Source of the DNA: Bradymonadales bacterium
Lineage (GTDB): Bacteria > Myxococcota_A > UBA9042 > PWKZ01
DNA: 34,810 bases
Assembly (NCBI GenBank): GCA_003559575.1
Contig: PWKZ01000270.1
Span: 1 to 34,810, forward strand
Reading direction: 5' to 3'
Shown: positions 1 through 34,810 of the stretch, one piece after another
Layout of the letters: each line of letters begins with the position of its first letter
Position numbering within the stretch: the stretch's first letter is position 1
Notes under the pieces: generated by a model
What the model saw: the letters and a program-made list of their open reading frames with translations, nothing else
The model's database searches: none
What the model was told of the DNA's origin: nothing
Translations under genes and position numbers: made by a program

Positions 1-6
1 CAAACC

Positions 7-92
7 ATAATCGTCGGCCCATCCTGGTATTCGCGCGCGGATTCACGCACATCTGCGGCGTCACCTGCACCGAATTAGTGCTCGACTTAAGC
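7..92 (+). repeat. Left half of the dispersed MITE-like repeat (copy A)
   Basis: This stretch matches the left half of the complete copies at 17211-17384 and 28965-29141: terminal ATAATCGTCGG, then the ATTCGCGCGCGGATTCA block, then CTGCGGCGTCACCTG and CGAATTAGTGCTCGAC. The match stops near 92, where the central hairpin of full copies would begin, so this copy is truncated. Read on the minus strand, the end contains ATG at 22-20 followed by codons for GRRLW, running out of the window to the left. Confidence 0.8.
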
Positions 93-143
93 TAGAAACG
101 GGTGTCAGGCACATCGCTCGGAGGTCGCAAGGGCGGTAGAAAC

Positions 144-170
144 AAAAAAGCCCCCGATTTCTCGGGGGCT
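144..170 (-). terminator. Intrinsic terminator of tRNA-Leu
   Basis: A perfect hairpin AGCCCCCGA/TCGGGGGCT with a 4-base loop lies just downstream (minus strand) of the tRNA 3' end. It is followed on the minus strand by a run of six T. This is a classical Rho-independent terminator. Confidence 0.88.
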
Positions 171-176
171 TATGTG

Positions 177-262
177 TGCGAAAGGGGGGACTCGAACCCC
201 CACACCCATAAAGGGCACTAGAACCTGAATCTAGCGCGTCTACCAAATTCCGCCACTTTCGC
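177..262 (-). tRNA. tRNA-Leu (anticodon CAG)
   Basis: On the minus strand the sequence folds as a class II tRNA. The acceptor stem GCGAAAG pairs with CTTTCGC, the anticodon stem CTAGA/TCTAG encloses the loop TTCAGGT (anticodon CAG), a long variable arm follows as expected for Leu, and the T arm contains GGTTCGAGTCC. The discriminator base is A. CCA is not encoded. The gene has its own promoter upstream and a terminator immediately downstream, so it is a single-gene unit. Confidence 0.95.
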
Positions 263-310
263 GCCGGGTGACCGAAAAAGCCCAATCGGCCTCTCCTGAA
301 ACCGACCCGG

Positions 311-339
311 TTTATATGGTGTTGTTCGTCGGGTGTCAA
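311..339 (-). promoter_or_regulatory. Sigma-70-type promoter for tRNA-Leu
   Basis: On the minus strand TTGACA (339-334) and TATAAA (316-311) are separated by exactly 17 bases, a near-perfect vegetative promoter about 50 bases upstream of the tRNA. Confidence 0.85.
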
Positions 340-577
340 GCTTGACTTCCGCGTGGCGGTTGTACTATTCATCGAGCGCTTAGGCGTGGGACAAAGGAGA
401 GCGTTGAGCCCGGGTGTCGTCTCCGCGAGACAGGTACCCCACCCCCTTCAGCGCGACTGTTTTGCGGCTCGCGAGCAGACTTTGTGTCCTGTGCCGAAGC
501 CCTTCTCCCCGCAGTTCATGGCCCTCAGGGAAACGAGTTCCAGTGCGTCGTGTGGGCAACTGACGAAAGGAAAAGCG

Positions 578-3500
578 ATGCAACGCGACTTGACCAAACG
601 GATAGCCTTTTTGTTTGCCGGCGCGCTTTTGCTCGCGGCCGTCGCGTGTGACGACTCGGCGCGCCCCGAGACGACCGCGCCTGGTCTCATCATGCAGGAA
701 CTCGAGCGCGCTGAGATCGAGATTGAGTCGGAGCTGATAGTCAGGCTCACCCACGACGAACCCGAGCTCGGCTACATGATCTACTTCCGGAGTCGTCCGG
801 ATCTCTCAACTGCGTACGAGCTGGACTGGCACTCCCGGGGGCGGTATGTGGCGGCGGCGCTCCAGAAGAACGCGGAGCGAGCCCAACAGAGGGTGCGCGC
901 CCTTCTCGACACCAACCATGTCGAGTACAAGGCTTTCTGGATCGACAACATCATCGCCGTGGAGCGAGGAGACCTCGCCACTCTCAACCAGCTCATGGCC
1001 TACGATGAGATCGCGGCCATCCGAGCGCCGCGCACGATGGCGCTCATCAAACCCGAACACACGGAGCCGGCGGTCGCCTTTCCCCAGGCGATTGAGTCCA
1101 ACCTGACTCGGATCAACGCCGACGAAGTATGGGCGCTCGGCTATCGCGGCGAAGGGATGGTTTTGGCCTCCATCGACAGCGGTGTCCGCTACACCCACGA
1201 GGTGCTGGTTGAAGGCTACCGAGGCAACCTTGGCGGGGGCTCTTTCGACCACAACTTCAACTGGTGGGACCCCTACGTCGCCCACCCGGGCGCGCCAGTG
1301 GATTATCACAGCCACGGCTCGCACGTGACCGGCATCATGACCGGGGAAGACGCCGCCATGGGCAACCGGATCGGCGTCGCGCCGGGAGCCGTTTGGATCG
1401 CCTGCGCCGGATGCAACAGCAACCAATGCTCGGGTGTCTCCTTGCTCGAATGCGCGCAGTTCCTCACCGCCCCCTGGGATCTCGGCCAAGACAACCCCGA
1501 TCCGGACAAACGCCCCCATGTGATCAACAACTCCTGGGGTGATTGCGGCACCAGCTACGACGGCTGGTATCAGGGGGTCGTCGACGCCTGGCACGCCGCC
1601 GGCATCTACCCCGTCTTTGCCAACGGCAACAACACCAATTGCCTCTACCCGGCGCCGCCCGGCTGCAACACCGTCGGCAACCCGGCTCGCTACGGCAACG
1701 TCAGCGGGGTGGGCTCCACCGGTCAGAACAACGGCGCTTATGCGACCCACTCCAACTGGGGTCCGACCGACAACCCCAACCCCTTCGATTTTGACGGATA
1801 CCCCAACATCAAGCCCGATTTCGCCGCCCCGGGGGTCAACATCCGCTCGGCCGTCAACACCGGCGACGGCAGCTACGAGAGCTGGGGGGGGACCTCCATG
1901 TCCGCGCCCCATGTGGCCGGCGTGATCTCTCTCATCTGGCAGGCGGCGCCTTGTCTGATAGGTAGTTTCGCGGAGACGGAGGCGGTGCTCAAGACCACCG
2001 CGGTCCCCATCCCTTACGACTCAACTTGCGGCGGCGAGGGAGGGGGGGACCATCCCAACAACGCCACCGGGTGGGGTGAAATCGACGCGCTGGCGGCGGT
2101 CGATTTGGCTACCGGCCTGTGCGGCCCAAGCGGCTCTTTAGAGGGCTATGTGACCGGCACGGGTGGAGAGCCCATCGTGGGCGCCCTGGTCGAGATCGGC
2201 GGGCGCTCGGGGCTCAGCGACGCCGCCGGACACTACCGCGTGTTGCACGTCCCCGAGGGCACTCATGGCGCCGTGGTCAGCCACTACCGATATTTTCCGG
2301 AGGTTTTCGACGACGTGGTGATCGCTGAGGACGAGACGACCCCGCTGGATGCCCAGTTGAGCCCACGCCCCAGCGCCCCGCTCTCCGGTACGGTGCGCGA
2401 CGGCTCGGGGCACGGTTGGCCGCTCTACGCCCGTCTCGATGTCATCGCGCCGATGGGCGAGATGGAGCGAGTCTACACCGACCCCATGACCGGGTCCTAC
2501 TCGACCGGTTTGCTCACCGGCGTGGAGTACACGGTCATCGTGACCGCCCACTTGGCGGGCTATGCACAGAAGATCGCGGTTGTGACCATCGGATCCGAGA
2601 CGGTGCGGGATTTCGTGCTCGAGTCGCCGAACTGCGACGCGCCGGGGTATGCGCCGCAATATCTGGTGGCCTATTTCGAGGACTTTGAAACCGATGACGG
2701 TGGGTTCACGACCAGCGGAGTCACCAGCTTCGCGTGGGGGCAACCCACCTCGGGCCCCGGCGCGGCCTACTCCGGCGTGAACGCCTGGGGGACCAACCTG
2801 GCCGGAGACTACGGCAACAACGAAAACGGCTCGGTGGTCTCACCCGTGATCGATTTGTCGGCCTACTCGAGCGAGCTGACTCTGAGTTGGTGGCAGTATC
2901 TCAACACCGAAAGAAGCTGGGACTCTGCCTATGTTGACGTCAGCAACGATGGCGGCAGCACCTGGCAGGCCATTTACGGGCCGGTCAGTGGGGGCATCGA
3001 CACAGTCTGGGCCGAGCGCACTCACGTTCTTGATGCCGGTTACACCTCCGGCGAGTTCCGGGTCCGCTTCCGGATGACCACGGACGGCTCGGTGACTTAC
3101 CCCGGATTCTTCATCGACGACGTCGGAATCATGGCGATCGAGCCGGACTGCCTCAAAACGGCAGGGGGGCTCGTCTTCGGGCAGGTCCGGGACTTGAACG
3201 ACGGTCGTGGTGTCGTCGGCGCCGTGGTCGAGGATGGCCACGGGACTTTGGCCGAAACCTTTGAAAACGCCGACGACCCAAGCCTCCCGGTGGGGGTCTA
3301 CTTCTTGTTCGCTCCTCCGGGCGAGGGCACGTTGAGCGCCACTGCCCCCGGATACGGCGTTTCCACCCAAGGAGCGACGGTCCCAGAAGGTGGGGTGGTC
3401 AGGCGCGATTTCGATCTCGGCACCGGGCGGCTGCAGCTGACCGGCGGACCCATTTACGACAGGCTCCACGCCGACCGGATGGACGCGACCCACCACCTCA

Positions 3501-6500
3501 TGCTCGAGAACACCGGCACCGCGACAGTGCATTACGAGATTGGGTTGCGCCGGGGCCATGCTTCTTCAAGCGCACCGCACGGCGCGCCGTTCGATTTGAC
3601 CCGACTGGCGGAGCCGGTGGCGACAGGCGCGGCGGCGCAGGCCCTCACCGCGCAATACCTCGACGCCCTAGAGGCGCCCGCCCGGCATGTCACCGCCGAG
3701 GATGCGCTAATCATCAATGAGTTCGCCACCGGACACGTCCTGTCATGGGCGGCTGCGGTGGATCGCCACTCGGGGATGGTCTGGGTCGGCGAGACCATGA
3801 ACACCGTTGGCAACACGAGCGACGACTTTCTGGAGATATTCTCACCGGACGGAGTCTCCCACGGCACGGTGCCGAGTGACCTCGGCGGCTCTTTCGTGGC
3901 CGGTGGTTGCTACGATGAGACTCAAGATCTGCTGTGGTTCGTCAATGTGGGCAGCGACAACTGCATTCACGCGGTGGATCCGAGGCACGAGGCTTTCACC
4001 GGCGAGATGATTTGTCCCGGGTGGCACACGAACCAGCGCGGTCTGGCCCACGATCCGAACACCGACACTTTTTACGCGGGCACCTGGAATGACAGAACTA
4101 TCACGCACTTCACCCGCGACGGGACGATTCTCGATAACGTATTCGTCGATCTCGGGATCTCCGGGCTCGCCTACAACCAGGTGTCGGGGCATCTGTACGT
4201 CGCGGAGAGCAAGGCCAACAACGTCGGCGGATCACTGCACGTCATGGATCCGCATGACGAGTATGCGATCTTGAGGAGCTACAACTTCCCGGGGAAGCAG
4301 GACTTCTTCCAGGCGGGACTCGGGATCGACTGCGACGGGAGTGCCTGGATTGTCGACCAAAAAGAGAACAAAGCCTATCAGGTGGACGTGGGCGAGCCCC
4401 CGGTCTGCGGTCTCGATTGGGCCGAAGCGGCGCCCGAGGCGGGAGCGCTCGCGCCCGGCGAGAGCGTCTCGCTGATTGTTCGACTCTACGCCGACGAGGT
4501 GGACTTCGGGCATCATGAGGGGCGCCTGGCGATCTGGAACGACACCCCCTACGGCACCGCTGCGGTTGACCTTACGATGGATTATGTCGACAACCATACG
4601 GTCACAATTACGACCGAAGGCGGCGGCACCACCTCCCCGGCGGGAGAGGTCACGGTATTGGGGCTCGATGATCTGGCAATCCGGATCGTGCCGGAGCCGG
4701 GGCACCACGCACACGAGGTCTATTTGGACGGAGAGTACCAGGGCCGTCGCCTCGAGGAGCTTGTAATCGAGCGGGTCGAGCGCGCGCATGCCGTGCATGT
4801 CGTCTTCGGCTATACCTGCGCTTTGGACACTGACTGCGTCAATCCGCACAACGACTGCCTGGGGATCTGCCACGACGAGATCTGTCTCTTCGACATATTC
4901 AAGTCGCCGGGAGACGCTTGCGGCGATCAGACGGCCACCCGCTGCACCGCCCCCGAGACATGTAATGGTTTTGGAGTTTGTCTGACGAACCACGCTCCCT
5001 CGGGCACCTCATGCGACGCCGACGGCGATGGCTGCACCGTCGGCGACTCGTGCAGCGCCGGAGTCTGCCTCGCCGGAGCCCGGGCCGATTGCTCCCACGA
5101 GAACGATCCCTGTAACACCGGCGTCTGCGTCTCGACCGGCAGCGACTCGTATGTCTGTGAGAAGGATTCGGCCCCCCACGAAGGCCGCGCCTGTGACGCC
5201 GACGGCGACGGTTGCACCGTCGGCGACTCGTGCAGCGCCGGAGTTTGCGTCGCCGGCGCCGCGCCCGATTGCTCGGCGCTGGACGACGCTTGCAACGTGG
5301 GTGTCTGCCTCTCCACCGGACCGAATAGCTACGTCTGTCAAAGAGATCCGGCGCCTCTCGAGGGTGAGCTCTGCGACGCCGACGGCGACGGCTGCACGGT
5401 CGGGGACTCGTGCAGCGCCGGAGTCTGCCTCGCCGGAGCCCGGGCCGATTGCTCCCACGAGAGTGATCAATGTAACGCAGGCGTCTGCGTCTCGACCGGC
5501 AGCGACTCGTATGTCTGCAAGAAGGATCCGAGCCCCTACGAGGATCGTCGCTGCAACGCCGATGACAACGGCTGCACGGTCGGCGACTCGTGCAGCGCCG
5601 GAGTTTGCGTCGCGGGCGCCGCGCCCGATTGCTCGGCGCTGGACGACGCTTGCAACGTGGGCGTCTGCCTCTCCACCGGCCCGAATAGCTACGTCTGTCA
5701 AAGAGATCCGGCGCCTCTCGAGGGTGAGCTCTGCGACGCCGACGGCGACGGCTGCACCGTCGACGATTCGTGCAGAGCCGGAGTCTGTCTCGCCGGAGAT
5801 CCGCCCGACTGCTCCGACGAGGACGATCCCTGCAACACCGGCATCTGTGTCTCGACCGGGAGTGACTCGTATGTCTGTGAGAAGGATCCGACCCCTCACG
5901 AGGGTGATCTTTGCGACGCCGACGGCGACGGCTGCACGGTGGACGACACCTGCCACGAGGGCGTTTGTCTCGCCGGAGCCCGGGCCGATTGCTCCCACGA
6001 GAGTGACCCATGTAACGTAGGCGTCTGCGTCTCGACCGGGAGCGACTCGTATGTCTGTGAGAAGGATCCGACCCCCCACGAGGGTGATCTTTGCGACGCC
6101 GACGGCGACGGCTGCACAGTGGACGACATCTGCCACGAGGGCGTCTGCGTCGCGGGCGCCGCGCCCGACTGTTCGGCGCTGGATGACGCCTGCAACGTGG
6201 GCGTCTGCGTCACCACCGGGCCGAATAGCTACGCCTGTCAAAAGGATCCGGCGCCTCTCGAGGGCGAAATTTGCGACGCCGACGGCGACGGCTGCACAGT
6301 GGACGACATCTGCCACGAGGGCGTCTGCGTCGCGGGCGCCGCGCCCGACTGTTCGGCGCTGGATGACGCTTGCAACGTGGGCGTCTGCGTCACCACCGGC
6401 CCGAATAGCTACATCTGTCAAAAAGATCCGGCGCCTCTCGAGGGTGAACTCTGCGACGCCGACGGCGACGGCTGCACGGTGGATGATGCCTGCCGCGATG

Positions 6501-7600
6501 GGGTCTGCGTCGCCGGGGCTTTGGCCGACTGCTCGGGTGAGGACGATCAATGCAACACCGGCGTCTGCGTCTCGACCGGCAGCGACTCGTACGTCTGCCA
6601 GAAGAACCCGACCCCCCACGAGGGAGACCGTTGCGACGACGGCGATAGCTGTACCTTCGAGGACCGCTGCCGGCCCGACGGCACATGCGTCGGCAGCCCA
6701 TACACCTGCGACGATCCCGACCGCTGCGAGACGGCGGAGGGGGCGGTTTGCCTGGGAGATGGGACATGCAGCTACCCCGCCACTCCAGGTGTCGAATGTG
6801 ACGACGGCGATCCGTGCACCGTGGCTGAGTGTGACGGTCACGAGTGTTTGCCGATCCGAGAAGTGGACAACTGCTGCACGGATCTTCTTGAATGTCACGT
6901 CCCGTTTGAGATGTGCGACCTGGATCATAACCTGTGTGTCACGGTGATGTGTTCTCCGTGCGTGCAACACGGAGACTGTGGTGCGGAGGGCAACCTTTGT
7001 GTCATGGGCCCGCATGGCGACTACTGTGCGGTCGCCTGTGCGCCGGATGCAGAGGAAGCTTGCCCCGAGGGCACGGCTTGTCGCGAACTCGACGGGGGCT
7101 CCTTCCAATGCCTGCCGCTTTTGGGCGACTGCTTCTGCGAGCCGCGCGAGGAGCTGGTCTGTCTCGAGGGAACTCTTGTCTGGCGCTCGAGCTGCGGTGA
7201 CCACGGGGATGTGGTGGCCTACTGCGGCGAGCGTGGTTGTTCGGCCGGCGCTTGCTGCCCCGAAGGGACGACGGAAATCGACGGGGATTGCGTCGTGGTT
7301 GATGATCCTTTCGCGCCCAAGCCGGACGCCGGCGAACACGATCCAGACCGGCCGGGCGCGAGAGATGCGGGCGGCGAGATGGACGCCATCCGAATCGACT
7401 CCGAGGGTCCGGTGGACGGGCTCGAGCCGGATGACGAAGGCGCCACCGGAGGCGGTGGCGGGTGCGCCGTCGGGGCGACGGGCGGTGGTCAAGGGAGCAC
7501 CGCCGCATGGTCGCTGGTGATGGCGCTCTTGACGGCGCTGGCCGCGCTGCGTTTCGGTGCCCCCCGAATGCGCGGCGCGCGGCCGGGGGCCGACGTCTAG
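578..7600 (+). CDS. Giant secreted subtilisin-like protease with Cys-rich repeats and MYXO-CTERM tail
   Basis: 2340 residues from ATG 578, chosen because AAAGGA lies 7 bases upstream and a secretion signal follows directly; the frame is open further upstream. Residues 1-24 are a lipoprotein-like signal ending LLLAAVAC (Cys24). An I9-like propeptide region follows, then an S8 peptidase domain with Asp200 (SIDSG), His246 (HGSH), Asn351 and Ser440 (GTSMSAPHVAG). After it come carboxypeptidase-regulatory-like beta domains, a MAM/jelly-roll-like segment (near residues 700-850), a beta-propeller-like part, nine Cys-rich 60-residue repeats (about 1479-2018) and more Cys-rich sequence. The C-terminus has GGGGGC (Cys2296), a hydrophobic helix and an Arg-rich end, matching the MYXO-CTERM surface-anchoring signal. 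Likely an extracellular or surface protease; substrate unknown. Having both a lipobox-like N-terminus and a MYXO-CTERM tail is unusual. Confidence 0.92.
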   Translation: MQRDLTKRIAFLFAGALLLAAVACDDSARPETTAPGLIMQELERAEIEIESELIVRLTHDEPELGYMIYFRSRPDLSTAYELDWHSRGRYVAAALQKNAERAQQRVRALLDTNHVEYKAFWIDNIIAVERGDLATLNQLMAYDEIAAIRAPRTMALIKPEHTEPAVAFPQAIESNLTRINADEVWALGYRGEGMVLASIDSGVRYTHEVLVEGYRGNLGGGSFDHNFNWWDPYVAHPGAPVDYHSHGSHVTGIMTGEDAAMGNRIGVAPGAVWIACAGCNSNQCSGVSLLECAQFLTAPWDLGQDNPDPDKRPHVINNSWGDCGTSYDGWYQGVVDAWHAAGIYPVFANGNNTNCLYPAPPGCNTVGNPARYGNVSGVGSTGQNNGAYATHSNWGPTDNPNPFDFDGYPNIKPDFAAPGVNIRSAVNTGDGSYESWGGTSMSAPHVAGVISLIWQAAPCLIGSFAETEAVLKTTAVPIPYDSTCGGEGGGDHPNNATGWGEIDALAAVDLATGLCGPSGSLEGYVTGTGGEPIVGALVEIGGRSGLSDAAGHYRVLHVPEGTHGAVVSHYRYFPEVFDDVVIAEDETTPLDAQLSPRPSAPLSGTVRDGSGHGWPLYARLDVIAPMGEMERVYTDPMTGSYSTGLLTGVEYTVIVTAHLAGYAQKIAVVTIGSETVRDFVLESPNCDAPGYAPQYLVAYFEDFETDDGGFTTSGVTSFAWGQPTSGPGAAYSGVNAWGTNLAGDYGNNENGSVVSPVIDLSAYSSELTLSWWQYLNTERSWDSAYVDVSNDGGSTWQAIYGPVSGGIDTVWAERTHVLDAGYTSGEFRVRFRMTTDGSVTYPGFFIDDVGIMAIEPDCLKTAGGLVFGQVRDLNDGRGVVGAVVEDGHGTLAETFENADDPSLPVGVYFLFAPPGEGTLSATAPGYGVSTQGATVPEGGVVRRDFDLGTGRLQLTGGPIYDRLHADRMDATHHLMLENTGTATVHYEIGLRRGHASSSAPHGAPFDLTRLAEPVATGAAAQALTAQYLDALEAPARHVTAEDALIINEFATGHVLSWAAAVDRHSGMVWVGETMNTVGNTSDDFLEIFSPDGVSHGTVPSDLGGSFVAGGCYDETQDLLWFVNVGSDNCIHAVDPRHEAFTGEMICPGWHTNQRGLAHDPNTDTFYAGTWNDRTITHFTRDGTILDNVFVDLGISGLAYNQVSGHLYVAESKANNVGGSLHVMDPHDEYAILRSYNFPGKQDFFQAGLGIDCDGSAWIVDQKENKAYQVDVGEPPVCGLDWAEAAPEAGALAPGESVSLIVRLYADEVDFGHHEGRLAIWNDTPYGTAAVDLTMDYVDNHTVTITTEGGGTTSPAGEVTVLGLDDLAIRIVPEPGHHAHEVYLDGEYQGRRLEELVIERVERAHAVHVVFGYTCALDTDCVNPHNDCLGICHDEICLFDIFKSPGDACGDQTATRCTAPETCNGFGVCLTNHAPSGTSCDADGDGCTVGDSCSAGVCLAGARADCSHENDPCNTGVCVSTGSDSYVCEKDSAPHEGRACDADGDGCTVGDSCSAGVCVAGAAPDCSALDDACNVGVCLSTGPNSYVCQRDPAPLEGELCDADGDGCTVGDSCSAGVCLAGARADCSHESDQCNAGVCVSTGSDSYVCKKDPSPYEDRRCNADDNGCTVGDSCSAGVCVAGAAPDCSALDDACNVGVCLSTGPNSYVCQRDPAPLEGELCDADGDGCTVDDSCRAGVCLAGDPPDCSDEDDPCNTGICVSTGSDSYVCEKDPTPHEGDLCDADGDGCTVDDTCHEGVCLAGARADCSHESDPCNVGVCVSTGSDSYVCEKDPTPHEGDLCDADGDGCTVDDICHEGVCVAGAAPDCSALDDACNVGVCVTTGPNSYACQKDPAPLEGEICDADGDGCTVDDICHEGVCVAGAAPDCSALDDACNVGVCVTTGPNSYICQKDPAPLEGELCDADGDGCTVDDACRDGVCVAGALADCSGEDDQCNTGVCVSTGSDSYVCQKNPTPHEGDRCDDGDSCTFEDRCRPDGTCVGSPYTCDDPDRCETAEGAVCLGDGTCSYPATPGVECDDGDPCTVAECDGHECLPIREVDNCCTDLLECHVPFEMCDLDHNLCVTVMCSPCVQHGDCGAEGNLCVMGPHGDYCAVACAPDAEEACPEGTACRELDGGSFQCLPLLGDCFCEPREELVCLEGTLVWRSSCGDHGDVVAYCGERGCSAGACCPEGTTEIDGDCVVVDDPFAPKPDAGEHDPDRPGARDAGGEMDAIRIDSEGPVDGLEPDDEGATGGGGGCAVGATGGGQGSTAAWSLVMALLTALAALRFGAPRMRGARPGADV
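5012..6631 (+). repeat. Nine tandem 180-bp units encoding Cys-rich repeats
   Basis: The coding sequence repeats with a period of exactly 180 bp (60 codons) nine times, then decays into a degenerate unit. Each unit begins CDADGDGCTV, an acidic loop resembling Ca-binding loops, and has regularly spaced cysteines. Two subtypes alternate: A (ARADCSHE...STGSDSYVC) and B (AAPDCSALDDACNVGVC...TGPNSYVC), in order A B A B A A B B A. Units 7 and 8 are almost identical in DNA, indicating recent duplication. Confidence 0.9.
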
Positions 7601-7609
7601 CTCCCAGGC

Positions 7610-7629
7610 TCTTCGGCAAACGCCGAAGA
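7610..7629. terminator. Hairpin between convergent genes, possible bidirectional terminator
   Basis: TCTTCGGC and GCCGAAGA form a perfect 8-bp stem with an AAAC loop in the 64-base gap between the convergent protease and ffh genes. There is no T-tract on either side, so termination is only inferred from position. Confidence 0.4.
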
Positions 7630-7664
7630 CTGCGGCACTCTCTGTGGCGGAGCGCTCGAGCGCG

Positions 7665-9200
7665 TCAGCGTTTCTTGCGGGACTTCTTGCGAGCCGCCTT
7701 GGCCATCTTGGCCTTCTTGCGCGCCTTGGATTTGTCGAAGCGCCGCGCCGTCGCCTTCTTGTCGCGCGGCTCTCCATCCTCGCCGGCGCCGCCCATCCCC
7801 GCCATCATGGAGCCCAGGTCCATCCCCTTGAGCTGCTTCATCTGCGAGAGATTGCGCAATCCGGGGATCTTGCCGAGCAGGCCCGGGTTGGAGCCGAGCT
7901 TGCGCATCATGTCGCGCATGGAGTGGAAGCGGGCGACGAGATCGGTGACCGCCTCCTTGGGGTGACCGGAACCTCTCGCGATCCGCGCGAGTCTACTCTC
8001 GTTTAGCACCGTGGGGGTCTCGCGCTCTTGCGGGGTCATGGAGTCGATGATCGCCTCGATCTTGACAAGCTCGCGATCATCGATGTTGGCGCCCTCCGGC
8101 ATCCCGTCGCTGAAGAAAGGCAGTTTCTCCATCAGGTCCTTGAGTGAACCCATCTTCTTGATGGTGCGGATTTGCTCCAGGAACTGGTGGAAGTTGAAGT
8201 CGCCGGAGAGCAGCTTGCGTGCATCCTCCTCAGCCTTTTCTTCGTCGACCACCTCCTCGAAATCCTGCATCAAGCCGACCACGTCGCCCATCCCCAGGAT
8301 GCGCGAGGCGAGCCCTTCGGGTCGAAACTCCTCGAGTTTGTCGAGGGCCTCGCCCATCCCGACGAACTTGATGGGGCTGCCGGTGGCGGCCTTGACCGAC
8401 AGCGCCGCGCCGCCGCGGGCGTCACCGTCCAGCTTGGTCAGGATGACGCCCGAAAGATCGAGCCGCTCGTTGAAGCCTTGCGCCGTTTTGACGGCGTCCT
8501 GACCGATCATGGCGTCGATGACCAGGAAGATGTTCTCCGGCTCGGTGAGAGCGCGGATGTTCTCAAGCTCTTGCATCAACACGTCGTCGATGGCGAGGCG
8601 CCCGGCGGTGTCGAAGAGCACCACGTCGCAGCCGGCGGCGCGCGCCTCGGCGCTCGCCGCTCGGCACAGCTCAGGCGGCGCTTTGCCCGGCGCGCTGTAG
8701 GTCGGGATGTCGAGCCTTTGGCCCAGCACCTTGAGCTGTTCGACGGCCGCCGGCCGGTAGATGTCGGCCGCCACCATCATCGGCCGGCGGCCCTGCTTTT
8801 GGAGGTAGCGCGCCAATTTTGCGGTGGTGGTGGTTTTACCGGACCCTTGCAGCCCGATCATCATCACCTTGGTGACCCCTGCGGCGGCATACGCGAGCGA
8901 GGTGTCCACCGGCCCCATCAGCTTCTCGAGCTCCTCGTGGCAGATGCGGACGAAGTGATCGCCCGGGGTGGCCTCCAGCTTGCGCTCACCGTGCCGCGCC
9001 TTGGTGCGCACCAGCTCGCCAATGGCCTTCTCCTTGACCTGGCTCAGGAATTCGCGCACGACGCGGTACTCGACATCACCCTCTAGTAGGGACAGCCGAA
9101 TATCGCGCAGGGCTTCTTCGATGTTGCTCTCGGTGATCTCACGAAACCCGCGCAGACGATTGCGGGCGTCGCGAAATCCCTTCGTGATGGTCTCCAACAT
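7665..9200 (-). CDS. ffh: Signal recognition particle protein Ffh
   Basis: 511 residues, slightly longer than usual for Ffh because of a basic tail. It is the SRP GTPase that binds 4.5S RNA and signal sequences and delivers ribosomes to FtsY at the inner membrane. Visible features are the N domain, the P-loop GLQGSGKTT (116-124), the DTAGRL motif, TKLDGDARGGA, and a Met-rich M domain (several Met in the GMDLGSMMAGMGG stretch). It ends in a Lys/Arg-rich tail (KARKKAKMAKAARKKSRKKR). It is convergent with the protease gene and divergent from the nitrogenase-like operon. The SRP RNA is not in this window. Identity is secure; the tail is the only oddity. Confidence 0.97.
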   Translation of the reverse strand: MLETITKGFRDARNRLRGFREITESNIEEALRDIRLSLLEGDVEYRVVREFLSQVKEKAIGELVRTKARHGERKLEATPGDHFVRICHEELEKLMGPVDTSLAYAAAGVTKVMMIGLQGSGKTTTTAKLARYLQKQGRRPMMVAADIYRPAAVEQLKVLGQRLDIPTYSAPGKAPPELCRAASAEARAAGCDVVLFDTAGRLAIDDVLMQELENIRALTEPENIFLVIDAMIGQDAVKTAQGFNERLDLSGVILTKLDGDARGGAALSVKAATGSPIKFVGMGEALDKLEEFRPEGLASRILGMGDVVGLMQDFEEVVDEEKAEEDARKLLSGDFNFHQFLEQIRTIKKMGSLKDLMEKLPFFSDGMPEGANIDDRELVKIEAIIDSMTPQERETPTVLNESRLARIARGSGHPKEAVTDLVARFHSMRDMMRKLGSNPGLLGKIPGLRNLSQMKQLKGMDLGSMMAGMGGAGEDGEPRDKKATARRFDKSKARKKAKMAKAARKKSRKKR

Positions 9201-9281
9201 GGGCTGTGTGTCCTATTCTGCCGTGATCCGCCGGGAGGTGCGGTTCGTAAGGCGACTAGTGTCTACCGCCAGGTCGCCGCG

Positions 9282-9311
9282 AGGCTACAGAATGAAGCGG
9301 CCCCGAGTCAA
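9282..9311 (-). promoter_or_regulatory. Possible ffh promoter
   Basis: On the minus strand TTGACT (9311-9306) and TAGCCT (9287-9282) are 18 bases apart, about 80 bases upstream of the ffh start. The -35 is good and the -10 poor. Confidence 0.3.
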
Positions 9312-9323
9312 GGGGGGCCCCAT

Positions 9324-9378
9324 CCCCTAATTCCCCACCTGCACCGGCATTCGTGCGCGGATCCGCGCGCGAATCCCA
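9324..9378 (-). repeat. Dispersed repeat, short form, upstream of the nitrogenase-like operon (copy B)
   Basis: This 55-base segment is 51/55 identical by eye to 13987-14041, beyond the other end of the HDK operon, in the same orientation. The AATCCGCGCGCGAATCCCA block matches (reverse complement) the left part of the full-length repeats. The copy lacks the terminal GACGATTA end. Confidence 0.8.
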
Positions 9379-9597
9379 TAGATACAACCGCTGATAGCTG
9401 ATATTTGATGCGATTGCCCCGGGACAAGTCCGGAGGCATCGTGTTAGAGTCTGCCGTGCGCCGGTCCGCCCCGTACGGCGGGGTGGGCGCGCCCGCGCGC
9501 GCGATAAATCGGCTCATTTGGGCAGTGCTGACCGGCGCGCGGGAGCAAGCAGTGCCTCCGGTGCACCGGCCGGAAACAGAGGGGTGAGGGAGGAACA
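9379..9597 (+). promoter_or_regulatory. GC-rich leader with palindromes upstream of the NifH-like gene
   Basis: No gene is visible here. The stretch holds GGAC-AA-GTCC (9422-9431), a CCGCC/GGCGG hairpin (9466-9481), a perfect 12-bp palindrome CCGGTGCACCGG (9558-9569), two GCAGTGC direct repeats, and a strong Shine-Dalgarno GGGAGGAAC just before ATG 9598. No convincing sigma-70 or sigma-54 promoter could be placed; GGGACA with TTAGAG 17 bases on (9421-9449) is a weak candidate. It is probably the operon promoter plus a structured leader or operator. I do not recognise a riboswitch class. Confidence 0.45.
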
Positions 9598-10410
9598 ATG
9601 GAGCGGATCGCCATTTATGGGAAAGGCGGAATCGGCAAGAGCGTTATTGCGACCCATTTGAGCGCCGAGTTTGCCCGGCGTGGGTTGAGTGTTTTACATG
9701 TGGGCTGTGATCCGAAGGCCGACTCGTCTTGTCGTCTCACCGGCACCGCCCAAGTGAAGACCGTGCTGGGGGCGATGGGGATGAACCCGGAGGAGATCTC
9801 CGCGCCCCAGATAGTCACGCCGGCGCGCAACGGGATCTCCTGCATCGAGGCCGGCGGTCCGGAGCCCGGATCGGGCTGCGGAGGGCGCGGAGTGGCGCGG
9901 GCGGTGGAGCTCATCGGGGAGCTCGATCTGATGAATGAGCGGGAGTTCGACGTGGCCCTCTTCGATGTCCTCGGAGACGTGGTCTGCGGCGGTTTTGCGG
10001 CCCCGATGCGGCAGGGCTTCGGCGAGAAGGTTTTCATTGTCGTCTCCGAGGAGGCGATGGCCTTGTTCGCCGCCAACAACATCGCTCGTGCGATAATCAA
10101 CTACTCGTACAACGGCATCGTGCTCGCGGGGTTGGTCGCCAACGTGCGCTCCGCCAATGAAGCGGATCGCGAGCGGCTCCACCGCTTCGCCGCGCGGCTT
10201 GGGACCAAGGTGGTGGCAGTGATCGAGCGCTCCGAGTTGATCTCGGCGGCCGAGAGGCAGCTCATGACGGTCATCGACACGGCGCCTGAATCCGACGTCG
10301 CCAAGATATTCAGCGGGCTCGCCGAATTCACGCTCGGGTTCGAGGTCGCCGAGGTGGCCAACCCGACGCCGATGACAGAGGACGAGTTTTTCGAGTTCAT
10401 GCGGGAGTGA
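9598..10410 (+). CDS. NifH/BchL-family reductase component (nitrogenase-like iron protein)
   Basis: 270 residues, the usual length for this family. These proteins are homodimeric ATPases that hold one [4Fe-4S] cluster between subunits and pass electrons to a NifDK-like partner during ATP hydrolysis. Visible hallmarks are the P-loop GKGGIGKS (8-15), CDPKADS (37-43), cluster ligands Cys94 (GSGCGGRGV) and Cys130 (DVLGDVVCGGFA), and Arg97, at the position of the NifH ADP-ribosylated Arg. It is the first gene of a three-gene operon, 4 bases before the next start. The sequence is close to the NifH core but lacks the long C-terminal tail of true NifH. NifH, BchL/BchX, CfbC and MarH relatives cannot be separated from this protein alone; the partner genes argue for an uncharacterised subgroup. 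Confidence 0.93.
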   Translation: MERIAIYGKGGIGKSVIATHLSAEFARRGLSVLHVGCDPKADSSCRLTGTAQVKTVLGAMGMNPEEISAPQIVTPARNGISCIEAGGPEPGSGCGGRGVARAVELIGELDLMNEREFDVALFDVLGDVVCGGFAAPMRQGFGEKVFIVVSEEAMALFAANNIARAIINYSYNGIVLAGLVANVRSANEADRERLHRFAARLGTKVVAVIERSELISAAERQLMTVIDTAPESDVAKIFSGLAEFTLGFEVAEVANPTPMTEDEFFEFMRE

Positions 10411-10414
10411 GAGG

Positions 10415-12490
10415 ATGGCGGACACAAAGCCTGCTAAAGGGAGCGACGGGCGAGAGCAGAAGCTGACGCTCGCGGCCATGCAGGGGCACACCTTCGCGGG
10501 AGGAGCTTATTCCCGGGCGGAATTCGGGGCGCTCCTGGGGCTTGCGCCGATCGAGGACTGGGAGCCCAGGCTGGGCCCCCGTCTCAAGGTGGCCGCCTGG
10601 GTCAAGGAACGCGCCGAGCTAACCATCGACGAGGGGGACGACACCCCCGAGAACGTGATCGTGATCGAGCGCTACCACACCGGGCGCTCCGGTCTCGTCC
10701 ATTCAAAGACCCTCAACGTCTGGGCGCGCAACGACGGTGTGCCCTGGGATCTGATCCTGCGGCTGCGGCTCGCGGTGCGAGGCCGTTTGGGGCGGCTGAG
10801 CGCCGAGCACATCGCGAGAGTCTTCGCGTCGGATCCGGAAATCGGCAGCGCGCGCTACGAGGCGCCGGCGGTGGTCGCAGAGGCGCGTGAGGATGAGTTT
10901 GACCGCCAGGCGTTTTTGTTCAACTGGGGCGGCTCGGACATGTGGTACCAGTTTTTCGCCACGGCCGAGTACTCGCGTGCACGGCTCGAATCGCTCGACC
11001 TTCTTGACCGCGCCACATCGGTCAACCACTGCGATCGCGAGTGTCTCGCCAACGAGCCGCATATTCCCCTGCGAGTGCCGCTGACCAATTTTCCCTGGGA
11101 TGATCGAATCCGGCGCTCGTGGGGGGGGCGCGAGGGGTTGCCTCCCGAGGATCTGAACCCCACTCCCAAGGAGGCGCCCCCCGGCCTGGAGGAGCACGCC
11201 GAGTTCTTGGGCATCAGGGGTGCAAAGAAGCGCCCGCGCGACGAGGGGACAGTCTTGAAGGGCGGCTATCGGACCCAATCGCACTACACCGAGCTGACCG
11301 ACTACGACGTGATTATGGGTGGCCAGAAGAAGCTCGCCCGGGTGCTCGATTTCGCCATCGACAACCTCTTCGGCGACATGCTCTTTGCCCACGTGACCTG
11401 CATCCCGGCGGTCACCGGCGAGGACGTCGAGGGGGTCATTCGTCAAGCTCAGAAGCGCTGTCCCGTCCCGATCTTGACCCTCACCATGACACCGGACGCC
11501 AAGGACGTGATTTTCGGTCCTATTTTGGTGGAGAGCCGAAAGGAAGCCGAGGAGCGGATCAAGGCGCGAAACCCGCGGGCGGTGAATCTAATCGGATTCC
11601 CGGAGGACGCCGGCACCGGTGAGCTGGTCAAGATGATTCAGCAAGCGGGGGTCGAGCTGAACGTCATCCTGATGCCGCGGGTGCAGCTCGAGCGGGTACG
11701 GCGGCTCCCGTTGGCTCCGCTGCATGTAATCCACCCCAACGAGTTTTGGCAGAACTTGTACAATCAGCTCCTCTTCGACACCGAGATCAACTCCATCACG
11801 CCCGAGGCGCCCTACGGCTATCGTCGAACAGCCGCCTGGTGCGAGCAGGTGGTGGCCGCCGCCGGCGGTGACCGCGCGTGCTTGCCGCAGGTGTTGGAGG
11901 AGGCCTGGGCGCCCTATCGAGAGCGCTTCGAGGCGCTCAAGAGCGAAGCCGCCCAGTATCGGTTGGGCTTCGTGCTGGGGGGCGATCAGGTGCGCCAGGT
12001 AGCCGACCCCGGCACCACCTGGGGTATACCGCTGCTCGGTATTCTCGAGGAGTTCGGCTTTTCGATGGACTTCATGATTCACACCTCTGATCGCCGAGAG
12101 GGGGCCGAGGCCGTCAAAGACCTCAAAGCTCCGCTCGAGGACACCGGGGATCGCCACCGCTTCCGGCTGTTCCAGACTCCGTCGCAGCTCAAGGCGCTAC
12201 TCGGCACCGGCGGCTTCGCGGCCGTCTACAGCGAGCATTTTTTCGACTTCCGCATCTCGCGCTCCGGCAAGTCCCAGTTCTCCCTGACCATGTTCGAGCG
12301 TGGTTTCGGCGGGGCGCTACGGACTCTCGAGCGGTTGGTCCAGGTCTGCCGACTGCCGCTTTTCCACCGTTATGGCAAGTTCATGGGTGAGGCGTTCCCC
12401 TGGGCGTCGGACACCGAAGCGCTCGAGTCGCTTTCGAACCGTCGCGCGCAGCAGGGGCGCGACAGGAGAGAGGGAGATCCCCGGTCATGA
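10415..12490 (+). CDS. Enlarged NifD/NifK-like catalytic subunit with novel N-terminal region
   Basis: 691 residues, against about 420-550 in known NifD, BchN/B and MarD proteins. Residues 1-290 have no counterpart I recognise; they include WGGSDMWYQF (171-180) and CDREC (Cys206, Cys210). From about 297 the NifDK fold is clear: DVIMGGQKKL, then HVTCIPAVTGEDVEGVI, whose Cys329 matches NifD Cys154. Later come the GYRRTAAW and FERGFGGALRTLERL motifs of the family's other domains. At the position of the FeMo-cofactor Cys275 I read HVIHP, so that ligand appears absent, and no clear equivalent of cofactor His442 is seen. The Shine-Dalgarno GGGAG lies in the end of the NifH-like gene, and the stop overlaps the next start (ATGA). 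Probably the alpha-type subunit of a reductase of unknown substrate. Confidence 0.85.
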   Translation: MADTKPAKGSDGREQKLTLAAMQGHTFAGGAYSRAEFGALLGLAPIEDWEPRLGPRLKVAAWVKERAELTIDEGDDTPENVIVIERYHTGRSGLVHSKTLNVWARNDGVPWDLILRLRLAVRGRLGRLSAEHIARVFASDPEIGSARYEAPAVVAEAREDEFDRQAFLFNWGGSDMWYQFFATAEYSRARLESLDLLDRATSVNHCDRECLANEPHIPLRVPLTNFPWDDRIRRSWGGREGLPPEDLNPTPKEAPPGLEEHAEFLGIRGAKKRPRDEGTVLKGGYRTQSHYTELTDYDVIMGGQKKLARVLDFAIDNLFGDMLFAHVTCIPAVTGEDVEGVIRQAQKRCPVPILTLTMTPDAKDVIFGPILVESRKEAEERIKARNPRAVNLIGFPEDAGTGELVKMIQQAGVELNVILMPRVQLERVRRLPLAPLHVIHPNEFWQNLYNQLLFDTEINSITPEAPYGYRRTAAWCEQVVAAAGGDRACLPQVLEEAWAPYRERFEALKSEAAQYRLGFVLGGDQVRQVADPGTTWGIPLLGILEEFGFSMDFMIHTSDRREGAEAVKDLKAPLEDTGDRHRFRLFQTPSQLKALLGTGGFAAVYSEHFFDFRISRSGKSQFSLTMFERGFGGALRTLERLVQVCRLPLFHRYGKFMGEAFPWASDTEALESLSNRRAQQGRDRREGDPRS

Positions 12491-13911
12491 CCATCGATGT
12501 CAATAAGAGGAGTGGGGAGGAGAGAGAGTCCTCCGCACCGCTGCCCAGCGAGATGTTGGACACCTCGGCGCGAGTCACCACCACGTGTCTCATCGGGGCC
12601 TATGCGGCGATCAACGCCATCCCCGACTCCTATCTGCTGGTAGACGCGCCGGACTGTGCGCACCTCAAAGCGCAGTTCATCCACGGCAACCACGACTTGA
12701 TGTCGACGCTCATCAGCATCAGCGGGTATCACCGGATCGGCAACACCGCGCTGCACTGCTGGAAAGTGATCGACAAGCGCGACGAGCAGATAGTGGCGCT
12801 GCTCGAGAAGATGGGGGAGTTCGAGGGCTCCGGGGTGGTCATGATGACCTCGATGCCGATGGCTACCATCGTCGGGATCGATTACGAGCGTCTGGTGCGC
12901 CAGGCGCAGGCCCGCTCCGGCACCGACACCTTCCACGTGTTCGATCGGGCGATTGACGGCGACTGGATGGACGGCTACGCCGAAGTGCTCGACACCTTGG
13001 CGCGCTCCATGCCTCTCTCCGATGAGATCGAGCGCGATCCGAAGAAGGTCGCCATCGTCGGCTACTTCATGGATCGCAACGAAGAGGACCACCACGGCAA
13101 CCTGCGCGAGCTTCGCCGCCTGATCGAAGGGCTGGGGCTCGAGCTTTGCACCGTGTGGGCCGGCGGTGAGCCCTGGGAGACCATGAAGCGCGGGATCCAG
13201 GAGGCCGGCACGATCCTCTCGTTCCCGTACGCGCGCAAGGCGGCGCGCACTCTGGAGCGACGCGTTGGGACCCCGGTGCTCGAGTGCCGCCTGCCGTTCG
13301 GGCTCAACGCGACCGTCAAGTGGCTCGAGCAGTTGGGCGAGTCAATCGCGCGCCCCGAGGTGGCGGCGGATCTCATCGCGCGTGAGCTACAGGCGATTAT
13401 GCCGCGCCTCGAGTTCGTGGTGCCGTTTCACTTCCTGCACCGCCGGGCCATGTTCGTTGGCGACCCACATCTCGCCGCGGGGTTTGTCGAGATCGTCGAA
13501 GAGTTCGGTGGGACAGTGCCGTTCATGGCGATCACGAGCCGCAAGCAGAACGCCCGGCATCTGCGCGACGGGCTCTCCGACACCACGCTGCACGTCGATC
13601 CGACCATCGCCTCGCTGATGGAGCACACGATGGAGCATCAGCGGTCCGTGGATCTCGTGGTGAGCTGCAACACCACCGGGGCCGGTCCCGCCACCGAGGG
13701 GCACATTGAGTTCGGCTTCCCCTGTTATGAGCGCCACGCGCTCTATGATCGACCGTTTCTCGGGTTCAGCGGCTTGATGGCTTTCGCCGACGAGATGTTG
13801 CGCGAGCTTAGAAAAGTTGATCAGATGAAACTGCGCCGCGAGAAAGACCGCGAGAAGGGCCCGAATGGCCCCGATGGCCCGGGCGGCCCCGACGGCCCGG
13901 GCGGCCCCTGA
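12487..13911 (+). CDS. NifK/BchB-like second catalytic subunit
   Basis: 474 residues, typical for the family. Cys34 (TTCLIGAYAAI) and Cys57 (LLVDAPDCAHL) are spaced like NifK Cys70 and Cys95. The third ligand motif reads TSMPMATIVGIDYERLV, with Pro124 at the place of NifK Cys153. The C-terminal family motif is present (HIEFGFPCYERHALYDRPF, then GFSGLMAFADEML). It overlaps the upstream subunit gene by 4 bp (ATGA), implying translational coupling and a 1:1 complex. The last residues are a Pro/Gly/Asp-rich tail from an 18-bp DNA repeat, absent from known relatives as far as I know. It most likely forms a heterotetramer with the 691-residue subunit and shares an intersubunit Fe-S cluster; the substrate is unknown. 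Confidence 0.88.
   Translation: MTIDVNKRSGEERESSAPLPSEMLDTSARVTTTCLIGAYAAINAIPDSYLLVDAPDCAHLKAQFIHGNHDLMSTLISISGYHRIGNTALHCWKVIDKRDEQIVALLEKMGEFEGSGVVMMTSMPMATIVGIDYERLVRQAQARSGTDTFHVFDRAIDGDWMDGYAEVLDTLARSMPLSDEIERDPKKVAIVGYFMDRNEEDHHGNLRELRRLIEGLGLELCTVWAGGEPWETMKRGIQEAGTILSFPYARKAARTLERRVGTPVLECRLPFGLNATVKWLEQLGESIARPEVAADLIARELQAIMPRLEFVVPFHFLHRRAMFVGDPHLAAGFVEIVEEFGGTVPFMAITSRKQNARHLRDGLSDTTLHVDPTIASLMEHTMEHQRSVDLVVSCNTTGAGPATEGHIEFGFPCYERHALYDRPFLGFSGLMAFADEMLRELRKVDQMKLRREKDREKGPNGPDGPGGPDGPGGP
13867..13908 (+). repeat. 18-bp tandem repeat in the 3' end of the NifK-like gene
   Basis: The unit GGCCCCGAYGGCCCGGGC is present 2.3 times and encodes GPDGPG repeats at the C-terminus. The GGCCCGGGC-type sequence is also strongly self-complementary. 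Confidence 0.8.
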
Positions 13912-13933
13912 CGGCGAGGCGAACGCTTGGCCC

Positions 13934-13987
13934 GCCACTCACAACGCCTTGTTGGGAGTTACCGTCTCCACCGCAGTAGTGAGTGGC
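13934..13987. terminator. Long-loop inverted repeat after the nitrogenase-like operon
   Basis: GCCACTCAC (13934-13942) and GTGAGTGGC (13979-13987) are perfect 9-bp complements around a 36-base loop, which itself contains GGAG/CTCC. There is no T-tract. It may be a transcript-end structure; its right arm touches the next repeat copy. Confidence 0.4.
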
Positions 13988-14060
13988 CCCTAAGTCCCCA
14001 CCTGCACCGGCATTCGCGCGTGAATCCGCGCGCGAATCCCAGGATGGACCGACGATTATG
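13987..14060 (-). repeat. Dispersed repeat, short form, downstream of the nitrogenase-like operon (copy C)
   Basis: Bases 13987-14041 match 9324-9378 in the same orientation at 51 of 55 positions. Unlike copy B it continues to the repeat's terminal sequence (GGACCGACGATTAT). Relative to full copies the central half is missing, giving a 74-base internal-deletion form. An ATG at 14044 opens a 16-codon frame (MDRRLWRR...) that is probably not a gene. Confidence 0.78.
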
Positions 14061-14077
14061 GCGAAGGGTCGGCGCTT

Positions 14078-14107
14078 TTGACATCCTCAATTGAGGGGTT
14101 GTGATAT
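14078..14107 (+). promoter_or_regulatory. Candidate promoter with palindromic operator for the outer-membrane protein
   Basis: TTGACA (14078-14083) and TGATAT (14102-14107) are 18 bases apart. The spacer holds a perfect 12-bp palindrome CCTCAATTGAGG (14085-14096), and a second CAATTG core follows at 14109-14114. Position between the promoter boxes suggests repressor binding. The promoter lies about 150 bases before ATG 14259, and the A/T-rich patch contrasts with its surroundings. Confidence 0.5.
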
Positions 14108-14258
14108 TCAATTGTTCTGGTGTGTTGAGTCTGAGTTTATTGGCGTCTCGAGTGCGATGTGCTAACTATCGGCGCAATGCATGGACGGGGTGGCGCGACG
14201 GCATGAGCCGGCGGCACTCATTTCGGGCTTACCGCCCTACTAATGAAGGAGTTGAGTG

Positions 14259-14825
14259 ATGAGAAAGACAACCGCTCTTTTGGCCGCGCTGACTGTCATG
14301 ACGATTGCCGCCACCGCGCCCCGCTCGGCGCAAGCCTACAGGCCCAGCCAGTTCTACTTCGGCGGCAGCCTCCCGTTTGCGATTCCGGTGGGCGATTTTC
14401 TGGACGGCGCCAACCCCGCGCTCGGCCTCATCGGTCACGCCGAGTTCAGGGTGTTGCCGATCCTCGGGCTGACCTTCGATCTCGGTTACGTGGGCTTCAT
14501 CGAGAAGAACAACGTGGCGTTGAACACGATGCCGATGTTGTTCGGCGCCCGCTTCTACCACCACATCGCGCCGGTGACCGTGTGGGGCGGGACCCGGATC
14601 GGGATGTGGCACACGGCCGCCAAGATTAGTGCGGGGCCCTTCAGCACCACCGTCAGCGACACCGGCGGCGGCTGGCTCTTCGGAGGTGGGGTGCAGTACC
14701 CCATCCTGGACAGATTGCTGTTCGACGCCGGCCTCGAGTTTGGCTCAATCGATCTCGCGAACTTCGACAAATCGATGGTGCTGATGTTCAATTTCGGCGT
14801 CCGCTACGGGGTCACTTTCTTCTAG
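14259..14825 (+). CDS. Small outer-membrane beta-barrel protein
   Basis: 188 residues from ATG 14259, with AAGGAG 7-8 bases upstream; a GTG three bases earlier is possible but less well placed. Residues 1-24 are a Sec signal peptide ending AQA. The mature part shows alternating hydrophobic/polar strands rich in Gly and aromatics (FYFGGSLPFAIPVGDF, LTFDLGYVGF, GVRYGVTFF), ending in Phe as outer-membrane barrels do. It resembles 8-stranded OmpA/OmpW-like or OMP_b-brl proteins, but the exact family cannot be fixed. Its stop shares the palindrome CTAG with the convergent radical SAM gene. Confidence 0.82.
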   Translation: MRKTTALLAALTVMTIAATAPRSAQAYRPSQFYFGGSLPFAIPVGDFLDGANPALGLIGHAEFRVLPILGLTFDLGYVGFIEKNNVALNTMPMLFGARFYHHIAPVTVWGGTRIGMWHTAAKISAGPFSTTVSDTGGGWLFGGGVQYPILDRLLFDAGLEFGSIDLANFDKSMVLMFNFGVRYGVTFF

Positions 14826-16147
14826 TTGCGCTCCCCGCCGGGCGCGGCCGTAATCGGTTTGAGTTCGTCGTACCCGAATCTTGCCACATAGGGCCGCGGC
14901 AGCCCCAGGCACCAGGCGTCCACCGCGCATTTTCGGCACCGCTCGGCCTTGAGCCAGGCTTTCCCCGGGTCCTCGTAGCCGGTCTCGTGTTCTCGAAGCC
15001 GCGGGCGGTGCCATGGGGGGTCGCGCAGCTCAGGGCGCACCAGGCACAGCGGGATCGCGGCGTGGGTCGAGCTTTGCAATGATGAGTGGCGCACCCCGAG
15101 ATCGGCCGCGCGGGCCAACGCGGCCTCGAGCCTTGGTGCCGCCTCCGAGTAGCGCACCAGCATCTCCGGCGCCGTGGCGCGGTGTTCCGGACACATCGTC
15201 ACCGAAAAGTGCAACAGAGGTACGGCACCGGGGAACAGACGCGGGATGGACTCCACCAGGTCGACCAGGTGCGTGACATTGTAGCGTGTCACCACACAGT
15301 TCAAGATCAGATCGTGGCCTGCCTTGGTCAGCCGGCGGATCCCTTCGATGGCGCGCGGCAGTTGGCCGCGGGTGGCGGTGCAGGCGTCGTAGAGCGCTTC
15401 CTCGGTGGCATGCAGGGAGACGAAGAACTGCATGCGGGGATCGTGCGGGTAGCCCGCCAGGCGTTTGCCGGAGGCCAGAGGGACGGCGTTGGTTTGAATC
15501 TGGACGGTGGCCGCCCGTGGGAGCGCCAGCGCGTGCGCGATGATTCGGCCGAGATCGGGGCGCAGAGTGGGCTCGCCGCCGGTGAGCGATAGCAGCAGGC
15601 CATGTTCGGAGGTGCCGGCCCGCGCGATGAGCCGGACCACATCGCGCATTGGAGGGTCGTCCTGCGGGGGTGGCGCGGAGCAAAAAGGGCAGCTCTGGTT
15701 GCATCGCGCTGTCAAGCGCACGAGCACCTCGACCTGGCGCTCGCCCTCCTCGCCAAGCTCGACCTCTTCCACCGAGCAGAACGGAAACTCGAGCGGGAGG
15801 GCCTCGATGAGCGGCCACCCCTCGAGACCCACCGCGTCGCTCCGCGCCAGCAGCCGCGGGAGATTGCCGGCGCTGCGGCGCATCAACGCGACAAACAGAT
15901 CGATCCAGCTCTCCTCGAGCGCGGTCAGATCGGGCGCTCCCCGGTAACTCAGCGCGTAGTCGCCGATGGTGCGGTATGGCGCGTGTGGTCCGCGCTGGTC
16001 GAGGCGCAGCTCGATCCTGCGCTTCGGGCCGGAGTCGAGCCACAGAGACAGTCCCCCGCCGGCGGTGATGATCGGTCCCACCGGGACGCCGCGGGTGCTC
16101 AATATGGCCCGCAGGCGAGACAGGGGTGTTCGCGGAGAGTCGTTCAT
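14822..16147 (-). CDS. Radical SAM protein with C-terminal SPASM/Twitch-like cysteines
   Basis: 441 residues from ATG 16147 (AGG upstream; a TTG six bases earlier is also in frame). A 145-residue N-terminal region of unknown type precedes the radical SAM motif CNQSCPFC (Cys149, Cys153, Cys156), which binds the [4Fe-4S] cluster used to cleave S-adenosylmethionine. SLTGGEPTLRPDL is the GGE motif for SAM binding. Near the end CRKCAVDAWC (Cys404, Cys407, Cys413) resembles an auxiliary-cluster half-domain. Such proteins often modify peptides or small molecules, but no precursor peptide is visible next to it. It follows the unknown membrane-protein gene by 14 bases, so the two are probably co-transcribed. 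Substrate unknown. Confidence 0.88.
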   Translation of the reverse strand: MNDSPRTPLSRLRAILSTRGVPVGPIITAGGGLSLWLDSGPKRRIELRLDQRGPHAPYRTIGDYALSYRGAPDLTALEESWIDLFVALMRRSAGNLPRLLARSDAVGLEGWPLIEALPLEFPFCSVEEVELGEEGERQVEVLVRLTARCNQSCPFCSAPPPQDDPPMRDVVRLIARAGTSEHGLLLSLTGGEPTLRPDLGRIIAHALALPRAATVQIQTNAVPLASGKRLAGYPHDPRMQFFVSLHATEEALYDACTATRGQLPRAIEGIRRLTKAGHDLILNCVVTRYNVTHLVDLVESIPRLFPGAVPLLHFSVTMCPEHRATAPEMLVRYSEAAPRLEAALARAADLGVRHSSLQSSTHAAIPLCLVRPELRDPPWHRPRLREHETGYEDPGKAWLKAERCRKCAVDAWCLGLPRPYVARFGYDELKPITAAPGGERN

Positions 16148-16161
16148 CGCCAACCTATCAA

Positions 16162-17226
16162 TCAGTGGGCGGACCAGCGGGTGATCGCGCTTTCGTATTT
16201 CTCGATCTCTTTGGCCGCCTCGCGCACCGGCTCCGAGAGGTCGATGGCCACCAGGCGCACCGCCACTGAGGCCGGGAGCGCGCTCTCATCGGCGGACAGC
16301 TCGAGCCGTTTGGCCATCTCGTCCAAGGACCGGCGGTGCGGCCGAGCGCGGTCCAGGAGTTCGATATACCACGCGCGGACCATTCGCCGCTCGCGCTGCA
16401 AATAACCCGGGTAAGGCTCGAACCAGGTGACCGGAGCACCCATCTCCTTCATCTGGGAGCTTCCCCAGGTGTCGCTCATCTCGGCGAAGTGGCGGCCCAA
16501 GAGACTGTCGACACAAGCCGCTTCGGTGGCCAGCGCGCGCCAGACTTCGGATCTCGACGGTCCATCTTCGCGCATTCGCACCATCTCACCGGTCCGCTGC
16601 CAACGCTCGGCGGCGCTCATCGCGTGACCTGTTATCCGCATCCCGGCCACCAGCGGCAGGGGCCCGCCCGCGCCCCGCAGCAAGCGCGCCAAGTGCGAAA
16701 CGGCGCGCAGCCGGTCATCGAGATGGGGCTCTGAGAGACCCACATCCCCCTGCGCGATGATGACTCGACTCAGCAGGAACAGATCCCTCACCGGGTAGTC
16801 GGCGTCGAGCCGGCATGGGTCGGTCAGATCGAGCCCCCCCCCGGCGCTGGCCCAGGCGACAAGCGAATCCGCCAGAGCCGCGTTCTCATGGAGCAAATTC
16901 TGATGCGCGCGAGTGCGCTCGCCCGGCTTGTGGGCCAGAAGTACGGCGCGCTCCAATTCGTCCCCCTTGATTTGCCGCAGCGCCTCGAGGGCCTCGCGCA
17001 GCCCCTCGTCCTCCCCCTCGACATACGGCGCGACGCGAGCGTCATCGAGTAGCGCCTGCCACTTGGCGTTGAGTCTCGCGGGGGCAATGGCCGGTTCAGC
17101 CAACCACTGGCGAACGGCCCGGCGTTGATAGAGGATCGTACTGGCGATGAGGAGTATCAAAAGGATGGCCCCCGCGCCGTGCGGGCTCGTCAAGAGCTTG
17201 CGCCAACGCCATAATCGCCGGCCCAT
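16162..17226 (-). CDS. Unknown single-pass membrane protein
   Basis: About 354 residues if started at ATG 17226. I chose this start because it gives MGRRLWRWRKLL followed by a clear helix (GAGAILLILLIASTILY), an N-in signal anchor. The frame is open to ATG 17388, which overlaps the stop of the upstream PLP gene (ATGA), but those extra 54 codons are entirely repeat copy D. An ATG at 17268 is a third option. The rest is soluble, helical and rich in charged residues and Leu, with no family I recognise. It sits between the PLP enzyme and the radical SAM gene, all on the minus strand. Confidence 0.7.
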   Translation of the reverse strand: MGRRLWRWRKLLTSPHGAGAILLILLIASTILYQRRAVRQWLAEPAIAPARLNAKWQALLDDARVAPYVEGEDEGLREALEALRQIKGDELERAVLLAHKPGERTRAHQNLLHENAALADSLVAWASAGGGLDLTDPCRLDADYPVRDLFLLSRVIIAQGDVGLSEPHLDDRLRAVSHLARLLRGAGGPLPLVAGMRITGHAMSAAERWQRTGEMVRMREDGPSRSEVWRALATEAACVDSLLGRHFAEMSDTWGSSQMKEMGAPVTWFEPYPGYLQRERRMVRAWYIELLDRARPHRRSLDEMAKRLELSADESALPASVAVRLVAIDLSEPVREAAKEIEKYESAITRWSAH

Positions 17227-17384
17227 CGAGGGATTCGCGGACGGATCCGCGCCCATCTGCGGCGTCATCTGCTCCGAATTGGTGCTCGACTTAAGCGCTG
17301 CTACGCCTCCGCCTAATTCGGCTTGTTTCCTTGCACATGAACGCGCCTCCACACGCTCGCTCCTCAGAACGAACCGACGATTAT
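17211..17384 (+). repeat. Full-length MITE-like repeat (copy D)
   Basis: 174 bases bounded by terminal inverted repeats ATAATCGCCGG and CCGACGATTAT (one mismatch). Inside is a second inverted repeat CCGAATT/AATTCGG around the central AGCGCTGCTACGCCTCC. It starts at the base after the PLP gene's stop and runs through the 5' end of the open frame of the next gene. Confidence 0.85.
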
Positions 17385-18656
17385 TCATATTTTTTCCAAG
17401 GCTTGGCGAATGTCGCGCTTGAGATCCGTTAAGTGTTCGAGCCCGACCGAGATTCTAATCAGGCCGGGGCTCACGCCCAGCAATTCCAGCTCGTCCGGCG
17501 GTACGTCGGCGTGGGTCATCGTCATTGGATGCTCCACCAGTGTCTCGGTGCCGCCCAGGGAGACCGCCAGACTACAAATCTCGAACGAGTCGAGGACCTT
17601 GAACGCGGCCTGCTCGCCGCCATCCACCTCGAAGGAGATCAATGCCCCGGGGCCGCTGCACTGGCGCTCCAAGATGTCATGTTGGTTGCTGCCGGGCTCG
17701 AGAAGGCTTGGGTGCATCACTCGGCGCACCTTCGAGTGCCTGGCGAGCATCTGCGCCAACTTGAGCGCGCTCTTGGCCTGCCGGTGCATGCGCACCGAGA
17801 GGGTCTCGAGCGAGCGCAGCAGCATCCAACCGGTAAACGGGTTGGCCATCGTGCCGAGGATCGCGCGGATCTCGAGGATCTCGTTCATTAGCGCCTGACC
17901 GCCGGAGACGACCCCGGCTATCAAGTCGCTGTGGCCGCCGATGAACTTGGTGGCCGAGTAGATGACGAGGTCGGCTCCCGAGGAGGCCGGGCGCTGGAAC
18001 ACCGGCCCGAGGAAGGTGTTGTCGACGGCCGTGACAACCGGCCGCTCGCGGTCGGTGGAGAGTCGCCGGGCCAATCGCGCCACCGCCTGGATGTCGGTGA
18101 GGGTGATTGAGGGGTTGGCCGGGGTCTCCAGGAACAACATTCGGACCCTCTCCGGCCCGCACTCGTCGGCCACGCGCGCCATCGCCGCCGGCGCGTCGTC
18201 GCCGGCCGGCACGAAGCGCACCTCGATGCCGTAGCGCGGCAGGATGTTCTTGAACAGATAGTGGGTGCCTCCGTAGACCGGCGCGGAGGACACGATGACA
18301 TCACCGGGGCGGGTCAGCGCCAGGACCGTCGAGGCGATCGCCGCCATCCCCGAGGCAAACACCGCCGCCGCTTCGGTTTGGTCAAAGGCCGCCATCCGCT
18401 CTTCGAAGATTTGGAGGTTGGGGTTGTTCAAGCGGCTGTAGATGAGCCCCGGATTCTCATCGCCCTTGGGCTCTCCGAGGCCGTAGGCCAGCTCGAAGAA
18501 ACGCTTGCCGTCGGCGGCGGAGCGGAACTGGAATGTCGAGGTCAAAAAAACCGGCGGTTTGATCGCGCCCTCCGAAAGGAAAGGATCGTATCCGTAGCCG
18601 AGAGCGAGAGTCTCTGGGCGGTAGTCAGGTCCGCCGGAGCTGTGGTTGCGTTTCAT
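17385..18656 (-). CDS. Cys/Met-metabolism PLP enzyme (cystathionine gamma-synthase / methionine gamma-lyase family)
   Basis: 423 residues, typical length, with a strong ribosome site GGGAGG five bases before ATG 18656. PLP enzymes of this family cleave or form C-S bonds at the gamma or beta carbon of sulfur amino acids. Visible are Tyr73 and Arg75 (YSRLNNPN, phosphate binding across the dimer), Asp212 (VDNTF, pyridine N), the Schiff-base Lys237 (YSATKFIGGHSD), and SLGGTETLVEHP near the end. The extra segment FFELAYGLGEPKGDENPG before YSRL is seen in a subgroup often annotated only to family level. Motifs alone cannot separate gamma-synthase, gamma-lyase and O-acetylhomoserine sulfhydrylase. 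It is first in a minus-strand run with the membrane protein and radical SAM genes. Confidence 0.93.
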   Translation of the reverse strand: MKRNHSSGGPDYRPETLALGYGYDPFLSEGAIKPPVFLTSTFQFRSAADGKRFFELAYGLGEPKGDENPGLIYSRLNNPNLQIFEERMAAFDQTEAAAVFASGMAAIASTVLALTRPGDVIVSSAPVYGGTHYLFKNILPRYGIEVRFVPAGDDAPAAMARVADECGPERVRMLFLETPANPSITLTDIQAVARLARRLSTDRERPVVTAVDNTFLGPVFQRPASSGADLVIYSATKFIGGHSDLIAGVVSGGQALMNEILEIRAILGTMANPFTGWMLLRSLETLSVRMHRQAKSALKLAQMLARHSKVRRVMHPSLLEPGSNQHDILERQCSGPGALISFEVDGGEQAAFKVLDSFEICSLAVSLGGTETLVEHPMTMTHADVPPDELELLGVSPGLIRISVGLEHLTDLKRDIRQALEKI

Positions 18657-18704
18657 TCTAACCTCCCAAAACAGAGATGTTCACCGGAGCCAGGATACCA
18701 GAAA

Positions 18705-20912
18705 TCAGGCGCGGACTATCAACCAGGTCTCCAACAACAGGAGCCCAAAAATAGAGAGTAACACCGGCGGCCAGAAGCGTCTTCTGGTGCCGCCTGCCTC
18801 GGATGCGGCCGTTTCGTCCGCGAGTGTCGCCGTAAAGTTATCGTGTTCTCTCTCGTGGGCGGCGGCGTGCAGGATTGTCTGGAGGGTCGAGAGGTCCATC
18901 TGGACGAGATCGAGGTCGCGCGCATCCGGTGACACCGCCATGTAGCGTCGCTCCACTCGCTCCCTCTGTTCACCGACATGGATGTCGAAAGTGTAGATAC
19001 CGCTGTGTTCGAGGTCGCTCAGGACCAGTGGGGACGGGGGCGCGTCGTGGTCGCGCACGAAATTCCGCGTGGTCCCGTCCGGCGATGACACCTCCACGAG
19101 GCTCGTGCGGGGAGGGAGCGCTAGCGCGACCCTCTCACCCACTCGCGCTTCCCGCGGTCCGGTGGCGCGGCTGCCCGCCGCCAGGTAACTCATGACTCTG
19201 CGCATCAACGGGAGATAGGCGGTGCGGATGGGCAGATCGGTCCAGTCGCGGTCGACTGTGGTGGTGAGCCACAGCACGCGCCCCTCGCCCAGGCGTTTCT
19301 CGATGAGCGCCGGGGCTCCGTCGCGATAGCGCATGAGAATTTGGGTCCCTTTCGTCGGAGTGGCCTCGAGGAGGAGGTAGCGTTCCACCCGCGCGTTGTA
19401 CAAGCTGCCGCGCTCGTCGCGGAGGAAATCGGAGAACAGCTCGTGGGTGGTGTCCGGGAGTGCTAAGTGGGTAAAATCGTCTGACGCCACGGCCGGCCCC
19501 GCCGCTCTGATCTCACGCACCGGAGCCGGCAGGAGTGGCCGCAAGTCGCGGGTCGTGTCGGGGGTCATGTTGTCGCCGCTGGTGATGAACAGGCCACCTC
19601 CCGCGCGCACGAAACGCTCGATCTCGGCCACCTGGTCAGGCTCCAGTTGCGCTACATTGGCGAGCACCAGCACGTCGCTGTGGTCGAGCTGGGCGCTGGT
19701 GAGTTCTTCCGGCCGCATGGTGACGAGGGCGAGATCCGACTCGTCATCGCGCTCGGGAATGAGCGCGCGCTCCAAGAAGAATGTCTCGTCCATGTAAGGG
19801 ATGCTACTGGGTGCGCCGTTGAGCGCCAGGACTCGCGTTCGCCGACGTGCTCCCAGGATAAAATGGCGCTGATTGTCCAGTTGCAGCTCGTCGTCGGGCA
19901 AGATCACCTCGCCGAGTGGGAGATCCAGTCGCGCGGTGTCCAGGTGAAAGATCTTGGTGCGCTCTTCGAATGGTGGGATCGTCAGCTGTTCCTTGACCCG
20001 GCGGGAGCCGATTTTGACGGTCACGACGTCGCTCCATTCGGTGGCGCGTTGATTGCGCACAGTCACATGCAAGGCCCCGCCGAGCGTACTGTCGGGGTGA
20101 TGGTGGGCAAACTCCAAGGCCACGATACCCGTGTTGGGCAGGAACGCTGTTGGGGTGAGAGAGAGCTGTTCGCCCTCGGTGGGCTCCTCGGCCGGGGACG
20201 CTTCGCCGTCGCGCGTCACGTCGATTACGTGCATCTCGGCGCTTCGCGCGGTTCGCAAGGCGGGGCTGAACTCCGACCAGCCGGAGGCGGTCAAATCGGT
20301 GAAAACGATTATCTGTCTCCGCGGGAGCATCGAGCCTGCCAGGAGCTGATCGGCGAGACCGAGGGCGCCGGCTAAATCGGTGCCGCGCTCGGTGGGCTCG
20401 ATCCCGGCGAGCGCGGCGCGCGCGCGCCGCCGGTCGAAGGTCAGGGGACCAAGACTCGTCCGCGCCGGCGCGGCGGTGGTCACGAGCGCCACATTGTGGG
20501 TCCGTGGCAGCCCGGCGATAAGGGTGTCGGCGCGCTTGAGCGCGCGCTCGAGCGAGGAGAGGCGAGGGCGACGTCCGTCATCGGTGAGCGGACGCCACTG
20601 CATCGAGGCCGAGTTGTCCACCACCAGCACGACGCTGGTGGGAGTCTGCGCCGGTAGCGGCAGGTCCGAGGGAGCCACTCGGTAAGGTTTGGCGAGGGCC
20701 ACCGCCAAAGCTGCGAGCAGAAGCATTCTAAGCAGCAGAACCAGGATCTGTCGCAGGCGATGGCGCTGGGCGATGCGTTTGTCGGACAAGAGCAGGTAGA
20801 AGATTGCCGAGAACGGGACTTCGGGGGCCCGGCGTCTTTGGCGGAGGTGCAGCATCAGCGGCAGCGCGACGAGAAGTGTCCCGACGAGCAGCCACGGGTT
20901 CTCAAAGCTCAT
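18705..20912 (-). CDS. BatA-like membrane protein with von Willebrand A domain
   Basis: 735 residues. The N-terminus (MSFENPWLLVGTLLVALPLM, then HLRQRRR) is the BatA-type membrane segment. A second helix follows near 60-80, then a VWA domain with the metal-binding motif VDNSASM. Further along is a segment resembling a glutamine-amidotransferase-like fold (VLVLANVAQLEPDQVAEIE), then beta-rich sequence and a last helix (FWPPVLLSIFGLLLLETWL). The gene overlaps the DUF58 gene by 4 bp (ATGA), and MoxR lies just upstream. MoxR-DUF58-VWA operons are thought to act in chaperone-like maturation or stress tolerance of envelope proteins; the target here is unknown. Confidence 0.88.
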   Translation of the reverse strand: MSFENPWLLVGTLLVALPLMLHLRQRRRAPEVPFSAIFYLLLSDKRIAQRHRLRQILVLLLRMLLLAALAVALAKPYRVAPSDLPLPAQTPTSVVLVVDNSASMQWRPLTDDGRRPRLSSLERALKRADTLIAGLPRTHNVALVTTAAPARTSLGPLTFDRRRARAALAGIEPTERGTDLAGALGLADQLLAGSMLPRRQIIVFTDLTASGWSEFSPALRTARSAEMHVIDVTRDGEASPAEEPTEGEQLSLTPTAFLPNTGIVALEFAHHHPDSTLGGALHVTVRNQRATEWSDVVTVKIGSRRVKEQLTIPPFEERTKIFHLDTARLDLPLGEVILPDDELQLDNQRHFILGARRRTRVLALNGAPSSIPYMDETFFLERALIPERDDESDLALVTMRPEELTSAQLDHSDVLVLANVAQLEPDQVAEIERFVRAGGGLFITSGDNMTPDTTRDLRPLLPAPVREIRAAGPAVASDDFTHLALPDTTHELFSDFLRDERGSLYNARVERYLLLEATPTKGTQILMRYRDGAPALIEKRLGEGRVLWLTTTVDRDWTDLPIRTAYLPLMRRVMSYLAAGSRATGPREARVGERVALALPPRTSLVEVSSPDGTTRNFVRDHDAPPSPLVLSDLEHSGIYTFDIHVGEQRERVERRYMAVSPDARDLDLVQMDLSTLQTILHAAAHEREHDNFTATLADETAASEAGGTRRRFWPPVLLSIFGLLLLETWLIVRA

Positions 20913-21877
20913 CGTGGTCCCCCGGGATCGTCGTGAGCTTGTTCTCGCGCCGCCGGCGCCTGGGCGCCGGCCGACGACGCGCGCCGTCTCGAGAGTGCGC
21001 GGACTATGGTCTCGAGAGCCTCCTCGATACTTTGGGAGGTGTCGAACGTGTGATGCTCAACTCCGATGTCGCCACATCGGGAGGCCACCTGGCTCAGGAA
21101 GGTGGCGAGCGCGCTCATGTAGTCGCCGCGGATGGCGCGAGGTTCCAGCAGCAATCGGGCGGGGGACTCGAGGGAGCGAAACGACGTCAACCGGCGGAAG
21201 GGCAAGCTGAGCTCGTCGGGATCGAGGATCTGGAGGAGCATCACTCTGTGGCGCTGCGCTTTCAGTTGGGCCAGGTTAAGAAAGAACCGGTCGAGATCGG
21301 TGAACATGTCGCTCAGAACCAAAACGAGGCCTCGTTTGTGTCCCATCTCGGCTACTCGGGCGAGGCCGCGCGCGAGATCGGTTTTGCCGGTGGGGGAGAG
21401 ATCATCGAGCAACTCAAGGGTCCGGTTGACATGTCTGCTCGAGGCGCGCGCCGGCAGGTGGTGGACGACGTTGTCGCGCGCGGCGACGACTCCGACCGCG
21501 TCGCGTTGTCGGAGCAGGAGGTAGGCCAGGGTCGCTGTCAGGCGCGCGGAGTAGGTCAGCTTGGAGTAGGTGCTCCGAGGGCCTTCGTAGCCCATGGATC
21601 CCGAGCAGTCGAGCACGAAGAACGCGCGCATGTTGGTCTCGTCCTCGAAGCGCTTGACATAATAGCGATCAGTACGCCCATAGACCTGCCAGTCAATGTT
21701 TTTGAGCTCGTCGCCGGGGCTGTACTCCGCGTGTTCGGTGAACTCGACGCTTGCGCCGTGATGGGGGCTGCGGTGAATTCCGGAGAGTGTCCCATCAACC
21801 CGTTGGTCCACCCGGATTCGGGTTTTCCCCAGACGAGCCAGAAGCTTCGGATCCAGCAGCAGCGACGAGGGATGCAT
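20909..21877 (-). CDS. DUF58 domain protein
   Basis: 322 residues from ATG 21877 (MHPSSLLLDPKLLARLG), a start in line with relatives; the open frame runs 35 codons further but into the MoxR end. Core DUF58 motifs are visible: EYSPGDELKNIDWQVYGRTD, then YVKRFEDE and LDCSGSM, the last a VWA-like metal site (DxSxS). It is cytoplasmic, with no membrane segment. It lies 22 bases after moxR and overlaps the BatA-like gene by 4 bp, so the three are probably one operon and act together. The C-terminus has an Ala/Arg-rich tail without recognisable function. Confidence 0.92.
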   Translation of the reverse strand: MHPSSLLLDPKLLARLGKTRIRVDQRVDGTLSGIHRSPHHGASVEFTEHAEYSPGDELKNIDWQVYGRTDRYYVKRFEDETNMRAFFVLDCSGSMGYEGPRSTYSKLTYSARLTATLAYLLLRQRDAVGVVAARDNVVHHLPARASSRHVNRTLELLDDLSPTGKTDLARGLARVAEMGHKRGLVLVLSDMFTDLDRFFLNLAQLKAQRHRVMLLQILDPDELSLPFRRLTSFRSLESPARLLLEPRAIRGDYMSALATFLSQVASRCGDIGVEHHTFDTSQSIEEALETIVRALSRRRASSAGAQAPAAREQAHDDPGGPR

Positions 21878-21899
21878 TGTCTCTCGCAGTCCCAAAGTT

Positions 21900-22955
21900 T
21901 CAGGCCAGGCGGCGCACGGTGTGCCTGGAGCGCTCGCGCGCCAACTCAATGATGCGCGCCACGATATCGCTCCGCTGGACACCGTCGGCGTCGGCCTGGA
22001 AGTTGGCCAGGAGCCGGTGCCCGAGCACCGGGTAGGCCAGCGCCTCCACGTCCGCCCGGCTGGCGTTGGGTTCGCCGTGCAGCATGGCGTAGGCCTTGGC
22101 GGCCAGAACCAGGTGCAGGGTAGCGCGCGGACCGGCCCCCCAGATCAGGTAGTTTTTCACCACCGCGGGCGCTTCCGGGTTGGTTGGGCGGCTCAGGCGG
22201 GCGATGTCGACGGCGAACCGGATAACCGCCTCAGGCACCAGTCCGCACCGTACCAGATCTTGAAACCGGTTAATCTCGCTGGGTTCGAGGATGGGCTCGA
22301 CTTCGAGCGGGTGGAGCTGAGTCCCCCGCCCCACGAGGGCCACCTCGTCCTCCTCGGGAGGATAGTCCACCTGGATGTTGAGCATGAAGCGGTCGAGCTG
22401 GGCCTCGGGCAGAGGGTATGTGCCCTCTTGCTCGATTGGGTTCTGGGTCGCGAACACCAGAAACGGCTGCTCGAGCGGGTGGGTCTCGCCACCGGCGGTG
22501 ACTTCATACTCCTGCATCGCTTGGAGCAGCGCCGCTTGGGTTTTGGGGGGGGTACGGTTGATCTCGTCAGCCAGCAGCAGATTGCAAAACAACGGCCCGC
22601 GCACGAAGCGGTAGATCCGGCGACCGGTCTTGGAGTCTTCTTCAAGGATGGTCGTCCCGGTGATGTCGGCCGGCATGAGATCGGGGGTGAACTGAATTCG
22701 CCTGAACTTCAATCGCAAGGACTCGGCCAGCGTGCTGATGAGAAGAGTTTTGGCCAGCCCCGGGACACCGATGAACAGCCCGTGGCCGCGGGCCAGCAGC
22801 GCCGTCAGGAGTAGGTCGATGACTTTCTCTTGGCCGATCACCCGTTTGGCGATCTGGCGCCGGATGCTGTCGGTGGCGTCCACCAGCGCCCGAAGCGAGT
22901 CGGAGTCACAAGTCACCGCGGAGCTGCTTTCCCTTGAAATCATTGTCTCTCTCAT
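21900..22955 (-). CDS. MoxR-family AAA+ ATPase
   Basis: 351 residues from ATG 22955; ATG 22943, preceded by GAGAG, is about equally likely. Walker A is GVPGLAKT (63-70 from this start), Walker B LLADEINR (Asp130-Glu131), and sensor 1 is the ATQNPIEQEGTYPLPEAQLDRF region typical of MoxR. The family forms hexamers that remodel or activate partner proteins, usually with a VWA protein. The DUF58 and BatA-like genes downstream fit that role exactly. It is the first gene of this operon. Confidence 0.95.
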   Translation of the reverse strand: MRETMISRESSSAVTCDSDSLRALVDATDSIRRQIAKRVIGQEKVIDLLLTALLARGHGLFIGVPGLAKTLLISTLAESLRLKFRRIQFTPDLMPADITGTTILEEDSKTGRRIYRFVRGPLFCNLLLADEINRTPPKTQAALLQAMQEYEVTAGGETHPLEQPFLVFATQNPIEQEGTYPLPEAQLDRFMLNIQVDYPPEEDEVALVGRGTQLHPLEVEPILEPSEINRFQDLVRCGLVPEAVIRFAVDIARLSRPTNPEAPAVVKNYLIWGAGPRATLHLVLAAKAYAMLHGEPNASRADVEALAYPVLGHRLLANFQADADGVQRSDIVARIIELARERSRHTVRRLA

Positions 22956-23295
22956 CCCCTCGCCTGCTCCAGGTCCTCGTGAAAGCAGGGGCATTCAAAG
23001 CTAGCGACAATGATAGCATACATCCGGAAGGACGCGCTCGCACTAACCCGCAAGTGTGCCACCAGGGCAATCGTATCAGGTGGGGGATTAGGGCGGGGCG
23101 CTTCAAGCGGTTTAAGCCATGATCTCAGTCATGAACGCCATCTCGAAGTGAGGATCGAGCGGCGTACGGCGGGGGCAGATGACGCCGCCGATCGTCCCGG
23201 AGCGGTGCATGAATGCCGCTGTTGCCCTGGGGATTGGGGACCGGAGAGGGGATCGCTGGTCCGGTCGCATGCGGCTTAAAAAGCTGACAAAGCGG
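22956..23295. other. Intergenic stretch without a gene
   Basis: No credible coding sequence is seen. It holds two inverted repeats: GACCGGA/TCCGGTC with a 14-base loop (23239-23266) and CATGA/TCATG with a 6-base loop (23118-23133). The first lies just downstream of the lipoprotein hydrolase stop and could mark its transcript end. The moxR promoter should be here, but I could not place one. Confidence 0.4.
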
Positions 23296-24717
23296 TCACT
23301 CGGGCCAGTCGGCGAGGTCGAACGCCTCGTGGTATTCCACCTCCCCATCGAGGGACGCGTCGAGATGAGAGGCGTCGAGATATGTGCGTGAACCGAGACT
23401 TCGACGCAAGAAAACGTTGAATAACGCCGTGCCGTAGTGGTTCGTGAGCTCGCGCACCAGGGCCGGATCCAGGTTCTCGTCGCCGCAGCCGTCGCTCAGC
23501 GCGTGCCGCGCGTCGTCCCAGCCCAGATCCTCGGCCAATGTGGCCACGTCGACGCTGCACATGTCGGTAAACGAGAAGTGGCCGCCGCGAATCACCCGCA
23601 AGAACGCCTTGCGCTCAGCCATTCGCTCGTAGGGCTGCCACATGTCGATGTCGAACTGTAGCGTCCGGTCGTCGTCGCCACCCATGATGAGACACGGCAC
23701 GCGGTAATTCTCGAGGTTGGTCCCAGGCCAGATCCCGGCCACCGTCCCGGCGGGGGCCAGCGGGATCACCGCCGAGACACGCTCGTCGATTCCGCCGAGG
23801 ACCATCGAGAGAAAGCCGCCGAACGAGTGACCGGTGACTCCCACTCGGCGAGTGGCCACCTGCTCGTGGAACATGCTGTCCGAATCGTCGTTCTCCGCAA
23901 ACATCCAATCGATCAAGAATCCGCCGTCCTTGATGCGCGGTAGCGCGGCGCCGGCCACCGCCACCGGGTCGTAGCCGTGCAAGAGGTAGTCCCAGGTGGT
24001 GTTGAGCTGGTGGTCCGGTGAGACGACGATGTAGCCGTGGCTCGCCAGGTGGACGGTCTGGAAGGCGTTTTGGAAGCGCACGCCGAACGCGCCGTGCGAG
24101 AAGACAACGAGGGGGTAGGGCCCGTCGCTCTGCCGCACGGGTGTGTCGCGGACGGCGATGGTCGGCAGCGGGTCCATCGCGAGGCCCGCCAGCAGCTCTT
24201 CAAGCTCCGGCGGAGCGTCGTCGATGAGGTTGTAGTGGACAAAGGGGCCGTCGGCGTATTCGTCGGTGGTCGGATACCAGATCTCGGTGCGCAGCCAGCG
24301 CGGGCTGCCGTCGTCGTTGACTTGTGCCTCGTCGTAGAGATCGACGGTGATCACGCCGACCGGGAAAGGCCCCGGGAGCACGGGGTCGGGGGCATGCTCG
24401 GGTCCCGCGGCGCAAAACTCGGGGCCGCACACCGGGTCGAGCCGGGTCTCGAGGAGCTCATCAGTCGGCGGCTCGTCGGAATCCGCCTCTGCGTCGGGCG
24501 GGGTGACGGTCTCCGGGGCCGCGGCGTCGTTTTCTACCGTGGCATCCGGCTCGTTAGTGTCTGAGGGGTCGTCGTGGATGTCCGGGTGCTCGACTGTCTC
24601 GGACGGTTCGACCACGTCGGACGATTTCGGGGCGACCTCGTCACTGCTGCAATTCGGCAGAAGAAGTCCTACCAAGGCCAGCGATAGCAACCAATGCCGC
24701 ATAGAACGTCTGTCCAT
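23296..24717 (-). CDS. Predicted lipoprotein alpha/beta hydrolase (PAF-acetylhydrolase/dienelactone-like)
   Basis: 473 residues from ATG 24717, with AGGAG 9 bases upstream; the frame is open 95 codons further but into the next gene. The signal peptide ends LLLPNCSS (Cys23), a weak lipobox. About 80 residues of Asp/Glu/Pro/Thr-rich linker follow, typical of a surface tether, then an alpha/beta hydrolase fold. It includes LVVFSHGAFG (oxyanion region), the nucleophile elbow GHSFGG (Ser298), LIMGGDDDRT with the likely acid Asp, and GGHFSF with the likely catalytic His. It resembles PAF-acetylhydrolase/chlorophyllase-type enzymes; substrate unknown. Confidence 0.87.
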   Translation of the reverse strand: MDRRSMRHWLLSLALVGLLLPNCSSDEVAPKSSDVVEPSETVEHPDIHDDPSDTNEPDATVENDAAAPETVTPPDAEADSDEPPTDELLETRLDPVCGPEFCAAGPEHAPDPVLPGPFPVGVITVDLYDEAQVNDDGSPRWLRTEIWYPTTDEYADGPFVHYNLIDDAPPELEELLAGLAMDPLPTIAVRDTPVRQSDGPYPLVVFSHGAFGVRFQNAFQTVHLASHGYIVVSPDHQLNTTWDYLLHGYDPVAVAGAALPRIKDGGFLIDWMFAENDDSDSMFHEQVATRRVGVTGHSFGGFLSMVLGGIDERVSAVIPLAPAGTVAGIWPGTNLENYRVPCLIMGGDDDRTLQFDIDMWQPYERMAERKAFLRVIRGGHFSFTDMCSVDVATLAEDLGWDDARHALSDGCGDENLDPALVRELTNHYGTALFNVFLRRSLGSRTYLDASHLDASLDGEVEYHEAFDLADWPE

Positions 24718-24781
24718 TCTCTTCACTCCTGATTTTTGAGTCCTCCGACTCAGGGCCTCTTTGTTGAGAAATCCAACCCAG

Positions 24782-25630
24782 TCAACCGCTCTCTCGCCGG
24801 CGCTCGTGGCGATCGAGCTCCAGCGCGGCCTCCAGGGCCACCTCGATGGCGCGCTCCTCGGCTTCGCGTATCGTCTCGGGTTCTGTAAACGGCTGGTCGT
24901 CGCCAATGACGGCCAGCAGGGCGCCTGTCTTGATGATATCCGTGGAGTCGGGTGCGGCGCAAAGCGGGCGCGGCGGCGTGCCGTGGACCGCTGCCAGCAC
25001 AAACAGGTGGGAGGTCTCCATCTCGCTCGCGAGCGCGCCGAGATCGGCCAATAGTCGCTTGTAGCGGTGGTTCTCTTCGGCGCGCGGGCCGTATCCGAAC
25101 TCTCGGTCGAACAGCGAGTCCTTGGTGTGCACGACTCCCGAGTAGGTGAGGGCGCTCAGGCCGAGTGTGGCGGTGGCTGTCGAGAGCGCCGCGATCCAGT
25201 CGGGATGGGCCACCGCCGGGTACTCGCGCGGTGCATAGGCCCCCGAGGTCGCCTCATCGCGTACGGCGGCCGTGGCGATGACCAGTGAGCCGGCCGTGAC
25301 CACCTTCGGCTGCAACGACCCTGAGGTGCCGACCCGCAAGAAGCGACGCGCCCCCAGTTGAATTAGCTCGGTCACTACGATGTCGAGGCTGGGGCAGCCC
25401 ATGCCGGTGGGGACTATTCCGAGATCGAGGGGCGGACCGCCGGACTCCAGGGTTCCGACAAACACATCAAGTCCTCGCTCACTCGTGTGGACGCGCCGAT
25501 CATCGAGGCGCTCGGCGATTGCGCGTGCCCTGCCGAGGGAGCCCGGGAGCAAAAAGAAGCGGCCCCGACCGCCGTTTCCGGCGACCTCAGCGGGGCTCAC
25601 CGCCAGATGGTGAGCTTTGAACGAGCCCAT
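24782..25630 (-). CDS. Nucleoside phosphorylase, uridine-phosphorylase type
   Basis: 282 residues. The enzyme splits a nucleoside with phosphate into base and ribose-1-phosphate. Motifs are LLPGSLGRARAIAERL near the N-terminus (phosphate site, usually PGDP.R), RVGTSGSLQP, TKDSLFDREFG, and SEMETSHLF (Glu203-Met204-Glu205, ribose binding). Uridine is the likely base donor from the overall pattern. The start lies two bases after the stop of the phosphoribosyltransferase gene, so the pair is co-transcribed. Phosphorylase plus phosphoribosyltransferase would make a uridine salvage pair. Confidence 0.9.
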   Translation of the reverse strand: MGSFKAHHLAVSPAEVAGNGGRGRFFLLPGSLGRARAIAERLDDRRVHTSERGLDVFVGTLESGGPPLDLGIVPTGMGCPSLDIVVTELIQLGARRFLRVGTSGSLQPKVVTAGSLVIATAAVRDEATSGAYAPREYPAVAHPDWIAALSTATATLGLSALTYSGVVHTKDSLFDREFGYGPRAEENHRYKRLLADLGALASEMETSHLFVLAAVHGTPPRPLCAAPDSTDIIKTGALLAVIGDDQPFTEPETIREAEERAIEVALEAALELDRHERRRESG

Positions 25631-25632
25631 GC

Positions 25633-26778
25633 CTACGACCTCGCCGCGCCCGGTACCGCGTTTGCGCGTGTCTCTTGACCGCCGGCGGCTCGCAGCGCGG
25701 CCAGTCGGTCAGCGCAGAGTCGGCGCAGCGCTTCGGCGGTGGCGAGTCGCTTGGATTGCTCCTTGCGTCGCTTAAAGCCGTCGTGGATGTCTATGAGCAG
25801 GGGATCAGGCACCCCTCTCCAACGCCGGCGGTGGATCTCGAGGAAGTTATCCATGGTCCGGTAGTCGTCCTCCGGCCAGCGCTCTTGCAGCGCCTCCGCC
25901 AGGGTTCCGCCGCCCCGGGCCCATTCGGCCTGCGCTTCCCAATAGCCGGCCGTGTCGGCGAGATAGCGAGGGACTTCGAAGGAGCGTGAGCCGGAATCAT
26001 AGATAGCGCAACGCTCGAGCGGGTAGCTCTCTTTCTCATAATGTGAGCGGACGAGCTCGGGGGCCAGGAGCGCTCCGCGACGGATCAGGTCGGTCCCCGG
26101 GATCGCCAAGCGGATGTCGGTTGTGCTGTCCACCAGGCGGAACTTGCCCTCCAGGTAGACGAGGATTGTGCGCTCGTAATCGGAGTAGCGGGAGCGCAGG
26201 CGTTTGTCGAAATCCTCCAGCACTTTCTCCGCTTTGTGGCAGCCGATGGTGAACATCACCAACCCGCGCAGGGAACCGCCGCTCCGCTTGACGCGCTCGG
26301 CGATGACCTCCATCCCGTTGGCGATGGTGACTCCGGTGGCCACCACATCTCCCATCACCAACACCGATTTGTCCGGGATGTTGAGCTTGCGATACATGTC
26401 CTCACGCACCTGCCAGCGACCGTCGATTCGCCGGCGCTGCGAACTCATGAAGGCCGAGGGGTGGCTGTTGAATCCGTAGGCCTCCGAGAGCGCGCGCCGG
26501 ATCTCGAAGTTCAGTCCGCCGCGGAGAAAGTGGACCACGCAGACGCGCTCTTGCGGGGTGGCGGCCAAGAACCGGGAGAACGGCGCTTCGGCCAGCGCCG
26601 CGGTCATGGCCTCTTGGAGTGCGCCGGTGAACTCCATCCCGAGCAGCTCGGGCTGGTTGCAGATCCGGCGCGACGGGGCGGTCGAGACCACATAGCGCTC
26701 CACTCGCCCCTGGTGATCGCCGAGGAGGCGGTAGTAGGAGGTCCGCGAGGAACTCGCTTGCAGTTCCAGGTATTGCAT
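25633..26778 (-). CDS. Phosphoribosyltransferase-fold protein
   Basis: 381 residues from ATG 26778 (GGGAG 8 bases upstream; the TTG one codon before is less likely). Residues 80-100 (CVVHFLRGGLNFEIRRAL) and VLVMGDVVATGVTIANGM (PRPP loop, about 139-156) fit the type I phosphoribosyltransferase fold, reminiscent of uracil phosphoribosyltransferase. The acidic pair at the loop start is only partly kept (Gly-Asp rather than Asp-Asp). The C-terminal 150 residues are an Arg/Glu-rich helical extension I do not recognise. It is co-transcribed with the uridine-phosphorylase-like gene. It could make UMP from uracil, but the altered loop leaves activity open. Confidence 0.78.
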   Translation of the reverse strand: MQYLELQASSSRTSYYRLLGDHQGRVERYVVSTAPSRRICNQPELLGMEFTGALQEAMTAALAEAPFSRFLAATPQERVCVVHFLRGGLNFEIRRALSEAYGFNSHPSAFMSSQRRRIDGRWQVREDMYRKLNIPDKSVLVMGDVVATGVTIANGMEVIAERVKRSGGSLRGLVMFTIGCHKAEKVLEDFDKRLRSRYSDYERTILVYLEGKFRLVDSTTDIRLAIPGTDLIRRGALLAPELVRSHYEKESYPLERCAIYDSGSRSFEVPRYLADTAGYWEAQAEWARGGGTLAEALQERWPEDDYRTMDNFLEIHRRRWRGVPDPLLIDIHDGFKRRKEQSKRLATAEALRRLCADRLAALRAAGGQETRANAVPGAARS

Positions 26779-26919
26779 CAAAATGCTCCCGAAGGGCGCT
26801 TCTTCTCAAGCGCCGGCGCTTGCATGGTTGTCGTCCGGCGGCATGTGAGCTTCGAGCGCACACGCCCTCGCCTGCCGGGCGCGAATGATAGCCCTCTCAC
26901 TCCACCGAAGCAACTCCCT

Positions 26920-27080
26920 CCCTAATCCTCAATCCTCCACCCCTTCCGGGATTCGGGAAGCGATTCGGGCCCAACTGCGGCGTCACCTGCACCGAAAACG
27001 GTGCTCGACGTAGCGCTGCGTTTCCCTCCGGCCAAGCCGTCTCTCTTGCATCTCACTCCGGTTCGACGCGCTCGGTAATC
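26920..27080 (+). repeat. Diverged copy of the dispersed repeat (copy E)
   Basis: It shares CTGCGGCGTCACCTG, CACCGAA and GGTGCTCGACGTAGCGCTGC with copy F in the same order and spacing, but the flanks differ. Its left end CCTCAATCCTCCAC matches the end of copy G, defining a second subfamily of ends. It occupies the gap between divergent genes at 26778 and 27163. Apart from it and a ribosome site the gap shows nothing clear. Confidence 0.65.
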
Positions 27081-27162
27081 GGTTTGAAACACCCCACTAG
27101 TTGCGCCGTTGCGATTAGCCCGCTATCACATTGCAAGGTCACGTCCTCTTGGGAGAGGTGTC

Positions 27163-28389
27163 ATGCATCGTTTTCAGCACATCGCGCCCGACGAACTGCT
27201 CCTTGATTCGTTCAGGCTCGGAAAGCTCGTCTACGAATCCGGCTTCCGGCCCAAACATGCGATCTCGATCTGGCGCGGAGGCACTCCGGTGGGACTCGGG
27301 GTCGACGCCTATTTTCGGCTTCAAGGGACCTTCATTCACCACACCACCATTACCACGAGCTCCTACACCGGGGTGCGGGAGCAGGGCGATGTGGTGGTCA
27401 AAGGGCTCGAGCATCTCGTCCGCTCGGTTTGTCGCGAAGACGGCCTGCTGATAATCGACGACGTCTACGAGAGCGGCAACACCATCAAGACCATCGTCGC
27501 CACCCTGCGAGAGCGTGCGCGGCAGAACGCTCCCGAGGAGATTCGAATCGCAACTGTGCATCGGAAGCCGAGCCGTTCGCGCTACGACGAGCTGCCGGTC
27601 CACCACCTGTACGATGTCGACGGCGATGTTTGGCTCGACTACCCGCACGAGCTGGCCGATCTGATGATCGACGGCGATCCCGACCAGAGGCTCATCAGAC
27701 AAAAGTCACCCGAGATTCACGCCATCCTGCGCGGCGAGGAGCCCCCCATCCCCTCCGCCCCGGCGGACGCGGAGGGTGTGGAGGAGGGGTACGTCTACGT
27801 TACCGCGAGGGAGCTGCTCCACGACGCGTTTCGGCTCGGAGTGAGGATCGCCGAGACCGGCTACCGGCCCGACTTTCTGGTGGCGCTGTGGCCCGGGGGG
27901 GTCTTTGCGGGTCTCGCCCTGCACGAGGTGTTCAAGTATTGGGAGAGGCTTGATCGCTCGGGGGGCGACGGTGGCCGCCCGGATCACATCGCCCTCAACA
28001 CTACCCGTACTCACCTGACCTACCGCACGCAAATTCTGGGGCTTGACTATCTGCTGGAGAGGGTCGCTCGGCACCACCAGATTTTGATAGTTGACACAGG
28101 GTTCCAGAGTGGGCGAATGGCGAGCGATGTGGTCAACACGCTCAAGGAGGGGTTGCGGCGCAATCTCGATTTACGCAAGGTCAGGATAGCGGCGGTTTAC
28201 TGGAAACGTGACGACTCGAGCACCTGGACCGTAAGACCATTTCGCACCGTGCCCGACTTCTATCTGAAAGCGATGAGCCGCTACGTCATCCTACCCCACG
28301 CAGTCTATCGTTTCCGCGCTCCTCGCCGCGAGCTTGGGCGCGACAACCCGGATCTCGCCGCGCTACTCTTCCCTCGAGACGAAACTTGA
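27163..28389 (+). CDS. Tandem two-domain phosphoribosyltransferase-like protein
   Basis: 408 residues from ATG 27163 with GGAGAGGTG upstream. Two repeated halves each begin with a similar block: FRLGKLVYESGFRPKHAISIWRGG cut at about 40, and FRLGVRIAETGYRPDFLVALWPGG about 205 residues later. The first half has a canonical PRPP loop, LLIIDDVYESGNTIK (95-109, Asp99-Asp100). The second has ILIVDTGFQSGRMAS, where the acidic pair and Thr are lost, so it is probably inactive or regulatory. Single-domain relatives are xanthine/hypoxanthine-type phosphoribosyltransferases. The gene is divergent from the uridine salvage pair. Substrate unknown. Confidence 0.85.
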   Translation: MHRFQHIAPDELLLDSFRLGKLVYESGFRPKHAISIWRGGTPVGLGVDAYFRLQGTFIHHTTITTSSYTGVREQGDVVVKGLEHLVRSVCREDGLLIIDDVYESGNTIKTIVATLRERARQNAPEEIRIATVHRKPSRSRYDELPVHHLYDVDGDVWLDYPHELADLMIDGDPDQRLIRQKSPEIHAILRGEEPPIPSAPADAEGVEEGYVYVTARELLHDAFRLGVRIAETGYRPDFLVALWPGGVFAGLALHEVFKYWERLDRSGGDGGRPDHIALNTTRTHLTYRTQILGLDYLLERVARHHQILIVDTGFQSGRMASDVVNTLKEGLRRNLDLRKVRIAAVYWKRDDSSTWTVRPFRTVPDFYLKAMSRYVILPHAVYRFRAPRRELGRDNPDLAALLFPRDET

Positions 28390-28409
28390 GCCTTTCGAGA
28401 GGGCGCGGT

Positions 28410-28940
28410 TCATTCTTCGTCGTGGGGTACCAGCAGATCTTTTTGTTCATGTTTCAGGGTCTTGAGCAGAATGATCGTATAGCGCTTGGTCACATCGGGG
28501 GGGATCGAGTGCTCCTTCTCAACACTCTCGGCCACCCACCCGATGCTCCGCCCCTTGGCGAGTAGATCGAGGATCAGGGGGGTGGCGAGCTCCAACGCCT
28601 TACCATAGCGGTCGAGTTCGGGCTTCGTTATCAGCACCTGGGAGCGGGTCATGAGGTGGAGGACGAATTGCAGCCCTGCGTAGAGGAGCACCAGAATTCC
28701 AAGCGGGAAACGAAACCCTCGGAGCTCGAGGATGAACCAGGGCCTGAAAAACCCGACGATCATCATCGCCAGACCGATTCCACCCCAGAACTTGGTTTGC
28801 CTGAGCGGCGACATTCGCAGCATGGCGGCCTCATATGCATCTCCGTCTACCTGTCGGTGCAGGATTGGAGCGGTCGTTGACAGGTCTCGCGGTTGTGCGT
28901 ATTCCTGGGCCGAGGCCGGCGCACGCGGTGTCGAGCCCAT
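28410..28940 (-). CDS. Unknown small membrane protein with two helices
   Basis: 176 residues from ATG 28940 (MGSTPRAPASAQEYA). Upstream in-frame ATGs at 28982 and 29024 lie inside repeat copy F and would add MSRRLGLQLG or a longer run. Two hydrophobic helices (FWGGIGLAMMIVGFFRPWFI and FPLGILVLLYAGLQFVLHLM) form a hairpin in the middle, and the C-terminal half is soluble and charged (KPELDRYGKALELATPLILD), ending in acidic residues. I do not recognise the family. It is convergent with the tandem phosphoribosyltransferase gene, 20 bases away. Confidence 0.7.
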   Translation of the reverse strand: MGSTPRAPASAQEYAQPRDLSTTAPILHRQVDGDAYEAAMLRMSPLRQTKFWGGIGLAMMIVGFFRPWFILELRGFRFPLGILVLLYAGLQFVLHLMTRSQVLITKPELDRYGKALELATPLILDLLAKGRSIGWVAESVEKEHSIPPDVTKRYTIILLKTLKHEQKDLLVPHDEE

Positions 28941-28964
28941 TCGTCGCACGAAGCCAAGTTGTAG

Positions 28965-29141
28965 CCCTAATCGTCGGCTCATCCTGGGATTCGCGCGCGG
29001 ATTCAAGCGCATCTGCGGCGTCACCTGTACCGAATTAGTGCTCGACGTAGCGCTGCTACGCCTCCGCCTAATTCGTTTTGTTTCCTTGCATTTGCACCTG
29101 ACTCCACACGCTCGGTCCTCAGAACAAGCCGACGATTAGGG
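28965..29141 (+). repeat. Full-length MITE-like repeat (copy F, reference copy)
   Basis: 177 bases with perfect 15-bp terminal inverted repeats CCCTAATCGTCGGCT and AGCCGACGATTAGGG. A nested perfect inverted repeat CGAATTAG/CTAATTCG brackets the central GTAGCGCTGCTAC palindrome. It has no transposase and is too short to code for one, so it is a non-autonomous element or a structured dispersed repeat. It sits between divergent genes, 11 bases before proC. Confidence 0.92.
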
Positions 29142-29152
29142 GGGTAGAGTAC

Positions 29153-29965
29153 ATGCTTGACAGAAGATTCGCCATCATCGGAGGGGCCGGCAAGATCGGC
29201 ACCGCTATTCTCAACGGAATGCTCGGTCAGCGCGCCGTAGTCCCGAGCCAGGTGGTCGTGACGGCTCGTCACGAGAGTTCGCTGGTGGCGCCCCGGGAGC
29301 TGGGGGTCGGCGCCACCACCGACAACTGTGAGGCCGTGAGGGGGGCGGACGTAATCGTGCTATGCGTTCACCCCGAGGACGCTCTCAAGATCTTGGACGA
29401 GGTGGCGGCAGAGCTTTCGGCGCGGCAACTGGTCATCTCGGTGGTCACTGGTCTCTCCACCACCGCTGTCGAGTGCCGGCTCCCGCCGGATGTCTCGGTC
29501 GCGCGCGCGATGCCCAACACTGCGCTGCATGTGGCCCAGTCAATGACAGCGGTGTGCCGCGGCGCGCGGGTCTCCGACGACGATCTGCGATTAGCGGTGC
29601 AGATTTTCGAGATGGTGGGCGAGGTCGAGGTCCTGGACGAGCGCCACATGAACGCCGCCACCGGACTCGGCGGGTGTGGCCCGGCGTTCGTCTTCAAGAT
29701 CATCGAGGCGCTGGCCGAGGGTGGGGTCAAGGTCGGTTTGCCGCGCGAGGCGGCGCGCAAAATGGCGGCGCAAGTTCTGCGTGGTGCCTCTGAGATGGTC
29801 ATCAGCACGGGCAAGCACCCCGCGGCGCTCAAGGATGAGGTCACGACGCCGGGGGGATGTACCATCGACGGCATCGCCAAGCTGGAGCAGCACGGGATCT
29901 CAATCGCCCTCATCGACGCAGTGGAGACCTCCACCTGCAAGGCCGGCCGCCTCCTGCGTGAATAG
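29153..29965 (+). CDS. proC: Pyrroline-5-carboxylate reductase
   Basis: 270 residues, standard length. It reduces pyrroline-5-carboxylate to proline with NAD(P)H, the last step of proline synthesis. The Rossmann motif is IIGGAGKIGTAI near the N-terminus. MPNTALHVAQSM, ATGLGGCGPAFVFKIIEAL and DEVTTPGGCTIDGI are the signature blocks of the family. The start has a G-rich sequence 8 bases upstream that is partly the end of repeat copy F. The 3' end overlaps the convergent nucleotidyltransferase gene by 66 bp. Confidence 0.96.
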   Translation: MLDRRFAIIGGAGKIGTAILNGMLGQRAVVPSQVVVTARHESSLVAPRELGVGATTDNCEAVRGADVIVLCVHPEDALKILDEVAAELSARQLVISVVTGLSTTAVECRLPPDVSVARAMPNTALHVAQSMTAVCRGARVSDDDLRLAVQIFEMVGEVEVLDERHMNAATGLGGCGPAFVFKIIEALAEGGVKVGLPREAARKMAAQVLRGASEMVISTGKHPAALKDEVTTPGGCTIDGIAKLEQHGISIALIDAVETSTCKAGRLLRE

Positions 29966-30709
29966 TTGCCTTTCGGCGTGGGCCAGCATCTCGGGAGTGT
30001 CCACATCTTGCCAGAATGCGTCGCCGATGTCGTGGGCGCGGAAACGACCCTTCGCGGCCAGGAGGCGCATTCCGTCCGAGAGGCTGCAATCGCCGTCGAC
30101 GAGCGCCTCTTCCAGCGCATCGAAGATCGCCGGGCGACAGACGAACAGGCCGCAATCCACCGCGTTGTAGTCCTCGAGTGCCTTGTCGATGGCGACGATC
30201 CTCGTGCCGTCGGTCTTGACTTTGGTGGCGTCGTCCAGATCGAAGACCTCCGTGATCCGGCGGTCGATGGCCAATACAACTTCGCCATGACAAAGCGGAG
30301 CGGCCAGCAGCCCCCTCAAGAGGCGGTCCTCGAAAAGGTGATCGGACATCAAGAGCGCGAACGGCTCAGCCACGGCCTGTCGCGCCTTGAGCAGCGACAG
30401 CCCGTTTGAGCGGCGCCATTCGTTGTTCCACACGAAGTCGAACGAGATGGGTGGGAGGTGCTCTGAAGAGAGCACGAAGTCCTGAATCCGCTGTCCTTCG
30501 AAACCCACCACGAGAGTTACCCGACTGATGCCGGCGCGGAAAAGCGCGTTGCTGACCCAGACCAGGAGCGGTACCCCCCTGACGGGCAGCAGCGGTTTGG
30601 GCAGGCACGTGCCGGAGTCCGGTCCGAGCCCGAGGCGGGTTCCCATGCCGGCGGCCAAAATAACCGCGCGGCGCACGTTCGGCGTGAAGGCGGTAGCGCT
30701 CGAGGTCAT
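29900..30709 (-). CDS. Sugar/inositol-phosphate nucleotidyltransferase
   Basis: 269 residues from ATG 30709, with GGAG 7 bases upstream. It has the N-terminal signature VILAAGMGTRLG (16-27), CLPKPLLPV (Lys38), and the metal-site stretch LLMSDHLFED. These enzymes join an NTP to a phosphorylated alcohol or sugar. Because a CDP-alcohol phosphotransferase gene lies just upstream in the same direction, CTP:inositol-1-phosphate cytidylyltransferase or a close relative is the best guess; in some organisms the two activities are fused. Its stop lies inside proC's coding sequence on the other strand. Confidence 0.85.
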   Translation of the reverse strand: MTSSATAFTPNVRRAVILAAGMGTRLGLGPDSGTCLPKPLLPVRGVPLLVWVSNALFRAGISRVTLVVGFEGQRIQDFVLSSEHLPPISFDFVWNNEWRRSNGLSLLKARQAVAEPFALLMSDHLFEDRLLRGLLAAPLCHGEVVLAIDRRITEVFDLDDATKVKTDGTRIVAIDKALEDYNAVDCGLFVCRPAIFDALEEALVDGDCSLSDGMRLLAAKGRFRAHDIGDAFWQDVDTPEMLAHAERQLFTQEAAGLAGGGLHCVDEGD

Positions 30710-30762
30710 GTCTTACTCCATTGGTGTACGTATGCTCCACCCATGAGAGGGCACAAGGTGTG

Positions 30763-32187
30763 TCAGCGCCGAGTCGGTACTCGCGCCGGCAAAGCGCCCG
30801 GCGTGGGGGAGGAGGGCGGCATGACCGTCACCGGGGAGGATCTCTCGGCGAGCACCAACTGGACGCTCTTGCCGGCTTGTGCCATGCGAACCGCCAACAC
30901 CTCTTGCCCGACGCAAGTCGCGAGCACGATCAAGTTGGCGGTGGTGGTGATGACGAGCATCCACGGCAGCAGGCCGACAATCGAGACAGCCAGCAGCAGA
31001 GCGATGTAGAAGTCGCGCTTGACGACGTACTTGGCCTTGTCGAGGACCGCCGCGAGGGGGCCGCGAGCCCCGTCGCCCTTGCCGTTGCCGCGCTCGAAGA
31101 GCCACTTGATTGCCAGGAGGTCACCGCGCCCGTTGCTGATGAGGAGGCGATACTGATAGGCCGTGGCCAGCAGCGACGGGACGGCGTTGGCGAACCCCAG
31201 CACAACCCACAAAGAGGAGCCCGTCATGCGATAGGCGCCGATCGCCAGGGCGATGAAGAACAGGTTGTTGGCGACGTCGTCGGCGATGGTGTCCATCCAC
31301 TCCCCGACAACCGACATCTGGTAGCGGACTCGCGCCAACTCGCCGTCGACGCCGTCAAGGATCGAGTTCAACTTGAACAGGAACGCGCCCAGCAGGAACA
31401 TCCAGTAGCCACCCTGCATTACGATAAGCGCGGTGATGAGCCCGAGCACCAGGTTCCCCAACGAGATGTGGTTGGGCGAGATGGGCAGATGCGCGATGCG
31501 ACGGCTGATGAACAGCGAGATGTTGCGGTTGAGGTGACGTGAGACGATGCCGTCATGCGGTTTGCGGCAAGAGTTCCACAGATTATCTTCCGCCTTGCGG
31601 ATGGCCGCCTGGCTATCGACTCGGATCCAGAACACCCCGTCCACCGCCAGGCGATTTAACTCGCCTCGCTGCTCGGCGAGGGCGGTGTCCCAGCGGCAGC
31701 CGTTGAAGTTGATGAGTGCCTCGCGCGTGCAATGGGCCATGCCCACCGGAAGGTCGCCGTCGAACAGCGCGGTCAGCCCACCTTCCGGGGGTGACGCGTC
31801 GGCGGTGGCGCGAATCAGTTGGCGGTCGAAGACCGTGTCGGCGCGCACCAGCAAAGCGCGCTCACCGACGAAGGCGACCGCCGGCGAAACGGAGAGCCAG
31901 CCGCGCTCGCGGGCGCTTTGGTCGGTGATGAGCCGGACCCTCATGCGCTGTGGGTCGAGCACGCGGCTCATGGCCAGATCGGCCTCGGCGCTTTTCCGCA
32001 GCCAGTCGCCGACTACTACTAACGCGTCTTTGATCCCGGCCCACTGGAGCATCGCCAGTGTCCGTTGGAGCATGGAGAGGCCCGCCACGCGGGTTTCGGT
32101 CGGTGCGAGCGGATCCTGCGGAGTGTCGCTGGTCAGGACGACGGCCTGTGACGGCATCGGCCTGGCGTGGTCTTGCGAACGAGACAT
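30763..32187 (-). CDS. CDP-alcohol phosphatidyltransferase with degenerate nucleotidyltransferase domain
   Basis: 474 residues. The C-terminal membrane half holds the exact CDP-alcohol motif: Asp278, Asp281-Gly282, Ala285-Arg286, Gly295, Asp299, Asp303, with several helices around it. The first 200 residues have the outline of a nucleotidyltransferase domain (MLQRTLAMLQWAGIKDALVV) but lack the LAAGxGxRL loop, so that half is probably inactive. The layout resembles bifunctional cytidylyltransferase/di-inositol-phosphate phosphate synthases, with the active nucleotidyltransferase supplied by the next gene, 53 bases on. The product may be an inositol-type phospholipid or phosphodiester; unknown. 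Confidence 0.87.
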   Translation of the reverse strand: MSRSQDHARPMPSQAVVLTSDTPQDPLAPTETRVAGLSMLQRTLAMLQWAGIKDALVVVGDWLRKSAEADLAMSRVLDPQRMRVRLITDQSARERGWLSVSPAVAFVGERALLVRADTVFDRQLIRATADASPPEGGLTALFDGDLPVGMAHCTREALINFNGCRWDTALAEQRGELNRLAVDGVFWIRVDSQAAIRKAEDNLWNSCRKPHDGIVSRHLNRNISLFISRRIAHLPISPNHISLGNLVLGLITALIVMQGGYWMFLLGAFLFKLNSILDGVDGELARVRYQMSVVGEWMDTIADDVANNLFFIALAIGAYRMTGSSLWVVLGFANAVPSLLATAYQYRLLISNGRGDLLAIKWLFERGNGKGDGARGPLAAVLDKAKYVVKRDFYIALLLAVSIVGLLPWMLVITTTANLIVLATCVGQEVLAVRMAQAGKSVQLVLAERSSPVTVMPPSSPTPGALPARVPTRR

Positions 32188-32427
32188 GGGTGGTCGCTAC
32201 CTCCATATGGATTACCGGGGGAGCTGTTGGACGCTGACTTGGCGGTGCCCGGCGACACCACCGCCGGCCTCGGAGGGAGCAAGTGTCATGCCAGGACGAG
32301 GACTTGCCGCCGAGCACACCGCCCCGCATGGCAAATGTGAATTAATAGCAGAGGGTTGCGCCGGCGTGAGAGGGGCCGTTCAAGGGGGGCGGGGTCCGGG
32401 GGCGGGGGTGCCCCAGGTGGAGTAGGA

Positions 32428-33096
32428 TTAGTCCAGCTCACCGATCTTGTCGCTGTCGTCGTCCTCTTCGACTCGCCGGCGCATGCGGCCGGCGAGATCG
32501 TCCCAGCCGCCCTCTCGCCAAATGCGATTGAACGAGGTCCGGTAGTTGCGCATGATGCTGACCTCGTCGATATCGACGTCGTAGGCCCACCAGCCGCTCT
32601 TGTCGGCCGGCAGGTGGAGTTTGTAGACGACGTCCGCCGCCACCTTGTCGGACTCGATGATGGAGCTCACGAGCGCCCTGTCGCGATCAGAGTTGAACCG
32701 TGTTTCCCCGTGGAGTGCGACGCTGAAGGGGCGGTTGGCCTTGAAGCGGCGCAGGTAGGTGCGCTGGATGAGCCCCTTGAACAGCGTGACGAACTCTTCT
32801 TGTTGGGCCGGTGTGAGCGCGTCCCAGAAACTTCTCCCCGCGAGCATGGCGAACAGCTCGTAGTCGACAAAGCGGTCCATGATGGCGCGGATCTTGTCCT
32901 GCATTTCGGCTTCGTCCGGGGTGGAGGCGATCACCTCTTGGATCTCCTTGTGGCGCGCTTCGATGAGTGCGCGCGGATCATCCTCGAGATCCGGCTCGGG
33001 CTCGGCGGCCCGAAGCTCGGGTGTCAGGCCGAGCAGCATCACTAGCGCGACAGGTAACCAAATAGGGGTTCTTTGTTTGGTCGAACACTGAAGCAT
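32428..33096 (-). CDS. mlaC: MlaC/Ttg2D-family phospholipid-binding periplasmic protein
   Basis: 222 residues. The signal peptide is about 1-30, ending ELRA/AEP. The mature part matches the MlaC fold: an N-terminal helical region, then AMLAGRSFWDALTPAQQEEFVTLFKGL cut after about 20 residues in the usual place, YLRRF, and a beta sheet ending WWAYDVDIDEVSIMRNYR. MlaC carries phospholipids between the outer-membrane MlaA complex and the inner-membrane MlaFEDB transporter. The other mla genes are not in this window. It follows recO and precedes the CDP-alcohol enzyme on the minus strand, so a link to lipid handling is plausible. Confidence 0.9.
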   Translation of the reverse strand: MLQCSTKQRTPIWLPVALVMLLGLTPELRAAEPEPDLEDDPRALIEARHKEIQEVIASTPDEAEMQDKIRAIMDRFVDYELFAMLAGRSFWDALTPAQQEEFVTLFKGLIQRTYLRRFKANRPFSVALHGETRFNSDRDRALVSSIIESDKVAADVVYKLHLPADKSGWWAYDVDIDEVSIMRNYRTSFNRIWREGGWDDLAGRMRRRVEEDDDSDKIGELD

Positions 33097-33213
33097 TTGT
33101 CTCTTCCTTCTGCAGTCCGGCCTGCTGACCGGCTTTTCAAACGGTCACACGCAAGACAAGACGGCGCGCGTGCCGCCGGTATTCAATGAGTTGTCGAAGA
33201 AGGTGCTCGCCGC

Positions 33214-33972
33214 TCACCTCAGGATCTCGAATAGAAACCGCTCGGCCTTGAGCGGCCCGCTCGTCACCCCCCGGAGCACGTCGAAGGCGGCGCCGATCAC
33301 GTTGCCGGGGGATGTCGTCGCCGGCGCGCATTCCATCCGCCGGCAGGCCTGGGCCAGCCATAGACAGTCGGCGGCACTCAGCCTGCGCGCGGTCCCGCGG
33401 GGCGACAAACAGTCCCCGCACACCAGCGCGCCGCCGTGTTCCAGAGCAAAAGGCTGTCGCTCGCGCTCCGGTTGTTCGAGTGATGGCACCGCTCGGCCAC
33501 AGCGGGCGCAGTGGATCCAATTGGTCACAAAGCCGGCCGCCGTGAGCAGCCGAACCACGGCCGCCGCCGCCAGCCCCAAACCCGGCGCGATCTTCTCGTC
33601 GGCCAGCGTCTCGAGCACCAGCCCCACGCAGTCAAACAGCGCGGGGTCGATATCTCCTTCGGGGGCGATACGGGTCAGTAACTCAGCCACCACGCAGGCA
33701 ATCGCAAACCGCCCGGGATCTTGGCGCAGCAGCGGGTAGCTCGAAAGCGCGCGGGCTTCCGTGAGCGTCGCGAGCCGGCCTTGCCCCCGGCGGTGGGCAA
33801 ACTCCACCCGGACCCGTTGAAACAAGTCGATTTGCCCCGTGAAGCGCCGCCGACTATTGCGTGCGCCTCGTGCCAGCGCGCTCAATCGCCCGTGCTCGTT
33901 CGAGAGCAGCCAGACGATGCGGTCGGCCTCCCGGTAGTCTTGCAATCGGAGCACAAACGCTTCGCTGCTCAT
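33214..33972 (-). CDS. recO: DNA repair protein RecO
   Basis: 252 residues, normal length. RecO helps load RecA on SSB-coated single strands in the RecFOR pathway. The N-terminal OB-fold reads AFVLRLQDYREADRIVWLLS and GRLSALARGARNSRRRF. The zinc site is Cys155, Cys158, Cys185 and Cys188 (HCARCGR and VCGDC). It lies downstream of the RodZ-like gene with an 81-base gap and upstream of mlaC with 117 bases. Confidence 0.95.
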   Translation of the reverse strand: MSSEAFVLRLQDYREADRIVWLLSNEHGRLSALARGARNSRRRFTGQIDLFQRVRVEFAHRRGQGRLATLTEARALSSYPLLRQDPGRFAIACVVAELLTRIAPEGDIDPALFDCVGLVLETLADEKIAPGLGLAAAAVVRLLTAAGFVTNWIHCARCGRAVPSLEQPERERQPFALEHGGALVCGDCLSPRGTARRLSAADCLWLAQACRRMECAPATTSPGNVIGAAFDVLRGVTSGPLKAERFLFEILR

Positions 33973-34053
33973 CAGTGAGATCCGCCTTTTAGAGCTTTGC
34001 GCGCGGAGGTGCCCGGTGCCGCGAGGAGGTCGCGTGATCCGCGTGGAGGCACC

Positions 34054-34578
34054 TCAATTTGCGCGCGTTTCACCGGCGTCGGGGGCCGCCGTTTCGTGTT
34101 TCGTTTCGCGTTCTAGTCCGTGTTCAAGGAACGCCGGATATTCTTCGGTGGCGTTTGCCGACGGGCCGCCGGCGGTCTCTTCGCGGCCGGTCAGAACGTA
34201 GGCGGCGATGAACAGCGCGATGGCCGCCAAGACCAGGATGATGCGAGAGACACGAAGCCCCCTGGCGATGTCGCGGGCCGGTGGTGTCAGATAGATGGGC
34301 TGCTCGTCCTGTGGAGACGCTTCCGTGTCTCGGGTGTCGCCCGCGAGTGTCTCCGTGAGCAATTCCAGGGCGGGTTGAGGATCGAGGTTCACCTCGCGGC
34401 AGTATGCCTGGACAAAGCCTTTGACGAAGACCATCGCCGGGAGGGATTCGAGGCGCTCCTCTTCGAGCGCTTCAAGTTTCCGGATGGGGATTTTGGTGGC
34501 CAGCGACACCGCGTCCAGTCCGACACCGGCGCGCTCTCGCCCACTCTTCAAGTAGCTGCCGAGGGTGACTTGCTCCAT
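34054..34578 (-). CDS. RodZ-like protein with helix-turn-helix and one membrane helix
   Basis: 174 residues from ATG 34578, chosen because AGGA lies 8 bases upstream and the conserved domain begins at once (the frame is open 61 codons further). An N-terminal HTH_25-type domain (about 6-75: LGSYLKSGRERAGVGLD, IPIRKLEALEEER, FVKGFVQAYCREVNLDP) is followed by an acidic linker and a membrane helix (112-130). The periplasmic tail is only about 45 residues. RodZ links MreB to the cell-wall machinery; this protein lacks the C-terminal domain of full RodZ. The promoter is at 34640-34668. Confidence 0.85.
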   Translation of the reverse strand: MEQVTLGSYLKSGRERAGVGLDAVSLATKIPIRKLEALEEERLESLPAMVFVKGFVQAYCREVNLDPQPALELLTETLAGDTRDTEASPQDEQPIYLTPPARDIARGLRVSRIILVLAAIALFIAAYVLTGREETAGGPSANATEEYPAFLEHGLERETKHETAAPDAGETRAN

Positions 34579-34639
34579 CCAATCTTTCCTACGGCCTCGA
34601 GTGCGAGCTTCCGATATTGCGGAAGCGAGCACCGAGCGA

Positions 34640-34668
34640 GCAATAACAACCACCCGCTCGGGTGTCAA
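34640..34668 (-). promoter_or_regulatory. Sigma-70-type promoter for the RodZ-like gene
   Basis: On the minus strand TTGACA (34668-34663) and TATTGC (34645-34640) are 17 bases apart, about 60 bases before ATG 34578. Both this promoter and the tRNA-Leu promoter begin TTGACACCCGA. Confidence 0.65.
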
Positions 34669-34690
34669 CACAGGGATTATGGGATGGGGT

Positions 34691-34810
34691 GGCCTCAATC
34701 CTCCACTCTGTCCGAGGACCGAGGGGAGTGAGGCGGGTGCAAGTGCAAGGAAACAAGCCAAATCGAGCGGAGGCGTAGCGGCGCTACGTCGAGCATCGAT
34801 TTTGTGAAGG
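34691..34810 (-). repeat. Dispersed repeat running off the window (copy G)
   Basis: The reverse complement matches the right two thirds of copy F: GTGCTCGACGTAGCG-GCTACGCCTCCG, TTGTTTCCTTGCA, and CTCGGTCCTC. Its end reads GGATTGAGG instead of CGATTAGGG and shares CCTCAATCCTCCAC with copy E. The other end is beyond the window. Confidence 0.78.

Follow-up and report, generated by a model that had tools for sequence, protein, structure and literature searches.

A MITE-like palindromic repeat as the probable 5′ end of coding frames in a few genes of a Bradymonadales bacterium

Can a mobile repeat supply the translation start of the gene beside it? The question is raised by a 34,810-nucleotide stretch of Bradymonadales DNA (the window, spanning all of contig C60), in which an earlier note had pointed to a minus-strand ATG 15 bases from the left end of three repeat copies and had proposed that insertions may have created or replaced translation starts. 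The three ATGs are where they had been described: copy A (positions 5–92, plus strand; left part only) reads ATGGGCCGACGATTATGG (MGRRLW) on the minus strand from 22 to 5, copy D reads MGRRLW from an ATG at 17224–17226 and copy F reads MSRRLG from one at 28980–28982. Those of D and F are indeed in frame with open reading frames (ORFs) ending at 16162 and 28410, respectively, and the MGRRLW frame of copy A leaves the window by running off the contig end. The place within the repeat is likewise fixed, although the distance has to be corrected: with edges set by the inverted repeats, each ATG in D and F has its A at base 18, counted from the outer end, the left edge of D being 17209 and not 17211.

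The repeat copies named in that note, A, D and F included, belong to one family, as judged with an nhmmer model built from full copies. Its consensus is 177 bp long and ends in 13-bp terminal inverted repeats (CCATAATCGTCGG and CCGACGATTATGG); the 59 distinct full copies range from 167 to 191 bp, mostly 177–180 bp, with CCAT at the start in 54 of them and ATGG at the end in 49. Direct repeats of 5–7 bp lie exactly at the edges of 15 out of 57 distinct full copies for which both flanks are present, compared to 0.05 expected from mismatched flanks, and on this ground the copies arose by insertion; the other 42, copy D among them, have no target-site duplication (TSD) of 5 bp or more. A TA-type duplication, a first guess based on D and F alone, was abandoned upon alignment of 39 copies. 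No internal ORF exceeds about 58 codons and there is no transposase gene, and 52 non-overlapping matches in 344 kb (contigs taken by number) extrapolate to ~600 copies per 3.95-Mb genome, a first look having given about 490 candidates. Short and devoid of a transposase, bounded by terminal inverted repeats, flanked by TSDs and dispersed in high copy number, the element is a mobile, non-autonomous, MITE-like palindromic repeat. Structurally it agrees with a MITE in all but an autonomous partner sharing its ends, of which none was found in the sample, where three inverted-repeat pairs 0.9–3.8 kb apart enclose no transposase recognisable by eye; genome-wide, there is a single match to PF01609. 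Folded as RNA, the element makes a single long hairpin (copy F, −105.1 kcal/mol, z −11.6; copy D, −77.4 kcal/mol, z −3.8), in which the MGRRLW ATG pairs with the other inverted repeat. Five of the 51 other genomes of the class contain weak matches to the core that lack the element ends. Among the matches listed in genome_contigs, an exact 22-base core was present at L081 only, without the rest of the element, and it had no match in viral_contigs or plasmids; an Rfam scan of the window, which does not cover ERIC, RU or Correia DNA repeats, returned only a tRNA. Copies E and G have the core common to the element and other ends. Related repeats with different ends (CCCCTAATTCCCCACC, CCTCAATCCTCCACC) occupy window positions 9324–9378, 13987–14062, 26927–27084 and 34694–34810, the second of them having one end of each kind, and several families of ends appear to be carried on one kind of core.

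The ATG is an intrinsic part of this element. It is present in 56 of the 59 distinct full copies, and the strand that exits at the left end carries ATG GGC CGA CGA TTA TGG (MGRRLW), its last 18 bases being ATGGGCCGACGATTATGG in most copies; a second ATG, in another frame, lies at both ends in the last four bases (ATGG) of the inverted repeat. A, D and F share their ATG because all are copies of one element and, since nearly every copy has it, the sharing is no evidence of use. One in-frame neighbour is a 1-in-3 event, and a signal beyond chance is seen only across the genome, not in the shared ATG of A, D and F. Starts within the element that are backed by a Shine-Dalgarno (SD) sequence and have an open exit are found at the left end of 42 of the 59 copies (39 in the MGRRLW frame, 3 in another; ATG at −129 or GTG at −144, depending on length class) and at the right end of none of the 59, and 17 copies have no SD-backed open exit at all. 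As 730 of 2000 shuffled sequences also show one and as lengths of 177, 178, 179, 180 and 182 bp are mixed among the copies, we have no indication of selection for such exits in the element; the mixed lengths likewise mean that its reading frame is not maintained as such across copies.

Copy D (17209–17386, plus strand, 178 bp, 91% identical to the consensus; left inverted repeat CCATAATCGCCGGCC at 17209, right end CCGACGATTATTC) lies between two minus-strand genes. Upstream is a PLP enzyme of Cys/Met metabolism (cystathionine gamma-synthase type; 17385–18656) with a complete C-terminus and its stop at 17385–17387; downstream is an orphan gene whose body spans 16162–17226 and which, read from ATG 17226, encodes 354 residues with one N-terminal membrane segment, GAGAILLILLIAST, directly after MGRRLW and within 20 residues. 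This gene is the last in a run of MoxR, DUF58, BatA/VWA and PLP-enzyme genes, matches no Pfam or NCBIfam family and has no homologue or orthologue in the 51 other genomes of the class. As the earlier note had it, copy D is open over its whole length: from a probable native ATG at 17386–17388, at the right end of the copy and overlapping the PLP-gene stop as ATGA, the frame runs through the repeat down to 16162 (408 residues). A refitted codon model puts the coding onset 9 nt outside the repeat (with the first model the coding segment began at 135 nt instead). Between copy D and the membrane segment the only start codons are TTGs, none with an SD, and ATG 17226 itself is without a well-spaced one. 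Because coding starts at the edge, no SD-backed start lies outside and the native ATG 17388 is in frame, copy D probably contributes the coding 5′ end or the start of its gene, and the likeliest history to be read from this arrangement is an insertion directly behind the native ATG, with a length that kept the frame. The start was not necessarily created by the repeat, which may just add about 53 residues, since 17388 still reads through it in frame. Coupled initiation at 17388 with translation through the repeat is our first choice, at slightly better than even odds; a start inside the repeat is a tentative second, and a start outside it, the third, seems improbable. Against this reading stand the missing TSD at D and the lack of homologues of its gene.

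For copy F (28965–29141, plus strand, 177 bp; inverted repeats CCCTAATCGTCGGC and GCCGACGATTAGGG), the sequence argues against a start supplied by the repeat. Codon scores stay below zero between 28979 and 28844 and turn positive from 28799, and the refitted model sets the coding onset 129 nt outside the repeat, 12 nt before an ATG at 28823 that has GAGG 5 nt upstream. Given this coding signal and the SD-backed ATG, we place the start of the gene (28410–28823, minus strand) at 28823, 141 nt outside the repeat; the MSRRLG ATG is in frame and not a likely start, and F was dropped as a second case of a repeat-supplied start. The earlier note had said that a start outside the repeat, for instance at 28940, would speak against its proposal, and at F this is in substance what we find, albeit at 28823. 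The idea of created or replaced starts is thus not supported at F; it is supported by D and by two genes described below (L096 and L130). At the other end of copy F, its terminal TTAGGG and the flanking GGG form an SD-like AGGGGGG (window 29136–29153), 8 nt before the ATG (29153) of a pyrroline-5-carboxylate reductase gene, of whose ribosome site copy F may supply half.

We surveyed element ends in 141 sequences totalling 1.65 Mb (window included) and in another 13 loci (33 kb); together these cover about 43% of the genome and were in part picked for holding element matches. Considering the 205 distinct ends with at least 60 nt outside, we retained every end-frame that stays open for 75 codons or more and, over the first 75, outscores each of the five others; 43 did so, two of them facing the same gene and some scoring low in every frame, and all were judged by reading. 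A direct case was one in which coding reaches the repeat edge and no SD-backed start lies outside. Six genes qualify: D, L096, L130, L200, L026 and L123 8199. The first five leave the left end in the MGRRLW frame (frame 0; 5 of 11) and the sixth in the frame of the terminal ATG (frame 2; 1 of 7); the third left-end frame gave 0 of 6 and the right end, where the survey found no direct case, 0 of 19. Compared to the other five end-frames together (1 of 32), the MGRRLW frame is enriched, with a one-sided Fisher p of about 0.0025 by our own arithmetic on classes defined post hoc. Genes cut off in the frames that have no ATG (left frame 1, right frames 0 and 1) number 0 of 16, and in 37 of the 43 end-frames the gene starts outside the repeat. 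Judged by eye, the segment right after the repeat is signal-like or membrane-spanning in four of the six genes (D, L096, L130 and L200); L123 has a Tat-like segment, and L026 encodes an RNA methyltransferase, a soluble protein. Of the five direct copies that were measured, four (D, L130, L096 and L123) are among the more diverged, ranking 45–54 of 61, yet their ORFs are intact. Candidates at L088 15838, L083 3765, L094, L077, L097, L098 and L082 were ruled out as start-in-repeat genes, another frame or strand scoring better or all scoring poorly. An open MGRRLW frame at L089 5422 was not counted, a GTG with an SD lying outside, and L125, L119, L174, L195 16969, L029, L040, L167 and L160 have their own starts outside (by eye, SD pattern).

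The strongest case is L096, a TolC-like, OEP-domain protein, at which insertion is proven by a perfect 6-bp TSD (GCTTGC). The empty site, when joined, reads GGGAG, 7 nt, GTG (MSSRLEALPASLVGLLL) and gives the native N-terminus MSSRLEALPASLVGLLLVAFAAGAPAHAEP. With the repeat in place, this native start runs into a TAA inside the repeat after 12 codons, and the repeat ATG gives MGRRLRASLVGLLLVAFAAGAPAHAEP, that is, MGRRLR followed by the intact signal sequence; the OEP domain is complete from profile position 2. Distant OEP homologues in 20 other genomes align from residues 4–99 and are too far for a test of the start. At L130 the native ATG lies 4 nt before the repeat, with a G-rich SD, and overlaps the upstream stop as at D; it now ends after 8 codons (MPVIAGSF*), the repeat ATG gives MGRRLWTTARAWGLVVLL, and the TMEM260-like domain is present from position 1. 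Two outcomes are left for L096 and L130, a start inside the repeat or loss of expression. In the other three genes, too, coding sets in at the edge of the repeat. The repeat-derived N-terminus of L200, MGRRLWRVFFAAFGSLLSLVLFAGSLTAQVS, is signal-peptide-like by eye. In L026, homology to SP_1029, a methyltransferase of solved structure, begins at query residue 10 versus chain residue 6, so that little beyond the repeat-coded stub can be missing; both L200 and L026 lie at contig ends, and their upstream sides are not visible. The L123 8199 frame opens with the terminal ATG of the inverted repeat and gives MDKTPACFPRRDFLR; its DUF4159 domain is complete. Within that same copy (L123:8020–8199), a TAA in the right inverted repeat closes an apparent upstream gene (VECRP*) and the left end opens the next. 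L026 encodes a 23S rRNA methyltransferase, and 82 codons into its frame (L026:403–405) a TGA stands where the Fe-S motif expects Cys (PPCPLVPR-TGA-GGCQLQH); selB is found above the curated cut-off in the genome (C235:1618–3543), the sequence that follows the TGA does not fold better than its shuffles, and the TGA may be selenocysteine, a nonsense change or a sequence error.

We propose, with a probability of about 0.65, that the MITE-like element landed behind the native starts of a few genes and became the 5′ end of their coding frames, insertion behind a native start being supported at D, L130 and L096. Hundreds of insertions have been tolerated, mostly between genes, and a few would have hit a gene within its opening codons, just downstream of the native start. 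The survivors would be those with the left end toward the gene body, in a frame having an ATG. The product at D would then carry either ~53 repeat-coded residues before its membrane segment or begin at MGRRLW, and the F gene would retain its own start outside. That the repeat-joined frames are translated, and from which codon, we infer from the sequence. The hairpin would have to be opened, as the MGRRLW ATG is paired within it, and a ribosome on the short severed leader would presumably do so.

It is less probable that the genes start downstream, D at the non-ATG codon TTG 17193 and others likewise (for instance at a GTG 3 nt outside the repeat at L200), leaving the repeat as 5′ untranslated sequence. 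TTG or GTG codons do lie outside the repeat at D, L096, L130 and L200, and a start outside is what most genes near repeats have (37 of the 43 end-frames). However, those codons have no SD by the pattern used, which genes with their own starts mostly possess; L026 and L123 offer no outside start whatsoever before the conserved part, and L200 would lose the basic residues ahead of its hydrophobic segment. Equally doubtful is that the downstream ORFs are broken, unexpressed genes with a coincidental in-frame ATG. The native starts of L096 and L130 now stop inside the repeat, the MGRRLW start combines a strong hairpin with the lack of a well-spaced SD, and L026 has its in-frame TGA; against this, ORFs of 354, 419, 496 and 674 codons are open with good codon scores, the copies ahead of open ORFs are mostly 91–93% identical to the consensus, and random breakage should have given cut-off genes in the frames without an ATG, in which there are none. 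A bolder version of a start within the repeat, which we regard as a long shot, would make the element a portable translation-start cassette: a ribosome from the severed native ATG would translate a few codons into the right arm and melt the stem, exposing the left-arm ATG, such that the gene would keep running, coupled to its old start, and the basic MGRRLW would serve as the n-region of signal peptides and anchors. If true, this would explain the membrane or signal segment right behind MGRRLW in four of the six genes. Least credible is an assembly error that joined the sides of copy D from different places: a 177-bp repeat with hundreds of copies is too long to be bridged by short reads, 88 of the 282 sequence ends sampled fall within a copy and a TSD is missing at D as at most full copies, but the junction of left end and gene body is one-sided and independent of crossing the repeat, L096 has its TSD, and the upstream stop, ATG and in-frame passage at D fit together.

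Fusions of MITEs to genes are already known, and those discussed here appear functionally akin to the ones described for RU/ERIC and Rickettsia palindromic elements (PMC2759123, PMC2229807, PMC10969869). The enterobacterial repeat units RU-1, RU-2 and RU-3 (ERIC and Yersinia palindromic sequences), compared here by description, are small MITE-like palindromes (103–168 bp) with open frames fused to annotated genes (Delihas 2007, PMC2759123). In RU fusions the added peptide is reported to consist of whole repeat ORFs, and 'start codon' and 'initiation codon' are absent from that text in its available part; in the present element, by contrast, the start lies in the outer 18 bp, and at L096 the empty site with its severed native start was rebuilt from the TSD. 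Rickettsia palindromic elements, of about 150 bp, also lie in frame in coding genes and are said to encode a conserved peptide (review, PMC10969869). Our element differs from these in that its frame is not conserved across its many lengths (the copies without an SD-backed open exit included) and in that only the very 5′ end of the gene is affected. Correia elements (Neisseria miniature insertion sequences) are likewise described as short, mobile and bounded by inverted repeats, with a 107-bp form whose open frames are fused to genes (PMC2229807), a likeness of description that does not imply relatedness. Our searches of open-access literature gave no description of a MITE end that supplies a start codon behind a severed native start. 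A gene may tolerate an insertion at its most sensitive place, just after the start codon, provided that the mobile element carries a start with it. The roughly six such genes from 43% of one genome form a natural series on the same 18-bp end, useful for studying the replacement of start codons, translation through or out of a hairpin, and whether a basic repeat end can act within a signal peptide. Near repeats of this kind, automatic gene calling will err both ways, as at F.

Two further features of the window deserve mention. A NifH-like protein followed by two nitrogenase-component-1-type proteins is encoded at 9598–13911; none reaches the NCBIfam cut-offs for nitrogenase, protochlorophyllide reductase or F430 enzymes, and the region probably specifies a nitrogenase-like system. 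A nine-copy, 180-bp tandem direct repeat (4970–6709; copies 60–83% identical to the reference copy) lies inside a 2415-residue ORF (353–7600) with subtilase-like matches.

What the first reader, a model, noticed from the sequence alone, without database searches (positions are those of the whole stretch)
28965..29141. MITE-like family with terminal and nested inverted repeats, at least seven copies in 35 kb
Copies A (7-92), B (9324-9378), C (13987-14060), D (17211-17384), E (26920-27080), F (28965-29141) and G (34691-34810) share ordered sequence blocks. F has perfect 15-bp terminal inverted repeats and an inner CGAATTAG/CTAATTCG pair around a palindrome. No transposase is present. One copy per 5 kb is a high density, and two subfamilies of ends exist (CCCTAATCGTCGG and CCTCAATCCTCCAC).
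Basis: seen in the sequence. Interest (0 to 1): 0.8.

Follow-up and report, generated by a model that had tools for sequence, protein, structure and literature searches.

The report
Cross-phylum hairpin MITEs, conserved structured core
The repeats are real: hundreds of copies of a short, gene-less jumping element whose single-stranded form folds into a long hairpin, and the tip of that hairpin is kept nearly unchanged in bacteria from several phyla while the ends that a transposase should recognise differ from host to host, which suggests that the folded tip does something that has not been explained.

Summary
Confirmed, and larger than reported. The seven repeats belong to a high-copy non-autonomous transposon (MITE) family. 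The assembly holds 386 ends CCATAATCGTCGG (control 3) and 309 ends CCTCAATCCTCCAC (control 1), about 350 elements or more; full copies are 177-181 bp with perfect 13-14 bp TIRs. Of 39 copies with both flanks, 11 carry exact 5-7 bp target-site duplications (about 0.4 expected). No transposase with matching ends was found. Its apical hairpin (GC-GsA-GGCGTAn…n'TACGTC-GA-GC-A on the window's minus strand) is shared with repeat elements of other families of the class, Desulfobulbaceae, Treponema, Bdellovibrionales, Acidobacteria, Coxiellaceae and, with a different apical stem, Pseudomonas/Halomonas. The flanking stem covaries strongly (148 double-change cells against 62 in shuffles; 0/500) while the TIRs differ between hosts. 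Rfam has no such family and the open literature searched does not describe it. Best reading: a MITE superfamily moved in trans, whose hairpin is selected as a folded single strand, probably RNA. Mobiliser and core function are unknown. Relation to the Neisseria Correia element is suggestive only.

The parts
28965..29141 (-). Copy F: full-length subfamily 1 element, 177 bp, 15-bp perfect TIRs; the strand with the more stable full-length hairpin is minus
   Evidence: MFE -105 kcal/mol for minus, -77 for plus
29026..29079 (-). Conserved structured core of copy F
   Evidence: covariance model R1, 67.6 bits (a copy of this sequence is among the model's 43 training sequences)
17209..17384 (-). Copy D: full-length subfamily 1 element, right terminal bases mutated
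   Evidence: R1 42.1 bits at 17270-17324
34693..34810 (+). Copy G: subfamily 2 element (ends CCTCAATCCTCCAC), cut off by the contig end; core 34755-34808
   Evidence: R1 68.6 bits
26927..27080 (-). Copy E: degenerate subfamily 2 element; left end CCTCAATCCTCCAC at 26927-26940, core decayed
   Evidence: no R1 hit
5..92 (-). Copy A: left half of a subfamily 1 element, then unrelated sequence
13987..14061 (.). Copy C: 75-bp short element with one end CCCCTAAGTCCCC and one end CCGACGATTATGG
9324..9378 (.). Copy B: partial short element of the same type as C
   Evidence: 93% identity to C over 55 nt

Best explanation
These are non-autonomous DNA transposons (MITEs). A trans-acting transposase, not identified, recognises the terminal inverted repeats and inserts the element at a staggered cut that duplicates 5-6 bp (duplications shown; enzyme inferred). 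The centre is a conserved module: on one strand (window minus) it forms the tip of a full-length hairpin, with an apical stem-loop, a G-s-A / G-A internal loop closed by two invariant G-C pairs, a variable but covarying stem, and a second pair of conserved motifs (CRAGG ... YRACGMMG). Pairing is conserved while stem sequences and TIRs change between hosts (shown), so the module is selected as a folded single strand. I infer that it works mainly as an RNA hairpin when read through by host transcription, bound by a conserved host RNA-binding protein or RNase that makes insertions tolerable or useful; a DNA hairpin used during transposition is the main alternative. The same module rides on different ends in different phyla.
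For: Copies and ends. TSDs: 11 of 39 copies >=5 bp against 0.42 expected; in Desulfobulbaceae 15 of 25 sites have exact 6-7 bp TSDs, most of the form ANNNNT. Cross-phylum core. Covariation on 43 cores selected only by the apical motif: 83.8% of cells paired against 67.5, 148 double changes against 61.7+-6.5 (0/500 shuffles), score 0.389 against 0.126, slid controls <=0.164. Within the window genome the two subfamilies keep the stem by compensation (GAATTAG/CTAATTC against AAATCGA/TCGATTT). The minus-strand fold is more stable in 22 of 23 divergent clusters and in all 20 full elements compared. Independent recurrence: a search pattern without the internal loop brought in Pseudomonas/Halomonas-type elements that carry it with a different apical stem (R1 E=0.0016-0.0086 for two of those loci).
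Against: No transposase with matching ends was found in the window genome (one DDE_Tnp_1 fragment without matching ends), nor by end spacing in the complete T. vincentii chromosome or in the Desulfobulbaceae MAG (first 100 of 108 sites listed). Most own-genome copies show no exact TSD (28 of 39 below 5 bp). The strand preference comes mostly from the invariant apical motif: G.U against A.C in the arms outside it is 66 to 47, p=0.09. No orientation bias relative to genes in the classifiable copies. No expression data.
Confidence: 0.6

Rival explanations
1. Ordinary MITEs: decayed relatives of one IS family, with the core conserved only because the elements spread recently by horizontal transfer.
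For: TIRs, TSDs, high copy number, internal deletions, patchy distribution (31 of 284 genomes of the phylum).
Against: TIRs and stems are unrelated between hosts while interior loops are invariant and stems covary. Recent transfer predicts ends at least as conserved as the middle.
Confidence: 0.2
2. The hairpin acts as single-stranded DNA: a folded strand, exposed during replication, is the substrate of the recombinase, as in IS200/IS605, REP/RAYT or integron attC sites.
For: The covarying folded strand with conserved unpaired bases resembles such substrates; all of the structural evidence could equally be DNA.
Against: 5-6 bp TSDs are not made by those enzymes (established knowledge). Y1 transposases were not found in T. 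vincentii, T. putidum, the Desulfobulbaceae MAG, G041 or G031, all carriers; IS110 recombinases were found in 1 of 8 carriers. Elements are dispersed singly, not in cassette arrays.
Confidence: 0.2
3. The Neisseria Correia/NEMIS element is a divergent member of the same superfamily, so the known Correia functions (promoter, IHF site, RNase III processing) apply here.
For: Real Correia copies hold CAAGG, a GTAC-n5-GTAC hairpin and CAACGCCG in the same order and strand; 3 of 20000 dinucleotide shuffles match the three-part pattern.
Against: The covariance model R1 gives no hit in nine Correia loci at E<=10. The apical motif differs, the pattern test was post hoc, and shuffles do not keep palindromes.
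Confidence: 0.3
4. The hairpins are transcription terminators or other host elements kept for host benefit at fixed loci, not mobile.
For: Long stable hairpins, mostly between genes.
Against: TSDs, nested insertions (L019, L030), unrelated flanks, nearly identical copies; only 1 of the classifiable copies lies between convergent genes.
Confidence: 0.03

Closest known systems
Correia repeat enclosed element / NEMIS (Neisseria)
   Same: Short TIR-bounded, high-copy, long hairpin; similar CAAGG / GTAC-n5-GTAC / CAACGCCG parts in order. The published element has a conserved core and binds RNase III and IHF (PMC2649163).
   Different: TIR TATAGTGGATTAA and (from memory) a TA target; no hit with the core model.
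Chunjie MITE of Geobacter uraniireducens
   Same: 178-235 bp, dozens of copies, TIRs and direct repeats (as described in review PMC10969869); its host is a relative of the Desulfuromonas/Desulfobulbaceae carriers found here.
   Different: Its sequence could not be read here (paper not held), so identity of core or ends is untested.
QMITE2 of Coxiella burnetii
   Same: 150-190 bp MITE with variable direct repeats and a hairpin that gives rise to an sRNA (PMC5896051); one Coxiellaceae MAG carries our core (L109).
   Different: 7-11 nt direct repeats and a GTAG REP; not compared at sequence level.
MITEPsy1 / MITEPsy2 of Pseudomonas syringae
   Same: Short mobile MITEs in a genus that carries relatives of our core.
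   Different: MITEPsy1: TIR GGAAGGTCTGAAAAAGCC, 4-nt TSD CTAG/YTAA, thought to be moved by ISPsy2 (PMC3189936); interior not compared.
REPIN / RAYT system
   Same: Abundant non-autonomous extragenic palindromes.
   Different: Needs a Y1 transposase, not found in several carrier genomes; TSDs argue against it.

Membership tests
MITE (general kind) | Short (<500 bp), non-coding, terminal inverted repeats | tested here: met
   177-181 bp, perfect 13-14 bp TIRs in consensus
MITE (general kind) | Target-site duplication | tested here: met
   11 of 39 copies >=5 bp, 0.42 expected; Desulfobulbaceae relatives 15 of 25 sites 6-7 bp
MITE (general kind) | High copy number, dispersed | tested here: met
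   386 and 309 end sites
MITE (general kind) | Shares ends with an autonomous transposon | tested here: inconclusive
   none found; MAGs incomplete and only a few transposase families searched
REPIN/RAYT | Y1_Tnp (RAYT) in carrier genomes | tested here: not met
   PF01797 not found in 5 of 10 carrier genomes
IS110 bridge-RNA elements | IS110 recombinase in carrier genomes | tested here: not met
   PF01548 found in 1 of 8 carriers
Correia/NEMIS | Core homologous to the Correia core | tested here: inconclusive
   R1 no hit; three-part pattern 3 in 20000 shuffles
Correia/NEMIS | TIR TATAGTGGATTAA | tested here: not met
   ends are CCATAATCGTCGG or CCTCAATCCTCCAC
Any Rfam family | Match at gathering threshold | tested here: not met
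   only a tRNA in the window; at E<=5 no family lies on the elements of L001, L091, L094, L143, L145; a sub-threshold TD-2 match lies about 63 nt beside a Treponema core
Chunjie | Sequence identity of core or ends | not tested
   sequence not available here

The most novel reading that the evidence does not exclude
A single structured nucleic-acid module, defined by the GC-GsA / GA-GC-A internal loop and the CRAGG / YRACGMMG motifs, is an old passenger of transposon ends: it is carried by MITEs with unrelated TIRs and different target duplications in several bacterial phyla, perhaps including the Correia element, because a conserved host factor binds the folded strand.
Probability: 0.4. Interest if true: 0.85.

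Novelty: new variant of a known kind. Interest (0 to 1): 0.7.

Why it matters
Bacterial MITEs are usually treated as unrelated, genome-specific debris of insertion sequences. A core with conserved structure across phyla, attached to changing ends, would mean that many of them form one superfamily with a shared function. That gives a concrete target (what binds the GsA/GA hairpin?), a model to annotate many unannotated repeats, and a test of why some bacteria tolerate hundreds of copies.

Tried and rejected
Autonomous partner: a 1490-bp stretch between matching ends (C108 8453-9942) is two separate copies around a parvulin-like gene. The only DDE_Tnp_1 hit (C253) is a fragment without matching ends. 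An IS1380-type transposase (C96, PF13701) had CCTCAATCCCTCCAC 5' of it, but that contig has about 40% GC, looks like contamination, and the match lies in what looks like coding sequence, so it is judged a coincidence. T. vincentii ends CTTTTGAAAATA and Desulfobulbaceae ends gave only miniature or partial elements. Integron attC sites: considered when T. putidum copies appeared in a co-oriented array, but the copies are several kb apart and lack the attC ends known to me. Viral hits L149-L153 are one sequence in five contigs, apparently phage coding sequence; L306-L308, L310-L313 and similar look like coding or chance matches. Whole-arm strand asymmetry was tested and is weak (p=0.09). Literature searches for the sequence motifs found nothing relevant.

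Full report
CHECK. The window is one whole contig (C60) of a 3.95-Mb, 306-contig assembly. The seven copies are present. Copy F has perfect 15-bp TIRs and the inner stem described. Used as a query it finds full-length copies of 177-179 bp at 88-93% identity with unrelated flanks; the alignment of 31 copies gives a consensus with perfect 13-bp TIRs CCATAATCGTCGG/CCGACGATTATGG. That end occurs 386 times with at most one mismatch, its reversed control 3 times. The second end type, CCTCAATCCTCCAC, occurs 309 times against 1, and full 178-bp copies with it exist. Many sites lie about 107-120 nt from a contig end: the assembly breaks inside identical cores, so roughly 350 elements (695 ends / 2) is a lower bound. 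Internally deleted forms of 40, 70 and 76 bp keep both ends, and chimeras with unmatched ends occur.

MOBILITY. Of 39 copies with both flanks, 11 have exact duplications of 5 bp (7), 6 bp (3) or 7 bp (1); random pairing of flanks gives 0.42. Copies sit beside or inside other copies (L019, L030). In a Desulfobulbaceae MAG with related elements, 15 of 25 sites carry exact 6-7 bp duplications, most of the form ANNNNT. This is the mark of staggered-cut insertion. The enzyme is not identified: no transposase with matching ends turned up in the window genome, in the complete T. vincentii chromosome, or in the Desulfobulbaceae MAG.

THE CORE. BLAST of the consensus against 90 genomes hit, besides the window's own, five genomes of two other families of the same class with repeated or convincing matches (G031, G033, G036, G039, G041) and one weak, probably coding match (G025); the matches lie in the middle of the element, not at its ends. 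Those elements have other ends (CCCAAATYCACCG, CCCGAATCCGCCG, CCCAAATTACCTGAC) but the same tip. Many visibly lie in TIR-bounded hairpins. Ten carrier genomes hold from 1 to 47 matching sites, their reversed controls 0 or 1.

STRUCTURE. Both strands fold, but the minus strand folds more stably (consensus -111 against -70.5 kcal/mol). This holds for 22 of 23 divergent cores (mean difference -8.6) and for all 20 full elements compared. Most of the difference comes from the invariant tip: read on the minus strand it is GC-GsA-GGCGTAn-nnnnn-n'TACGTC-GA-GC-A, where s is C or G and n/n' covary. In the arms outside the tip, G.U against A.C is 66 to 47 (p=0.09), so strand choice there is only suggestive. 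Covariation is strong: 43 sequences, chosen by the tip alone, give 83.8% paired cells against 67.5+-1.1, 148 double changes against 61.7+-6.5, score 0.389 against 0.126 (0 of 500 shuffles), and no slid register exceeds 0.164. The shuffle control does not remove relatedness; the slid control keeps it. The tip's own invariance is partly built in by the search pattern. A second motif pair, CRAGG about 21-23 nt before and YRACGMMG about 13-18 nt after the tip, occurs together in 15 of 29 divergent representatives.

BREADTH. A model of the 54-nt core (R1) matches 31 of 284 genomes of the phylum at E<=1e-4, with 20 (the scoring cap) in some and none in most: patchy, as expected of a mobile element. 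A viral-contig search with CAAGGCG...GTACn5GTAC...CAACGC, which does not contain the GsA/GA loop, found further long hairpin elements. One type, related by BLAST to intergenic sequences on Pseudomonas and Halomonas plasmids, carries the loop GC-GsA...GA-GC-A with other apical stems (ATGTAC/GTACAT, GTTTAC/GTAAAT) and is recognised by R1 at E=0.0016-0.0086 in two loci and more weakly (E about 0.13) in two more. E. coli genomes have no match to the Halomonas copy.

MECHANISM. Shown: transposon-like ends, duplications, copy number, covarying fold, host-specific ends. Inferred: trans-mobilisation by a DDE-type transposase; selection on the fold as RNA. An RNA role is preferred because bacterial MITE transcripts are known to fold and, for Correia/NEMIS, to be bound or cut by RNase III (PMC2649163, PMC2229807), and because the RAYT route is contradicted by missing Y1 transposases and by TSDs. 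A DNA-hairpin role remains open. No orientation bias was seen in the classifiable copies (a home-made gene caller, low power).

KNOWN OR NEW. As a kind it is a MITE. Rfam 15 has no family for it. Sequence-string searches of the open-access library found no description, but most subscription papers are not held, and Chunjie (Geobacter) could not be read. The Correia element holds the three sequence parts in order (3 of 20000 shuffles, post hoc) but is not found by R1: a lead, not a membership. What appears new is the cross-phylum, covarying core with exchangeable ends.

Noticed in passing
window 9598-13911: Three adjacent genes: a NifH/frxC-type protein and two Oxidored_nitro proteins (691 and 474 aa), all far below the NCBIfam cut-offs for nitrogenase, DPOR, BchX/Z or CfbC: a nitrogenase-like system of unclear type.
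   Followed up: partly
window 4970-6709: At least nine 180-bp tandem repeats inside the 2415-codon ORF 353-7600, which has a subtilisin-like (mycosin) domain match below cut-off.
   Followed up: no
G000:C96 (L340, L342): Contig with about 40% GC carrying an IS1380-type transposase; probably a contaminant of the MAG.
   Followed up: partly
G000:C20:10412-10560 (L188): 55-bp unit repeated three times in tandem, each with one subfamily 2 end and one subfamily 1 end.
   Followed up: no
T. putidum NZ_CP009228.1, about 2573084-2643841 (L193-L196): About fifteen co-oriented copies of the element, 3-11 kb apart, in one region, unlike the scattered copies in T. vincentii.
   Followed up: partly
L094 4517-4599: Sub-threshold match to the Treponema TD-2 RNA about 63 nt beside an element core in T. 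vincentii.
   Followed up: no
L060-L082, window-class genomes: Within the class the inner stem resembles the terminal repeat (for example CCCAAATCCACCG with CCCAAATCGG, CCCGAATCC with CGAATCGG, CCCTAATCGTCGG with CCTAATTCGG), as if the same factor bound both.
   Followed up: no
L317, L323, L329-L332: Long hairpin elements with the internal loop in mirrored form (GA on the 5' side, GCA on the 3' side).
   Followed up: no
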